A DNA stretch of 52,803 nucleotides, taken from an archaeon CG10_big_fil_rev_8_21_14_0_10_43_11 (lineage in GTDB: Archaea > Nanobdellota > Nanobdellia > PEZQ01). The notes beneath the pieces are model-generated. The model saw only the letters and a list, made by a program, of their open reading frames with translations. It had not been told where the DNA came from and made no database searches. Positions 1 through 52,803 of the stretch are shown piece after piece (positions within the stretch are counted from its first letter, which is position 1; each line of letters starts with the position of its first letter). A program made the position numbers and the translations under genes. The stretch covers positions 1 through 52,803 of the forward strand of contig PEZQ01000009.1 in assembly GCA_002763265.1 (NCBI GenBank), read 5' to 3'.

Positions 1-602
1 GCTGTTTCTTTTGCGTGCTCTGCAGACACAATGTCTGGTTCAGTTCGCAGTTCAATAAGCGGAATACCAATGCGGTCAAGGCGATAGGTTACTGTGTTGT
101 CTGTCTCATCCATTTTTCGTCCCGCATCTTCTTCAAGACTGAGCATGTTTACGCGAACAGGTCCTTTTTTTGTGTCAATGTGACCATCTTCGCCAAGAAG
201 CGCAGTTCGCTGAAAACCAGCGGTGTTGCTGCCGTCAACTACTGCTTTTCTCATGACAAAGATTTCATCAAGAATTTTCATGTTCAACAGGAATGCTACT
301 TGCAAAGCCACACCTAACGCGTCAGAGTCAATGTTATGTGGGGGCTCTTCATCAATGTCAACCAAACAATCATTTTGGTCATAACATTCGTAGATGAATG
401 TCTTGTCTTTTGCGCTCTCAAGCTTTGCTGCAACATCAATTTCTCCCATTTCTCCTGCAACACTCGTGAGCTTTCGCATAATAGTATAATCAGGCGTATC
501 AAAACGCAACTGGGACGGACAGTCACAAAATAATTTATGCGTGTCAAGCTGCACATGCAGTTCAAGACCGCACTTGAATCCAAGCTTTTTGTAATCAATC
601 AT
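1..602 (-). CDS. gatE: Glu-tRNA(Gln) amidotransferase subunit E, N-terminal part (runs off the window)
   Basis: GatE is the kinase/transamidase subunit of the archaeal GatDE complex, which converts Glu-tRNA(Gln) to Gln-tRNA(Gln) using ammonia from GatD. About 200 N-terminal residues are visible, beginning MIDYKKLGFKCGLELHVQLD, the GatB/GatE opening with the GLELHVQL signature, followed by a CDCPSQLR-type segment and SNTAGFQRT. The ATG at 602 lies 14 bases after the gatD stop, preceded by a GGTGA ribosome-binding site, so the two form an operon. The gene is cut by the left window edge, so the C-terminal tRNA-binding part is not seen. Identification is secure. Confidence 0.93.
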   Translation of the reverse strand, partial: MIDYKKLGFKCGLELHVQLDTHKLFCDCPSQLRFDTPDYTIMRKLTSVAGEMGEIDVAAKLESAKDKTFIYECYDQNDCLVDIDEEPPHNIDSDALGVALQVAFLLNMKILDEIFVMRKAVVDGSNTAGFQRTALLGEDGHIDTKKGPVRVNMLSLEEDAGRKMDETDNTVTYRLDRIGIPLIELRTEPDIVSAEHAKET

Positions 603-616
603 CTTTTTTTCACCAG

Positions 617-1927
617 TTAGTAGAGAAATGTGTCAACAAGCGAGCGCGTGCCAAACTCTCGTGCCATGTTTGTTTGCATAAGTTCACGCACTTTTTTTGC
701 ATCCTTGGTCTGACCAAGCACCCACGCGAGTTTGATAAACGCGGTTTCTGAAAGCATGTCATAACCATTCATAAACCCAATATCACGAAGCACCCTGCCG
801 TTCGAGTACACAAGCAGGCTTGTCCGTCCGTATACACATTGCGAGGTTTGCACAAAAAACACGCCCTTTTTTGCAGCAGCGCGCAAATGAGGTTCCCAAG
901 ATGGCGTTGCATTGATTGGCACGTGACCAAAGCCTGTTCCTTCAATCACAAAACCTTTGACGCCGTCTTTGACAAGAAAATCAATCATTTTTGGATTGCT
1001 GTTTGGATGCACTTTAATGAGGGCAACGTCCTTGCTAAACTTGTTTGAAAACGTAACCGCACGTTTTTTGTCGCGTTTCTTATAGACCTCACTGAGCAGT
1101 TCCATATTGCCATTTGGCCAGATTTTTGCTAATGGAAGCTCGTTTACTGAGCGAAATGCGTCTCTGCGTTCAGTGTGAAGTTTTCTTGCATGGGTTCCAC
1201 GAATAGCAAAACAATAATCATCATTTGTTGTTGCATGCATTACAACTGCAACTTCAGCAACATCGCTCAAACAATAATGAACCGCGCAGGTAAGGTTCAT
1301 GACGCCATCAGCACTGCCTCGGTCGCTTGAACGCTGCGCGCCAACAACCGCAATAGGCTTATTGAGCCCTTGAAACGCAAATGAAAGCGCAGACGCGGTG
1401 TAGTGCAAAGTGTCAGTGCCGTGCGTTACAATCACTGCATCTGAGGTTTTAAGCTCTTTATTGACTGCATCACACAATGTTTTGTAATCATCAAAATCCA
1501 TATCCTCACTAAGCTTAGTAAAAGGAGTGACGAGTTTGAGGTTGCAAAGTTGCAATAGTTTTGGATTAATAGAAAGAAATTCCTCAGGTTTTGAAAGAGC
1601 GCGCACGGCGCCGGTCTGGTAATCAACTTTTGACGCAATGGTGCCGCCTGTTGCAACAATGCTGATTGTTGGCAATTTCTTGTTAAAAGACGCCTTAATT
1701 TTTTGTGAAGTTGTTTTTGACCTCTTCTGAGGCACAATTTTTTTGATGCGCGAAAAGTCAATGCCAATATTATATCCGTTGGCAAGTTTAAGAACCAGCG
1801 TTTTTGCCTGCTCATCAGGTGAAGGCATAATTGTTCCTTCATATTCCTTACCTGCGCACAAAACGCGAACATCCTGCGGGATTGAGAGTGTTTTTCCTGC
1901 AAGCGTGTTAATTTTTTTAGCGTACAT
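617..1927 (-). CDS. gatD: Glu-tRNA(Gln) amidotransferase subunit D
   Basis: GatD is the asparaginase-like subunit that releases ammonia from glutamine or asparagine for GatE. The 436-residue protein has a small N-terminal barrel (about 1-90) and then the L-asparaginase fold starting at the TGGTIAS motif. The second catalytic motif is THGTDTLHYTASALSF. Its length fits the family (about 430-440). I start at ATG 1927 rather than the in-frame TTG at 1930. A TATA-like TTATAAAT lies about 25 bases upstream, so the message is probably almost leaderless. It is the first gene of the gatDE operon and diverges from ftsZ. Confidence 0.95.
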   Translation of the reverse strand: MYAKKINTLAGKTLSIPQDVRVLCAGKEYEGTIMPSPDEQAKTLVLKLANGYNIGIDFSRIKKIVPQKRSKTTSQKIKASFNKKLPTISIVATGGTIASKVDYQTGAVRALSKPEEFLSINPKLLQLCNLKLVTPFTKLSEDMDFDDYKTLCDAVNKELKTSDAVIVTHGTDTLHYTASALSFAFQGLNKPIAVVGAQRSSDRGSADGVMNLTCAVHYCLSDVAEVAVVMHATTNDDYCFAIRGTHARKLHTERRDAFRSVNELPLAKIWPNGNMELLSEVYKKRDKKRAVTFSNKFSKDVALIKVHPNSNPKMIDFLVKDGVKGFVIEGTGFGHVPINATPSWEPHLRAAAKKGVFFVQTSQCVYGRTSLLVYSNGRVLRDIGFMNGYDMLSETAFIKLAWVLGQTKDAKKVRELMQTNMAREFGTRSLVDTFLY

Positions 1928-2121
1928 CAAAACAAACCTAGCGCATTCTCATTTATAATTGTTCTTGCACAAAATCGGCAAAAATAAATGCGTGTGCGTA
2001 CAGGAATTAAGAGATTAAAGAAATATATTTAAACAAGAACTGCTAAGAAAAGAGTGGACGCAATTTTCTTTGGAGCAGTGGTAACTTTGAGCACTTATTC
2101 CAATCAATATAGTCTCACAGG

Positions 2122-2167
2122 TATAAATGCTTTTTATAGTGAAGAATATCAACTTCACGTATAAAAA
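2122..2167 (+). promoter_or_regulatory. ftsZ promoter region with two TATA-like boxes
   Basis: TATA-like elements TATAAAT (2122-2128) and TATAAAAA (2160-2167) precede ftsZ. The second would start transcription near 2187-2190, just ahead of the purine-rich GGGGGAG at 2188-2194, which is the ribosome-binding site for the ATG at 2202. The first would give a leader of about 50 bases. Assignment is by motif and spacing only. Confidence 0.45.
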
Positions 2168-2201
2168 CCTTTATGGTAAAAAAGATAGGGGGAGTCGCAA
2201 A

Positions 2202-3272
2202 ATGGACTTCATAGTACAAAACGCATTGGATAAAAAAGATATAATGGGAATCGAAGCAGGTCTTGAAAGTCAAGCAACAATCAAAGTAGTGGGTTCAGGG
2301 GGTTGTGGTAACAACATGGTTCACTGGTTGTACCACAAAGGAGTGAGTGGTGCTGAAATCATCGCCATGAACACTGACACGCAACACTTAGATGCTCGCG
2401 ACGCTGACGTCAAGATTCTGCTTGGAAAAGAAATAACTAGCGGACTAGGTGCAGGAGGCTATCCTGACGTGGGCGCAAACGCTGCTCGCGAGTCTGCAAA
2501 CGAAATCAAAGAAGGTTTGCGCGGAACAGACATGCTCTTTATCTGCGCAGGACTTGGAGGAGGAACCGGAACTGGCTCAGCTCCTGAGATTGCAAAGATT
2601 GCGCGTGACATGGGTTCAATTGTTATTGGAACGGTTACCATGCCATTCAAGATTGAGCGAGCTCGCATTGAGAAAGCTGAATTTGGTCTTTCACAACTGC
2701 GCCAAGTCTGCGACACGGTCATCGTGGTTGACAACAACCGCCTTGTTGAGCTTGCCGGTAACCTGCCTGTTGAGAAAGCATTTGCTGTTGCAAACGAACT
2801 TGTCTCAACCATGATTAAAGCAATTGTAGAAACAATCGCACTGCCATCACTAGTCAACTTAGACTTTGCTGATGTCAAAGCAATCATGTCACAGGGCGGC
2901 GTTGCAGCAATTGGTGTTGGCGAAAGCGACACTGAGCGACGCGTAGAAGAGGCAGTAAACAAAGCACTCATGAACCCGTTGCTTGACGTTTCCTACAAAG
3001 GCGCTGACGGCGCGTTGATTCACATCACGGGCGGTCCAGACCTCACACTTGAGGAAGTCAACACAGCAGGAGAGCTTATCACAGAAAACCTTGACCAGGA
3101 TGCAAATGTTATCTGGGGTGCGCGCATCACAGACGACATGAAAGGAAAAATCCGCGTCATGGCAATCGTGACTGGCGTGCGAAGCCCCTACATTCTTGGC
3201 GCTCTTGACTACAAGAAGCCAAGCATTCAAGCAGAGCAAGTCAGCGAAGACCTTGGAATTCGAATGATCTAA
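2202..3272 (+). CDS. ftsZ: Cell division protein FtsZ
   Basis: Tubulin-family GTPase that forms the cytokinetic ring. The 356-residue protein has the nucleotide-binding GSGGCGNN (31-38), the tubulin signature GGGTGTG (119-125) and the T7-loop region VNLDFADVK. It ends in a short acidic-hydrophobic tail (SEDLGIRMI) that may be the peptide binding a membrane tether such as SepF. An in-frame ATG at 2127 exists, but ATG 2202 is chosen because a strong GGGGGAG ribosome-binding site sits 7-8 bases upstream and the extra 25 residues do not look like FtsZ. A strong hairpin follows the gene. Confidence 0.96.
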   Translation: MDFIVQNALDKKDIMGIEAGLESQATIKVVGSGGCGNNMVHWLYHKGVSGAEIIAMNTDTQHLDARDADVKILLGKEITSGLGAGGYPDVGANAARESANEIKEGLRGTDMLFICAGLGGGTGTGSAPEIAKIARDMGSIVIGTVTMPFKIERARIEKAEFGLSQLRQVCDTVIVVDNNRLVELAGNLPVEKAFAVANELVSTMIKAIVETIALPSLVNLDFADVKAIMSQGGVAAIGVGESDTERRVEEAVNKALMNPLLDVSYKGADGALIHITGGPDLTLEEVNTAGELITENLDQDANVIWGARITDDMKGKIRVMAIVTGVRSPYILGALDYKKPSIQAEQVSEDLGIRMI

Positions 3273-3277
3273 AGTGA

Positions 3278-3313
3278 ATAGCCCTTCGGGGCTATCCTTA
3301 CCTTTTTATTTTT
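3278..3313 (+). terminator. Hairpin plus T-rich tail after ftsZ
   Basis: A perfect 7-bp stem (3278-3284 with 3289-3295) closes on a TTCG tetraloop of the very stable cUUCGg type. The T-rich stretch 3301-3313 follows. Position just after the ftsZ stop supports termination or 3'-end protection. Confidence 0.7.
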
Positions 3314-3336
3314 AAAGCGTTCTAACAATGATTAGT

Positions 3337-3576
3337 ATGAAAAAATACATTATTTTCTCGGGTAAAGATTACCTCTACATACGAGCAGAAAAAGAAGGTT
3401 TGGTAAGTGATAAGTCTTTGTACTGCATGATTGAAAATATTTACAAGCCTAACATGGTTTCTCTTCGCATGAATACTCACGCGCCTGAGCAAAGCTTTTT
3501 TGGCAGAATTTTTTCAAAATTCTCAAAAAAGAAATTAGACAAAAAAGATTTAGAAGACATTGCTATTTTAGACTAG
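3337..3576 (+). CDS. Small hypothetical protein
   Basis: A 79-residue protein that I do not recognise. It is mixed alpha/beta in character with a very lysine-rich C-terminus (FSKFSKKKLDKKDLEDIAI) and no signal peptide or membrane segment. ATG 3337 lies about 24 bases after a TTTTTAAAG box (3309-3316), which suggests a leaderless message. ATG 3328 is the alternative. It ends nine bases before the SemiSWEET gene, so the two are probably cotranscribed. Confidence 0.6.
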   Translation: MKKYIIFSGKDYLYIRAEKEGLVSDKSLYCMIENIYKPNMVSLRMNTHAPEQSFFGRIFSKFSKKKLDKKDLEDIAILD

Positions 3577-3585
3577 GTACCCTCT

Positions 3586-3846
3586 ATGGCGCTCGATATT
3601 GTTTCACTCGTTGGATTTGTAGCAGGATTCTTAGGAACCATCGCTACTGTGCCTCAAGTGATTAAAACATTTCAAACCAAAAAAGCAGATGACATCTCAC
3701 TTGGCATGTATGTGATTCTCACCACAGCCATTTTCTTGTGGGCTGTGTACGGATACTTGCGCGCTGACGCGCCAATTGCAATTGCAAACAGCATATCAAC
3801 ACTGCTCGTTGGCACAGTGCTTGTTATGAAACTCAAATACCGTTAA
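3586..3846 (+). CDS. SemiSWEET / PQ-loop sugar transporter
   Basis: An 86-residue membrane protein with three predicted helices (about 3-22, 38-58, 63-82), the single-repeat layout of SemiSWEETs, which dimerise to form a sugar pore. The PQ-loop motif TVPQVIKTF follows helix 1, and KKADDISLGMY is the conserved loop before helix 2. Family knowledge suggests facilitated sugar diffusion; the substrate cannot be read from the sequence. It starts nine bases after the preceding small gene and converges on the nitroreductase gene. Confidence 0.88.
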   Translation: MALDIVSLVGFVAGFLGTIATVPQVIKTFQTKKADDISLGMYVILTTAIFLWAVYGYLRADAPIAIANSISTLLVGTVLVMKLKYR

Positions 3847-3851
3847 GCACA

Positions 3852-4385
3852 TCACCTGCTTGTTTTGCCGTACTTTTCAAAAAACACTTTCGTGTCAAGA
3901 GGGTAGCGTTTTGGCTCAGGAGGCTTCTCACCCTTAGGTCCAACCGGAATGAGGGCGTGCACATCAATCTTGTCGGGAATAGCGAGAACGCGCTTAACCC
4001 ACTTCTCATCAAAACTGCCGACCCAGCACGCGCCAAGATCCAATTCTTCTGCGGCAAGCAACAGATTTTGGATTGATGCTGCAATACTTTGTGTTGCAAA
4101 AAATTCGGCGCGCGAGCCGTACACGCGCTTTACTCGCTCAATATCTGAGAGTACCACAATGATAAGCGGAGCTTCTGCCATCCAAAACTGGGCGTGGCAA
4201 GCACTTGCAAGTTCCAAGCGCATGTGCTCGTCTTCTACGAGAATAAATTTCCAGTTATCCAAGTTTCCTGCTGAAGGCGCGCGGTCTGCAGCATCCAACA
4301 ATTTGAATATCTGCTCACGCTCAATAGGATAGCTCAAAAAGCGGCGCGTAGAGCGGCGATGCATGAGCGCGTCAAAAAGTTCCAT
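3852..4385 (-). CDS. Nitroreductase-family flavoprotein
   Basis: FMN-dependent oxidoreductase of the nitroreductase fold, 177 residues. The N-terminus MELFDALMHRRSTRRF is the typical FMN-phosphate-binding start (RRSxRxF). APSAGNLDNWKFILV and the later LGACWVGSF are the other cofactor-binding segments. Length is normal for the short subfamily. The physiological substrate is unknown. It diverges from the DNA ligase gene across a 40-base gap and faces the SemiSWEET gene tail to tail. Confidence 0.88.
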   Translation of the reverse strand: MELFDALMHRRSTRRFLSYPIEREQIFKLLDAADRAPSAGNLDNWKFILVEDEHMRLELASACHAQFWMAEAPLIIVVLSDIERVKRVYGSRAEFFATQSIAASIQNLLLAAEELDLGACWVGSFDEKWVKRVLAIPDKIDVHALIPVGPKGEKPPEPKRYPLDTKVFFEKYGKTSR

Positions 4386-4425
4386 ACGTTTTGTACTACT
4401 AACGCGGTAAAACTACTAAAACTTT

Positions 4426-6129
4426 ATGAAACAAAAAACCCTAACAAACACTATGGATTACCAAGAGCTTGCAGACGTGTACGAACAGCTTGACAAAACA
4501 ACAAAAAATCTTGAAAAACGGGATATTATTGCTGATTTCCTCAAGCGCACACCAAAAAGCGAGCTTGCAAACGTGATTCTTTTTCTTAATGGTGAAATTT
4601 TTCCAAGCGTGAGCGAAGAAGTGCTTGGCATTGCAGACAAAATGGTGCTTAAAGCACTCTCAAAAATCACCGGAAAAAACGAGAACGCAATCACAAACGT
4701 GTGGAAAGAAAAAGGTGATTTAGGTCTTGTAGCAGAACAGGTGGTAAAAAAGAAAACGCAAACCACACTCTCACAAGAAAAACTTACAATTTCATACGTG
4801 ATGGAAATTTTGCGCGCAATTGCACGCTTTGAAGGAGAGAACAGCACGCAAAAAAAGACCGGAAGTCTTGCAAAACTCCTCAGCTCAGCAAAGCCAAAAG
4901 AAGCGCGCTACATCACGCGCACCGCGCTTGGTGACCTGCGCATTGGCGTAGGGTTTGGCATTATCCGCGACGCAATTGTAAAAGCATTTAATGTTGAAAA
5001 AGAACACGTCCAGCACGCGTATGATTTTCGTTCAGACCTCAGTGAACTTGTTCTTCTTGCAAAAGAAAGCGGAAACAAAGGACTCAAGAATGTTGACCTT
5101 AAAGTAGGAAAGCCGCTTCGACTCATGCTCTACCAAAAAGCGCAGGGAATTAGCAATGGTTTTACGCGCGTTGGTGCGCCCGCTGCAATTGAATACAAGT
5201 ATGACGGCATGCGCGTGCAATGCCACTTCAAAAAAGGAGAAGTCACGCTTTTCACGCGCCGCCTTGATGACGTGACAAAACAGTTTCCCGACCTTGTTGG
5301 CGCACTCAAAGAACACGTGTCATGCAAGGAGTGTATTCTTGAAGGTGAAGCAGTTGCATACAACTCGAAAACAAAAGAGTATGTTCCATTTCAAATTCTT
5401 GGAAAACGCATCAAGCGAAAGCACCGTATTGATGAGATTGCAAAAAAAATCCCTGTTGTGCTCTACGTGTTTGACATGCTTTACTTAGAGGGAAAAAACC
5501 TGCTTCTTGAACCGTTTAAAAAACGCAGAGCAGCACTCGAGCGTATTGTACGCAAAAAAGCGTGGCAAGTTGAACTTGCAAAACAAGTCATCACAGGAAA
5601 TGAAGATAAAGCGCAGCGATTTTACAATGAAGCGCTTGAAAAGCATCAGGAAGGTGTGATGATGAAAAAGCTTGATGCACAATACCAACCAGGAAGCAGG
5701 GTTGGGTTTGGTGTTAAAGTCAAACCCATTCTCGAACCGCTTGACCTTGTTATTACGGGAGCGATTTGGGGTGAAGGAAAGCGGGGCAAGTGGCTGAGCA
5801 GTTATGTTCTTTCATGCAAAAAAGGAGATGTGCTTGCAGAGATTGGCAAAATGGCTACTGGTCTTTCAGAAGAACAATTTGAAGAAGTAACAAAACGACT
5901 TGAACCCCTCATCACCAAAACAAGCGGCAAGCGCGTTGAAGTGCAGCCAAAACTCGTTGTTGAAGTGGGGTATGAAGAAATCCAAAAAAGCCCCACATAC
6001 AGCTCAGGATTTGCCCTTCGTTTTCCGCGCCTGATTCGCTTTCGCGATGATAAAGAAGAGCCTGATGACCTTGAGAGAATCAAGCGAATTTATCAAGACC
6101 AAAAATCGCTTTCACAAAAGCAGGCATAG
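4426..6129 (+). CDS. lig: ATP-dependent DNA ligase
   Basis: Replicative/repair DNA ligase of the archaeal-eukaryotic type, 567 residues. It has an N-terminal DNA-binding domain (about 10-240), then the nucleotidyltransferase domain with motif I EYKYDGMR (nucleophile Lys258), motif III-like FDMLY, motif IV EGVMMK and motif V VKVKP. A C-terminal OB-fold completes it. The start may instead be ATG 4453, since family members usually begin close to the YQELADVYEQL segment. No ribosome-binding site distinguishes the two. No PIP box was recognised at the C-terminus (RIYQDQKSLSQKQA). Confidence 0.95.
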   Translation: MKQKTLTNTMDYQELADVYEQLDKTTKNLEKRDIIADFLKRTPKSELANVILFLNGEIFPSVSEEVLGIADKMVLKALSKITGKNENAITNVWKEKGDLGLVAEQVVKKKTQTTLSQEKLTISYVMEILRAIARFEGENSTQKKTGSLAKLLSSAKPKEARYITRTALGDLRIGVGFGIIRDAIVKAFNVEKEHVQHAYDFRSDLSELVLLAKESGNKGLKNVDLKVGKPLRLMLYQKAQGISNGFTRVGAPAAIEYKYDGMRVQCHFKKGEVTLFTRRLDDVTKQFPDLVGALKEHVSCKECILEGEAVAYNSKTKEYVPFQILGKRIKRKHRIDEIAKKIPVVLYVFDMLYLEGKNLLLEPFKKRRAALERIVRKKAWQVELAKQVITGNEDKAQRFYNEALEKHQEGVMMKKLDAQYQPGSRVGFGVKVKPILEPLDLVITGAIWGEGKRGKWLSSYVLSCKKGDVLAEIGKMATGLSEEQFEEVTKRLEPLITKTSGKRVEVQPKLVVEVGYEEIQKSPTYSSGFALRFPRLIRFRDDKEEPDDLERIKRIYQDQKSLSQKQA

Positions 6130-6176
6130 CAAAACAAAACCTATTTTAATCACGCACATGTTGGTAATCCTTAGCA

Positions 6177-6944
6177 ATGATTATCCGAAAAGAACAACTC
6201 CACAGGCTCAAAGAATTGTTTAATTTAAACCTCTACGAAGTCAAATTGTGGACTGCTCTTCTTGAAAAAGGTGACGCAAGCGCAGGAGAGTTAAGCAAGC
6301 TTGCAGAAGTACCGCGCTCGCGAAGCTATGACATTCTCGAAAGCCTTGAAAAAAAAGGATTCATCCTTGTTAAGCTTGGAAAACCAATCACGTACTCAGC
6401 CGTGCACCCTGAAGAAATTGTTGAACGATTCAAAACACGCGTAACCCAGGAGAAATCGCGCATAATAGAACGTATTGACCACATCAAAGAGCATGAACTA
6501 TTCAAAACCTTAGTAAACACGTACGCACAAAGCGGAACAAGCGCACAGGACAGTAACGCAAACGGCGTGAAAGGCAGACAAAACATTTACGCACGACTGC
6601 ACGAAATGATGCGAAACGCCAAACACTCAGTGAAGATTGCAACAAGTGAACAAGGCGTGTTTCGAAAAACAAGCGAACTGTCTGACGCAATTAAAAGTGC
6701 AAAACAAAATGGAGCAAAAATCCACTTTCTTGTCCCAAGCATGCCAAACACCGAGTACGAAGATATAGTGGTGCGCGAGAATCAAACACTCAACATGCGC
6801 TTTGCTCTTGTTGATGATGAACAACTGCTTCTCATCCTCAACCCGGACACCGATGATAAGGAAGCAAACGAACATGGCGTGTGGGTAAAAAGCCCGTACG
6901 TTGCTAAAGCGTTCTCAACCATTTTTGATGAGTTTAGTAACTAA
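6177..6944 (+). CDS. TrmB-family transcriptional regulator
   Basis: A 255-residue regulator with an N-terminal winged helix (about 8-75): NLYEVKLWTALLEKGDASAG, then VPRSRSYDILESLEKKGFI, characteristic of TrmB. A coiled region follows, then a C-terminal PLD-like sensor segment (about 130-250) as in many TrmB-like proteins. Known TrmB proteins respond to sugars, but no ligand can be deduced here. It is 47 bases after the ligase gene and no adjacent sugar-uptake operon is visible. Confidence 0.85.
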   Translation: MIIRKEQLHRLKELFNLNLYEVKLWTALLEKGDASAGELSKLAEVPRSRSYDILESLEKKGFILVKLGKPITYSAVHPEEIVERFKTRVTQEKSRIIERIDHIKEHELFKTLVNTYAQSGTSAQDSNANGVKGRQNIYARLHEMMRNAKHSVKIATSEQGVFRKTSELSDAIKSAKQNGAKIHFLVPSMPNTEYEDIVVRENQTLNMRFALVDDEQLLLILNPDTDDKEANEHGVWVKSPYVAKAFSTIFDEFSN

Positions 6945-7031
6945 AACGTGTGACTTAGTGCTTTTTCAAATGGTGAACTGTCCCGCACGCTACGTGCATT
7001 GCTAATTGATTAAATCACCGTTTATACGCAT

Positions 7032-9377
7032 TTACTTTTTGAGCACAATGGTTTTTGCGCGAAGCATGCCCTGCAATTCTTTTATGTCATGCGCGTGTTT
7101 TGCTTTAAGAGTCAAACTATCAATTTCTGCACCAAGACTGAGTTGTTGTTTTTGCTTTTCCTCTCGTGTTTTATTGATGAATTCAACAATCTCGTCACCA
7201 ACGGTTTTGTAGTCTTTTTTAAGATACTTCTTCTCAACAGCAGGCAATTGCTCTAAGTGAATAGATGTTTTTGCTTCAAACAAGCCATGCCAGATTTCTT
7301 CAGCAATAAATGGCGTAAAAGGTGCGAGCATGAGCAAACACTCTTTGAGAACCGCGCGAAGCGTGTGGATTGCCGCGTTTTTACTGTCCTCTCCAAACTC
7401 TTCAACTCTGTACAAGCGGTGTTTAACCATTTCAATGTAGTAATCTGCAAACACATGCCAAATGAAGTTTCGTGTTGCACGAAGCGCGTTTCCAAACGTA
7501 CGTGCGTCCATGTTTTTCCAGTACTCTTTTTTGAGCATGTTTAATTCATGCAAGACCCACCTATCGCTTGGCTGTAACTTCTTTGGCCTCAACGCACTTG
7601 CGTGGTTTTCAATAAAGCGCGAAATATTCCACAATTTAGTGAGAAACTTGTCAGCATGCTTAAGCTCTTCCCATGAGAAAGGAAAATCATCACTGCCAAT
7701 AGGCAGGGCTCCCCACTGTCTGACTACATCTCCACCATACTGGGCGAGCACGTCATCAGGGTCAACGGTGTTGCCAAAACTCTTACTCATTTTCCTGCCA
7801 TCAGTTCCTGCAACCATGCCATGAATGATTGCTTCTTTCCACGGAATTTTTCCGGTTAATTGCTTGCTTCTAAAAAGCGTGTAAAAAAGCCAGGTTCGAA
7901 TAATTTCATACCCCTGCGGTCGAAGGCTTGTAGGATAGGTCTTACTAAAGAAATGGTCATCTTCCCAGAATTTTGCGATTTTAAGCGCAGACATTGACGA
8001 GTCAATCCAGCAGTCACATACGTCATCTTCAGGAATGAGATTTTTTCCTTTGCATGCAGGACACGCACTTGTTGGCGCTTTTGCAAGCACCGGGTTAACG
8101 GGCAAATCTTTTTCTTTTGCAGGAACAATCTCACCACAGTCATTACAGTACCAGAACGGTATTGGCGTGCCAAAGGTTCGCTGGCGCGAAATAATCCAAT
8201 CCCAGTCAAGCGATTTTGCCCAATCCTCAAGGCGCTTATATTCCTTTTTTGGATACCACGCAATCTTTTTTGCATCAGCAATAATGTCTTTGGTAAACGT
8301 TTTAACCGTAATAAACCACTGTTCAACAGGAAGCAATTCAATTGGTGAAAGACAGCTTCCGCGCTCAGTGTGCGCAAGCACTCGTGATGGATAATTTTTG
8401 ATATCCCGCACAAGTCCTTTTTTTTCAAGAACTGCAAGCACGGCTTTTCGCGCTTCAAGAACAGTCATGCCATCATAGTCTCCTGTGTTTTTCATGCGGC
8501 CATCAGTAGTAATTATATCATATGAAGGGAGCTTGTAGCGTTTTTGCCATGCAATATCTTGTTCGTCACCATACGTGCAGAGATAAACTACGCCAGTTCC
8601 AAAATCTTTGTCAACATCTTTGTCAGCAAGAATGCTAACACTCCTGCCACTAATAGGCAATAGCACTTTTTTGCCAACAAGGTGTTTATAGCGCTCATCC
8701 TGGGGGTGAGCGAAAACAGCAGCGCATGCAGGCATCATTTCGGGACGCGACGTTGCGATTGTAATGTGACCTTTTTTGTCTTCAAGAGGCAAATCAATTG
8801 CGTACAAGGTTCCTTGCTTATCAAGATATCCCACTTCGGCTTTTGCAAGAGCGGTTTCACAGTTTGTGCAAAACAAGACAGGATGCTTTGCGCGATAGAG
8901 TAATCCTTTTTTGTAGAATTTAAGCAGGCTTTTTTGTACGAGTCGTTTATAATCATCATTCATAGTGCGGTACTCATAGCGCCAGTCAGTTGAGTACCCA
9001 ATCTGGTTGCATTGCTCTTTCATGTGTTCTGCAGCCTTGTGCGTCCATTCAACACATTTTTCAATGAATTTTTTTGTATCACGCGGGCTCACCCCATATT
9101 CGCGCTCAACTTTCATCTCTGTTGGGAGTCCGTGACAATCAAAACCCTGCGGGAGATACACATTTTTTCCGCGCATGCGCTCAAAACGTGCAAGAATGTC
9201 TATCCAGGTAAAATCAAGCACGTGACCCATGTGCAGGGTGCCTGAGGTGAATGGTGGTGGCGTGTCAATACCATAATTTATATCCTTAAGGGTAAAATTG
9301 TAGGTTCCCTGCTTTTTCCAGGAAACAATCCATTTTTTTTCAACAGATTTTATGTCATAACGCTTGTCTAGAGTCAT
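7032..9377 (-). CDS. valS: Valyl-tRNA synthetase
   Basis: Class I aminoacyl-tRNA synthetase charging tRNA-Val. The 781-residue protein has the HIGH motif as HMGH (49-52) and KMSKS intact at 529-533. The CP1 editing domain lies between (about 190-340). A zinc-binding set Cys411/414 and Cys439/442 is present. The start is ATG 9377, preceded by GGAGAGG at good spacing; the upstream in-frame TTG at 9392 would place the ribosome-binding site inside the gene. It is shorter than many archaeal ValRS (about 860-890), consistent with a trimmed C-terminal coiled coil. Confidence 0.95.
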   Translation of the reverse strand: MTLDKRYDIKSVEKKWIVSWKKQGTYNFTLKDINYGIDTPPPFTSGTLHMGHVLDFTWIDILARFERMRGKNVYLPQGFDCHGLPTEMKVEREYGVSPRDTKKFIEKCVEWTHKAAEHMKEQCNQIGYSTDWRYEYRTMNDDYKRLVQKSLLKFYKKGLLYRAKHPVLFCTNCETALAKAEVGYLDKQGTLYAIDLPLEDKKGHITIATSRPEMMPACAAVFAHPQDERYKHLVGKKVLLPISGRSVSILADKDVDKDFGTGVVYLCTYGDEQDIAWQKRYKLPSYDIITTDGRMKNTGDYDGMTVLEARKAVLAVLEKKGLVRDIKNYPSRVLAHTERGSCLSPIELLPVEQWFITVKTFTKDIIADAKKIAWYPKKEYKRLEDWAKSLDWDWIISRQRTFGTPIPFWYCNDCGEIVPAKEKDLPVNPVLAKAPTSACPACKGKNLIPEDDVCDCWIDSSMSALKIAKFWEDDHFFSKTYPTSLRPQGYEIIRTWLFYTLFRSKQLTGKIPWKEAIIHGMVAGTDGRKMSKSFGNTVDPDDVLAQYGGDVVRQWGALPIGSDDFPFSWEELKHADKFLTKLWNISRFIENHASALRPKKLQPSDRWVLHELNMLKKEYWKNMDARTFGNALRATRNFIWHVFADYYIEMVKHRLYRVEEFGEDSKNAAIHTLRAVLKECLLMLAPFTPFIAEEIWHGLFEAKTSIHLEQLPAVEKKYLKKDYKTVGDEIVEFINKTREEKQKQQLSLGAEIDSLTLKAKHAHDIKELQGMLRAKTIVLKK

Positions 9378-9494
9378 TGCTAACCTCTCCAAATATAGTT
9401 TTGTATAAAAAAGGTTTTGATAACACTAATAGAGCGGCAATACGGGACATTCACCCATCAAGGCAGTTCTATTCATAGTAAAAAACATTATTTC

Positions 9495-10409
9495 TCAATT
9501 ATTTAAAAAGGTATGGGTAAACAAGAAAGGCACGATTGCTCTATCAAGAGCAAAACTAACACCCTGCTTTGCGCTCGTTGAAAGAAGTGATTCAAGAAGT
9601 GATGCTTGACGCGCATACTCCACAAACTGAATCTTGTTTGCACGGGTAATTGATTTAAGATATGCATCCAGTTCTTTTGAACCGCCAATTTCATCAACAA
9701 AACCCTGCACAACCCCTTCTCTTCCAAGCACGACTGCGCCGGTTTTGGCAAACGCTATTTGCGCGTCTGAAAGGTTTCGCTTTTGTGCCACATCATTCAA
9801 GAAAAGAAAAAGCATTTCATCAATCATTGCCTGCATATCTGCTGCTTCTTTAGCAGTTACCGCTCGAAATGGGGCACCAACATCTTTTTGCTCACCGCTT
9901 ACAACGCGCACGTACGTCACGTTAAAGTCATCAAGCAATCCGCTAAACTCTAAGTAGCCGCCGTTCACGCCAATACTTCCTACTGTGCTCAGTTCGCTTG
10001 CAATAATATAGTCTGAAGACGCAGCAGCCCAGTACGCACCGCTTGCGCCAACCTCTCTAATAATGCTTACAACCGGTTTTCGCACCGCGCTAACCGCACT
10101 TTGCAGTTCATATGACGCAACAGGATAGCCTCCCGGCGAATTAATGTCTAACATGATTGCTTTAATTTCCGGGTCATTGTCAGCCTGCTCAAGGGAAAGA
10201 ATAATGTCGCGAATTGAATTTGTTCCCTGAAGAAAATCTGATTCAAACGCGATAAAACCAGTAACCGGAATATTTGCAACATTTGAAACACCGGCAAGCC
10301 GCTCATATGCTCCGGGAATCAGGCTTGAGAGAAGAACCGTGAGCAATCCTACACCCAGAATAAAAAAGAGGTAGCGCGTAAAATTTCCCATTACTTGTTC
10401 AAAAGACAT
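9495..10409 (-). CDS. sppA: Signal peptide peptidase SppA (peptidase family S49)
   Basis: Membrane-anchored serine protease that degrades cleaved signal peptides. The 304-residue protein has one N-terminal membrane helix (about 12-32). The conserved DINSPGG (88-94) precedes the nucleophile Ser123 in GASGAYWAA. The general-base Lys175 lies in SGEQKDVGAPFR, matching the Ser-Lys dyad of Bacillus-type SppA. VGSIGV is also conserved. It lies 15 bases downstream of the kinase gene on the same strand, so the two are probably cotranscribed. Confidence 0.9.
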   Translation of the reverse strand: MSFEQVMGNFTRYLFFILGVGLLTVLLSSLIPGAYERLAGVSNVANIPVTGFIAFESDFLQGTNSIRDIILSLEQADNDPEIKAIMLDINSPGGYPVASYELQSAVSAVRKPVVSIIREVGASGAYWAAASSDYIIASELSTVGSIGVNGGYLEFSGLLDDFNVTYVRVVSGEQKDVGAPFRAVTAKEAADMQAMIDEMLFLFLNDVAQKRNLSDAQIAFAKTGAVVLGREGVVQGFVDEIGGSKELDAYLKSITRANKIQFVEYARQASLLESLLSTSAKQGVSFALDRAIVPFLFTHTFLNN

Positions 10410-10424
10410 GCTTGCTAAAAAAGG

Positions 10425-10982
10425 TTATTGGTGAAGTGAATCAAACAATGCTTTTGCGCGCGCCTTAAGCTCATCAAATGAACCGTTATTTTCAATGGTA
10501 ATATCTGCAAGGGCTTCGCACGCGTCAAGCAATTGACCGTGGGTTCCCTGGTCTTTGCCATGCTCAATATGCTCAAGTTCACAAAATTCTTCCCACGTTT
10601 GAGGGTCATTTTCTCTTCCACGCGCGTGCATTCGTGAAAAGCGAACGTGCGGGTCTGCGACCACCGTTATGAGCACAAAATCTTTGCCAAACAATTCGCG
10701 AAATGCAAGCACTTCTCCGGGGTTTCTAATTGATTCAACAATGGCGGGAAAAGACAGGGTTTTTGCAAGCATGTCAACAAGAATGCCCGCACCCCCTTCT
10801 TCGCGCAACTGATTACCAAGCGCAATAAGATTATCACGCGTCAACTCTTTTTCACGTTTTCTCAATTCACCGCGCAGCATATCTGAAATTGAATAATCAG
10901 TATACCCATTGTATTCTTTGAGAAACTGTTTGAGTGCGCCCTTGCCAGCACACACTTTTCCCGTAATCCCCACAACCCGCAT
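10425..10982 (-). CDS. P-loop nucleotide kinase (dephospho-CoA kinase/adenylate kinase-like)
   Basis: A 185-residue P-loop kinase. Walker A is GITGKVCAGKG at the extreme N-terminus. A lid-like region with RMHARGREND and a C-terminal ITIENNGSFDEL segment follow, as in dephospho-CoA kinase/AAA_17-type small-molecule kinases. The substrate is unknown. ATG 10982 is chosen because it puts the P-loop strand at the N-terminus; the frame stays open upstream but overlaps the divergent sulfatase-like gene. It precedes sppA in an apparent two-gene operon. Confidence 0.75.
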   Translation of the reverse strand: MRVVGITGKVCAGKGALKQFLKEYNGYTDYSISDMLRGELRKREKELTRDNLIALGNQLREEGGAGILVDMLAKTLSFPAIVESIRNPGEVLAFRELFGKDFVLITVVADPHVRFSRMHARGRENDPQTWEEFCELEHIEHGKDQGTHGQLLDACEALADITIENNGSFDELKARAKALFDSLHQ

Positions 10983-11070
10983 GATGTGCAAGCCCCACAC
11001 ACTTAGGTAAAAAAAAGGTTGTGCTCGTGCAGGTATAGATTTATAGACAAAGCGCGCATAACCTACTACT

Positions 11071-12456
11071 ATGCTTCGCGTGTTCTTCTTGAGCATTCTC
11101 GTGGTTGGCACGCTCCTCTTTATTGCGGGAATGTCCCAACAAAACGAAGTGTGCACAGATTGCAATGTTATTCTCATCTCACTTGATTCAGTGCGAACCG
11201 ACATGGTGGGTGTGTATGGTTCGTTGTGGAATGCAACACCCGCACTTGACGCGTTTTCTAAAGACGCGCTCGTATTTGAGAACGCGTACAGCACAACTTC
11301 GTACACGCTTCCCGCACATGCGAGCATGCTTACCGGCCTCTACCCTTTAACGCATGGCATCTTTCATGACATAACCCAAGAGTGCGAGGGCGTGCAGTGC
11401 GTGCGCGATATACACGACCCCATGATGCAAGATCTACTCAAAAAACAAGGTTATGCTACTGCAGGATTTGTTTCAGGAGCGTATGTTTCAGAAGCATTTG
11501 GCTTTTCCAAAGGCTTTGACACGTACCAAAACCATCTGCAACCCGAGGTTGAACACTTCAACACAATCACGTCACAAATCATAACGCAAAAAGGCATTGA
11601 ATGGATGGACGCGCACAAGAATAGGTCATTCTTTTTGTTTCTTCACTATTTTGACCCGCACTACAACTACCTTGCAAACAAAACCTACCCTCACGACGTC
11701 TTGCCCTCATACGCAGGCGACTTGCAGGCGCTAGACGGTGTTATTAACCGTGACGGAGAATGGACAATCAACAAAACCATAAGCAGTGAAGACAGAGAGT
11801 ATGTATTTGCAAATTATGCAGGAGACCTTGCCTACACTGACGCGTACATAAAACGCGTTATTGAATATCTTAAAGCAGAAGGATTGTATGAAAAGACCAT
11901 ACTTATCATCACGTCAGATCATGGTGACGAATTTTTTGAACACGGTTCAATCGGGCACAAAGGAACGCTCTACGCACCAGTGCACCACATCCCGCTTATT
12001 GTGCGCGTTCCAGGAATTACTGCACGAAGAGTGCGTCAACTCGTGTCACATGTTGATATTTTGCCAACCGTTCTTTTAGCGCTTAACTTTTCAAACACCA
12101 CCCCCATAGAAGGTGTATCGCTTCTCACTCCCCTGCCTGAGAGAATCATTTACCAAGATTATTTGGACAAAAGCGGTGTAAACAATTCAGGAGCGCATTG
12201 GTGTGATGATACCCAGTGTTTTACGTATGTGCACGCAAATGGTTCACAACCAGAACTGTATGACATAACCCGCGACCCGCAGGAATCACAAAACATCTAT
12301 GAAACATCCTTAAACAAAGTGAGCGCGCTCGAACAACACCTTGCAAACCGCAGAGCATCAGTCAACCTCACTGCTATTATTAACCTCACTGATGACGGCA
12401 ATGGCGCGCGTCTTGCAATTCTCCTTGACGAAATGGGCTTCAACCCGCAAGGTTAA
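11071..12456 (+). CDS. Membrane-anchored sulfatase-fold hydrolase/transferase
   Basis: A 461-residue protein of the alkaline phosphatase/sulfatase superfamily with an N-terminal signal anchor (about 3-22), so the catalytic domain is probably extracytoplasmic. Metal-ligand motifs are visible: ISLDSVRTDMVG (Asp39, Asp44) and ITSDHGDEFFEHG. At the nucleophile position the sequence is SYTLPAHAS, with Thr79 in place of the Cys/Ser that becomes formylglycine in true sulfatases. Phospho- or phosphoglycerol-transfer chemistry is therefore as likely as sulfate-ester hydrolysis (inference). A TATA-like box at 11037-11045 suggests a nearly leaderless message. Confidence 0.8.
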   Translation: MLRVFFLSILVVGTLLFIAGMSQQNEVCTDCNVILISLDSVRTDMVGVYGSLWNATPALDAFSKDALVFENAYSTTSYTLPAHASMLTGLYPLTHGIFHDITQECEGVQCVRDIHDPMMQDLLKKQGYATAGFVSGAYVSEAFGFSKGFDTYQNHLQPEVEHFNTITSQIITQKGIEWMDAHKNRSFFLFLHYFDPHYNYLANKTYPHDVLPSYAGDLQALDGVINRDGEWTINKTISSEDREYVFANYAGDLAYTDAYIKRVIEYLKAEGLYEKTILIITSDHGDEFFEHGSIGHKGTLYAPVHHIPLIVRVPGITARRVRQLVSHVDILPTVLLALNFSNTTPIEGVSLLTPLPERIIYQDYLDKSGVNNSGAHWCDDTQCFTYVHANGSQPELYDITRDPQESQNIYETSLNKVSALEQHLANRRASVNLTAIINLTDDGNGARLAILLDEMGFNPQG

Positions 12457-12489
12457 CCTTTAAAAATGAGCGTGTCATGCTCTAGAATC

Positions 12490-14019
12490 ATGAACGCAAC
12501 CCAGCTTTTGCTCCACAACATCCGCATTGGCAGCATACAAACGCGCGACGAACTAGACCGGGCTAAAAAGCGTGTTGGAAAACAGTTCGGGCTAAGCAAC
12601 ATGGTTGCAAACAGTGACATCATTGCACTCATGAGCGATAATGAGCTTGACCGGTTTCGCGCGCTCCTGCAGCGAAAACCGTCACGAAAAGCAAGCGGGG
12701 TGAGCGTAGTCGCGGTCATGACAAAACCCTCCCGTTGCCCGCATGGTCGTTGCACCTTTTGTCCTGGCGGAGAAAAAAGTGTGTTTGGAGACGTTCCCCA
12801 ATCTTACACCGGCAAAGAACCGGCAAGCATGCGCGGCGCACAACACCACTACGACCCGTATGCGCAAGTGTTTAGCAGGCTCAAACAGTACTATGATGTT
12901 GGTCACGTGCCAAGCAAAATTGAACTTATCATTATGGGCGGCACGTTTCTCAGTTATGAAGATGACTATAAGCAAGAATTTATCACACGCTGTTTTCAGG
13001 CACTTAATGAGTTTCCTCACAAACAAGAAAATAAACGACCCAGTCTTGAGAACGTGCAATTAGCAAATGAAACAGCAAAGCACCGGTGTGTTTCGTTAGT
13101 GGTTGAAACAAAGCCCGACTGGCTTGATGTTGAGGAAGTCATGCGCTATGGCGCAACGCGTGTTGAAATCGGCGTGCAATGCCTGCGCAATGACGTACTC
13201 AAAAGCACGCAGCGCGGCCATGACCTTAACGACGTGTGGGAAGCAACAAAAAAACTCAAAGATGCAGGACTCAAATGCGATTACCATATGATGCTCAAAC
13301 TGCCGGGCATGAGCAAAGATGAAGATATCATGCAATTCAAAACCTTATTTGAAGATGAACGCTACCAACCAGACGGCTTGAAAATGTATCCAACACTGGT
13401 TATTAGAGGAACTGTTCTCTACAAGCTCTTTGAGCAGGGCAGGTATGAACCTGCTGATGACGCGTATGTTATTGACGTGTTGAGCAAGGCAAAAACATTT
13501 CTTCCCGAATACGTGCGCGTCAAACGCATCATGCGTGACATTCCAACAACACAAGTGTTTAAAGGACCGCGCGCGGGAAATATTCGCGAACAAATCTGGA
13601 AACGAATGAAAACCCCCTGCAGGTGCATTCGCTGCAGGGAGATTGGCAGAAATACAACCCACACTATCGTGCCTGAGCTTCGTGTCAAAAGCTATGCAGC
13701 AAGTGGGGGCACTGACTATTTTATTAGCATTAATGACAAAGCATCTGATTCACTTATTGGATTCGCGCGGCTTCGCATTAGTCCTGCGGGCGCGTTTATT
13801 CGCGAACTGCACGTGTACGGCTCACAAACACCTGTAGGAGATGAGGGTGTTGCATTCCAACACAAAGGTTTTGGAAAACAGCTTATGGCTAAAGCTGAAG
13901 AGCTTGCAAAAAAGAATAGTGCAAAAAAGCTTCGCGTTGTATCAGGCGTTGGCGTGCGCGAGTATTACCGCACGCTTGGCTATACGCGTGATGGACCCTA
14001 CATGACTAAATATTTCTAA
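12490..14019 (+). CDS. elp3: tRNA uridine(34) carboxymethyl-modifying enzyme Elp3
   Basis: Radical-SAM/GNAT enzyme that installs the cm5 group at wobble U34; archaeal Elp3 acts without the rest of Elongator. The 509-residue protein has the radical SAM cluster Cys83-x4-Cys88-x2-Cys91 (CPHGRCTFC) in the central domain. The zinc-binding CRCIRCREIG and a C-terminal acetyltransferase domain (HKGFGKQLM, acetyl-CoA loop) follow. ATG 12490 is about 27 bases after TTTAAAAAT and fits the N-terminus of homologues; ATG 12466 is an alternative eight codons longer. Confidence 0.94.
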   Translation: MNATQLLLHNIRIGSIQTRDELDRAKKRVGKQFGLSNMVANSDIIALMSDNELDRFRALLQRKPSRKASGVSVVAVMTKPSRCPHGRCTFCPGGEKSVFGDVPQSYTGKEPASMRGAQHHYDPYAQVFSRLKQYYDVGHVPSKIELIIMGGTFLSYEDDYKQEFITRCFQALNEFPHKQENKRPSLENVQLANETAKHRCVSLVVETKPDWLDVEEVMRYGATRVEIGVQCLRNDVLKSTQRGHDLNDVWEATKKLKDAGLKCDYHMMLKLPGMSKDEDIMQFKTLFEDERYQPDGLKMYPTLVIRGTVLYKLFEQGRYEPADDAYVIDVLSKAKTFLPEYVRVKRIMRDIPTTQVFKGPRAGNIREQIWKRMKTPCRCIRCREIGRNTTHTIVPELRVKSYAASGGTDYFISINDKASDSLIGFARLRISPAGAFIRELHVYGSQTPVGDEGVAFQHKGFGKQLMAKAEELAKKNSAKKLRVVSGVGVREYYRTLGYTRDGPYMTKYF

Positions 14020-14072
14020 ATCAGATGTTTTTATCTAAAGATTTAAATATTCATCTTGTTGATTCCGCGAGT

Positions 14073-14507
14073 ATGAGCATGTATCCTGTTGTAAATGATG
14101 ATTACCTCAATGGCTGGCGCAGTCTTGAGTCAATTACCTTTGACCCGGATAAAATGCACATAGAAAGCGTTAAGATGCAGACGCTCAAGACTAGTTATCC
14201 TTACGCACTTATTGATTCAATCATTGGACTCGTTGAAGATGAAGTTATCTGGAATATGACTCATGGGTATTTGCATAATTTCTGGATTGCAAACGTACTC
14301 AAACAAGAGACTGCATACGAACCAACAAATAAGAGAGAAAAACAAATAATTGCCAGAGAAAAGCAAGCATCATTTTTTGAGGATGCTATTCACTTTTTAA
14401 AACTTGCACATTACATTAAAAGCGTCCCTCCAGAAAAACGTAATGATGCACTTGCAATGCTTGCGATTGCTCAAAACGAGTATTGGACAAAAGCAACATT
14501 CTTCTAA
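14073..14507 (+). CDS. Hypothetical protein
   Basis: A 144-residue protein not recognised, predicted mainly alpha-helical (LIDSIIGLVEDEVIWNMTHG; EKRNDALAMLAIAQNEY) with no membrane segment or signal peptide. The start is ATG 14073 because ATTTAAATAT (14041-14050) lies about 25 bases upstream, giving a leaderless message. The in-frame ATG at 14025 would lie upstream of that box. It stops 12 bases before the arginase-like gene, so a shared transcript and possibly a shared role are likely. Confidence 0.65.
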   Translation: MSMYPVVNDDYLNGWRSLESITFDPDKMHIESVKMQTLKTSYPYALIDSIIGLVEDEVIWNMTHGYLHNFWIANVLKQETAYEPTNKREKQIIAREKQASFFEDAIHFLKLAHYIKSVPPEKRNDALAMLAIAQNEYWTKATFF

Positions 14508-14518
14508 GGCGAGCAACC

Positions 14519-15295
14519 ATGCATAAGTACCTTCTCAAAAGCAGCGATTCAATGGAGAAATTGAGCGCAGACTTTCCTCGACTCACTCCTGTTGATGTGA
14601 AACAAACACCTTTCACGTTCATACGCATGATTGACCAATGGGGTGACCTTGCCTGCGTGGAAGACGGGTATGACATGATTGCGCATGAGGACATGGGTTT
14701 TATAAAACGCCTTGAGCAGCCATTTCTCATTTTTACCGGCACAAACTGGCTGCACAACGTGACTGCATATTATGTTTGGGAAGTGTATAAAAAACAACAG
14801 GATTTTGACCTTATCGTATTTGACGCGCACCTTGACCTTATGAGTGCAGGAGACCACGCTCCTGATGACATGATAGAGTATCACAACTACATGAAATCGC
14901 TTCTTATTGCCGTTGGAAAAGACGTGAATGCGTTTAATATTGGTTCTGCTTATAATCAGGGCTCACTGTATCGCAAAGGAGATTGCTTTAAAAGAGAGTC
15001 TCCTCTTGGTTTTGAACACACCTACTTTGTGAATATAACCCTCGATGATATTCTTGAAAAAAGCAAGAAAAAAGTCTATGTCTCAATTGACCTTGACTGT
15101 TTGTGGGGTTTTCCAACAGACGCGAGCAGCGGCAGGATGACTAAAAAAACACTCCAAGAACACGCCACGCGCATTAGCCATGAAAAAGAGCTTGTGGGAG
15201 TTGATGTGTGTGGCATTCAGGGAATGTACCGTACCAAGCACAACGGCTACGTCTCAGGAAAAGAAATTATTCCCCAACTTTTAGCCTGTTTCTAG
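14519..15295 (+). CDS. Arginase/agmatinase-superfamily protein (divergent ureohydrolase fold)
   Basis: A 258-residue protein carrying two hallmark metal-binding motifs of the ureohydrolase superfamily: FDAHLDLM (101-108, for DAHxD) and VSIDLDCLW (188-196, for SxDxDxxDP). The usual N-terminal GGDHS motif is not obvious; GTNWLHN (74-80) sits where it would be expected. A binuclear manganese hydrolase is plausible, but agmatinase or arginase activity is only inferred. Agmatine could come from the arginine decarboxylase encoded at 46464. ATG 14519 has GGCGAG upstream and follows the previous gene by 12 bases. Confidence 0.68.
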   Translation: MHKYLLKSSDSMEKLSADFPRLTPVDVKQTPFTFIRMIDQWGDLACVEDGYDMIAHEDMGFIKRLEQPFLIFTGTNWLHNVTAYYVWEVYKKQQDFDLIVFDAHLDLMSAGDHAPDDMIEYHNYMKSLLIAVGKDVNAFNIGSAYNQGSLYRKGDCFKRESPLGFEHTYFVNITLDDILEKSKKKVYVSIDLDCLWGFPTDASSGRMTKKTLQEHATRISHEKELVGVDVCGIQGMYRTKHNGYVSGKEIIPQLLACF

Positions 15296-15361
15296 TGCAG
15301 AGCAAAAATACCAAAACCTTAAAAACTGCTTGTGCACTTCTAAAAACACACCACTATTAAT

Positions 15362-15434
15362 AGCCCCGTAGTGTAGTGGCCAAGCATGCGAGGCTTTGAA
15401 CCTCGTGACCCAGGTTCGAATCCTGGCGGGGCTA
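15362..15434 (+). tRNA. tRNA-Gln, anticodon TTG
   Basis: A 73-nt cloverleaf. The acceptor stem AGCCCCG pairs with CGGGGCT, followed by discriminator A. The anticodon stem CGAGG/CCTCG encloses loop CTTTGAA, so the anticodon is TTG (Gln). The T arm is CCAGG-TTCGAAT-CCTGG. CCA is not encoded and no intron is seen. TATA-like ACCTTAAAAAC lies about 40 bases upstream. This tRNA is the expected substrate of GltX (misacylation) and GatDE (amidation). Confidence 0.97.
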
Positions 15435-15481
15435 TATCCATTCAACTGATAATAGCGGGTCACTCGCAAAGGACTTTGATG

Positions 15482-16216
15482 TCATTTTATATTAAATGCT
15501 TTTAGAATTCTTTTTTTGCACGTATCAAAGTTATCGTAAATATTTGTTAATCTTTTTATTTCTTCATTATAGATGCTTTTTTTCTCTTCTAGTTTTTCTT
15601 TAAATTCTTTTTTGTTAAATTTCTTATTATATGTTTTTAATTTCTTATTTATTAGTTCAAAATCTATTTTCGCCCCATTTAGTAATAATTCATTCAAGTC
15701 ATATACATCTCTTGCTTTGTACCTCGTGATTATTGCTCTTACTTTTTCTGACAATATTTCTTCTTCGTTGAGTGCCAACAAGAAATATTGTGGCAAATCT
15801 TTATATATGGGTCTTATTATTTTTTTTAGCAATGCATTATATGTGTCGTGTTCTCTGAAGTCAAAAGATATTTTACAGAGTGATTGTTTAGAGCCATCAT
15901 ATAATATTCCTTGAAATTGCACACTGAAACTTGTTCCGAATCTTGTTTTATGGCGGTCTATGATTTTTGTTTTAAAGACGGTTTCTATGAATTTTATTAT
16001 TGTATTAATGTCTAAACTAACATAATTAAAGTCTAAGTCTTCCGAGAATCTTTTTATTCCGTAGCATTTTTGCAGGCAAGTTCCTCCTTTAAAGTATATT
16101 GTATTAAATTTTTCAAATAGTTTTGCAAGAATAAGATGCTGGTAGTAATCTAATTCTAATTGTGCTAAATTATAATTTAGTTTTGCAGAATATGTTTTTA
16201 GTTCATTTTTTTCCAT
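15482..16216 (-). CDS. abiEii: AbiEii-type nucleotidyltransferase toxin
   Basis: A 244-residue protein of the AbiEii/AbiGii nucleotidyltransferase family, the toxin half of type IV AbiE systems. The signature KGGTCLQKCYGIKRFSEDLDF (43-63) holds the GG(T) motif and the ED-x-D metal site. The later segment SEKVRAIITRYKARDVYDL is also typical of the family. It is far more AT-rich than its neighbours, pointing to horizontal acquisition. The ATG directly abuts the stop of the upstream antitoxin gene, preceded by GAGG. It ends 47 bases from tRNA-Gln. Confidence 0.88.
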   Translation of the reverse strand: MEKNELKTYSAKLNYNLAQLELDYYQHLILAKLFEKFNTIYFKGGTCLQKCYGIKRFSEDLDFNYVSLDINTIIKFIETVFKTKIIDRHKTRFGTSFSVQFQGILYDGSKQSLCKISFDFREHDTYNALLKKIIRPIYKDLPQYFLLALNEEEILSEKVRAIITRYKARDVYDLNELLLNGAKIDFELINKKLKTYNKKFNKKEFKEKLEEKKSIYNEEIKRLTNIYDNFDTCKKRILKAFNIK

Positions 16217-16927
16217 TTATAATTCCTCATTTATTATAAGTTTCCATTCAGTGTTTTTTATTCCTTTATTACTTAAATTTTTGTTTAATTTTTCATATTT
16301 ATTGTTTATTTTCAGTTTTTTTATTTCTATTCCACATAATTCTAGCAAATATCCAGTTCTTTTGTTAAGTGTTGAAGAATTAATCATTCTGAGATATTCG
16401 CTTATCAAATCTATATTTAATATCTCTTTATATTTTTTTATTAAATCAACAACATCTGTTAAATAGACTTTTGAAGAAAAATATATACAATCAATTATAG
16501 TCTTTTCAATAGAAGATATAAACACATCTGTGTTGTTTATTTTAATTTTTTCATAGCCAAAAAACATTTCTTTTTTTACTTTGTGAAATTGAATTTTTAT
16601 TTCTTTAATTTTTTGGTTTTTTAATATATTTTTTGTTATAAGGTCAAGGTTGTTGTATCTTTGCGTTGTACTTTCATAATACTCCAATGCGGAATGAAGT
16701 GCTATGTATGATTCTTTGTAGATATTTTGTAGTAAAAACTTATTTTCAATAGCATTTATTGAATAATAGCCTTTTTTTAACCTGAAAATTTTCTTTTGCT
16801 TAGCTAATAAGTTTAGCTTAGTTTTTATAACTGTATTTGATTGACCGGTTATTTTTATAACATCATTTATTGTAAATATTTCTAGTTGAAGTTCTTGCAA
16901 TTTTTGTTGAAGAAATATATAGTTCAT
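16217..16927 (-). CDS. abiEi: AbiEi-type antitoxin / HTH regulator
   Basis: A 236-residue protein. Residues 15-60 form a winged helix (NDVIKITGQSNTVIKTKLNL, then KKIFRLKKGYYSI). The C-terminal domain carries ISSIEKTIIDCIYF, typical of AbiEi antitoxin-type regulators. It lies directly upstream of and abuts abiEii, the canonical order. Known AbiEi proteins repress their own operon and block the toxin; the palindromic GTTATATAAC (16953-16962), about 30 bases before the ATG, is the likely promoter. Extreme AT bias suggests transfer. Confidence 0.82.
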   Translation of the reverse strand: MNYIFLQQKLQELQLEIFTINDVIKITGQSNTVIKTKLNLLAKQKKIFRLKKGYYSINAIENKFLLQNIYKESYIALHSALEYYESTTQRYNNLDLITKNILKNQKIKEIKIQFHKVKKEMFFGYEKIKINNTDVFISSIEKTIIDCIYFSSKVYLTDVVDLIKKYKEILNIDLISEYLRMINSSTLNKRTGYLLELCGIEIKKLKINNKYEKLNKNLSNKGIKNTEWKLIINEEL

Positions 16928-17106
16928 ACTTCTGTGGTTAAAGTGGAACGTAGTTATATAACTTTTGTTTATTTAAAGTAATTAATAATAGTTACTTTAA
17001 GATAATGAAAGTTATAATTTGTGTAAATTAACTATTTTTATAAAATTAACGTAAAATATGTTAATTAATAACCATGTACATATCATTCTCCGAACTGATT
17101 ATTTAA
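16928..17106. other. AT-rich intergenic region upstream of the abiE operon
   Basis: No gene is visible. The stretch is extremely AT-rich, with repeated TTAATTAATAA-like segments, including TTAATTAATAA near 17060. It contains the abiE promoter candidate GTTATATAAC at 16953-16962. It probably marks the outer border of the acquired segment. Confidence 0.5.
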
Positions 17107-17208
17107 ATGATGATAACTCGGGCGGGACTACTTATCTTTTGGGATAGCCTGAGAATTGGGATTGGCACAACACCAAATCGTGATAAAAAGGCAGAGAATG
17201 CTCTCTAA
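17107..17208 (+). CDS. Possible 33-residue leader or small protein
   Basis: A short open frame, MMITRAGLLIFWDSLRIG and onward, ends in TAA that overlaps the ATG of the next gene (TAATG). The stop-start overlap suggests translational coupling. The peptide has no recognised domain. ATTTAAAT sits immediately at its start, so transcription might begin inside it and the frame could be chance. Kept at low confidence. Confidence 0.25.
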   Translation: MMITRAGLLIFWDSLRIGIGTTPNRDKKAENAL

Positions 17209-17594
17209 TGGGTTTCTGTTTATTTTGCGCACTATCAGCGTCCACATTTAAAAATACACCGTGTTCTAATGACTGCGTGGTTGAAAGCATTTACCTCATT
17301 GCAACAGTACTTGGCGTTTTTGACCTTGTAATGGCGATTGCAACCGTGGTTCTGGCCTTTAAACTGCTTGGGCGAGCACGATTCGGCAGCAGACGCGTGA
17401 TTCTCTGGATAACCCTTTCTATTCTTACGCAAACCGCGCTTGTAGTACAATACTTTCTTCTTGGCGTGCTCAACCTCAGAAATGGTGTAGGAACAAGTGT
17501 TCAAATCTTTAACGTGAGCATTCTCCTCTTTGTATCCTTGTTTAGTAATTTCATGGCAGTTTTTGACATGCTCACACCAATAAAACAAAGTTAA
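17208..17594 (+). CDS. Small membrane protein of unknown function
   Basis: A 128-residue protein not recognised. Three hydrophobic helices are clear (about 26-50, 62-88, 98-122), with two short basic stretches (GRARFGSRR) between helices 1 and 2. Cysteines in the N-terminal segment (CLFCALSAS, NTPCSNDC) could form disulfides or bind metal. It lies between the AbiE region and the tfe gene, tail to tail with tfe across 14 bases. Base composition is like the core genome, not the AbiE island. Confidence 0.65.
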   Translation: MGFCLFCALSASTFKNTPCSNDCVVESIYLIATVLGVFDLVMAIATVVLAFKLLGRARFGSRRVILWITLSILTQTALVVQYFLLGVLNLRNGVGTSVQIFNVSILLFVSLFSNFMAVFDMLTPIKQS

Positions 17595-17608
17595 AATCCA
17601 CGGGGGGC

Positions 17609-18142
17609 TTAGGAAGCAAGTTTTTTAAGCTCGCGAATTTCGCGCTTGAGCGTGTTAAGTATTGAGCGTGACACGCCTGATTTCTTTTTCTCAAGCAAGT
17701 TAAGCGTTGAGCGACAGTTCTCGCACATGAAATTCATATTAAATGCTTCTTCAAAAGGGTATTTCTCAGCGCATGAGGGGCACGCATAGTACTGCACATC
17801 AGAGTTCTGTTCCTGTTTCTCTTCAATCTCGCTTAGAACGCTTTCTTTTTCTCTAAGAATTGTTTCAATCAGTTTCTCAGGAAAGAATTTCCAATGATAA
17901 ATATACCAACCCTTGTTTGCATCGCGAATGCGATGATAATTCACCAGGTTTTTTGAGTAGAACTTGTAGAGAATGCTGCGCAACTGGTTAATGTTTATGT
18001 GCGTGTCATCAGCAATCTCGTACTCGCTTTTTGCGCGAGTTGACGGCAAAGCTCGTGCTGCCTTGTATCCGGGTTCACCCACAAAACTGAGCAGGTAGTC
18101 GCGGACGGTTTCATTGGTAAATATCTCTTTTTTTGATGCCAT
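17609..18142 (-). CDS. tfe: Transcription initiation factor E subunit alpha (TFE)
   Basis: Archaeal TFE-alpha assists promoter opening by RNA polymerase with TBP and TFB. The 177-residue protein has an N-terminal winged helix (about 1-95) with YEIADDTHININQLRSILYK. A zinc ribbon follows, Cys121-x2-Cys124 (CPSC) and Cys140-x2-Cys143 (CENC), with a basic C-terminal helix. Length matches the family. It runs in the same direction as the upstream site-2 protease gene, 46 bases away. Confidence 0.93.
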   Translation of the reverse strand: MASKKEIFTNETVRDYLLSFVGEPGYKAARALPSTRAKSEYEIADDTHININQLRSILYKFYSKNLVNYHRIRDANKGWYIYHWKFFPEKLIETILREKESVLSEIEEKQEQNSDVQYYACPSCAEKYPFEEAFNMNFMCENCRSTLNLLEKKKSGVSRSILNTLKREIRELKKLAS

Positions 18143-18188
18143 TCAACGAGCCACAATCTTATTAGTTACTGCGAAATAATAAAAAGGT

Positions 18189-19346
18189 TTAGAATACTAA
18201 AGGCGCGAAGAGGTTAAATAAGAAAAGAAAAAGGACAGTTGAGAACAGTGCTCCCGCGATTTTAACTGCCTTTTTCTCAGGAAGCACGTACCTGAGCGTG
18301 TCAAAAAGGATGTGACCCCCGTCGAGCACCCAGATTGGTACAAGATTAATCACGCCAACCCCAAAATTGAGAAACGCAACCCAATTGAGCAGGGTAAGGA
18401 ACATAAGGACTATTTGGGGGAGGAATCCAAAACGCTCTTTTGCGCCCGCGCTAATCGTGCTTGATTGTTGAAATGTCACGCCAAGATATGCTTGGGACGC
18501 GTTGTCAGGATTTTGGCCTGCACTAACCACAAACTCCTCGCCGCTCACTGCTCCAAGCACGATTGTATCTCCCGGTTTTGCGCCTTCAAGCGCGCTAATA
18601 AACGCGCTCATGTTCTGCGTTTGCGTGCCGTTCACACTTGAAACAATCATGCCGCTTGAAAGACCTGCATTGGCTGCAGGCAAGCCATCTTTAACGCTTA
18701 CGAGTTCAACCCCGTTGAGCTCAACAAGACCGCTTGCTGCAGGTATAAGCACGTAACCAAGTGAGATAGTTATGAGAAATGCAAGTGCAATGTTTGCAAA
18801 GGGTCCTGCTGCGGCAACACGCATGCGCTCAATGCCTCGCGCGTTTTTCATTTCTTTTTCATCGGGTTCAACAAAGAAGAGAGGGATAAAAAGCAGGAAG
18901 CCAAATCCGTCGTGTTTGAGCTTGATTTTTTGCGCTGCAGCAGCAAGTGCGTGGCCAATTTCGTGCACGAACACAAGTATGACAAGGCTAATAATACCAT
19001 ACCAGAAGGGCACAAAGACCGGTGAACCGGGAATGTGGATTCCAGGGATAATAAGACCGAATTGTGCGGGGGCATCAGTTGGTTTGATAATTTCAATCAC
19101 GCCGTCAAGAAATGTTTTGACAATAACAATCATGAAATAGAAAGATACAACAATGCCAATGGTTGCAAGCGCGATAATGAGGGGCGCAATTTTTTGTCCA
19201 ACGCGTTCAATAAGTTTTAAGCCTTTTTTTGAGCGGTACAAGAACATAATGCCCAATTGGCGCTCAAACTTGTCGCGATTTCGGTACACAAAAAAGAGCA
19301 CAATCGCGTAAAAAATAATTGCGCTCACAATATCAAGTGAAACCAT
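18189..19346 (-). CDS. Site-2-type intramembrane metalloprotease (M50) with PDZ domain
   Basis: Intramembrane zinc protease of the S2P/RseP family, 385 residues. The active-site HEIGH (128-132) lies in a membrane helix, and NLVPIWVLDGGHILF carries the LDGG metal ligand near the C-terminus. Between them is a PDZ domain (about 215-290, AANAGLSSGMIVSSVNG). Several membrane helices surround these. I choose ATG 19346 (AAGGA just upstream); ATG 19373 and longer in-frame starts up to 19442 are alternatives. The substrate is unknown. Confidence 0.9.
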   Translation of the reverse strand: MVSLDIVSAIIFYAIVLFFVYRNRDKFERQLGIMFLYRSKKGLKLIERVGQKIAPLIIALATIGIVVSFYFMIVIVKTFLDGVIEIIKPTDAPAQFGLIIPGIHIPGSPVFVPFWYGIISLVILVFVHEIGHALAAAAQKIKLKHDGFGFLLFIPLFFVEPDEKEMKNARGIERMRVAAAGPFANIALAFLITISLGYVLIPAASGLVELNGVELVSVKDGLPAANAGLSSGMIVSSVNGTQTQNMSAFISALEGAKPGDTIVLGAVSGEEFVVSAGQNPDNASQAYLGVTFQQSSTISAGAKERFGFLPQIVLMFLTLLNWVAFLNFGVGVINLVPIWVLDGGHILFDTLRYVLPEKKAVKIAGALFSTVLFLFLFNLFAPLVF

Positions 19347-19419
19347 AACAGTCCTTGCAGGACGTGCATACATAAAAGCGTATTGTTTAGTAAGCCTGTT
19401 AAGGAGGATTGGGCAAACG

Positions 19420-19430
19420 TTTAAAAACGA
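19420..19430. promoter_or_regulatory. Shared TATA-like element between the S2P gene and tRNA-Lys
   Basis: The near-symmetric ACGTTTAAAAACG lies about 35-40 bases before tRNA-Lys on the plus strand. On the minus strand it lies upstream of the S2P start. It could serve both genes. Motif-based only. Confidence 0.35.
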
Positions 19431-19459
19431 GAACGCAATCAAAAAAGAATACGATTGTG

Positions 19460-19533
19460 GGGCTCATAGCTCAGGCTGGTAGAGCACTTGGCTTTTAACC
19501 AAGGGGTCGGGGGTTCAAATCCCTCTGGGCCCA
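19460..19533 (+). tRNA. tRNA-Lys, anticodon TTT
   Basis: A 74-nt cloverleaf. The acceptor stem GGGCTCA/TGGGCCC (one G-T pair) is followed by discriminator A. The anticodon stem CTTGG/CCAAG has loop CTTTTAA, so the anticodon is TTT (Lys). The T arm is GGGGG-TTCAAAT-CCCTC. No intron and no encoded CCA. The T-run CTTTTTT at 19541-19547 is a likely terminator. The last 16 bases of this gene are duplicated 64 bases downstream. Confidence 0.97.
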
Positions 19534-19545
19534 CTCACTACTTTT
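19518..19545 (+). repeat. Direct repeat copy 1: 3' end of tRNA-Lys and its flank
   Basis: A 28-bp segment covering the tRNA-Lys T-arm/acceptor 3' half, discriminator and terminator flank. It is exactly repeated at 19582-19609. Duplicated tRNA 3' ends are typical of attachment sites left by integrases. Confidence 0.9.
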
Positions 19546-19581
19546 TTGGGTGCAGCTTTTTTTCTAAAAAAGGTGCGGTGG

Positions 19582-19609
19582 AATCCCTCTGGGCCCACTC
19601 ACTACTTTT
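19582..19609 (+). repeat. Direct repeat copy 2 of the tRNA-Lys 3' end
   Basis: Exact 28-bp copy of 19518-19545. It is not part of a second tRNA. It overlaps the 3' end of the minus-strand LonB-like gene: the last codons (Glu-Lys) and the TAG stop at 19602-19604 fall within or at the edge of this copy. Confidence 0.9.
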
Positions 19610-20510
19610 CTAAGACGGTTTCAAGCAATTCTTTTTTGTCTACAACACCGCGCAGTTTTCCGTTATAAAATGTAGTGCGCACGCGCGTATCAATATCAAA
19701 ATAAGGGATAAGAATGCGCACGTCTTGTGATTTGCTTGTCATAATTCTGTTATTAAGGCGCACCAAAGGGGCAAGACGTTTATCAGGGTAGACTGATAAC
19801 GCGAGTACCACATCCTCCCGCACACGCTTCTGTTCTTGAAGAGAACGCACGGCCACGTACATACCGGCAAGCAGGGATTCGTCAAGCGTGAAAAAATTAG
19901 ATAAATCAAACAAAACGTTATCGGGTTCGTGACCAAGCAAGAATGATACGCGCTCAAGAAATCCTGATGCATCAGAACCATCTTTTGGAGGAATCACGCG
20001 CACGCCGTCACGCGGGTCTTCAAGCGCAATAACAGGAGCAACATATCCCACGTATTCTGCTTCACGCCCATACTCGCTTACGGTTCCATTAGGAAGCTGG
20101 TCGTAGCCGATTTCAGAAAGCACATTCACGCGACCAACTCCGTTTTTGAGCGTGCGAATACCCGATTGTCCGAGCAATTGCTCAAGGCTTTTTTGTGTTT
20201 TTGTGCGTGTTTGTTTTTCTCCAAGAAGTATGTGTTCTTTCTCGATATGTTCACTTTTATGTTCTCGCGCAATCCCATCTGCAGTAATACCAATATTAAA
20301 TGAGCGGCGACCAATATGCATCTCATCTAGATTGTCTGCAAAACGCGAACACACGTCAAAATATTCTTCAACTGCATGGCGCGACCAATCGGCCCATCCT
20401 TCGCGTTCTGACCAGTCACGCAAAAGAAGAGCCAGATGACGCTCGTTGCGCGTTGTGCGTGCAATGCGATTTTGTATGTGGTCAATACCACCATACAAGG
20501 CACGGTTCAT
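19602..20510 (-). CDS. LonB-like protein, C-terminal half (AAA+ alpha-domain plus degenerate Lon protease domain)
   Basis: A 302-residue protein that aligns by eye with the second half of archaeal LonB. Residues 1-10 (MNRALYGGID) fit the post-sensor-1 segment, 44-50 (RHAVEEY) the REAVEE helix, and 65-80 the sensor-2/alpha-domain. GVGRVN at 124-129 is the conserved entry to the Lon protease domain. The catalytic features look lost: the GDSAS serine motif is replaced by TLDESLLAG (208-216), and the lysine motif PVGGVTPK by APLVRLNNR (247-255). ATG 20510 overlaps the upstream stop as ATGA. It is probably the non-proteolytic partner of the upstream protein (inference). Confidence 0.65.
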   Translation of the reverse strand: MNRALYGGIDHIQNRIARTTRNERHLALLLRDWSEREGWADWSRHAVEEYFDVCSRFADNLDEMHIGRRSFNIGITADGIAREHKSEHIEKEHILLGEKQTRTKTQKSLEQLLGQSGIRTLKNGVGRVNVLSEIGYDQLPNGTVSEYGREAEYVGYVAPVIALEDPRDGVRVIPPKDGSDASGFLERVSFLLGHEPDNVLFDLSNFFTLDESLLAGMYVAVRSLQEQKRVREDVVLALSVYPDKRLAPLVRLNNRIMTSKSQDVRILIPYFDIDTRVRTTFYNGKLRGVVDKKELLETVLEK

Positions 20511-21601
20511 GAGCGCGGCAGTGAGGCGGATGATTTTTCCTCGTTCATGTTTATAAGGTACAATGCGGAGTGGAAGCGTGACCAATCATCTTTATCGCAA
20601 AATACCACTTTGTTTTCTTCAATAACGTGTTCAAGCAGTAGTGCTTCATCTTTTGAAAAACCATCAGGGTTTTCAATCGTGATGGGTTTGCCATTTCCTG
20701 AAAGCAGGAGTGAGTTTTTTGCGCGAAATTGAGGGGCAAGGTCGCTTGCTGATTCATCGTAATAGCCCTGAAGCACTTTTTTATCTTCACGGCCTTTAAT
20801 TGTTGGCACGCGGTTTGAATGGCGAAAGAGTTCAACAGGATTCTTTTTTTCATTCTTATTAACATATTTGTATCCAAGACTGACTGCAAGTCCATAGAAT
20901 GTCCAGTTTACAAGAAAACCAAAGTCGCGCCACAAATCTTTGATAAGCATTGATGAGACAACGCCCGCATCTTCTGAATTGTAGCGCACAACTGCCTCAG
21001 ATATGAGATTATTAACTGCAAGAAGCGGAACAGAAAACAAGCCAAGCAGGCCTGCTGCAGCCCCGCCGACTTTGAGCGCGCGCTTGATTTTTGCCTTTCG
21101 GTTATAGCGCTTAACATACGACATGCCCTCTCCTCCCCCAACTAATGTAAAATCACACTCAAGCGCTTGCTTTTTGTCATGAACCATGACACCATCATAA
21201 AAGCGCAAGCCTTCTTTTTTGGCAACAAGATAAAAATAATCTTCAGTGCACGCGTGAAGAAGGCTTTTTCCACTCCCATAATCCCCGCTCAAAAGATGAA
21301 CAAGTGAGTGGCCTGCTTCTTTTTGCAGCGTGTCACACATGGCGCGCTCGCTCACGCCCTGTTTTTTCAGCTCATATCTTCTCTGCTGCAACTTTTTTTC
21401 AGATAAAACATAGCGGTGCACTAAATCTTTGAGGCGTTTTATCACATCATCATACCCAACAACGCGCAAAAAAGGGTCGTTATGTGCAAATAAAGAAATA
21501 CTTGGAAGCTGGGCAGTTGTTTTATACGTGCTCCATAGTTCGCCTTTGTTAAGAAGCGCTTCAAAATCATCTTTGTCAAAGTTGGCGTTCACAATAGACA
21601 A
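20507..21601 (-). CDS. LonB-like membrane AAA+ protein, N-terminal half
   Basis: A 364-residue protein with Walker A GDYGSGKS (106-113), then VGGGEGMSYVKRYNRKAK (154-171), then two hydrophobic helices (about 177-200 and 226-246). Archaeal LonB has this same order: P-loop, P-x-GEG-K-KA segment, membrane insertion. The Walker B counterpart is ITIEN (307-311) instead of hydrophobic-DE, and ALYLINMN (346-353) sits at the sensor-1 position. ATP hydrolysis is therefore doubtful although binding is likely. The start is non-ATG: TTG 21601, about 27 bases after AAACTTAAAC, or GTG 21592. It ends by ATGA overlap with the next gene. Confidence 0.65.
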   Translation of the reverse strand: MSIVNANFDKDDFEALLNKGELWSTYKTTAQLPSISLFAHNDPFLRVVGYDDVIKRLKDLVHRYVLSEKKLQQRRYELKKQGVSERAMCDTLQKEAGHSLVHLLSGDYGSGKSLLHACTEDYFYLVAKKEGLRFYDGVMVHDKKQALECDFTLVGGGEGMSYVKRYNRKAKIKRALKVGGAAAGLLGLFSVPLLAVNNLISEAVVRYNSEDAGVVSSMLIKDLWRDFGFLVNWTFYGLAVSLGYKYVNKNEKKNPVELFRHSNRVPTIKGREDKKVLQGYYDESASDLAPQFRAKNSLLLSGNGKPITIENPDGFSKDEALLLEHVIEENKVVFCDKDDWSRFHSALYLINMNEEKSSASLPRS

Positions 21602-21750
21602 TTACTAGAACACGGTCCATGTTTAAGTTTTTCTTTACCGCAAAACATGTTCTTACCTGATACCTCAACAAAAGTACTATCTTCCTTGCTGATGTAAAAA
21701 AAAAGCGTCTTGGGTAAGGATTATATTGCACAACTGTTCAACACAGTACT

Positions 21751-22746
21751 ATGAGAGTCGCGTTTTTTGGGGTTCAAACATGGGAAAAAAACTATCTTGC
21801 ACAACACCTTAAAGGAATTACCAAAGAATTTTACAAATCCCCTCTTACTGCGCGAAACGCGCACTACGCAAATGATTGCGAAATTATTTCAATTTTTATC
21901 AATTCCCGCATTACTCCAAACATCCTTGAGCGCTTGCCAAAACTCAAACGTATTATTACGCGAAGCACCGGCTTTGACCATATTGACGTAGACGCGTGCA
22001 AAAAGCGCGGCGTGAGAGTTGCAAACGTGCCAAGCTACGGCGACAACACGGTAGCTGAGCACACGTTTGCACTTATTCTTGCAGTTGCACGAAAACTTGT
22101 GCCATCAATTGAAAAAGCAAAACGTCACAATTATGATTTGCGCGATGTGCGCGGTTTTGACCTTAAAGAAAAAACACTAGGTATTGTGGGGTGTGGAAAA
22201 ATCGGGCAAAACGTTGCGCGCATTGCGCGCGGATTTCAAATGCGCGTTCTTGTTTTTGACCTCAATAAAGACCAAAAACTTGCAAAAAAAATCGGGTTCA
22301 CGTATGTCTCACTCAGCCGCCTTTTCAAAGAGTCAGATATTATATCTCTGCACGTTCCTTTCAACAAGCACACCAGACACATGATTAATACAGATACCAT
22401 CACTACCATGAAAGACGGCGTTGTTATTATTAACACTGCACGTGGCGGCATCATAAACACAGACCATCTTATTGCGGGTCTAAGAAGTGGTAAAATTCGT
22501 GCAGCAGGCCTTGACGTGCTTGAAAGCGAGGCAATGCTTCGAGAAGAATCACAACTGCTCTCAGGAAAATTCTCACCTGTTGATATGACCCACTTAATTG
22601 AAAACAATATTCTTCTTACTATGGACAATGTGGTTGTCACGCCACACAACGCATTTAACAGTGAAGAAGCAGTGCAGCGCATTCTTGACACCACCATTGC
22701 ATGCGTCAAGCATACCACAAACACACACGCGTGCAACGTTGTCTAA
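21751..22746 (+). CDS. D-isomer-specific 2-hydroxyacid dehydrogenase
   Basis: NAD-dependent dehydrogenase of the D-lactate/phosphoglycerate family, 331 residues. The Rossmann domain carries GIVGCGKIGQNVARIA. The catalytic triad is visible: Arg in NTARGGI, Glu in LDVLESEAM and His in VVTPHNAFNS. Its length and the extended loop after LDVLE resemble D-lactate dehydrogenase more than SerA; the substrate is uncertain. GATTATATTG about 27 bases upstream suggests a leaderless message. It diverges from the LonB-like pair. Confidence 0.9.
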   Translation: MRVAFFGVQTWEKNYLAQHLKGITKEFYKSPLTARNAHYANDCEIISIFINSRITPNILERLPKLKRIITRSTGFDHIDVDACKKRGVRVANVPSYGDNTVAEHTFALILAVARKLVPSIEKAKRHNYDLRDVRGFDLKEKTLGIVGCGKIGQNVARIARGFQMRVLVFDLNKDQKLAKKIGFTYVSLSRLFKESDIISLHVPFNKHTRHMINTDTITTMKDGVVIINTARGGIINTDHLIAGLRSGKIRAAGLDVLESEAMLREESQLLSGKFSPVDMTHLIENNILLTMDNVVVTPHNAFNSEEAVQRILDTTIACVKHTTNTHACNVV

Positions 22747-22910
22747 ACAGCGTTTAGCAAAAAAAAACATGCTTAATGCCTAAAAAATGATTTGAGACTA
22801 TTTAAGAGAGAGGAAAGATTAAAAAAGCCCGTACCGTTTGTAATAATTAATTTAGGGGGAATACAGGTGTTTTTTACGTGGTGATAATTGTAGAGAGGGA
22901 AAAATTCCAC

Positions 22911-23117
22911 ATGCTCTTTGACTGGTTTTATCAAAATCACAGCACACCCGACACCAGCGACAACGAGCTCATTGAACTGTTACTCACCAAAGAAATGCAT
23001 GGGCTGCAAAAATCACAAATACGCCAAATATTTGAATTGTGGAGCGCCGACCATCGCGCAACTCCTCATTTCATGAGCGCAGAGCAGGAATTAAAAAAAC
23101 ATTTGCGCATTCGCTAA
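22911..23117 (+). CDS. Small hypothetical protein
   Basis: A 68-residue acidic-basic helical protein, not recognised (MLFDWFYQNHSTPDTSDNEL and onward). ATG 22911 has GAGGGA 12 bases upstream. An alternative GTG at 22878 would add 11 residues. The leader contains a conspicuous TAGGGGGAATA like that before ftsZ. A long T-run follows (23134-23149). No domain or partner is evident. Confidence 0.5.
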   Translation: MLFDWFYQNHSTPDTSDNELIELLLTKEMHGLQKSQIRQIFELWSADHRATPHFMSAEQELKKHLRIR

Positions 23118-23133
23118 ACACAGGGGATGCGCA

Positions 23134-23150
23134 TTTTCTTTTTTTTACAA
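23134..23150. terminator. T-rich terminator between convergent genes
   Basis: Plus-strand TTTTCTTTTTTTT after the small gene. The complementary strand carries TCTTTTTG after rpl40e, so the short gap can end transcription from both sides. Archaeal termination commonly uses such T-runs. Confidence 0.5.
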
Positions 23151-23167
23151 AAAGACACCCGTTACTA

Positions 23168-23341
23168 CTACTTGGATTTAACCTTGTTTTTTGGGCGTAG
23201 CTGTTTAGAACCACATGAACGGCATTTTGCGAGTCTGGCCTTTACCTTTGCGTAGGTTGTTCTAATCTTAGACTTACATTTACGACACACATACACGTTC
23301 TTGAGTAAGCGTGTTTCAGCTTCAGGGAACTTGCTTGCCAT
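23168..23341 (-). CDS. rpl40e: Ribosomal protein L40e
   Basis: A 57-residue zinc-ribbon ribosomal protein. It begins MASKFPEAETRLLKNVYVCR, matching the archaeal FPEAEARI start. Two CxxC pairs (CRKC and CRSC) bind zinc, and the tail KQLRPKNK matches the KRLRPK end of L40e. CTTTTAAAC about 25 bases upstream of the ATG indicates a leaderless message. It is short and easily missed. Confidence 0.92.
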   Translation of the reverse strand: MASKFPEAETRLLKNVYVCRKCKSKIRTTYAKVKARLAKCRSCGSKQLRPKNKVKSK

Positions 23342-23375
23342 GAAAAGAACTAAAACGAAAGAGAGTTTAAAAGGG

Positions 23376-25265
23376 TTACGCTAGCAACGCAGAGAGGAAG
23401 CGAACAAGTGCAAGCCAGACCCGTTCAAGAAGAGTGCGCTCAACAAAGATAATTTCGCGTATTGAATGAGACTGGTTTTGAGTGTCAAATGCGGTTGCTT
23501 CTATAATTATATCCGTGTCAATTGCGCGGTCAGGAATAATAAATGTGTAGTTAGACTTGTGCACGCGCTCATAATAGTTTTGTGCAGCAAGTGAAATTGA
23601 CGCGTTGTGCGAAGCATTATGCACATCAGTGACCTCTACACTAACAGAGTGGGCACCGTCCTGTTTTGTATAGTCATACGAAATGCTCAAGTTTGGTTTC
23701 TCAACAAGCAGAACTGATACGAAAAACACGCCGAGCACGGTGTTCCCGTACGTTATGTTGAGCGGTACGTTTTTTTCTCCAAACAAATCAAACACAAGTG
23801 CAAGGGTCACATTCTTTTTTTCATTTACAAACAAGGTTCCCGCGTCAACCATGACACGCGGCTCGTTTGCGCTGATGCGCATGTCATCAAGCTCCTGATT
23901 GCCTGTGTTTGTAAGTGCCATCTCAACAGTCATCTGTGTCCCATACACAACCGGCTCATAAAAAAGCGTAACTGACACATCAGCATACGGCGTAGCATTT
24001 TGTGAAGGTATTTGTGCAAGCGCTTGTTCAAGCGTGGACTGCGCGCTGCCAGGATAGTGTTCAAGCTCAAGAGACACGTCGGGTGAAAACGGGGTTCTCA
24101 CGCGCACAGGATGGATAAGATAGGTTTGTTTGTTTGGCGTTTGACCTGTTTTAAGAAGTTCATACGCGCGCTCGGTCATACCCTCAACAAGAATCGCGCT
24201 CACATTACGAATACGCTGAATCGCGCTTGTTGTCGTGATTTGAAGAGGAAGCAGGGTGTACCTGCTTTGTGGCGAGCTCACATCCATAGTAAGGAGTGCA
24301 TAATCATTCTCGTAATATTTTTGTTTATCAAGGGCAGCACTCAGAGTAAACCCCGTACTCCCCTGTTCTGCGCGCGTGGGTACAATAGACACTGTTGGCC
24401 GTGATGCATCAAGACGCGCGTTTCTCTGCAAATATGATATGCTCACTTGTTCAAAGCGTGCGCTTTTTGTTTTGCTAAACGCAATATGTGTTACATCAAC
24501 CACACCATACTGTCCGTAGGTAGGGTCAAAGGGCATCCACTGTCCGCCAACAAACACTTCCACCCATGAGTGCGGACCAAAATCATTTGTTTCACCAGAA
24601 TACACGTACCCGTGCACAAAACGGGCAGGAATATTGAGCGCGCGAAGCATGCTTACTGCAAGAACTGAGTACTCATCACACGTGCCAATCCGGTTCTCCC
24701 ACACCCATGACACATTTTTTAAATCATCACCCACACTCAAATCATACGTGATATAGGCATGCACAAAATCCATCACTGCAAGAACTGCGTCAAGACGCGT
24801 GCGGTTGCCCAAAACCAGGGTGGATGCTTTTTCACGCACAACAGGGTCAGGTGTAGTAAATTCATCAAACTCAGTGTAGGATGCTAACTCCTCGCTATAC
24901 AATGTATCATTGAGCAGTTCAATTTCTGAGAAAAACACCGGCTCAAGCAGTGTGGTATAATTAAGGGTAACCACATACTCAAAACCTTCGCGCAGCTCTG
25001 AATAATTAAAATAAAGAACCTGATTTTCTTCAAACTCGCCTTGCATTACAGCCTGAGAAGAAGTGAACGTGAAATTACCCTCCTGTGGAAGCGCGCGAAG
25101 CACAAGTGAAAGGTTTTGCACATCAAAATCCCCGCTTGCAATCAATTCAACCGAGCCTGAAAAAGAGATAGTTGCTGCAAAATCAGTTACATTAAAGTAA
25201 TCGAGAGCAACAGCACCCTTAAGTGTAAACAAAAAGATTAAAACAAACAAAAGAGCATTTCTCAC
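23376..25265 (-). CDS. Secreted transglutaminase-like domain protein
   Basis: A 629-residue exported protein. A signal sequence (RNALLFVLIFLFTLKGAVA) follows the GTG start at 25265. A TATA-like CTTTTATG about 25 bases upstream supports this leaderless start. A beta-rich N-terminal region is followed by a transglutaminase-like core: catalytic Cys in RIGTCDEYSVLAVSMLRAL, His in GPHSWVEVFV, Asp in WMPFDPTYG. The remainder looks like Ig-type beta domains with many N-x-S/T sites and ends in a hydrophobic segment, a likely membrane anchor. Cell-surface peptidase or cross-linking activity is inferred. Confidence 0.85.
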   Translation of the reverse strand: MRNALLFVLIFLFTLKGAVALDYFNVTDFAATISFSGSVELIASGDFDVQNLSLVLRALPQEGNFTFTSSQAVMQGEFEENQVLYFNYSELREGFEYVVTLNYTTLLEPVFFSEIELLNDTLYSEELASYTEFDEFTTPDPVVREKASTLVLGNRTRLDAVLAVMDFVHAYITYDLSVGDDLKNVSWVWENRIGTCDEYSVLAVSMLRALNIPARFVHGYVYSGETNDFGPHSWVEVFVGGQWMPFDPTYGQYGVVDVTHIAFSKTKSARFEQVSISYLQRNARLDASRPTVSIVPTRAEQGSTGFTLSAALDKQKYYENDYALLTMDVSSPQSRYTLLPLQITTTSAIQRIRNVSAILVEGMTERAYELLKTGQTPNKQTYLIHPVRVRTPFSPDVSLELEHYPGSAQSTLEQALAQIPSQNATPYADVSVTLFYEPVVYGTQMTVEMALTNTGNQELDDMRISANEPRVMVDAGTLFVNEKKNVTLALVFDLFGEKNVPLNITYGNTVLGVFFVSVLLVEKPNLSISYDYTKQDGAHSVSVEVTDVHNASHNASISLAAQNYYERVHKSNYTFIIPDRAIDTDIIIEATAFDTQNQSHSIREIIFVERTLLERVWLALVRFLSALLA

Positions 25266-25306
25266 TATTACTATTAAACGCAACGCAATACATAAAAGCT
25301 TTGACC

Positions 25307-25945
25307 ATGAGACGATTCCACGATTTTCAGCTCGCATTTATTCCTCAAAAAAGCGCGAGCTTTGATTATGATTTTGCCTGCGTTATAAAACCCTTTAAAA
25401 GTTTCAAAGAGTATCAGGCATTTGCTAAAACAAACCCCTACCTTACGGGCGTTGAACTCCGCGCAAACACAATCAAAGACCTTAATTTACTTGCAAAAAA
25501 ATTCAAACACGCAGACTATCTTGTGCTCAGCACGAGCGAATATGAGGTTGCGCGCTACGCAATAAAAAAAGCACTTGTTGACGCGCTTTTGCATAATGAA
25601 TCGCGCGGCGGCATTGACCATATCATGGCGCGCGAGTGCGAACAAAAAAAAGTTGCCATAGACCTTTGTTTTCGCGATGTGCTTGGCGCACGAAAACGCG
25701 AGCGCGTACTGCAAGCGATGCGCGACGAAGTAAGACTTGCACTCAAATATGACACGCCGCTTATGCTCTCAAGTGGTGCGCGCAACGAATTTGAAATCGT
25801 GCCAAAAAATAATTTAATTGCCTTTGGTGAGTTTCTCGGCCTTTCAAAAAAACAAAGCAAACATGCATTGCAGTTTGTGCAGGAAAAAATTATTGAACGA
25901 AAAAAACACGGCTATCTTGCAATGAAAGGAATCAAAAAAGTCTAG
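25307..25945 (+). CDS. rnp3: Ribonuclease P protein component 3 (Rpp30/p30)
   Basis: Protein subunit of archaeal RNase P, which removes 5' leaders from pre-tRNA. The 212-residue TIM-barrel protein has the family segments GVELRANT, GGIDHIMAREC and VAIDLCFRDVLGARKRERV, and MLSSGARNEFEI. ATG 25307 is used; the in-frame TTG at 25301 is less likely. It overlaps the convergent gene by four bases. Its usual partner Pop5 is encoded about 1 kb downstream. Confidence 0.92.
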   Translation: MRRFHDFQLAFIPQKSASFDYDFACVIKPFKSFKEYQAFAKTNPYLTGVELRANTIKDLNLLAKKFKHADYLVLSTSEYEVARYAIKKALVDALLHNESRGGIDHIMARECEQKKVAIDLCFRDVLGARKRERVLQAMRDEVRLALKYDTPLMLSSGARNEFEIVPKNNLIAFGEFLGLSKKQSKHALQFVQEKIIERKKHGYLAMKGIKKV

Positions 25946-26847
25946 AGATAGGTAAGAAGCGTGTCTTGCTCAATCTCGCGAAGGATTTTGCGCTCGTAGG
26001 CAACACGGTCTTGTATTTCATGCTTTTTTCTGATTTGGCTTATAACAAACCCTTTGAACATGTCGTCAGCAAACAGCGCTGAATCTTTTGAAAACACCTC
26101 TGCATCAACGGTGTTTAAGAAGTCATCAATCACCGCGTCAAGGGCAAGAGCAACACTTGATTCTTTTTTCAAAACATGAATTATGGATTGCGCGTTCTTC
26201 TTTCCCTGCTCATAACACTCTTCAGGTGTCTTCTCACTAAACGGTTTGAAGTTCATGTCATTTACGCGGGCTAACATATCAACAGCAAGATGCAGTTCTG
26301 CAAAATTGCTACTCTTTCGTGCATAAAACACCCAAGAATCCGCGAGCTCTTTTGTGTGCGCAAGAGTTTCTTGGACACCAAGCGCGAGCTCACTGAGGTT
26401 TCCAAAGCGATGTAAATCAGCAAGAAACGGGTTTTTTTCAGAACAGCTTGCAAAACCAAGCACGTCCTCAAGTGAAGAGCGAACCGTGCGCGCTGCGTAG
26501 AGCAAAAGAAGCGTGGAATCTTTTGACTGTTTTGCACCCTGCTCAAGCGCGTTAAGCACGTAGTCAGCATACTCACAAAACAAGGATTCTTGAACCCCTT
26601 TTGGCTCCTCTTTAAAGTGGTATACATTATTTTTTGCGGCAATAACCCGCCATGACGCGTCTGCAAACGCGTCAAAAAACCGTTCGTAAATCAGCTTCGG
26701 CGAAAAAGCGTCAAGCTCGGTTCGATACGTGTTTATAAAACGCTCAAGCACCCCCCTATTCAGGCCCTCATACGTGTGCACAAGCGTAATGCGCCCACCC
26801 TTTGCAGGAAGAGACGCGTTATTCATATCAAGAGATGAGACCGGCAT
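25942..26847 (-). CDS. Hypothetical alpha-helical protein
   Basis: A 301-residue soluble protein not recognised. It is predicted almost wholly helical, with no signal peptide, membrane segment or known motif. ATG 26847 lies about 27 bases after TTTTTAAAG on the minus strand, so it is probably leaderless; ATG 26826 is the alternative. It separates the two RNase P protein genes and overlaps rnp3 by four bases tail to tail. Confidence 0.65.
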   Translation of the reverse strand: MPVSSLDMNNASLPAKGGRITLVHTYEGLNRGVLERFINTYRTELDAFSPKLIYERFFDAFADASWRVIAAKNNVYHFKEEPKGVQESLFCEYADYVLNALEQGAKQSKDSTLLLLYAARTVRSSLEDVLGFASCSEKNPFLADLHRFGNLSELALGVQETLAHTKELADSWVFYARKSSNFAELHLAVDMLARVNDMNFKPFSEKTPEECYEQGKKNAQSIIHVLKKESSVALALDAVIDDFLNTVDAEVFSKDSALFADDMFKGFVISQIRKKHEIQDRVAYERKILREIEQDTLLTYL

Positions 26848-26952
26848 ACGTAGGCGAATACGCAATTTGCTTTAAAAACTTATCGCACTTCTGCTGCATG
26901 AATGCACGTTTAAAACAAGCTTTATTAAGATGGCTTAACATGAGAAAACATT

Positions 26953-27291
26953 GTGAAGCGCGCAAAACCATCAATGAGAGAAAGAAAAAGATATATAACC
27001 TTTGAGATTATTTCTAAGCGTACTATAACATACAACGAAATCAAGGAACACACGTTTTCGCACATCCTTGAACTCATCGGCGAAAAAGGAGTTTCTCTTG
27101 CGCGTCCTCGTCTTATCAAGAATTTGTGGAATGATAAAACACAGTCGGGCGTTTTAAGAGTGCATCCCGAATACGTCAATGACGTGAAAGTTGCGCAAAC
27201 CCTTATTCGCCGCATAGGACAAAAACAAGTTATCGTTAAAACAGGCAACGTGTTTGGCACGCTGCACAAAATTAAAAAAGGTGCATCATAA
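26953..27291 (+). CDS. rnp2: Ribonuclease P protein component 2 (Pop5)
   Basis: RNase P subunit Pop5, which pairs with Rpp30. The 112-residue protein has KPSMRERKRYITFEI at its start, matching the archaeal Pop5 pattern LR-x2-KRYIAFxI, and later SGVLRVHPEYVNDVKVA. The GTG at 26953 keeps the conserved N-terminal residues; ATG 26974 would cut into the motif. The stop overlaps the psmA start as TAATG, so the two genes are translationally coupled, a frequent archaeal arrangement. Confidence 0.88.
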   Translation: MKRAKPSMRERKRYITFEIISKRTITYNEIKEHTFSHILELIGEKGVSLARPRLIKNLWNDKTQSGVLRVHPEYVNDVKVAQTLIRRIGQKQVIVKTGNVFGTLHKIKKGAS

Positions 27292-27998
27292 TGGATGGAT
27301 TACAAGGAAGAATGGGATATGACCGAGCAATAACCGTATTCTCACCAGACGGAAGAATACTGCAAGTTGAATATGCAAGAAAAACAATCAGTCAGGGAAC
27401 GCCTGCAATTGGCATCGTGTTTAAAGACGGGGTTGTGCTCTTGGCAGTCAAAAAAGTCATTGACAAACTCATGGTTGCTGAAAGCATCGAAAAAGTCAAC
27501 GCAATAGATGACCACATTGGCGTCACAAGCGCAGGACTTATTGGTGACGGGCGAGTGCTTATTGAAAAAGCACAGCAAATCGCGCAAAAACACAAAATCA
27601 CGTACGACGAACCAATTGACGTTATCACGCTCACACGAAAAATCAGTGATTTTAAACAAGCATACACGCAATGGGGCGGTTCACGACCGTTTGGCATCTC
27701 ACTGCTTTTTGCAGGCATTGATGAAAAGCCTCACCTGCTTGTTACTGAACCTTCTGGCATCTACTTTGAATACAAAGCAACCGCAATTGGCGACAAATCA
27801 ACTGAAATAAACCAACTGCTTGAAGCAGGATACAAAGACAACATGTCAAAAGAAGACGCACTCAAACTAGGTCTTTCTTCGCTTAAAAAGCACATTAAAG
27901 ACCTTGATAAAAACCACGTTGACATTGGCATCATCACGACTGTTGATAAAACATTCAAAAGACTCTCTCAACGAGATGTGGTTTCTGCCTGGACGTAA
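27291..27998 (+). CDS. psmA: Proteasome alpha subunit
   Basis: Structural alpha subunit of the 20S proteasome, forming the gated outer rings. The 235-residue protein has the alpha signature GYDRAITVFSPDGRILQVEY near the N-terminus and RPFGISLLFAGID in the core. The C-terminus is short compared with many archaeal alphas (about 245-260). It overlaps the Pop5 gene by one base. No beta subunit is in the window. Confidence 0.96.
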   Translation: MDGLQGRMGYDRAITVFSPDGRILQVEYARKTISQGTPAIGIVFKDGVVLLAVKKVIDKLMVAESIEKVNAIDDHIGVTSAGLIGDGRVLIEKAQQIAQKHKITYDEPIDVITLTRKISDFKQAYTQWGGSRPFGISLLFAGIDEKPHLLVTEPSGIYFEYKATAIGDKSTEINQLLEAGYKDNMSKEDALKLGLSSLKKHIKDLDKNHVDIGIITTVDKTFKRLSQRDVVSAWT

Positions 27999-28004
27999 CA
28001 ACAC

Positions 28005-28874
28005 ATGATTAAGCCGGCGGTTATTGCCCTGTTGGTGATTATTAGTATCACCAGTGTTCACGCGCAAGGAGTAACCCCTCTTGAATACAGTGAAGCGCGC
28101 GCAATGAGCTGGCTTATACGCATCTCAAACTTTGATGTTTCACCAGACACCCTGTTTGTAAACGCGCTTTTACAAAACCAGACAAGCGTATTTGTAACTA
28201 TCACTAATGATGGTGATGAAAGTTTCCCCCGCCTTGAAATAGGTTTTGAAGGAAACATTTCCCCAATAATGCAAGCAGGTTTTAGCGCGTTCCCGCTCGA
28301 GCGAAAAAGCGCGTACCAAACCATGTTTCTTGTTAATGCAACGCGCGCCGGCCTGTACACAGGAAACATCACGTTTGATACCGGGGTCATAAAAAAACAC
28401 GTCCCTGCAATCATCAGCGTTTCAGAAAACGAGCGAACAACAGCAAACATTGAAATCCTTGGAAACGTGAAAGCAGGACGAAACTTGAATGCAAAAATAA
28501 CTATAGACAGCGGATTCATAACCGAAGTCACGTTAAGCGTGACCTATGGCATCCAGACCGTAACTGGTCAAAAAATTGGTGAAAACACGATAAGCGCAAG
28601 AGTGTCAGGCACGAGCACATCACAACTCGCCATTCCTGTGCCAAACAGTGTTGGCGTTGGAGACTACTTTTTTTACGCGATTGTTGACTTTAATGGCAGA
28701 AAATACATTGACGCGCAACATTTTGAAATAACCACGATTCTCTCGTTTGAAACACTTATTATCACTGCATTTTTGCTCATCATCCTTGCAGTTGTGCTCG
28801 GTTCGATTCTCCAAAAAAAAGAAAAAACCATAGCTGAATACGCAATTAGTAGCAAGAACCAAAAAACTCAGTAA
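28005..28874 (+). CDS. Secreted membrane-anchored protein of unknown function
   Basis: A 289-residue protein with an N-terminal signal peptide (about 1-21, ending SVHAQG). A beta-rich extracellular region with several N-x-S/T sites (LLQNQTSVF, LVNATRAG, GNITFD) follows. A C-terminal transmembrane helix (about 248-268) and a short basic cytoplasmic tail end the protein. It resembles NEW3/CARDB-like surface proteins but no family is certain. It starts seven bases after psmA and so is probably cotranscribed with it. Confidence 0.75.
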   Translation: MIKPAVIALLVIISITSVHAQGVTPLEYSEARAMSWLIRISNFDVSPDTLFVNALLQNQTSVFVTITNDGDESFPRLEIGFEGNISPIMQAGFSAFPLERKSAYQTMFLVNATRAGLYTGNITFDTGVIKKHVPAIISVSENERTTANIEILGNVKAGRNLNAKITIDSGFITEVTLSVTYGIQTVTGQKIGENTISARVSGTSTSQLAIPVPNSVGVGDYFFYAIVDFNGRKYIDAQHFEITTILSFETLIITAFLLIILAVVLGSILQKKEKTIAEYAISSKNQKTQ

Positions 28875-29719
28875 TTGAGTGTAAACACGAACGGGGATTT
28901 TGAAATTTTTCTTCCAGCATACCACCCATACGCATCAATCTGCGCAATTGACTTATCAGATTTCTGCGTAATGTTATAACACACAGCAACGGTTGCAGCG
29001 CGAAAGGAATGCTCAATAAGAGAACCTTTGGTAATTAGTTTTTCTTCTTCTATTCGTCTTAAAAGAGCATCACTAAACGAGATAAGACCAAGATTTTCAA
29101 GAGCCATTGGAACACGATAATCAGGAATTGCCCCTAAATTCTCAATATTCGTGAACTTGTTTGGCATCCGGCCGTACCACATGTCAGGACACAAGTTCGC
29201 GCGCTTGTCAAAAACAAGTGCGCCATACTTTGTTTCATGCCGGTCTTGGCCAAAAGAAAGCGGAAGATTGCGCACGAGTTCGTTACTGATAGTAACAACA
29301 TTGTTGTCACAGTAATCCGCAAGATTTGCAAACCTGCCCTGAAAGTTCTTATTAAGTACGCGACCTACTTCGTGCAAGTCTTTAATCACTTTAAACATAA
29401 GGTCTGAACCGATGCAATCAACATCTTCTTGTTTATAGCCCCACGCAACGCGTTTATTGTCAACAATATTCCAAAAACAAGCATTAATTGCCGAACCAAT
29501 ACCAATTTGTTCTAAAAATAAATCATCGTCATCAAAGAAATATCCAAATTTCCAGTCAGGAACCTGCCAATCCTGCGCTTTAAATGCTGCATATTGTTCT
29601 TCATTTTCAAGAACGTGCGCATGCGCACGACCTTTTGCGTGGGTGAGAAAATCATTTGAAAGTTGTGCCTGAAAACGCGCATCTACGTAGTTGTCTGCAA
29701 ATAACACACCAAGCGTCAT
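28868..29719 (-). CDS. Queuosine-salvage protein Qng1-like (DUF2419)
   Basis: A 283-residue homologue of the queuosine 5'-phosphate N-glycosylase family that releases the queuine base. Family landmarks are visible: GSAINACFWNI (75-85, for the DALNFCFW segment), VFDKRANLCPDMWYG (169-183, for KRAQI-x-D-W), IPDYRVPMALENLGL (198-212) and GSLIEHSFRAATVAV (232-246). Archaea normally make archaeosine rather than queuosine, so the substrate here may be another 7-deazaguanine nucleoside (inference). GTATTATACG about 26 bases upstream implies a leaderless message. Tail-to-tail overlap with the previous gene is seven bases. Confidence 0.75.
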   Translation of the reverse strand: MTLGVLFADNYVDARFQAQLSNDFLTHAKGRAHAHVLENEEQYAAFKAQDWQVPDWKFGYFFDDDDLFLEQIGIGSAINACFWNIVDNKRVAWGYKQEDVDCIGSDLMFKVIKDLHEVGRVLNKNFQGRFANLADYCDNNVVTISNELVRNLPLSFGQDRHETKYGALVFDKRANLCPDMWYGRMPNKFTNIENLGAIPDYRVPMALENLGLISFSDALLRRIEEEKLITKGSLIEHSFRAATVAVCYNITQKSDKSIAQIDAYGWYAGRKISKSPFVFTLNY

Positions 29720-29833
29720 GATATACTAGCAGGAGTAATCGTATAATACTATTTCTTTAGTCCAAGGCTGCTCGCGACAAGTTTTTAAGCCGTGCAAAGA
29801 ACCTATTACTAGAGTACGCAAAATGGTGAGAAC

Positions 29834-30529
29834 ATGACAAATGTTGAACAAGCAGTTGAAGCCCGCATAAGCAAGGACGAGCAGGATTTTGAAATCCTTG
29901 TTGACTGCGAAAAAGCACTCCAATACCGGAGCGGTATGCTTGCAAACCTTACTGACGTGGTTATTGCAGAAGAAGTGTATTCTGATGCAAAAAAAGGCTT
30001 GAAACACACGCATGAATCCCTCCAAAAAGCGTTTAATACAACAGATTTTGCAAAAATCGCAGACGAAATCATCAAACATGGACACATCAATCTCACAACA
30101 GAATATCGAAAAAAACTCAAAGACCAGAAAACCAAGCGCGTTATTGACCTCATCGCGTCACGTGCGTGCGATCCAAAAACAGGCAACCCTCACCCGCCAA
30201 AACGCATTGAAAACGCAATGGAACAGGCAAAAGTTTCTATCGACATCTTTAAAAATGAAGAAGAACAAGCAAAAGACGTTGTTGAAAAAATACGAAGTGT
30301 AATACCCATCTCCATGAAGGAGTTTATTTACGCTCTAACTATCCCGGCAAAATATGCGGGAAAAGCATATCACGCTTTTAGAAATGTTGGTACCATCAGC
30401 AAACAGGAATGGCAACATAACGGCTCACTGTACCTCGAGCTCACCATCCCCGGAGGACTGAAGGACGAGCTGATTTCTCGAGCAAACGAACTCACCCATG
30501 GCGATGTAGAGATTAGACAGGTGAAATAA
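29834..30529 (+). CDS. sdo1: Ribosome maturation protein SBDS homologue
   Basis: SBDS/Sdo1 releases the anti-association factor from nascent 60S-type subunits in eukaryotes; archaeal members are also linked to the exosome. The 231-residue protein has the N-terminal FYSH domain (VEARISKDEQDFEILVDCEK, SGMLANLTDVVIAEEVYSDA), a central helical domain (TEYRKKLKDQKTKRVIDLIA) and a C-terminal ferredoxin-like domain. GGTGAG eight bases before the ATG is the ribosome-binding site. It starts the SBDS-rrp4-rrp41-rrp42-rpoK cluster, four bases before rrp4. Confidence 0.94.
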   Translation: MTNVEQAVEARISKDEQDFEILVDCEKALQYRSGMLANLTDVVIAEEVYSDAKKGLKHTHESLQKAFNTTDFAKIADEIIKHGHINLTTEYRKKLKDQKTKRVIDLIASRACDPKTGNPHPPKRIENAMEQAKVSIDIFKNEEEQAKDVVEKIRSVIPISMKEFIYALTIPAKYAGKAYHAFRNVGTISKQEWQHNGSLYLELTIPGGLKDELISRANELTHGDVEIRQVK

Positions 30530-30533
30530 TACC

Positions 30534-31214
30534 ATGAGTAAAACAGACGTAAAAGACAAAGACATAGTTGTTCCTGGACAAACATTAGCTAAAGATATGG
30601 GCCTTGTTGCAGGAAAAAACACATACCGACATGGCGAAGAAATTATCGCCAAAACCGCAGGACTCGTTGACATAAAGGGTCGCGTAATAAAAATCATCCC
30701 GCTTAGCGGAAAATACATTCCAAACAAGTTTGACGAACTTATTGGCGTCATCTTGGAAGCGGGAGGCACCGGGTGGCAAGTTAACATTGGCGCACCATAC
30801 CAAGCGTATCTTCCTTTCTCAGAATACACTAAGCGCTTTATGGATTCACGCCACGTTGAAACAGTTGACCTGCTTGCAGAAGGAGACCTTATCCAGTGTA
30901 AAATTGTGAAATACACGAAAACAAAAAATCTCATTGTGTCAACAAAACACTTGCAAGACAAAAAACTTGAAGGAGGAATTGTGATACGAGTCACACCCCA
31001 AAAAGTACCGCGCATCATTGGCAAACAAGGCTCAATGATAACGCTCCTACGAGAAAAAACAAACACAAACATCATCGCAGGACCAAACGGCTGGGTGTGG
31101 ATTAAAAGCGATAAACCTGAAAACGAGCTTAAAGCTGCACAAGCAATCGAGTTTATCAACCAAAACGCTCACAAGCAAGGCCTCACCGAAAAGATTGAAA
31201 AACTGTTGAAGTGA
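30534..31214 (+). CDS. rrp4: Exosome RNA-binding subunit Rrp4
   Basis: Cap subunit of the archaeal exosome. The 226-residue protein has an N-terminal domain (VVPGQTLAKDMGLVAGKNTY), an S1 domain (VNIGAPYQAYLPFSEYTKR) and a KH domain with VPRIIGKQGSMI. It guides RNA into the Rrp41/Rrp42 ring. It sits four bases after SBDS and eight bases before rrp41, the standard archaeal order. Confidence 0.95.
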   Translation: MSKTDVKDKDIVVPGQTLAKDMGLVAGKNTYRHGEEIIAKTAGLVDIKGRVIKIIPLSGKYIPNKFDELIGVILEAGGTGWQVNIGAPYQAYLPFSEYTKRFMDSRHVETVDLLAEGDLIQCKIVKYTKTKNLIVSTKHLQDKKLEGGIVIRVTPQKVPRIIGKQGSMITLLREKTNTNIIAGPNGWVWIKSDKPENELKAAQAIEFINQNAHKQGLTEKIEKLLK

Positions 31215-31221
31215 AATTATA

Positions 31222-31917
31222 ATGGCATACAAAAAACGATTAGACGGACGAAAATTTGACCAAATGCGCGACATCGACATCAAACTCGGTGTTGTTGCAA
31301 ACGCGGACGGCTCAGCACAATTTAGCATGGGCCGAACAAAAATCATTGCCGCAGTGTACGGTCCAAAAACGCTTCACCCACAACGACTTCGTGAAGCTGA
31401 CAAAGGAATCATCCGCGCATACTATCGCATGCTCCCTTTTAGCGTTTCAGAACGAAAAACACCACGACCAGGACGACGAGAAATCGAACTCTCAATGGTC
31501 ATTAAAGAAGCGCTCGAAGAATCCGTGTTCCTCGAAGAATTCGGACAAGCAGTCATTGATGTACACATCTATGTTGTGCAAGCAGACGCGGGAAGCAGGT
31601 GTGCAAGCATTTGCGCAGCAACACTCGCACTTGCAGACGCGGGCATTCCAATGAAAGACTTTGTTGCATCAGTTTCTGCAGGCGTTGTTGACGGAGAAGT
31701 TGTACTTGACCTTAACTACCAGGAAGAAGCATATGAAGACGGCGATGTAGTTGACATGCCAATCGCGTATGTTGAAAACCTTAACAAAGTCACGCTTCTG
31801 CAACTGGACGGAAAAGCAACAGAAAAACAGGCAATAGACGCACTCAAACTCGGCATTGAAGGATGCAAAATAATCAAAGGAAAAATGCAAAACGCATTGA
31901 AACAAAAATTCGCATAG
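31222..31917 (+). CDS. rrp41: Exosome catalytic subunit Rrp41
   Basis: RNase PH-fold subunit with the phosphorolytic active site of the exosome. The 231-residue protein has RLDGRKFDQMRDIDIKLGV, RPGRREIELS (phosphate-binding arginines) and VQADAGSRCASICAATLAL, then VDMPIAYV near the catalytic aspartate region. It overlaps no neighbour and is followed seven bases later by rrp42 with GGTGA in the gap. Confidence 0.95.
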   Translation: MAYKKRLDGRKFDQMRDIDIKLGVVANADGSAQFSMGRTKIIAAVYGPKTLHPQRLREADKGIIRAYYRMLPFSVSERKTPRPGRREIELSMVIKEALEESVFLEEFGQAVIDVHIYVVQADAGSRCASICAATLALADAGIPMKDFVASVSAGVVDGEVVLDLNYQEEAYEDGDVVDMPIAYVENLNKVTLLQLDGKATEKQAIDALKLGIEGCKIIKGKMQNALKQKFA

Positions 31918-31924
31918 GTGAACA

Positions 31925-32719
31925 ATGAATATGACACGAATTACAAAAGGCGCAAAACAACTCATCAGCCACCTGGCTGAAGAGAAAAAGCGCATTGACA
32001 ATCGCGGATTTGACGACATGAGAAAACTTGAAATCGAATACGACATTTCCGACCAAGCAGAAGGAAGTGCACGCGTAAAACTTGGTGAAACCGAAGTGTA
32101 TGTTGGCGTGAAAGTCGGACTAGGAACACCCTACCCTGATACGCCAAACAAAGGAAACCTTATTGTGAACGCAGAAGTCACACCCCTTGCTGATGAAGAA
32201 TACGAACCAGGACCGCCACGGGACTGGGAAGTTGCGATTGCACGCGTGATTGACCGAGGTATTCGCGAAAGCGGTTCTATTGATGTTAAAAAATTATGCA
32301 TCAAAGAAGGAGAACGAACATGGGAAGTCTTTGTTGACGTGTACGTCATCAATGATGACGGAAACCTTGTTGGCGCAGGAGGCATTGGTGCCCTTGCCGC
32401 ACTCAAACACGCAAAACTGCCTGCATATAACAAGAAAGAAGACAAAATTGACAAGGAAGGAAAAAGAACAAAAGCAATTCCCATCACTGCAGAACCAATT
32501 CCAATTAGTTTTGCAAAAGTAGGAAGCCACTTATTTGTCGACCCTAAAAAAGAAGAAGTGCAAAACGCAACCGCGCATCTTGTTGTGACTGTTGATGAAA
32601 AAGACCGCATCGTATCGCTCCAACGCCAAGGCAGTGAAGGACTCACGTTTGAAGAGATAGAGAAATGTTTAAAAACAGCGATAAAACAAAGTAAAATTAT
32701 TCGCAAACAACTCGCGTGA
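31925..32719 (+). CDS. rrp42: Exosome subunit Rrp42
   Basis: Non-catalytic RNase PH-fold partner of Rrp41, 264 residues. Typical segments are KRIDNRGFDDMRKLEIEYD, GSARVKLGETEVYVGVKVGL, PGPPRDWEVAIARVIDRGIRE-like and the C-terminal VTVDEKDRIVSLQRQGSEGL. GGTGAACA immediately precedes ATG 31925. It ends 21 bases before rpoK. Confidence 0.95.
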   Translation: MNMTRITKGAKQLISHLAEEKKRIDNRGFDDMRKLEIEYDISDQAEGSARVKLGETEVYVGVKVGLGTPYPDTPNKGNLIVNAEVTPLADEEYEPGPPRDWEVAIARVIDRGIRESGSIDVKKLCIKEGERTWEVFVDVYVINDDGNLVGAGGIGALAALKHAKLPAYNKKEDKIDKEGKRTKAIPITAEPIPISFAKVGSHLFVDPKKEEVQNATAHLVVTVDEKDRIVSLQRQGSEGLTFEEIEKCLKTAIKQSKIIRKQLA

Positions 32720-32740
32720 GCATGCAGAGGTTAACAATTC

Positions 32741-32923
32741 ATGATGGAATACAACAAGTATGAGAAAGCACGCATCATTGGTGCACGAGCGCTTCAGATT
32801 GCTATGGGCGCTCCGCTTCTTATCAAGCGAAACAAGAGCGTTACAAACCCGGTTATAATCGCAATGGAAGAATATGAAAAGAACGTGATTCCAATCACGG
32901 TTCGACGCGTTCTTGAAGGCTAA
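32741..32923 (+). CDS. rpoK: DNA-directed RNA polymerase subunit K (Rpo6/omega-like)
   Basis: A 60-residue RNA polymerase assembly subunit, homologous to eukaryotic Rpb6 and bacterial omega. The signature YNKYEKARIIGARALQIAMG followed by APLLI is essentially canonical, and it ends with IPITVRRVL. It has no extra N-terminal extension. It follows rrp42 in the same direction. GAGG upstream of the ATG-ATG start could serve as ribosome-binding site. Confidence 0.95.
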   Translation: MMEYNKYEKARIIGARALQIAMGAPLLIKRNKSVTNPVIIAMEEYEKNVIPITVRRVLEG

Positions 32924-32947
32924 AAAAAAACTTCGTTTGCGCGCAAA

Positions 32948-34078
32948 CTATGCGCGAACCTTTTTTCTTATCATTTGCAATCGGTCCAGCTTTGCGTTTC
33001 GCTCTCTGCCAACAATACCTATTTTCATCATGCGCGTGCCAAGCGCGAAATCAGCAAGAAACGGGTCATAAGATTCTTTTGAACGATGCGAAAACACGGG
33101 TTCAACCCCTCTTTTTTTACAGTCACGCACAAACTCAAACATGCGCGAAACAAGACCTATCTGATTTGGTTTAACAATTGCTGCAGTGCACGCTTTTTTT
33201 GCAAGCGCACGCTTGAGACGGTCCGGGTTTGTCACAACAAGGTCATCAGCGCAAATGAGGGTTTGCGGATGCTTTTTTTGGAGTTTTGCAAACAAGTCAA
33301 AATCCTCTTCAAAAAACGGGTCTTCAACATAAAACAAAGCATACTCTTTGATAAGCCTGCTTACAAAATCAAATTGCTCATCTCTTGAGCGCACCGTATT
33401 CTTATATGCGTACACTCCTTTTTTGTAAAACGAGTTTGCTGCAATATCAAGGCCAATGCTAACTTCAGGATACGAACCATCCCTGATACTAACAAGCGCG
33501 TCAAGCACGTTTTGTTCATCAGCATCAACAACCCAGCCTCCCTCAAAATCAAGCTGTTTTGCATTAAAGTAGTCGCGCACGAGCTTGTGAAATTCAAGAT
33601 TAAGCGCGCGGGCCTCTTCAAACGGTTTTTTTGAGTGCACTAAAAATTCCTGAAAATCCGATCCACGCGGTGCGTGCACGCCACCGCCAACTACTTTGCT
33701 TAAGGGGTTTGGAACTTTTCTTTCTCGAAACAATTCAAACAATTCTTTTCCCTTCTCTTTTGCGTGAGCGCGCAAGAACGCTACGCTCAGTGATAACACA
33801 AGATTTCCACCAATCTTTTCAAAACGCTCAGAATCATGTTTGAGCAGTTCTGTTTCTAATGCTCTAAGAGAATCAAACTCCCTGCCCTCAAGTTTTGGAA
33901 ATGCCTTAATCGCGCTTGCAAGTCCTTTTTTTGAAAAAGATGAAACCTCGTGCGCGCCCGCACTCGTGCCGTAGGGCGCAACCGCGCGTGTTGTGCCCGC
34001 ACTTGTTTTGAGCACGCACTCAACAGACTCACCGTTAGGAATAGTAACTTTTTTAAAAAGCACGTTTTTAAATTTCAT
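32948..34078 (-). CDS. eno: Divergent enolase
   Basis: Interconverts 2-phosphoglycerate and phosphoenolpyruvate. At 376 residues it is about 40-50 shorter than standard enolase (420-430). Catalytic and metal positions appear kept: His134 in GGGVHAPRGSDFQEF with Glu144, Asp211 (GLDIAAN), Glu252 (YVEDPFF), Asp278/279 (ICADDL) and Lys303 (IVKPNQIG). Two signature loops are altered: YGTSAGAHE for SGASTG-x-x-E and SHRSKES for SHRSGET. Activity is likely but not certain. It is the last gene of an operon with ppsA and overlaps the unknown gene as ATGA. Confidence 0.85.
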   Translation of the reverse strand: MKFKNVLFKKVTIPNGESVECVLKTSAGTTRAVAPYGTSAGAHEVSSFSKKGLASAIKAFPKLEGREFDSLRALETELLKHDSERFEKIGGNLVLSLSVAFLRAHAKEKGKELFELFRERKVPNPLSKVVGGGVHAPRGSDFQEFLVHSKKPFEEARALNLEFHKLVRDYFNAKQLDFEGGWVVDADEQNVLDALVSIRDGSYPEVSIGLDIAANSFYKKGVYAYKNTVRSRDEQFDFVSRLIKEYALFYVEDPFFEEDFDLFAKLQKKHPQTLICADDLVVTNPDRLKRALAKKACTAAIVKPNQIGLVSRMFEFVRDCKKRGVEPVFSHRSKESYDPFLADFALGTRMMKIGIVGRERNAKLDRLQMIRKKVRA

Positions 34079-34653
34079 GCCAGCGTAAGGTTTTTGATGC
34101 TCTTTTGATGCAGTTTTTTTCGTTTGAGTGAACGACTGATTTGTTTTTGCAGGTTAACGTGAAATTGCTCTTTGCCTTTTGCAACTGCATGAGCATCAAG
34201 GGGCGCTGTTATAAGTTTCTCAAAATAGTCCGACTTGCCTGTCGGATTTTTCAAGCTTGGTTTGAGAACCTTGTGCGCTTCTTTGAGGATGAAAAAGAAT
34301 GCGTGGTCTGCATCTTCAAATAGGTTATCATCATAGTCAAACAAAACGGTATTCACCTCAAACACGTGAAACGGCTCAAACACGTCAACACTGCTTCCTT
34401 CTGATTTTTTCTCATCACCTGAAATAAAACGCATGCACAACGCTGCTTCGCGCGCTTCTTCTTGCGCGTCTTTTTCATCAACGCGTTCGCGCAATTCAAC
34501 TTCAAGCGCGGCAAAAATGCTCACCCACTTTGGCGTGTCCTGACCTTTTTCTCGCGGAAGCGCTACTTGCTTTGAAAGAATATTAGGTGTAGGTGATTCT
34601 GCACCAAAAAAACGCGTTACAAATTCAAACATACGGTATTTTTCATCCTCCAT
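34075..34653 (-). CDS. Hypothetical protein between ppsA and enolase
   Basis: A 192-residue acidic/helical protein with a very basic C-terminus (SRSLKRKKLHQKSIKNLTLA), not recognised. It has no signal peptide or membrane segment. It starts 12 bases after ppsA and overlaps the enolase ATG by four bases (ATGA), so it is translated in step with two glycolytic enzymes. A regulatory or scaffolding role is conceivable from context only. Confidence 0.7.
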   Translation of the reverse strand: MEDEKYRMFEFVTRFFGAESPTPNILSKQVALPREKGQDTPKWVSIFAALEVELRERVDEKDAQEEAREAALCMRFISGDEKKSEGSSVDVFEPFHVFEVNTVLFDYDDNLFEDADHAFFFILKEAHKVLKPSLKNPTGKSDYFEKLITAPLDAHAVAKGKEQFHVNLQKQISRSLKRKKLHQKSIKNLTLA

Positions 34654-34665
34654 GCATAAAAAGTT

Positions 34666-36954
34666 TTAGCGCTTTGCCTCAAGTTTTGCTACGCGAAGTT
34701 TTGTTTCAAGCGCCACATCGGGATTAAGCGAGATAGAATCAATACCGCGCTCAACAAGGAATTTTGCGTATTCAGGATGGTCTGACGGCGCTTGCCCGCA
34801 AATGCCCACATACTTCTTGTTTTTGTGCGCGTCACGAATCAGTTTGTCAATCAAGCGCAGCACTGCTGGGTTTCGTTCATCAAATTCTTTGCCAAGCAAG
34901 ACACTATCTCTGCTCATGCCAAGCGTGAGCTGAGTTAAGTCATTTGAGCCAATGCTAAACCCGTCAAAAAGTTCGCTAAACTCGTCAACCATCATAATGT
35001 TTGACGGAATTTCAGCCATAACAATGATTTTAAGCCCGTCTTTTTCGCGCTTCAGCCCTTCACTTGCCATAATGGCAAGCACTGCTTTTGCTTCTTTGAT
35101 AGTGCGACAGAACGGGACCATGATAACCACGTTTCTAAGCTTCAAATCATATATGACTTTGTGCAATGCCTTGCATTCTAAACGAAACGCTGGTTCAAAC
35201 GTTTTATTGATGTAGCGAGACGCGCCACGCCATCCAATCATAGGGTTTTCCTCCTCAGGCTCATACTTCTCACCCCCTTTGAGCGTGCGATACTCATTTG
35301 TTTTAAAATCAGAGAGCCGAAGCGTGACCATGCGGGGATAGAACGCGCCAGCAATTTTTGCAATACCCTCAGCAAGCTTATCAATGTAGACGTGCGCGCG
35401 TCCTTGCGCTATCATATGAAGAGGATGCTCACCAATATAGTTTGCAATAATAAATTCTTCACGCGCAAGACCCACCCCGTCAACAGGCAGTTGGGCAACG
35501 TCAAACGCAGTGTCAGGCTCGCCAATGTTTACCATAATCTTTGTCTTTGTGTTTGGAATAGTAGTAATCTTTGTTTTCTTCACTACAAAGTCAAGCATGC
35601 CCTTCCACACACGACCCTCGCCTCCAGTACAATCAACCGTGACCTCTTGACCATTTTTGAGCACGTGAGACGCTGACGCAGTTCCTACAATTGCAGGCAC
35701 CCCAAGCTCGCGTGACACAATTGCAGCATGGCTTGTTGAGCCGCCAAGGTCAGTTACGATTGCTGACGCAATTTTCATGATGGGCTCCCAATCAGGGTCA
35801 GTCATGGTAGTAACAAGCACTTCACCTTTTTTGAATTGGTGAATGTTCTCAGCACTGTTGATAACACGCACGTTTCCTGCACCAATCTTTCTGCCAATTG
35901 CTTTTCCGCGCACAAGAATCGTGCTTTCTTCTTTGAGCGCGTAATGTTCAAGAGCGTGTTCATGTTTTAAAGCATGAACTGTTTCTGGTCTGGCTTGCAG
36001 GATGTAGAGTTTATGCGACTGCCCGTCTAACGCCCACTCCAAATCCATAGGCCGCTTGTAATGGTTTTCAACACGCGTACAATAATCCGCAAGCTGCGTA
36101 ATCTGCTGGTCTTTGAGCACGAACTGCTCGCGGTCTTTTTTAGAAACCTTCTTTTCACTATTGCCTTTGCTTGAGCGCACAAACTTTATTTTTTTGCTTC
36201 CAAGCTTCTTTGAGAGAATTGTGTTTGTTGGTTTGAGCACAACAAACTCGTCGGGCGTTACTTTACCTTGCACAATGTACTCGCCAAGACCCCAGCTTCC
36301 ATTGATAAACACCACATTTCTAAAACCCGAATCAGGGTCAAGCGTAAACGCAACTCCTGACGATGCAAGGTCGCTGCGAATCATGCGCTGAACCGTAACG
36401 GACAAAAAAACTTTGAAATGGTCAAAACCCATGTCTTCACGATAACTAATCGCGCGATTCGTAAAAAGCGAGGCAAAACAATCCTTCACTTTTCCAAGCA
36501 AATCAGCTGCTCCATGCACGTTAAGATACGTTTCCTGTTGTCCTGCAAAACTCGCATTGGGAAGGTCTTCTGCTGTTGCAGATGAGCGAACCGCAACGTA
36601 CAATCCCTTGCCAAACTGTTTTTCAAATTTCTTGTAGGCGTCACGAATCGCCGTTTCCAACTCTTTTGAGATTGAACCATTTCTAATAAGGCGGCGTATT
36701 TTTGCGCCAGTTTTTTGAAGCGACGCGATGCTGTGCACGTCAAGACTGTTGAGTGCTAAGGTGATTTTCTCATGAAGCCCGGAATACTCAATATAATGCT
36801 GGTATGCGTGTGCGGTGATGGCAAAAAATTCGGGAATGGGCACGTTAACGTTATTAATCATCTCTCCGAGTGATGATGTTTTTCCGCCAACGCGCGGCGT
36901 GTCTGTTTTATTAATTTGGTTGTACCATAAAATAAATTCCTGGCCCATACGCAT
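34666..36954 (-). CDS. ppsA: Phosphoenolpyruvate synthase
   Basis: Converts pyruvate and ATP to phosphoenolpyruvate, AMP and phosphate; it is reversible in some archaea. The 762-residue protein has the N-terminal ATP-grasp domain (GGKTSSLGEMI; VAVRSSATAEDLPNASFAGQ), the phosphohistidine domain with GGSTSHAAIVSRELGVPAIV, and the C-terminal PEP-binding barrel (FSIGSNDLTQLTLG, CGQAPSDHPEYA). The second residue of the catalytic-Cys region reads YVGICGQ. TTTTATAATT about 22 bases upstream of ATG 36954 is the promoter. It heads the ppsA-unknown-eno operon. Confidence 0.96.
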   Translation of the reverse strand: MRMGQEFILWYNQINKTDTPRVGGKTSSLGEMINNVNVPIPEFFAITAHAYQHYIEYSGLHEKITLALNSLDVHSIASLQKTGAKIRRLIRNGSISKELETAIRDAYKKFEKQFGKGLYVAVRSSATAEDLPNASFAGQQETYLNVHGAADLLGKVKDCFASLFTNRAISYREDMGFDHFKVFLSVTVQRMIRSDLASSGVAFTLDPDSGFRNVVFINGSWGLGEYIVQGKVTPDEFVVLKPTNTILSKKLGSKKIKFVRSSKGNSEKKVSKKDREQFVLKDQQITQLADYCTRVENHYKRPMDLEWALDGQSHKLYILQARPETVHALKHEHALEHYALKEESTILVRGKAIGRKIGAGNVRVINSAENIHQFKKGEVLVTTMTDPDWEPIMKIASAIVTDLGGSTSHAAIVSRELGVPAIVGTASASHVLKNGQEVTVDCTGGEGRVWKGMLDFVVKKTKITTIPNTKTKIMVNIGEPDTAFDVAQLPVDGVGLAREEFIIANYIGEHPLHMIAQGRAHVYIDKLAEGIAKIAGAFYPRMVTLRLSDFKTNEYRTLKGGEKYEPEEENPMIGWRGASRYINKTFEPAFRLECKALHKVIYDLKLRNVVIMVPFCRTIKEAKAVLAIMASEGLKREKDGLKIIVMAEIPSNIMMVDEFSELFDGFSIGSNDLTQLTLGMSRDSVLLGKEFDERNPAVLRLIDKLIRDAHKNKKYVGICGQAPSDHPEYAKFLVERGIDSISLNPDVALETKLRVAKLEAKR

Positions 36955-36970
36955 ATAATAAAATCTGGTT

Positions 36971-36980
36971 AATTATAAAA
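36971..36980 (-). promoter_or_regulatory. TATA-like box of the ppsA operon
   Basis: TTTTATAATT on the minus strand, centred about 22 bases before ATG 36954, typical of a leaderless archaeal promoter. Confidence 0.45.
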
Positions 36981-37019
36981 CTTACTTAGAACTGCCAAAC
37001 CGAGTTGTTGACAATAAAC

Positions 37020-37027
37020 CTTTTAAA
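37020..37027 (+). promoter_or_regulatory. TATA-like box of rps2
   Basis: CTTTTAAA centred about 28 bases before ATG 37053, implying a leaderless or nearly leaderless message. This decides the rps2 start against the longer in-frame start at 37005. Confidence 0.5.
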
Positions 37028-37052
37028 GGGTTGTGTGGTTATACTCGACGTA

Positions 37053-37682
37053 ATGACAGCAAGCACAAAAACTGATGAACAACAGAATGTGAAGGGATTG
37101 CTTACCGCGCTTGACGATTACTTAGCATCAGGCATTCACATTGGTATGAAGTTCAAAACCAAGTTCATGCGCGATTACATTTACAAAGTTCGCGAAGATG
37201 GTCTTGCTATTCTTGACATTCAAAAAATTGATGAACGCATCAAAATCGCAGCAAAATTCTTATCACAATTCGAACCAAATGATATTATCGTGGTTGGCAG
37301 GCGTGATAATGCAAAAAAACCAATCAGTATGTTCTCACGTGTCACGGGGTGTCGCGCTGTTCAGGGGCGATACTATCCTGGAACGCTTACAAATCCTATT
37401 ATTCCCTCCTACACTGAAGCAAAAGCATTGCTTATTGCAGATCCCTGGATTGACAAGAACGCAATCAAGGATGCAGTAATATCTCGCGTGCCCATTGTGG
37501 GACTTGCAGACACAAACAACTCAACCCAGAACGTTGACTTGATTATTCCCTGCAACAACAAAGGAAAACGCAGTCTTGGCGTTGCATTTTACTTGCTTGC
37601 CCGCGAATACCTAAAAACGCGCGGTGACATCAAAACAGATGACGAGTTCAAATACACCATTGATGACTTCTCAGAAGAATAA
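37053..37682 (+). CDS. rps2: Ribosomal protein S2
   Basis: Small-subunit protein S2 (eukaryotic uS2/SA), 209 residues. Characteristic segments are GIHIGMKFKTKFMRDYIYKV, LAILDIQKIDERI, the PGTLTNP motif and ADPWIDKNAIKDAVISRVPI followed by GLADTNN. The start ATG 37053 fits the promoter spacing. The C-terminus is short and acidic (IDDFSEE). It stands alone rather than in the usual archaeal rpoN/rpoK-eno-rps2 cluster, although eno and rpoK are both within 5 kb. Confidence 0.95.
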   Translation: MTASTKTDEQQNVKGLLTALDDYLASGIHIGMKFKTKFMRDYIYKVREDGLAILDIQKIDERIKIAAKFLSQFEPNDIIVVGRRDNAKKPISMFSRVTGCRAVQGRYYPGTLTNPIIPSYTEAKALLIADPWIDKNAIKDAVISRVPIVGLADTNNSTQNVDLIIPCNNKGKRSLGVAFYLLAREYLKTRGDIKTDDEFKYTIDDFSEE

Positions 37683-37685
37683 CCG

Positions 37686-38264
37686 CTAAAATGTTTGTTT
37701 GAGAATAGAAAAGAATTGTTCATTCTTTTTTTTGACTTCTTTGAGCTTACTGTTTGCTTTTTCAACAAGACGGGTAAAATACGCTTTTGGAACAACAATA
37801 GTGCCACGTTCAGCAACAAGCGTGTCAATTTTTTGTGACGTGTTAATTTCAACAATGATTTGTTTTTGTGCAGAAAAAATCGTGCTCTTTTTCAGGCCCG
37901 CAACACGCGCGCAAGCAAGTAATGCATTTGCGTTTTCTAGCGTCTTACAACCAACGTGCATGATAAGACCTTCCATTCTAAACCACACTTCCTCATCAGT
38001 GCGGGTGACAAGTTCTTTGAGTGTTTCAAACATGGCATCAGCATCAACAAATGTGTGTTTTTTGTGAACAAATAATGACTCATCTTTTCTCCCACTCTCA
38101 GGAAGGGTAATAAGCGTGATTCTGCCACTGCATGTTGAAGTCGTGTAAAACGCATCCTTACTATTGAGAAAGTCAATCATGGTGCCGATGTCTTCGTCAA
38201 CACGCCCAATCTTTCGCGCGTCAGCTAATTTTTGCATGCTTGTGCGCTTCCACTCTAAAAACAT
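37686..38264 (-). CDS. taw3: tRNA wybutosine-synthesis protein Taw3 (TYW3 family)
   Basis: Methyltransferase for the 7-aminocarboxypropyl-demethylwyosine step of wyosine modification at G37 of tRNA-Phe. The 192-residue protein has FLNSKDAFYTTSTCSGRITLI near the N-terminus (the STCSGRI family signature) and VWFRMEGLIMHVGCKTLENA in the middle. Length fits the family. It converges with rps2 across three bases. Taw1 and Taw2 are not in the window. Confidence 0.9.
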   Translation of the reverse strand: MFLEWKRTSMQKLADARKIGRVDEDIGTMIDFLNSKDAFYTTSTCSGRITLITLPESGRKDESLFVHKKHTFVDADAMFETLKELVTRTDEEVWFRMEGLIMHVGCKTLENANALLACARVAGLKKSTIFSAQKQIIVEINTSQKIDTLVAERGTIVVPKAYFTRLVEKANSKLKEVKKKNEQFFSILKQTF

Positions 38265-38297
38265 GAAAGAGTAGAAATGCTACCTGCTTTATAAACC

Positions 38298-38687
38298 TTA
38301 TAGCTTTGCTTCCTGCTCAAGATAATAGTCTACGTTTGGTGGAAAAGAAGGATTGTGTTTTTTAGAGTAGGATTCAATAACTGGTTTTGAAAGCTTCTGT
38401 TCTACCATGAACGCGCGCCAATTATAGACTTCTTCATGTGCACGAACATCATAGAGTGTTGCATCAATACCAAGGGTATCACCTATGCGTTCAGCATGCA
38501 TGCATTCAGCAAGCGCGTCAGTTAGAGTCAAAAGGGGAAACGGGGGTTTGTCAGCACGCGCCCCATCAAAACGCTTCAAAACGTAACCGGCTTTGACTGC
38601 ATAATGTTTTTCCGTATACTTTGCCTGAAGATATGTAAGCGCATCACGCAAGGGATTGAGCGTGTTAATACTCATTTTCACAAGCAT
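38298..38687 (-). CDS. Hypothetical protein
   Basis: A 129-residue soluble protein, not recognised (LNPLRDALTYLQAKYTEKHY; NPSFPPNVDYYLEQEAKL). No signal peptide, membrane segment or metal-binding motif. ATG 38687 or ATG 38675 could be the start; CCTTTTATGC upstream fits either. It runs toward taw3 on the same strand, 33 bases away, and diverges from the DUF192 genes. Confidence 0.6.
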   Translation of the reverse strand: MLVKMSINTLNPLRDALTYLQAKYTEKHYAVKAGYVLKRFDGARADKPPFPLLTLTDALAECMHAERIGDTLGIDATLYDVRAHEEVYNWRAFMVEQKLSKPVIESYSKKHNPSFPPNVDYYLEQEAKL

Positions 38688-38766
38688 TCTGCTTTCAAAA
38701 AGAGCATAAAAGGATTACGGTGCTACAAAACATTAAAAGCACAGAACAACACGTAGGTACACGGGC

Positions 38767-39114
38767 ATGGCAATGATTCAAAACATCACAAAAAAGAAAC
38801 ACCTCATAAAAAATGTCAAGTACTGCAACTCATTTATTTCAAAAAGCCTCGGCGCCATGTTTAAACGCCGCGTTGACAAAGCATACGTGTTCCCGCTTGA
38901 TTTTGAAAGCAAATATGCTGCAACCATTCATATGATGTTTGTTTTTACGCCCCTTGTCGTATTGTGGCTTAATTCTGAGCGCGTTGTTATTGACAAAGTG
39001 CTTGCAAAACCCTGGCATGTATACGCGCCAAGCGAGCCTGCACGTTGGGTAATTGAACTGCCCCCAAAACACGTTGACCACGTAGAGATTGGAGACTATC
39101 TTGAGTTTTTATGA
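38767..39114 (+). CDS. DUF192 (UPF0127) family protein, cytoplasmic form
   Basis: A 115-residue DUF192 protein without a signal peptide. The domain reads SLGAMFKRRVDKAYVFPLDF then VVLWLNSERVVIDKVLAKPW, the usual GLMFR-x-GMLFVF and I-DKV segments being modified. Function of the family is unknown. It overlaps the next gene, a second DUF192 protein, as ATGA, so the pair is coupled. Confidence 0.78.
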   Translation: MAMIQNITKKKHLIKNVKYCNSFISKSLGAMFKRRVDKAYVFPLDFESKYAATIHMMFVFTPLVVLWLNSERVVIDKVLAKPWHVYAPSEPARWVIELPPKHVDHVEIGDYLEFL

Positions 39115-39545
39115 AACACAAAACCAGCATCCTCACCCTTACTGTTTTATTTATGCTTGGCTGCACGAGCATAAGCACCACACAACCCACAGTCACGATT
39201 GCAAACCACACATTTTATGTTGACCTTGCAAAAAGCGCGTTTGAAAAAAACACGGGATTGAGTAATCGTTACACGCTTGCACAAGATTGGGGCATGCTTT
39301 TTGTGTATGAAGAAGAGCAACAGGTGCGCTACTGGATGAAAGATATGCGCTTCCCACTTGATATTATGTGGCTTGATGAAAACCGCACTATCACACACCT
39401 TGTTGAAAACGCGCCTGCATGCAAAACAGCGTGCCAAATATATGACGCAAATGCAACCTACATTCTTGAAGTGAACGCAGGAATCATTCAAGCACTCAAT
39501 GTGAGCACAGGAGATATGGTCATGTTTCACTTTGTTGAAAACTAA
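39111..39545 (+). CDS. DUF192 (UPF0127) family lipoprotein
   Basis: A 144-residue DUF192 protein with an N-terminal signal and lipobox (LFMLGC, Cys18), so it is probably a surface lipoprotein. The domain is canonical: GLSNRYTLAQDWGMLFVYEE, YWMKDMRFPLDIMWLDE, APACKTACQIY and YILEVNAGII. It overlaps the preceding DUF192 gene by four bases and the convergent helicase gene by four bases. Confidence 0.88.
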   Translation: MKHKTSILTLTVLFMLGCTSISTTQPTVTIANHTFYVDLAKSAFEKNTGLSNRYTLAQDWGMLFVYEEEQQVRYWMKDMRFPLDIMWLDENRTITHLVENAPACKTACQIYDANATYILEVNAGIIQALNVSTGDMVMFHFVEN

Positions 39546-40768
39546 TGGCGTTGGCGATGATTTCTTCCATGAGCTACTCTGCTGCGGCTCTGGTTTCTAT
39601 GGTGTTTGCGCGGGCCAAAATTGCGTCGTCTTTCCTCATCGCCATGCTCAAGGGCCACGCGCTGCACATAGGGTGTTTGAACGCGCTCAATGTGAAGGTC
39701 ATTTTCGTGGAGAACGTGCGAAAACTTCTCATGGTCGCGAGCAGAAAGCAGATTAATTGCAATACCTGCTTCACCTGCGCGGGCAGTTCTGCCAATACGA
39801 TGCACGTACTGGTTTGCCTCGTCAGGAATGTCAAAATTGTAGACGTGGGATACGCCAGAAATATCAAGACCGCGCGCAGCAACATCAGTGCACACAAGCA
39901 CGAGTTCTTCGCCAGTATTGAATTCCTCCATCACATTTGAGCGACGATTTTGCGAGAATCCGCCATGAATCGCTTTTGCGTCAATGTCTTGTTTTTTAAG
40001 GCTTTTTGCAACGCGGTCAACCATTCTTCGGGAATTACAAAATACCATCACAAGGCCTGATTTTTCTCGTTTGAGCAAGTACACAAGAACAGACAGTTTC
40101 AGTCCATCCTCAACATCGTAATAGATTTGATGAAGCTTTTTTGGGTCAACAAGTGTGCTTGCAATAACGCGCACAGGATTATTCATATGCTTTTGAGACA
40201 AGTGTACTACGTCCTCAGTGATGGTTGCAGAAAAAAGCATGGTTTGACGTTCTTTTGGCGTTTTTGAAATGATTCGCTCAACATCGTCTTTAAAGCCCAT
40301 ATCAAACATTTTGTCTGCTTCATCGAGCACGAGAAAACGCGTATTTTGAAGATTAATAGTTCTTCGTGACACGTGGTCGAGAATCCGGCCCGGCGTGCCA
40401 ACAACTACGTCAGCGCTTTGTAATTTTCTTATTTGCGGCTCAATACCCACACCACCATACACGGCGATTACTGAGAGTTTTGTGTGTTTTGAAAATGCCT
40501 TAATTGCGTTACAGACTTGTTCTGCAAGCTCGCGTGTTGGCGTGAGAACCAGCGCTTGCACGCTGCCTGAACGCGTTGTATTTTGGATAATTGCTGATGC
40601 AAATGCAAGTGTTTTTCCAGAACCTGTTGCTGAGGCGCCAATAATGTCTCTTCCTGAGACTATGAGTGGAATTGTTTTTTCCTGAATCTCTGTTGGTTTT
40701 TCAAAACCGTGTTCGTTAATTGCTGTTATAAGGGCGTTTTGTACGCCTAATTCTTTAAATGTTGTCAT
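39542..40768 (-). CDS. DEAD-box RNA helicase
   Basis: ATP-dependent RNA helicase of superfamily 2, 408 residues. Motifs in order are Q motif (FEKPTEIQEKTIP), I (ATGSGKT), Ia (PTRELAEQ), II (DEAD in LVLDEADKMFD), III (SAT), IV, V (DVAARGLDISG) and VI (HRIGRTARAG). The C-terminal tail is short, basic and His/Arg-rich (HHRNQSRSRVAHGRNHRQRH), probably binding RNA. The neighbours give no specific substrate. Confidence 0.94.
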   Translation of the reverse strand: MTTFKELGVQNALITAINEHGFEKPTEIQEKTIPLIVSGRDIIGASATGSGKTLAFASAIIQNTTRSGSVQALVLTPTRELAEQVCNAIKAFSKHTKLSVIAVYGGVGIEPQIRKLQSADVVVGTPGRILDHVSRRTINLQNTRFLVLDEADKMFDMGFKDDVERIISKTPKERQTMLFSATITEDVVHLSQKHMNNPVRVIASTLVDPKKLHQIYYDVEDGLKLSVLVYLLKREKSGLVMVFCNSRRMVDRVAKSLKKQDIDAKAIHGGFSQNRRSNVMEEFNTGEELVLVCTDVAARGLDISGVSHVYNFDIPDEANQYVHRIGRTARAGEAGIAINLLSARDHEKFSHVLHENDLHIERVQTPYVQRVALEHGDEERRRNFGPRKHHRNQSRSRVAHGRNHRQRH

Positions 40769-40985
40769 AGTTAATTATATCATTACTAGTTGATTATTCC
40801 TCTTTTTTTGAGTGAAAGAAGCAGAAAAAGCACGCGAATTGTGTTGTCCCGCTAAATCCTACAAGAGAGGAACACACTAACGCGCTTTATAAGTCTTGCG
40901 TATCCTGTTTTTTCAATAATGAATAGGTAATGCTCTTTTCAAACAGCCACAATAGTTAAAAAGGCATGCCGTAGAAAAAACACCA
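40769..40985. other. Intergenic region between the helicase and the asparagine-synthetase-like gene
   Basis: A 217-base gap. On the plus strand two TATA-like boxes are visible: CTTTATAAG near 40885 and AGTTAAAAAGG near 40955, the latter about 30 bases before ATG 40986. The first could drive a short transcript of about 70 bases, but no RNA family or clear hairpin was recognised. Confidence 0.35.
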
Positions 40986-41828
40986 ATGAGACCGCACATA
41001 CGCGCTGATAAAGACGCATACAAAGCATGGGTCAACTCGCTTAGCATTAAAAACGAGCATGAAGGCGAGAAACTCAAGAAAGTGATTATTGACCGGTTCC
41101 ACACCTTTTTTGATGAAGTTGACGGGTTTGATTTGCTCTTTTCTGGCGGTGTTGACTCAACTACTATTGCGTTTCTTGCAAAGCAGCGGGGCAAAAAGTT
41201 TACGGCACTTGCTGCAGGCGTTAAAGACAGTTCTGACCTTATGTGGGCAAAAGGTGCTGCAGAAGATTTGGGGTTTCCCATTAAAACCGTTGAGTTTGGT
41301 GAAAACGAATTAACGCGCGACCTTCCTGAAATTGTCCGCATTATCAACACAACAGACCCGGTAAAAATCAGCATTGCCGTTCCCTTCTATTACGCGCTCA
41401 AAGCATCAAAAAACAGCGTGGTGTTCTCAGGGCTTGGAAGCGAAGAACTCTTTGCAGGATACCAGCGCCACGAGCAGGCAAAAAATGTTAATGAAGAATG
41501 CCTTACTGGTCTTAAGTTAATGTGGGAACGAGATATGGAACGAGACATCCCGCTTATGAACTATTATGGAAAAACACACATGCTCCCTTTTCTTGACTCA
41601 GAACTCGTCAGTTACGCGCTGCCCATAAAAGCAGAGCTTAAAATAAAAGACTCCTACAAGAAATGGATATTTCGCGATGCCGCATCAAAGCTTGGCGTGC
41701 CAAAGAAGTTTGCGTGGCGCGCAAAAAAAGCTGCGCAATACGGCAGTGGCACGATGAAACTTATGAAACGCGTTGCCAAGAAAAACAAGATGACCGTTAA
41801 AGAATGGGTTGTTTCACATAAAGCGTAA
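40986..41828 (+). CDS. Asparagine-synthetase-like ATP pyrophosphatase domain protein (no glutaminase domain)
   Basis: A 280-residue protein equal to the C-terminal synthetase domain of AsnB. The PP-loop SGGVDS is at 53-58, SGLGSEELFAGYQRHE is the second nucleotide-binding segment, and LPFLDSELVSYALPI and DSYKKWIFRDAA follow. The N-terminal glutamine amidotransferase domain (Cys2) is missing, so it would need free ammonia or a partner, or may act on another acid. Overlaps the convergent gene by 15 bases. Confidence 0.82.
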   Translation: MRPHIRADKDAYKAWVNSLSIKNEHEGEKLKKVIIDRFHTFFDEVDGFDLLFSGGVDSTTIAFLAKQRGKKFTALAAGVKDSSDLMWAKGAAEDLGFPIKTVEFGENELTRDLPEIVRIINTTDPVKISIAVPFYYALKASKNSVVFSGLGSEELFAGYQRHEQAKNVNEECLTGLKLMWERDMERDIPLMNYYGKTHMLPFLDSELVSYALPIKAELKIKDSYKKWIFRDAASKLGVPKKFAWRAKKAAQYGSGTMKLMKRVAKKNKMTVKEWVVSHKA

Positions 41829-42287
41829 TCGCGCGGTTAAGTCTTCAATTTCTTTATGCGCTGACTGTTCAACATCGTTTGTTTTGCGTGAGTCATCCTC
41901 AACAGGCACAGAAGCAATGCTTTGCGGTGAGAGTTTATTTTTAAGCAGGGTGTAGTGCATATTAAGCACGTCCTGAAATTCATCAAACTTGAGGCGCACG
42001 CCATTATGCAGGGTTTCTAAGTGCTCGATAAACTCAAGAAAATGGGCGCGAATCAGGCTTTTGTTTTCTTGTGAAAACGTGCCGCGAAGCACGATATCAC
42101 AGCGTTTTGTTGACTGGTCAATGCGCAGTACTGCTGAGCTCCCGCCAACAAGTTTGCTAAAACGGAACAGGAATGTGCTGTGTTGTTTTGATTTCCCGTA
42201 TGCAGAGTTGTTTTGAAAAATAATTGAGCCAAGAGGCAGGATGTCAAAATCAATATTGCATGAATCCTTTACGGTTACTAACTCCAT
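41814..42287 (-). CDS. Hypothetical protein
   Basis: A 157-residue protein, not recognised. The N-terminal two thirds look beta-rich (FDILPLGSIIFQNNSAYGKS, SSAVLRIDQSTKRCDIVLRG) and the rest helical. ATG 42287 fits a TTTATTATTAAA box about 25 bases upstream; the longer frame to 42338 would include the box. Three-prime end overlaps the asparagine-synthetase-like gene. Confidence 0.6.
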   Translation of the reverse strand: MELVTVKDSCNIDFDILPLGSIIFQNNSAYGKSKQHSTFLFRFSKLVGGSSAVLRIDQSTKRCDIVLRGTFSQENKSLIRAHFLEFIEHLETLHNGVRLKFDEFQDVLNMHYTLLKNKLSPQSIASVPVEDDSRKTNDVEQSAHKEIEDLTARLRFM

Positions 42288-42440
42288 AACGAGAACGTGA
42301 AACACATTTAATAATAAATACTTATTGCAACTCATCAATCACATTTATAAACCCATAGACAATAAACAAGATTATTGAAAACGAAAAAAGAGAGTAAAAA
42401 GACACCATTAGAACGTGATTTTTTACACTTATTTATCAAA

Positions 42441-42454
42441 AAAATATATATAAA
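42441..42454 (+). promoter_or_regulatory. TATA-like box of the RNase J gene
   Basis: AAATATATATAAAA directly upstream of ATG 42465, leaving little or no 5' leader. Confidence 0.45.
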
Positions 42455-42464
42455 ATGATTAGTT

Positions 42465-43808
42465 ATGCCAGTAGAAATTTTCTCAATCGGCGGATATGAA
42501 GAAGTTGGCCGCAACATGACCGCGGTCAAAGTTGATGATGAAATCGTCATTCTCGACATGGGCTGGGACTTAAGCAAAGTCCTGCTCTTACCTAAAGAAA
42601 AAGAATGGAGAGAAATGAGCGTTCAAGAACTCATTGAAATCCAGGCGTTTCCTGATGACGAGATTCTCATCCCCTATCGCAAACAAGTAAAAGCTATTGT
42701 GTGCTCACACGCACACCTTGACCATATTAGTGCTATTCCAAAAATGGCACCAACCTATGGAAAAGCGCCAATTATTGGCGCACCCTTCACGTTAGAAGTG
42801 CTTAAAGCGCTTATCAAAGATACAAACGTGAAACTCCCAAACCAACTTCTGGCTCTCAAACCAGGTCAGACAAAAAAACTCACAAAAAGCATCAGTATCG
42901 AGTTTATTTACACAACGCATTCAACTGTTGAGTGCTCTATTGTTGCCGTGCACACGCCCTATGGCGTTGTGGTGTACGCAAACGACTGGAAGTTTGATGA
43001 ACAACCGGTTCTTGGACCGCGAACAGACACAAAACGCCTCAAAGAATTGGGAAAAAGCAAAGACGTGCTCGCCCTTGTCTCATGCTGTTTGAACGTTGAA
43101 AAACCAACCAAAACATTTTCAGAAGTGGTTGTTCGTGAAATGCTCAGAGACATTCTCTTTGGCATTGAAAACGACGGCAAAGGAATTGTGATTACTACGT
43201 TCGCGTCACACATTTCGCGCATCAAAACCATTGTTGAACTCTCCAAGAAGTTGGGACGAAAACCCGTCTTGTTTGGCAGCAGCATGGCAAAATACATGAA
43301 TGCCGCAGAAAAAGTGGGCATTGTCAATCTCAAAGAGGACATTGAACTTTATGCGCGCGGACCTGACGTGAAAAAGAAAATGCGCGAAATCATGAAAGAA
43401 GGAAAACACAAGTACCTGCTCATTACCACCGGCCACCAGGGCGAGCCAGGAGCGGTGCTTGACCGTCTTTCAAAAAAAGAGTTGCCCTACAAGCTCTCGC
43501 AAGGAGACCAAATCATTTTCTCATCAAATGTGATACCCTCTCCAGTTAACATTTCAAACGTTGCCGAGCTTGAACAACGACTCAAACGATTTCATCCGCG
43601 TATTTTCAAAGACGTGCACGCAAGCGGGCATGCAAGCAAAGAAGACCATCGTGATTTGATGAAAATGCTTCGCCCAAAAAACTACATTCCGTGTCACGGA
43701 CCAGTAGACATGCTTGCAAACGCTATCAGCCTTGCATACGACTTTAACATGCGTCTTGGAAAAGAAGCACACATCCTCCAAAACGGCCAGCGTCTCGCAT
43801 TGGAGTGA
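42465..43808 (+). CDS. rnj: Archaeal ribonuclease J (beta-CASP metallo-beta-lactamase fold)
   Basis: 5'-3' exoribonuclease of the RNase J group. The 447-residue protein has the metal-binding HAHLDH (82-87), a later His in YTTHSTVECS and Asp in VYANDWKFD, the beta-CASP insertion (TTFASHISRIKTIVELSKK), and the C-terminal HASGHASKEDH and IPCHGPVDM motifs. The long bacterial C-terminal domain is absent, as in archaeal RNase J. It probably works with the exosome in mRNA turnover. Confidence 0.93.
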   Translation: MPVEIFSIGGYEEVGRNMTAVKVDDEIVILDMGWDLSKVLLLPKEKEWREMSVQELIEIQAFPDDEILIPYRKQVKAIVCSHAHLDHISAIPKMAPTYGKAPIIGAPFTLEVLKALIKDTNVKLPNQLLALKPGQTKKLTKSISIEFIYTTHSTVECSIVAVHTPYGVVVYANDWKFDEQPVLGPRTDTKRLKELGKSKDVLALVSCCLNVEKPTKTFSEVVVREMLRDILFGIENDGKGIVITTFASHISRIKTIVELSKKLGRKPVLFGSSMAKYMNAAEKVGIVNLKEDIELYARGPDVKKKMREIMKEGKHKYLLITTGHQGEPGAVLDRLSKKELPYKLSQGDQIIFSSNVIPSPVNISNVAELEQRLKRFHPRIFKDVHASGHASKEDHRDLMKMLRPKNYIPCHGPVDMLANAISLAYDFNMRLGKEAHILQNGQRLALE

Positions 43809-43809
43809 G

Positions 43810-44628
43810 TTAAGCAACGTTTTCAAGCGCAACTAAATATTGTTTAACAAACAGTTTATCCTCCTTAGACAACGCGTCTAAGGGGATGGCCTTTCTTTTT
43901 TTGTCAAATGAACTCATCTTGTTAGTAACAAATTGTTCCATGCCCTTGTAGAGAAGCATGTACCACGTGACAATGGAATTTTCCCGCTCGAAAAACGTGG
44001 CTTTGCGCCAATTATTAGAAAGCTCAATTGAACGCGCATAACGGTCATTGCCAAATCCCATGAATGTTTTCTTTTTAAACACGCGTTTGTCGTCAAGCAA
44101 CGCGCATAAATTACTCTGAGTACCCTTAGCAATACTAGTACCAAACCATTCAAGAAGCATCTCCACATCCTCAACAGAACTGCGCGCGTCACCCGCAATA
44201 TCTGATGCAATACCGCCAAGTTCAGGACGTGCATGCGCGCCAAGAGCCTTGTTTGCGTGCAGTAAAAAAGAAAACCAATCGTTGTAATGCGGCGCAGTAT
44301 ATACCTTATTTCTAAAATTAATAGTGAAACGGTCAAAATCAAATTGTGCTAAGCCGTCATTAAACAATTCTTTGAGTTGCCTATTTTTTTTAAGATGCGC
44401 CACTAATGTCTGCACTTCGTTGTAATTAATCTCGCTCCAGTGCGCTTGATAAAATGAGTCATGCAGGAGATGCGCGTACAAATTGTCAAAACCGCGCGTC
44501 AGCATAGCACCAAACTTGTCAACGAAATCAGCATAGGGCTCTTTAAAATCATGCACGGCAAATTTGCCGTCATCAAGTAATTGATTGAGAATTTCCTCTC
44601 TAACACTTGCTGCAAGCACATAAGACAT
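43810..44628 (-). CDS. Hypothetical protein
   Basis: A 272-residue soluble alpha-helical protein, not recognised. Notable stretches are SIVTWYMLLYKGMEQFV and a Lys-rich C-terminal region (MSSFDKKRKAIPLDALSKED). No motif points to an activity. It is tail to tail with the RNase J gene, one base apart, and diverges from gltX. Confidence 0.65.
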   Translation of the reverse strand: MSYVLAASVREEILNQLLDDGKFAVHDFKEPYADFVDKFGAMLTRGFDNLYAHLLHDSFYQAHWSEINYNEVQTLVAHLKKNRQLKELFNDGLAQFDFDRFTINFRNKVYTAPHYNDWFSFLLHANKALGAHARPELGGIASDIAGDARSSVEDVEMLLEWFGTSIAKGTQSNLCALLDDKRVFKKKTFMGFGNDRYARSIELSNNWRKATFFERENSIVTWYMLLYKGMEQFVTNKMSSFDKKRKAIPLDALSKEDKLFVKQYLVALENVA

Positions 44629-44739
44629 ACCTGCTCAAGAGTGTGTTTAGAAATTTATACTTTGTTATTGCGCGCGAGACTTGGTTGGACTCAAGAAGGA
44701 GAATCTTAATTAATTAGAACTGACTTGAAAAGATACAGA

Positions 44740-46413
44740 ATGGATGAAATCATTGAGAAGTACGCGCTTAAAAACGCGGTAGAACATGATGGACGCGCAG
44801 AAGCAAAGGCGATTTTCTCAAAAGTCGTGCAAGAAGAACCGTCAGTGCGTGAAAGCGTTGCGTTTGCCATGAAACGCATTCAAGAAATTGTAGACCAGGT
44901 TAACCGGCTTGATATTTCTTCCCAAAAAGTGCGCTTACTAAAAATTGACCCGCACATTCTTGACAAAAAAGAAGTGTCAAAAAAAGAACTTAAACTTCCA
45001 AACGTAAAAGGTAACGTCACGATGCGTTATGCGCCAAACCCAAACGCAAGCATGCATATTGGTAACGCGCGCGTTGCTATTCTTAATGATTATTTCGTGC
45101 AAAAATATGGGGGAACCTTTATTCTTCGCTATGATGATACTGACCCAAAAAACGAGAACAAAAGACCGGTAAAAGAAGCGTACACGCAATTGCAAAAAGA
45201 CCTTGACTGGCTGCGCGTCTACGTGCACAAAGAATCACGCGCAAGCGCTCGTCTTGATCGCTACTATCACGTCATGGCAGGTCTTCTCAAAAAGAATCGC
45301 GCGTACGTGTGCACATGCGACGCAGCTGAATGGCGTGAACGCAGAGGGGCGGGCGTTGCGTGCCCGTGCCGTATGCAATCTATTTATGAGAACGAACGCA
45401 AGTGGTCACTTATGCTCTCTGCGGAGTTAAAAGAAGGACACGCTGTTGTGCGCATCAAAACAGACATGAAATACAAAGACCCGGCGCAACGCGATTGGGT
45501 GGCATTTCGCATTATTGACAAGCCAAATCATGCCATGACAAAAAACAAATTTACCGTCTGGCCGCTTCTTGATTTTGCAAGTGCAATAGATGACCACGAT
45601 TTTGGTGTCACCCATATTTTACGCGGTCAAGACCTTGCTATTTCAACTCTGCGCCAAAAATGGGTGTACACGTATCTTGGTTGGGACTATCCTACCACAA
45701 TAACGCTGGGCCACATGGGTTTTGTTGGTCCCGGAACGTTTAGTAAAAGCCTCATACGCGAAGGTATTGAAAAAGGAATATACACTGGCTGGGATGACCC
45801 GCAACTGCCTATGATTGCATCATATGAACGCAGAGGATTCCACCCAAACGCGATTCGAAAACTCATTATTGACGCGGGCGTGACTGGCGGAAAAATAAGC
45901 CTGTCAGAAGAAATGCTTGCTGCACATGACAAGGATTTAATTGACAGCGAGACAAAACGTTACTTCTTTGTCAAAGACCAAACACGCGCAAAAGTAGAAG
46001 GTCTTGAAGACATTTCTGAGGTTACCATTCAAAACCATCCTACTAATGAAGCACTTGGCTCTCGCAAAGTGAATGTTGCAAGCACGCTCTACTTGAACCG
46101 TGAAGACCTTGCAAATATTAAAAAAAGCAAGAAAACGCGGCTTATGAATATTGGCAACGTAGTGAAAAAAGATGCAAAAACCCTTGCTATTAAAGGAGAT
46201 ATTTCAGTATTGCATAACCTGCAAAAAATTCAGTGGGTTAATCATGAAGGCAAGAAGTGCGTCGTGCTCATGGCTGATGGCACAACCATTGAGGGCATTG
46301 CAGAACTGGCAGCTGCAAAAGAAAAAATCGGCACTACCCTCCAATTTGTGCGCTTTGGTTTTGTCAGACTTGACAAGAAAACTCCGCTCACGTTTGTGTA
46401 CGCGCACAACTAA
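44740..46413 (+). CDS. gltX: Glutamyl-tRNA synthetase (archaeal, probably non-discriminating)
   Basis: Class I synthetase of the archaeal/eukaryotic GlnRS-like branch, 557 residues. The HIGH motif is HIGN (106-109) in PNASMHIGNAR and the KMSKS equivalent is FSKS in GTFSKSLIREG. Cys-rich CTCDAAEWRE with VACPC may bind zinc. A C-terminal beta-barrel anticodon-binding region follows. ATG 44740 fits a CTTAATTAATTA box about 28 bases upstream; TTG 44725 is an upstream in-frame alternative. With GatDE present, it should also charge tRNA-Gln with glutamate (family knowledge). Confidence 0.94.
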   Translation: MDEIIEKYALKNAVEHDGRAEAKAIFSKVVQEEPSVRESVAFAMKRIQEIVDQVNRLDISSQKVRLLKIDPHILDKKEVSKKELKLPNVKGNVTMRYAPNPNASMHIGNARVAILNDYFVQKYGGTFILRYDDTDPKNENKRPVKEAYTQLQKDLDWLRVYVHKESRASARLDRYYHVMAGLLKKNRAYVCTCDAAEWRERRGAGVACPCRMQSIYENERKWSLMLSAELKEGHAVVRIKTDMKYKDPAQRDWVAFRIIDKPNHAMTKNKFTVWPLLDFASAIDDHDFGVTHILRGQDLAISTLRQKWVYTYLGWDYPTTITLGHMGFVGPGTFSKSLIREGIEKGIYTGWDDPQLPMIASYERRGFHPNAIRKLIIDAGVTGGKISLSEEMLAAHDKDLIDSETKRYFFVKDQTRAKVEGLEDISEVTIQNHPTNEALGSRKVNVASTLYLNREDLANIKKSKKTRLMNIGNVVKKDAKTLAIKGDISVLHNLQKIQWVNHEGKKCVVLMADGTTIEGIAELAAAKEKIGTTLQFVRFGFVRLDKKTPLTFVYAHN

Positions 46414-46463
46414 CGTTTGATAGGGAAAAGTTTTTTTAACTCTTTAACGCTTCTAACACACGT

Positions 46464-47039
46464 ATGATTCCAACTCACGTATTCTTTGCAAAAGGCGTTG
46501 GCGTGCACAAAGACAAGCTCGCTTCATTTGAGCTCGCGCTGCGTGACGCGGGCATTGAAAAATGCAACCTTGTCTATGTCTCAAGCATCTTGCCGCCAAA
46601 TTGCAAAGTTATTACCAAAGCGCAGGGAACAAAATTACTTTCTCCAGGACAAATCACATTCTGTGTAATGGCTCGCTCAGAAACAAACGAGCCAAACCGG
46701 CTTATTTCAGCAGCTATCGGCGTTGCCCACACCAAAAAAGAAACGTACGGCTACTTGTCAGAACATCACGGTCATGGCGAGACTAAAAAGAAATCAGGAG
46801 ATTACGCTGAAGACCTTGCAGCAACTATGCTTGCAACCACGCTTGGACTCGAGTTTGACCCGGAAACCGCGTGGGACGAGCGTAAAAAATTATACAAAGC
46901 AAGCGGCAAAGAATTCAAAACCAGAAACATCTGCCAGTCAGCCGAAGGAAACAAAGACGGCAAATGGACAACCGTCATCGCATGCGCAGTATTTCCAAGC
47001 ATGAACACGCAAGCAACAGACTCTCTTAAAAAAATATGA
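46464..47039 (+). CDS. pdaD: Pyruvoyl-dependent arginine decarboxylase
   Basis: Makes agmatine from arginine for polyamine and agmatidine synthesis. The 191-residue proenzyme self-cleaves between Ser40 and Ser41 in YVSSILPP to form the pyruvoyl group. [10 protein letters not shown] and the C-terminal NGK-like [11 protein letters not shown] are also family features. Length is usual. The TGA stop overlaps an ATG (ATGA) that opens a frameshifted downstream gene. Agmatine could feed the arginase-like protein at 14519. Confidence 0.94.
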
Positions 47040-47399
47040 ACGCCAAAAAAGCCAGCCTTCAGAACCACGCTACCAATCAACGACCAAGAAATAGAAGAAT
47101 ACCTGAAAAAAGAGTTTCCTGGACATGCCTTAGGATTAACTAAATCCTTCAGCAAACACACAAAAAACACCACAGGTTACACAGAAGTTTATCTAACAAA
47201 GAACGATGTTCACAAGCTTTTCAACCAAACAGGGTTCGCCAAGAAAGGCAACATAATAGTTTTTGAAGCCACGAACAATGAGCTGTTTGGTTCTGAAAAC
47301 AATGTTTGCTCTAAACAATTAACGTTCGCGGACATGTATGCTAAAGGATTAGAACAATGTTTTGAACTGATTAGTAAATTCACAACTGAACAGGCATAA
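47036..47399 (+). pseudogene. Frameshifted gene coupled to pdaD
   Basis: ATG 47036 overlaps the pdaD stop as ATGA, but its frame closes after 35 codons. Moving one base at the A6 run (47045-47050) joins MNAKK to a long open frame (FRTTLPINDQEIEEYLKKEF, later GNIIVFEATNNELFG, ending FTTEQA) that runs to TAA 47397-47399 and has no start codon of its own until near its end. An intact gene would encode about 120 residues. The cause may be a real mutation, a sequencing or assembly error, or programmed frameshifting. No domain recognised. Confidence 0.7.
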
Positions 47400-47536
47400 A
47401 CAACTTAAAGATAAGCCAACTTAATAATTTAATATAAATAAAAAAAGTAAGAAAATACCAAGATAGGCATTTCCGATAGTGCAATTGAGGAGTACTAATT
47501 TCTTGGTTATAAAGTTTTCCTACTTGGATGTATAAA
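47400..47536. other. AT-rich upstream region of the three-gene cassette
   Basis: No gene. Very AT-rich (AATTTAATATAAATAAAAAAA near 47424). TTATAAAG at 47506-47513 lies about 27 bases before ATG 47537 and is the likely cassette promoter. Confidence 0.45.
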
Positions 47537-47959
47537 ATGGAAAATGATAATAATCAAGGACGCATGGAAGATTTGCATTCTTTCTTTTCAGATCTAATAA
47601 TCGATAAAGCAGAAAAACTGGATATAAAAACTGCCAAAACAATAATACAGAATTACGTAAAAATAGATAGGGAAGGGGGTATAGAATTTAATGAAGAATT
47701 TGAAAAATTAACTAATGGCAAAAAGATAGGGGTATATTTAGTTGCAAAGAAAGTTTCAGCAATGTTAGGTTTCATTCCCAGTGAAAAAGCTTCACAAAAA
47801 GACATATCCAAAGAAACTACTATTGCTATCGGTTCAGTTAAAAATATGTTAGGAACACAATTATCAAATTTTGTCACTAATGAAAAAGGCTACTTCATGA
47901 TTAATTACAAATTAAAAAAGTTTCTTGATCAACTTGAGGGCAAACAGAATGAAAAATAA
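47537..47959 (+). CDS. Winged-helix-like protein, gene 1 of AT-rich cassette
   Basis: A 140-residue protein not assigned to a family. Residues about 62-130 look like a winged helix: KKIGVYLVAKKVSAMLGF, then SQKDISKETTIAIGSVKNML as turn and recognition helix, then a short wing. The N-terminal half is helical and acidic. ATG 47537 fits the TATA spacing; ATG 47528 is an alternative. It overlaps the next gene by 11 bases. AT-rich codons differ from the core genes. Possible regulator of the cassette (inference). Confidence 0.6.
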   Translation: MENDNNQGRMEDLHSFFSDLIIDKAEKLDIKTAKTIIQNYVKIDREGGIEFNEEFEKLTNGKKIGVYLVAKKVSAMLGFIPSEKASQKDISKETTIAIGSVKNMLGTQLSNFVTNEKGYFMINYKLKKFLDQLEGKQNEK

Positions 47960-48539
47960 TTATGAACTACTTAAAGAAAAGTTACCTGAAATTGTTGAAT
48001 TTGTTAAACAACTACCTGAAAACCTTCAGGAAAAATCTCTTGAAATGCTATTATTATCATTATTTGAAGGGAATATTAAAAAAGAAAGTTCTGAACCCAT
48101 AATCTTGCCAGAAAGATCTCAGGACATAAAACAAATTAACAAACTAGGTTATAAAACAGATTCAGGTGAATTTCATTTCTTACTAAGAAACATATCAAAT
48201 TTAAAAGCCAAAAATGGCATTGACGCGATAAAAAGACTAATTTATGTATTGATAAGAATATATACTCAAGTAATGGATGTAGAAACAATATCAAGAAAAG
48301 ATATAATAAACCCAGAATTAAAAAACTGGAGATTATATCATGGGAGCTCATATGATTTTTTAGCAAATGATAGAGGCATCTTAAAAAACAATGACAATTA
48401 TTCTCTTGATAAAACAGCAGAAATAGAAGCAGATGAATTTATAAGCGAAGTTTTAAATGACTCAATAGAACAGGGATGGGTACCATCTTCTAAACGTAAA
48501 TCAAACAAAAAATTAGGAAAAAAGACAGAAGATGGATAA
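47949..48539 (+). CDS. Hypothetical helical protein, gene 2 of AT-rich cassette
   Basis: A 196-residue protein not recognised. Helical N-terminus (LKEKLPEIVEFVKQLPENLQ), a middle segment KNGIDAIKRLIYVLIRIYTQ, and a Lys-rich C-terminus (SSKRKSNKKLGKKTEDG). No motif is clear. It overlaps gene 1 by 11 bases and gene 3 by eight bases, so the three are translated together. AT-rich composition suggests acquisition. Confidence 0.6.
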   Translation: MKNNYELLKEKLPEIVEFVKQLPENLQEKSLEMLLLSLFEGNIKKESSEPIILPERSQDIKQINKLGYKTDSGEFHFLLRNISNLKAKNGIDAIKRLIYVLIRIYTQVMDVETISRKDIINPELKNWRLYHGSSYDFLANDRGILKNNDNYSLDKTAEIEADEFISEVLNDSIEQGWVPSSKRKSNKKLGKKTEDG

Positions 48540-49302
48540 GATTAATTTCAAACAAATATTTTCAAACATTCCGGAGAATATAATATCAGAGTTAGAAAAA
48601 AGATACACAGAATTATTCACAAACTATTATCATAAACGATTCGAACCTTCTGAACTTAATGGTGCCAAATTCTGTGAATGTATAGTTAGAACTTTACAAT
48701 TCATAACAACCGGTTCTTATACACCATTCGGGCAAAATTTAGGAAAAGATTTTAGTCAAATAATACGAGGTTTTGAGAATAATACAAATTTTTCTGACAG
48801 CATACGTCTTCATATCCCAAGATTAGTAAACTCAATTTATACAATACGTAATCATAGAGGAGTTGGCCATATAGGCAATAATATAGACCCTAATGAGATG
48901 GATGCAAATATTATAATCTCTAGTGTTCGATGGATTTTAGCAGAATTAGTTAGAGAAACACAAGCAATTTCAGTTGATGAGGCTATAAAAACTGTCAAAA
49001 TATTGACAAACATTGACTATCCTATTGTTTGGGAAGTTAACAACAAAAAAAGAATCTTGAATATAAAACTTACATACAAAGAAAAAATATTAGTTCTTTT
49101 ATATTCAAATTTTCCGGACCAAATGAATTATAGCACTCTTTTTTCTAATATAGAACATTCAAACACAAGTAACTTCAAAAAACTACTTAAAAAAATGCAT
49201 AAAGAAAAGTTTATAGAATTTGATGAAAAACAGGATATTATAAGCATATCACCAAAAGGAAGTGAGTTTGTTTATAAAAATATAGATTTAACAAAAATCT
49301 AA
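48532..49302 (+). CDS. HEPN-like/winged-helix protein, gene 3 of AT-rich cassette
   Basis: A 256-residue protein. The N-terminal helical domain ends with YTIRNHRGVGHIGN: Arg106-x6-His113 fits the R-x4-6-H motif of HEPN ribonucleases and the RN-x-x-G-x-GH motif seen in abortive-infection C-terminal domains. Residues about 185-250 look like a winged helix (KEKILVLLYSNFPDQMNYST, then KKMHKEKFIEFDEKQDI). A toxin-like or antiviral RNase with sensing domain is plausible but inferred. Overlaps gene 2 by eight bases. Confidence 0.6.
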   Translation: MDKINFKQIFSNIPENIISELEKRYTELFTNYYHKRFEPSELNGAKFCECIVRTLQFITTGSYTPFGQNLGKDFSQIIRGFENNTNFSDSIRLHIPRLVNSIYTIRNHRGVGHIGNNIDPNEMDANIIISSVRWILAELVRETQAISVDEAIKTVKILTNIDYPIVWEVNNKKRILNIKLTYKEKILVLLYSNFPDQMNYSTLFSNIEHSNTSNFKKLLKKMHKEKFIEFDEKQDIISISPKGSEFVYKNIDLTKI

Positions 49303-49340
49303 AAATCACTATTTAAATATTTCTTTGAACATTTTCTTGC

Positions 49341-49789
49341 ATGATTGGATTTACTCATGTTAGCCTAGCTCTGTTGTTGGGCAGTTTGTTTTTCAGGAAT
49401 GATGGTTTTGCCATGTTCTTAGTCATTATCGGTTCTTTGCTTCCAGACATTGACTATCCTTTCAGTTTAATAGGGCAATTCTTTCAGAGAATTATTTTTT
49501 GGCTGAACGAGAATTACGGGCACGGGGAGTCACGCACTCTTGGATTATGCTACTAATATTTTTACTGCCTGCAATACTATTGAATTATGCTTACGGCTTT
49601 GCTTTAAGCTTAGGAATACTCTCTCACTTCCTTCTGGACATGCTAACTAACTGAGGCATTCAGCTACTCTATCCTTACAACGCTAGCTTTGTAGTATTTA
49701 ACGGAAGATTTGAAACAGGCTCAAAGTTTGACATTGGATTAGGATTTTTTTTCTTTGCTTGCTGGCTACTGTTAACTGTTTTTACATAA
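49341..49789 (+). pseudogene. Decayed YdjM-type membrane metal-dependent hydrolase
   Basis: Reads as a LexA-binding inner-membrane hydrolase-like protein (YdjM family): MIGFTHVSLALLLGSLFF, then LLPDIDYPFS. The frame breaks at CACGGGGAG (near 49520); adding one base restores HRGVTHSWIMLL and the reading continues through ILSHFLLDMLTN. It then meets an in-frame TGA where a Trp (TGG) is expected before GIQLLYPYNASF, and ends at TAA 49787-49789. One deletion plus one nonsense change indicate loss of function. Confidence 0.8.
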
Positions 49790-49795
49790 AATTAC

Positions 49796-50380
49796 TTACT
49801 CTAGAATACTCTCGATTGTATTCGCTAAAAGTTCTGCAAACTCAGGTTTAAATTTCATACTGCGCGTGTTATTATACTCTGCTTCCTGAACAACATATTC
49901 ATTCAGGTTATGTTTTTTCAAACTCTCAAAAATCCTATAACCATCTCGAATGAATGGAAGAAACAATTTACCATCTGTATAACTAGCTAAGCTACGTGTT
50001 CTGCGTAATAATTCAGTTCTAAGTTCTTCTTCATTCTTCTCTCCTAATTCTAATTTTAACCATATTATATCCCCAGTATATCTTTCAATGAGGTGATTTT
50101 CTCCAGTTAACTCTCCTAAACCAACAGCCCAGATATTGTTCCCTACTTTTAGTACATTAATACTATTATAAACCATATAACCACGCTTATTTTGATCAAA
50201 GTAATCTAGAGCTATAACAGATGTAGGCCTTTTCCCAAAAATTGGATCTTTCGCAAAAATTGGATCTTGATTTTGATATTCTTCTGGAAAATCAATTGTT
50301 TTAAACAAATACTTTTCTGATAAAATAGAATAAACATTTTCAAGCAATTCCCTACTACCTAAAGAATTTTTATTGCTCAT
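49796..50380 (-). CDS. Hypothetical protein with internal duplication
   Basis: A 194-residue soluble protein, not recognised (GYMVYNSINVLKVGNNIWAV; LRRTRSLASYTDGKLFLPFI). It contains an in-frame tandem duplication, DPIFAKDPIFGK, from a 15-bp repeat at 50236-50250 and 50254-50268. AT-rich like the preceding cassette. It lies tail to tail with the decayed hydrolase gene, six bases apart, and may belong to the same variable region. Confidence 0.6.
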   Translation of the reverse strand: MSNKNSLGSRELLENVYSILSEKYLFKTIDFPEEYQNQDPIFAKDPIFGKRPTSVIALDYFDQNKRGYMVYNSINVLKVGNNIWAVGLGELTGENHLIERYTGDIIWLKLELGEKNEEELRTELLRRTRSLASYTDGKLFLPFIRDGYRIFESLKKHNLNEYVVQEAEYNNTRSMKFKPEFAELLANTIESILE

Positions 50381-50557
50381 GATTCAATTAAAATTACAAT
50401 ACGTTTAAAACATTTTATGTACAAGAAACATATTTCCGCCAGTAAATAACCCGCTTTTATCTAACTTATATTATCTCAGTTTTTGGGAGTCTTAGTTTAG
50501 GATAGGTATAATAAAAAATAACTGGAGTAAGAAGCTGGCTTTAGCATAGAGCAAACG

Positions 50558-50567
50558 TTTAAATACT
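50558..50567 (+). promoter_or_regulatory. TATA-like box of the L7Ae-S28e-L24e operon
   Basis: GTTTAAATAC lies about 54 bases before ATG 50617. This predicts a leader of about 30 bases that includes the ribosome-binding site GAGGTGA (50601-50607). Confidence 0.5.
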
Positions 50568-50616
50568 GATGAGGTTTCGTGAAGAATTAACCGATGATAA
50601 GAGGTGACTATTGACA

Positions 50617-50982
50617 ATGAATGCTGAAAACGCAGCAAATGAGTTAACCAATAAGGTTTATGAACTTTTAGAAACAACTGCTAATACCGGAAAAATCCGA
50701 AAAGGAACAAATGAAGTAACAAAAGCAATTGAACGCAGTGTTGCAAAGCTTGTAGTGGTCGCAAAAGACGTTGACCCAAAAGCAATTGTAGCACACCTAC
50801 CGCTTTTGTGCAAAGAACGGAACATTGCATACATTGAGGTTCCAAGCAAGAAAGAACTTGGCGCAAGCATCAACCTTAAAGTAAGTTGCGCAAGCGCAGC
50901 CCTTGTTGACGAAGGTGATGCAAGAAAATTGTTCAAAGAAGTTGTAGAACACGTTCGCGCACTAAACAAGAAACAGGAATAA
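50617..50982 (+). CDS. rpl7ae: Ribosomal protein L7Ae
   Basis: Kink-turn RNA-binding protein of the ribosome, C/D and H/ACA RNPs and archaeal RNase P. The 121-residue protein has the signature TGKIRKGTNEVTKAIERSVAK, VVVAKDVDPKAIVAHLPLLC and the VPSKKELGAS loop. ATG 50617 is supported by GAGGTGA nine bases upstream; the in-frame TTG at 50611 is not used. First gene of the L7Ae-S28e-L24e operon. Confidence 0.96.
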   Translation: MNAENAANELTNKVYELLETTANTGKIRKGTNEVTKAIERSVAKLVVVAKDVDPKAIVAHLPLLCKERNIAYIEVPSKKELGASINLKVSCASAALVDEGDARKLFKEVVEHVRALNKKQE

Positions 50983-50986
50983 GACC

Positions 50987-51268
50987 ATGAGCCGAAAAGA
51001 CAAAGGCATGAAAGACGTTGAAATCAAAGATGAAGACGTCGATGAAGAAACCTTTACCGCAATAGGCGCGCCTGCAAAAGTTGTTGAAATTGTAGGGCGC
51101 GTAGGCGTGCGAGGAGAAGCAACGCAAGTGCGCTGCAAAATCATTGACGGCTCAAGTAAAGGAAAAGTGGTGCGAAGAAACGTAAAAGGACCGGTTCGAA
51201 TGGATGACCTACTCATGCTCAAACAAGTTGAACTTGAAGCACAACCACTAAACGGCAAGAGGAGATAA
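50987..51268 (+). CDS. rps28e: Ribosomal protein S28e
   Basis: Small-subunit OB-fold protein. The 93-residue form has the canonical GVRGEATQVRCKIIDGSSKG, VVRRNVKGPVRMDDLLML and a C-terminal LEAQPL. Its N-terminal extension of about 20 charged residues (SRKDKGMKDVEIKDEDVDEE) is longer than in most archaea. ATG 51005 (MKD...) is a possible shorter start. Follows rpl7ae by four bases. Confidence 0.94.
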   Translation: MSRKDKGMKDVEIKDEDVDEETFTAIGAPAKVVEIVGRVGVRGEATQVRCKIIDGSSKGKVVRRNVKGPVRMDDLLMLKQVELEAQPLNGKRR

Positions 51269-51272
51269 GACC

Positions 51273-51434
51273 ATGAAGTGCAGTTTTTGCGAAAAAGACA
51301 TTGACAAAGGAACAGGAAAACAATACTTCAAAGCAGACGGAACAACGTACAATTTCTGTTCACGAAAATGCCAAAAAAACATGCTGGTACTTAAACGAAA
51401 ACCCCTCAAAGTAAAATGGGTGACAAAGAGATGA
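51273..51434 (+). CDS. rpl24e: Ribosomal protein L24e
   Basis: A 53-residue zinc-binding ribosomal protein. It begins MKCSFCEKDIDKGTGKQYF and has the second pair in FCSRKCQKNML, giving four Cys ligands. It ends KVKWVTKR, close to the archaeal RKVKWT end. It follows rps28e by four bases, with GGAG just upstream, and overlaps the next gene as ATGA. Confidence 0.95.
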   Translation: MKCSFCEKDIDKGTGKQYFKADGTTYNFCSRKCQKNMLVLKRKPLKVKWVTKR

Positions 51435-51658
51435 CTGATGTGATGATTGTGCTTAGCCAAATGAACAAAGCAAAAAACGTTGTTGCAGACGTAAAACGGC
51501 TCCAAAAACTCTTTTGGGATGATGCAGACATCATGGCAACAAACGAGATACAAATCATCACCACCAAGCAATGGGCAGACAAGTACAAAAACGACGTACA
51601 GGCGCTAGCAGACGAGAAAGGCTACTCAATGGAAATCATTGAAGCACCTCAACAATAA
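51431..51658 (+). CDS. Small hypothetical protein at the end of the ribosomal operon
   Basis: A 75-residue soluble protein (MTDVMIVLSQMNKAKNVVAD, ending SMEIIEAPQQ) not recognised; alpha/beta in character. ATG 51431 overlaps the rpl24e stop (ATGA), so it is co-translated. In many archaea nucleoside diphosphate kinase and then infB follow L24e; here this protein takes that place. A T-run terminator follows. Confidence 0.72.
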   Translation: MTDVMIVLSQMNKAKNVVADVKRLQKLFWDDADIMATNEIQIITTKQWADKYKNDVQALADEKGYSMEIIEAPQQ

Positions 51659-51668
51659 CCATACATCC

Positions 51669-51676
51669 TTTTTTTT
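51669..51676 (+). terminator. T-run terminator after the ribosomal operon
   Basis: Eight consecutive T residues ten bases after the stop of the last operon gene, typical of archaeal intrinsic termination. Confidence 0.55.
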
Positions 51677-51721
51677 ATCACACCAATTCCAGCATTTGCT
51701 GCGCATTTAAAAATTAGCGGA

Positions 51722-51740
51722 CAACACAATGCATTGTTGT
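51722..51740. promoter_or_regulatory. Palindrome upstream of ribonucleotide reductase (NrdR-box-like)
   Basis: Imperfect palindrome built on the perfect CAATGCATTG core (51727-51736 region) and extended as ACACAATGCATTGTTGT. It resembles the bacterial NrdR box in its ACACAAT...ATTGT arms. It lies about 30-50 bases upstream of the CTTATATAG TATA-like box (51771-51779). No second box at the usual 31-32-base spacing was found. Confidence 0.3.
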
Positions 51741-51798
51741 TGACTATACGCGGTGCACAGTTACACTAGTCTTATATAGAAACAAACCATAAACATTA

Positions 51799-51822
51799 AC
51801 GCGCGTTACTTTCGGCGCGCGT
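51799..51822 (+). promoter_or_regulatory. GC-rich hairpin in the ribonucleotide reductase leader
   Basis: Perfect 7-bp inverted repeat ACGCGCG (51799-51805) / CGCGCGT (51816-51822) with a 10-base loop. It lies between the probable transcription start and ATG 51851. GTGGGGAA follows at 51821-51828. It may regulate translation or be an operator. Confidence 0.35.
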
Positions 51823-51850
51823 GGGGAATGCATTTTTTCGCAAAACAGCC

Positions 51851-52803
51851 ATGAACATCATAAAACGGGACGGGACTATTGCTGACTTTGACGAGTCACG
51901 CATCAAAAACGCGATTGCAAAAGCAGTTATGGCAACGCACACAACACTCTCAAGTGATGCAATAGACCAAATCACGCACGACGTGTTTTTAGAAATTGAA
52001 GAACGGTTCACTGACCTGTACCCTAATGTAGAGAACGTGCAGGATGTTGTTGAAAAAAACCTGGTTAAAAACGGTTTTTATGAAGTGGCAAAAGCCTATA
52101 TTCTCTACCGCGCAGAGCGTCAAAAAGAGCGTGAAGTTGAAAAAGAAAAAAACATTGAACGCTCATTTCATGGGCAAATACGCGTTAAAAAAGAAAACGG
52201 AAAATTCGTTATTTTTGACCCATACAAGCTCAAAAAATCAATTCGTCTTGCAGCGCGCGGATATGAGGACAGTATTGACGAAGAACTCATCTTTAAAGAA
52301 TCGCTCAAAAACGTGTTTGACACAATCACCTCAAAAGACCTCACTAAAGTTGCGGTTATTTCTGCAGCAACATTTATTGAACGCGACCCCGCCTACAGTA
52401 TTGTTGCGTCACGACTGTTTCGCCAAAGACTCTACAAAGAAGTGATTGGTGAATCACTGACTGATAAATCACTTGAAACAGCGTACAAAAACGCGTTTGT
52501 CCGAAGCATCCAAAATGGTCTTGCCTATGAATTGCTTGATGAACGCATGAGCGAATTTGACCTCAAAGAACTTGCAGACTACCTCAACATAGAACGCGAC
52601 GAACATATTGAATACATGGGAATCCACACGCTCTATGACCGATATTATCTACGAAAAGACGGACACCGCCTTGAACTTCCGCAAGGATTTTGGATGCGCA
52701 TTGCAATGGGTCTTGCACTCAATGAAAAAGACAAAACTGCGCGCGCAAAAGAATTCTATGATGTGATTTCAACTATGCATTTCATGCCCTCAACTCCAAC
52801 CCT
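51851..52803 (+). CDS. Ribonucleoside-diphosphate reductase large subunit, N-terminal part (runs off the window)
   Basis: Reduces ribonucleotides to deoxyribonucleotides. About 317 residues are visible. Residues 1-95 are an ATP-cone (IIKRDGTIADFDESRIKNAI, later AYILYRAERQ). A second, more divergent ATP-cone-like/N-terminal domain follows (FVIFDPYKLKKSIRLAARGY; ERDPAYSIVASRLFRQRLYK). The catalytic barrel begins with LPQGFWMRIAMGLAL and STMHFMPSTPT. This matches class I/II alpha chains; the class cannot be decided without the remainder. A long leader with two inverted repeats precedes it. Confidence 0.88.
   Translation, partial: MNIIKRDGTIADFDESRIKNAIAKAVMATHTTLSSDAIDQITHDVFLEIEERFTDLYPNVENVQDVVEKNLVKNGFYEVAKAYILYRAERQKEREVEKEKNIERSFHGQIRVKKENGKFVIFDPYKLKKSIRLAARGYEDSIDEELIFKESLKNVFDTITSKDLTKVAVISAATFIERDPAYSIVASRLFRQRLYKEVIGESLTDKSLETAYKNAFVRSIQNGLAYELLDERMSEFDLKELADYLNIERDEHIEYMGIHTLYDRYYLRKDGHRLELPQGFWMRIAMGLALNEKDKTARAKEFYDVISTMHFMPSTPT

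What the first reader, a model, noticed from the sequence alone, without database searches (positions are those of the whole stretch)
19602..21601. A LonB protease split into two overlapping genes, with degenerate ATPase and protease motifs
Seen: two genes joined by ATGA encode, in order, Walker A (GDYGSGKS), a GGGEG-KRYNRKAK segment, two membrane helices, a Walker B counterpart ITIEN, a sensor-1 position (INMN); then in gene two MNRAL, RHAVEE, an alpha-domain, GVGRVN and a Lon-like C-terminal domain. Established: archaeal LonB has this architecture in one chain with Walker B hydrophobic-DE, GDSAS serine and PVGG-x-x-x-K lysine. Here these read ITIEN, TLDESLL and APLVRLNNR. Inference: a two-subunit membrane AAA+ pseudoprotease, perhaps a regulator or adaptor of true LonB.
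Basis: partly seen in the sequence, partly recalled or inferred. Interest (0 to 1): 0.75.

Follow-up and report, generated by a model that had tools for sequence, protein, structure and literature searches.

The report
Frameshifted gene for dead LonB-like protein
The "split LonB protease" looks like one archaeal gene broken by a single-base reading-frame shift; it belongs to a small, previously unnamed family of membrane LonB look-alikes that have lost their ATP-burning and protein-cutting residues and nearly always sit next to the same partner membrane protein.

Summary
The 'two-subunit' reading is probably wrong. All nine well-covered homologues (Parvarchaeota/Nanoarchaeota-type MAGs) are single 718-837 aa chains. 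Re-reading one base at an A5 run (20534-20538) joins the window ORFs into one 666-aa chain that aligns without a gap across the junction; the 8 residues coded before gene 2's ATG fit the family better than 99% of random segments. So this is one gene with a -1 frameshift: a mutation, an assembly error or, less likely, a functional split.

The degenerate sites are a family trait. Walker B DE is EN in all; Lys is Arg in all; the Ser column is Ala, Ser or Thr, and the window copy keeps Ser (DES) in the better register. The substrate pore loop is deleted. Purifying selection is strong. An adjacent membrane-protein gene co-occurs perfectly (8 of 8 carriers, 0 of 24 non-carriers in one order) but is missing in the window. 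True LonB is present, itself split by a split intein. Most likely function: a non-hydrolysing, non-proteolytic membrane ring acting as scaffold or regulator; inferred.

The parts
20507..21601 (-). Upstream ORF (gene 1): family N-terminal part, Walker A GDYGSGKS, membrane insert, Walker B counterpart ITIEN, sensor-1 Asn (INMN); last 8 codons (SSASLPRS) are out of the family frame
   Evidence: (hhalign to family 99.7%, 4.5e-27)
20534..20538 (-). A5 run (GAGGAAAAATC); a -1 step here puts the chain into gene 2's frame with no length change relative to relatives
20507..20510 (-). ATGA: stop of gene 1 overlapping ATG of gene 2 (possible re-initiation site)
19602..20585 (-). Downstream ORF (gene 2), open frame back to 20585: Arg-finger helix (KIIRLTAALMNR), AAA+ lid, Lon-type C-terminal domain with DES (Ser column) and LNNR (Lys column = Arg)
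19582..19609 (+). Second copy of a 28-bp exact direct repeat of the tRNA-Lys 3' end; holds the stop codon and last codons of gene 2
19460..19534 (+). tRNA-Lys (TTT), convergent with gene 2; first repeat copy 19518-19545 covers its 3' end
18189..19442 (-). Next gene on the same strand: M50 (site-2 type) membrane metalloprotease with PDZ; stands where relatives have the partner gene, but is unrelated to it

Best explanation
This is one gene, not a designed two-gene protein. It encodes a divergent paralogue of archaeal LonB (a membrane AAA+ ring protein with a Lon-type domain), interrupted in this assembly by a -1 frameshift at an A5 run. It belongs to a rare family ('pseudo-LonB') that has lost the catalytic Walker B glutamate, the protease lysine and the substrate-pulling pore loop, but keeps Walker A Lys-Ser/Thr, the sensor-1 Asn, an arginine-finger Arg, the membrane insert and the Lon fold. 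Shown: homology, single-chain relatives, site replacements, purifying selection, and an adjacent partner gene that co-occurs perfectly in one order. Inferred: the protein binds nucleotide without hydrolysing it, assembles into a membrane-anchored Lon-like ring, and acts as a scaffold or regulator with its partner rather than degrading proteins. In this genome, where the partner was not found and the frame is broken, the gene is either an early-stage pseudogene or intact and mis-assembled.
For: Nine loci are single chains, aligned through the junction. The joined chain scores 252.3 bits against the family profile, versus 118.4 + 127.1 for the pieces. The 8 residues coded upstream of gene 2's ATG score better than 99% of 1000 random segments, while gene 1's own tail scores below average. 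Codon usage shifts frame before the ATG, not at it. The joined chain groups with the family, 100/100, away from canonical LonB. E-N at Walker B and Arg at the Lys column are invariant; pore loop deleted. L079/L080 dN 0.13 with saturated dS; L083/L084 5 synonymous vs 2 replacement changes. Partner in 8 of 8 carriers and 0 of 24 non-carriers in the order; partner not found in G000. Canonical LonB present.
Against: Only one genome holds the frameshift, so error, mutation and function cannot be told apart. ATGA at the junction would suit coupled translation. Neither ORF has a further stop or frameshift, and other genes in the window look intact, so wholesale decay or a poor assembly is not evident. 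The AAA+ part of the family model is low confidence. The Ser-column register is ambiguous by one residue. The scaffold role rests on lost residues and gene neighbourhood only.
Confidence: 0.62

Rival explanations
1. Functional split: gene 1 and gene 2 are translated separately by ATGA-coupled re-initiation and the two chains assemble into one pseudo-LonB.
For: ATGA overlap in the right frame; no other disruption in either ORF.
Against: The break lies inside the AAA+ fold, between sensor 1 and the Arg finger; gene 1's last 8 residues do not fit and the family-like residues lie before gene 2's ATG; no relative is split. Given a frameshift, an ATGA at the first stop is not rare (rough estimate one in ten).
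Confidence: 0.15
2. Assembly or sequencing error in a homopolymer: the real gene is one intact 666-aa frame (a sub-case of the best explanation).
For: Single-base difference at an A run; everything else in frame.
Against: Only five A's; no general excess of broken frames seen in the window; no reads available.
Confidence: 0.35
3. Programmed -1 frameshifting yields the full-length chain.
For: A-rich site G GAA AAA; the -1 frame restores the family sequence.
Against: Not a canonical slippery heptamer, no notable downstream structure (z -1.08), and no relative has a comparable site.
Confidence: 0.04
4. The protein is still an active LonB-type protease with unusual active-site residues (Ser with Arg).
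For: Window copy has Ser at the helix start (DES) in the ungapped register.
Against: Lys is Arg in every member and Ser is not kept in most; Walker B Glu is Asn and the pore loop is gone.
Confidence: 0.06

Closest known systems
Archaeal LonB (MEROPS S16 LonB; NCBIfam TIGR00764; solved example 3k1j)
   Same: Order of parts, membrane insert inside the AAA+ module, lid, GRVN linker, Lon-type C-terminal domain; best hit by profile and fold
   Different: E-N for D-E, Arg for Lys, Ser not conserved, pore loop deleted, TIGR00764 score 25-39 bits against a cut-off of 516.6
LonC (MtaLonC, Lon-like protease without ATPase)
   Same: Lon-family ring protein that lost ATP hydrolysis but can still bind nucleotide (PMC3391209)
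   Different: LonC keeps an active protease site and has no membrane segment (PMC3391209); here the protease dyad is also lost and a membrane segment is kept
RadA/Sms and BrxL (Lon-like domain without protease motif)
   Same: Non-proteolytic Lon-type domain in a ring ATPase (PMC10164562)
   Different: They keep ATPase motifs and act on DNA, with no LonB membrane insert (PMC10164562 and general knowledge)
Second LonB-like protein of the same genome (G000:C3:157855-160128, 935 aa)
   Same: LonB paralogue in the same cell
   Different: Keeps GDS, GGxxxK, Walker B DE and the pore loop; lies outside the pseudo-LonB clade

Membership tests
Archaeal LonB protease (TIGR00764) | Whole-protein score above the curated cut-off | tested here: not met
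   Window ORFs: no hit; single-chain relatives 25-39 bits against 516.6
Archaeal LonB protease (TIGR00764) | Walker A lysine and Ser/Thr | tested here: met
   GDYGSGKS in the window, K[ST] in all
Archaeal LonB protease (TIGR00764) | Walker B Asp-Glu | tested here: not met
   Glu-Asn in all nine aligned members, ungapped
Archaeal LonB protease (TIGR00764) | Catalytic Ser in GDSAS | tested here: inconclusive
   Gap-free helix register puts Ser237 (DES) of the window on the catalytic Ser; other members Ala, Ser or Thr; a gapped register gives Glu/Asp
Archaeal LonB protease (TIGR00764) | Catalytic Lys | tested here: not met
   Arg in all members, window included
Archaeal LonB protease (TIGR00764) | Membrane segment inserted in the AAA+ module | tested here: met
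   One clear and one weak hydrophobic helix between Walker A and B
Archaeal LonB protease (TIGR00764) | Substrate pore loop (HDPFQSGGLGT) | tested here: not met
   5-6 residues deleted and motif absent in all members
LonC | Active protease dyad, no ATPase, no membrane segment | tested here: not met
   Lys replaced by Arg; membrane segment present
Pseudo-LonB family defined here | Groups with the single-chain degenerate proteins rather than LonB | tested here: met
   100/100 support
Pseudo-LonB family defined here | Adjacent downstream partner gene | tested here: not met
   No match in G000; sensitivity was not calibrated for so distant a genome
Pseudo-LonB family defined here | Hexameric membrane ring | not testable with these tools
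   Needs purified protein

The most novel reading that the evidence does not exclude
The pseudo-LonB and its partner form a dedicated non-degrading membrane AAA+ module that regulates true LonB, for example by mixed rings, and in this organism the ring subunit is really made of two separately translated chains while true LonB is assembled by trans-splicing.
Probability: 0.08. Interest if true: 0.8.

Novelty: new variant of a known kind. Interest (0 to 1): 0.45.

Why it matters
Lon relatives are known that lost the ATPase (LonC) or the protease site (RadA, BrxL). This family appears to have lost both while keeping the membrane-ring architecture, is under strong purifying selection, and comes with a partner gene, so a non-enzymatic use of a LonB scaffold can be tested directly. 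It also shows that a 'two-subunit protease' read from one MAG can be a one-base frameshift.

Tried and rejected
Pfam and NCBIfam scans of the two window ORFs gave nothing. First genome-contig scan with gene 2 alone found nothing; the family alignment found eight loci. No relatives in viral contigs. Programmed frameshifting considered and set aside. I first read the Ser column as Asp/Glu facing Arg (a salt-bridge idea); the gap-free helix register and the models put Ala/Ser/Thr there, so I dropped it. The full-length model was poor in the AAA+ part and was used only for the Lon domain. Searching this genome for the 636-aa G088 alternative partner gave nothing.

Full report
What is there. On the minus strand, ORF 20507-21601 (364 aa) is followed by ORF 19602-20585, whose first ATG is at 20508-20510; the TGA of the first overlaps that ATG. 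The window lies in a 1.0-Mb archaeal assembly (99.6% complete) in the same class as Nanoarchaeota/Parvarchaeota-type genomes. Only one other genome of its order is held, and it has no match.

LonB kinship. Gene 2 hits 105 of 371 genomes of the phylum: mostly canonical LonB at weak scores (about 620-680 aa), but also four single-chain proteins in one genus at up to 5e-31. A family profile and a titled search gave eight loci, L078-L085, and a further member, L094. The best solved structure by sequence is 3k1j, T. onnurineus LonB; the model of gene 2 matches it best as well (E 1.9e-10). Family against canonical LonB: hhalign probability 99.3%, E 2e-20, over 535 columns. Single-sequence Pfam/NCBIfam scans of the window ORFs find nothing.

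One gene, not two. In every relative that covers the region the chain is continuous. A -1 step at the A5 run 20534-20538 gives LYLINMNEEKIIRLTAALMNRAL in the window against LISASINTEKLPLIIESLQNRIN in L003/L078, with no gap. The joined chain scores 252.3 bits, against 118.4 and 127.1 for the pieces. Replacing the 8 residues IIRLTAAL by random ones matched or beat the real score in 10 of 1000 trials; gene 1's own tail SSASLPRS scored 243.4, below the random mean of 244.8. Codon usage favours gene 2's frame upstream of its ATG. The break therefore most likely lies in one gene. Mutation and assembly error cannot be separated here; other window genes look intact. Programmed frameshifting lacks a structure signal (z -1.08).

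Family features. Across nine members: Walker A K[ST] kept; Walker B D-E replaced by E-N in all; sensor-1 Asn and one Arg-finger Arg kept; pore loop HDPFQSGGLGT deleted; catalytic Lys replaced by Arg in all. The Ser column depends on a one-residue register. With no gap inside the helix that begins at the catalytic Ser, and with the helix start in both models (window residue 237 of gene 2, L079 residue 639), the column is Ser in the window and L083, Thr in L085 and L094, and Ala in the rest. MAFFT on a smaller set and hhalign place a gap and give mostly Asp/Glu. Either way the dyad is not conserved. Selection is purifying: L079/L080 dN 0.13 with saturated dS; L083/L084 5 synonymous vs 2 replacement changes. 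The tree groups the window with the family at 100/100; its branch is long.

Partner gene. Immediately downstream (from about 14 nt overlap to 2 nt gap) lies a family of 235-264 aa proteins (A3) in L079-L085, L077 and L094. In G088 a 636-aa protein with an HExxH motif takes its place and shares only the C-terminal tail. In the order of G088, the 8 genomes with the pseudo-LonB are the same 8 with an A3 match, and none of 24 others has either (the G088 match is the tail only, E 0.003). In the phylum sample, A3 is found only in carriers. The family has no significant Pfam match. In the window genome neither partner type was found. Downstream there are instead a convergent tRNA-Lys and an M50 protease gene, and a 28-bp exact repeat of the tRNA 3' end overlaps the stop codon of gene 2. 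A deletion or integration at the tRNA that removed the partner, followed by decay, would fit, but is speculation.

True LonB. All carriers but one incomplete genome (G384) have a LonB above cut-off. In the window's own genome it lies at G000:C7:121016-123448 and is encoded as two ORFs separated by a 57-bp spacer with in-frame stops, ending and beginning with intein halves: apparently a naturally split intein at DPFQ|SGGLG. A second LonB-like paralogue with intact sites lies on C3.

How it may work. Shown: loss of hydrolysis, pulling and cutting residues with the fold kept, plus a linked partner. Inferred: a nucleotide-binding, non-hydrolysing membrane ring used as a scaffold or regulator together with the partner. 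Precedents are LonC, with dead ATPase and live protease (PMC3391209), and BrxL, with a Lon-like domain lacking the protease motif (PMC10164562); MEROPS also lists non-peptidase Lon homologues (PMC9569914). LonB is essential in Haloferax (PMC9263693). My literature searches found no description of this family; only an open-licence library was searched.

Noticed in passing
G000:C7:121016-123448 (L070:1017-3449, minus strand): The genome's canonical LonB is two ORFs with a 57-bp stop-containing spacer; the first ends in an intein N-half, the second starts with a 39-aa intein C-half (...DVLATN|SGGLGTP): apparently a naturally split intein in LonB. L012 appears to carry a cis intein at the same site.
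   Followed up: partly
window 19518-19545 and 19582-19609: Exact 28-bp direct repeat of the tRNA-Lys 3' end, second copy overlapping the stop of gene 2; attachment-site-like footprint.
   Followed up: partly
window 15482-16927: AbiEii-type toxin gene plus an adjacent likely antitoxin gene next to tRNA-Gln, in a 23-24% GC island (surroundings about 40-45%).
   Followed up: partly
L073:9329-11239: In G088 a 636-aa protein with HEYSH replaces the usual partner and shares only its C-terminal tail (VNSLRKDLGLENI), suggesting the tail as docking motif.
   Followed up: partly
G000:C3:157855-160128 (L071:921-3728): 935-aa second LonB-like paralogue with intact Ser, Lys and Walker motifs and a long insert.
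   Followed up: no
G000:C1:9982-11832 (L072:983-2833): 616-aa protein with signal-like N-terminus and a small Lon-type domain (GGPSAGAS), apparently outside-facing.
   Followed up: no
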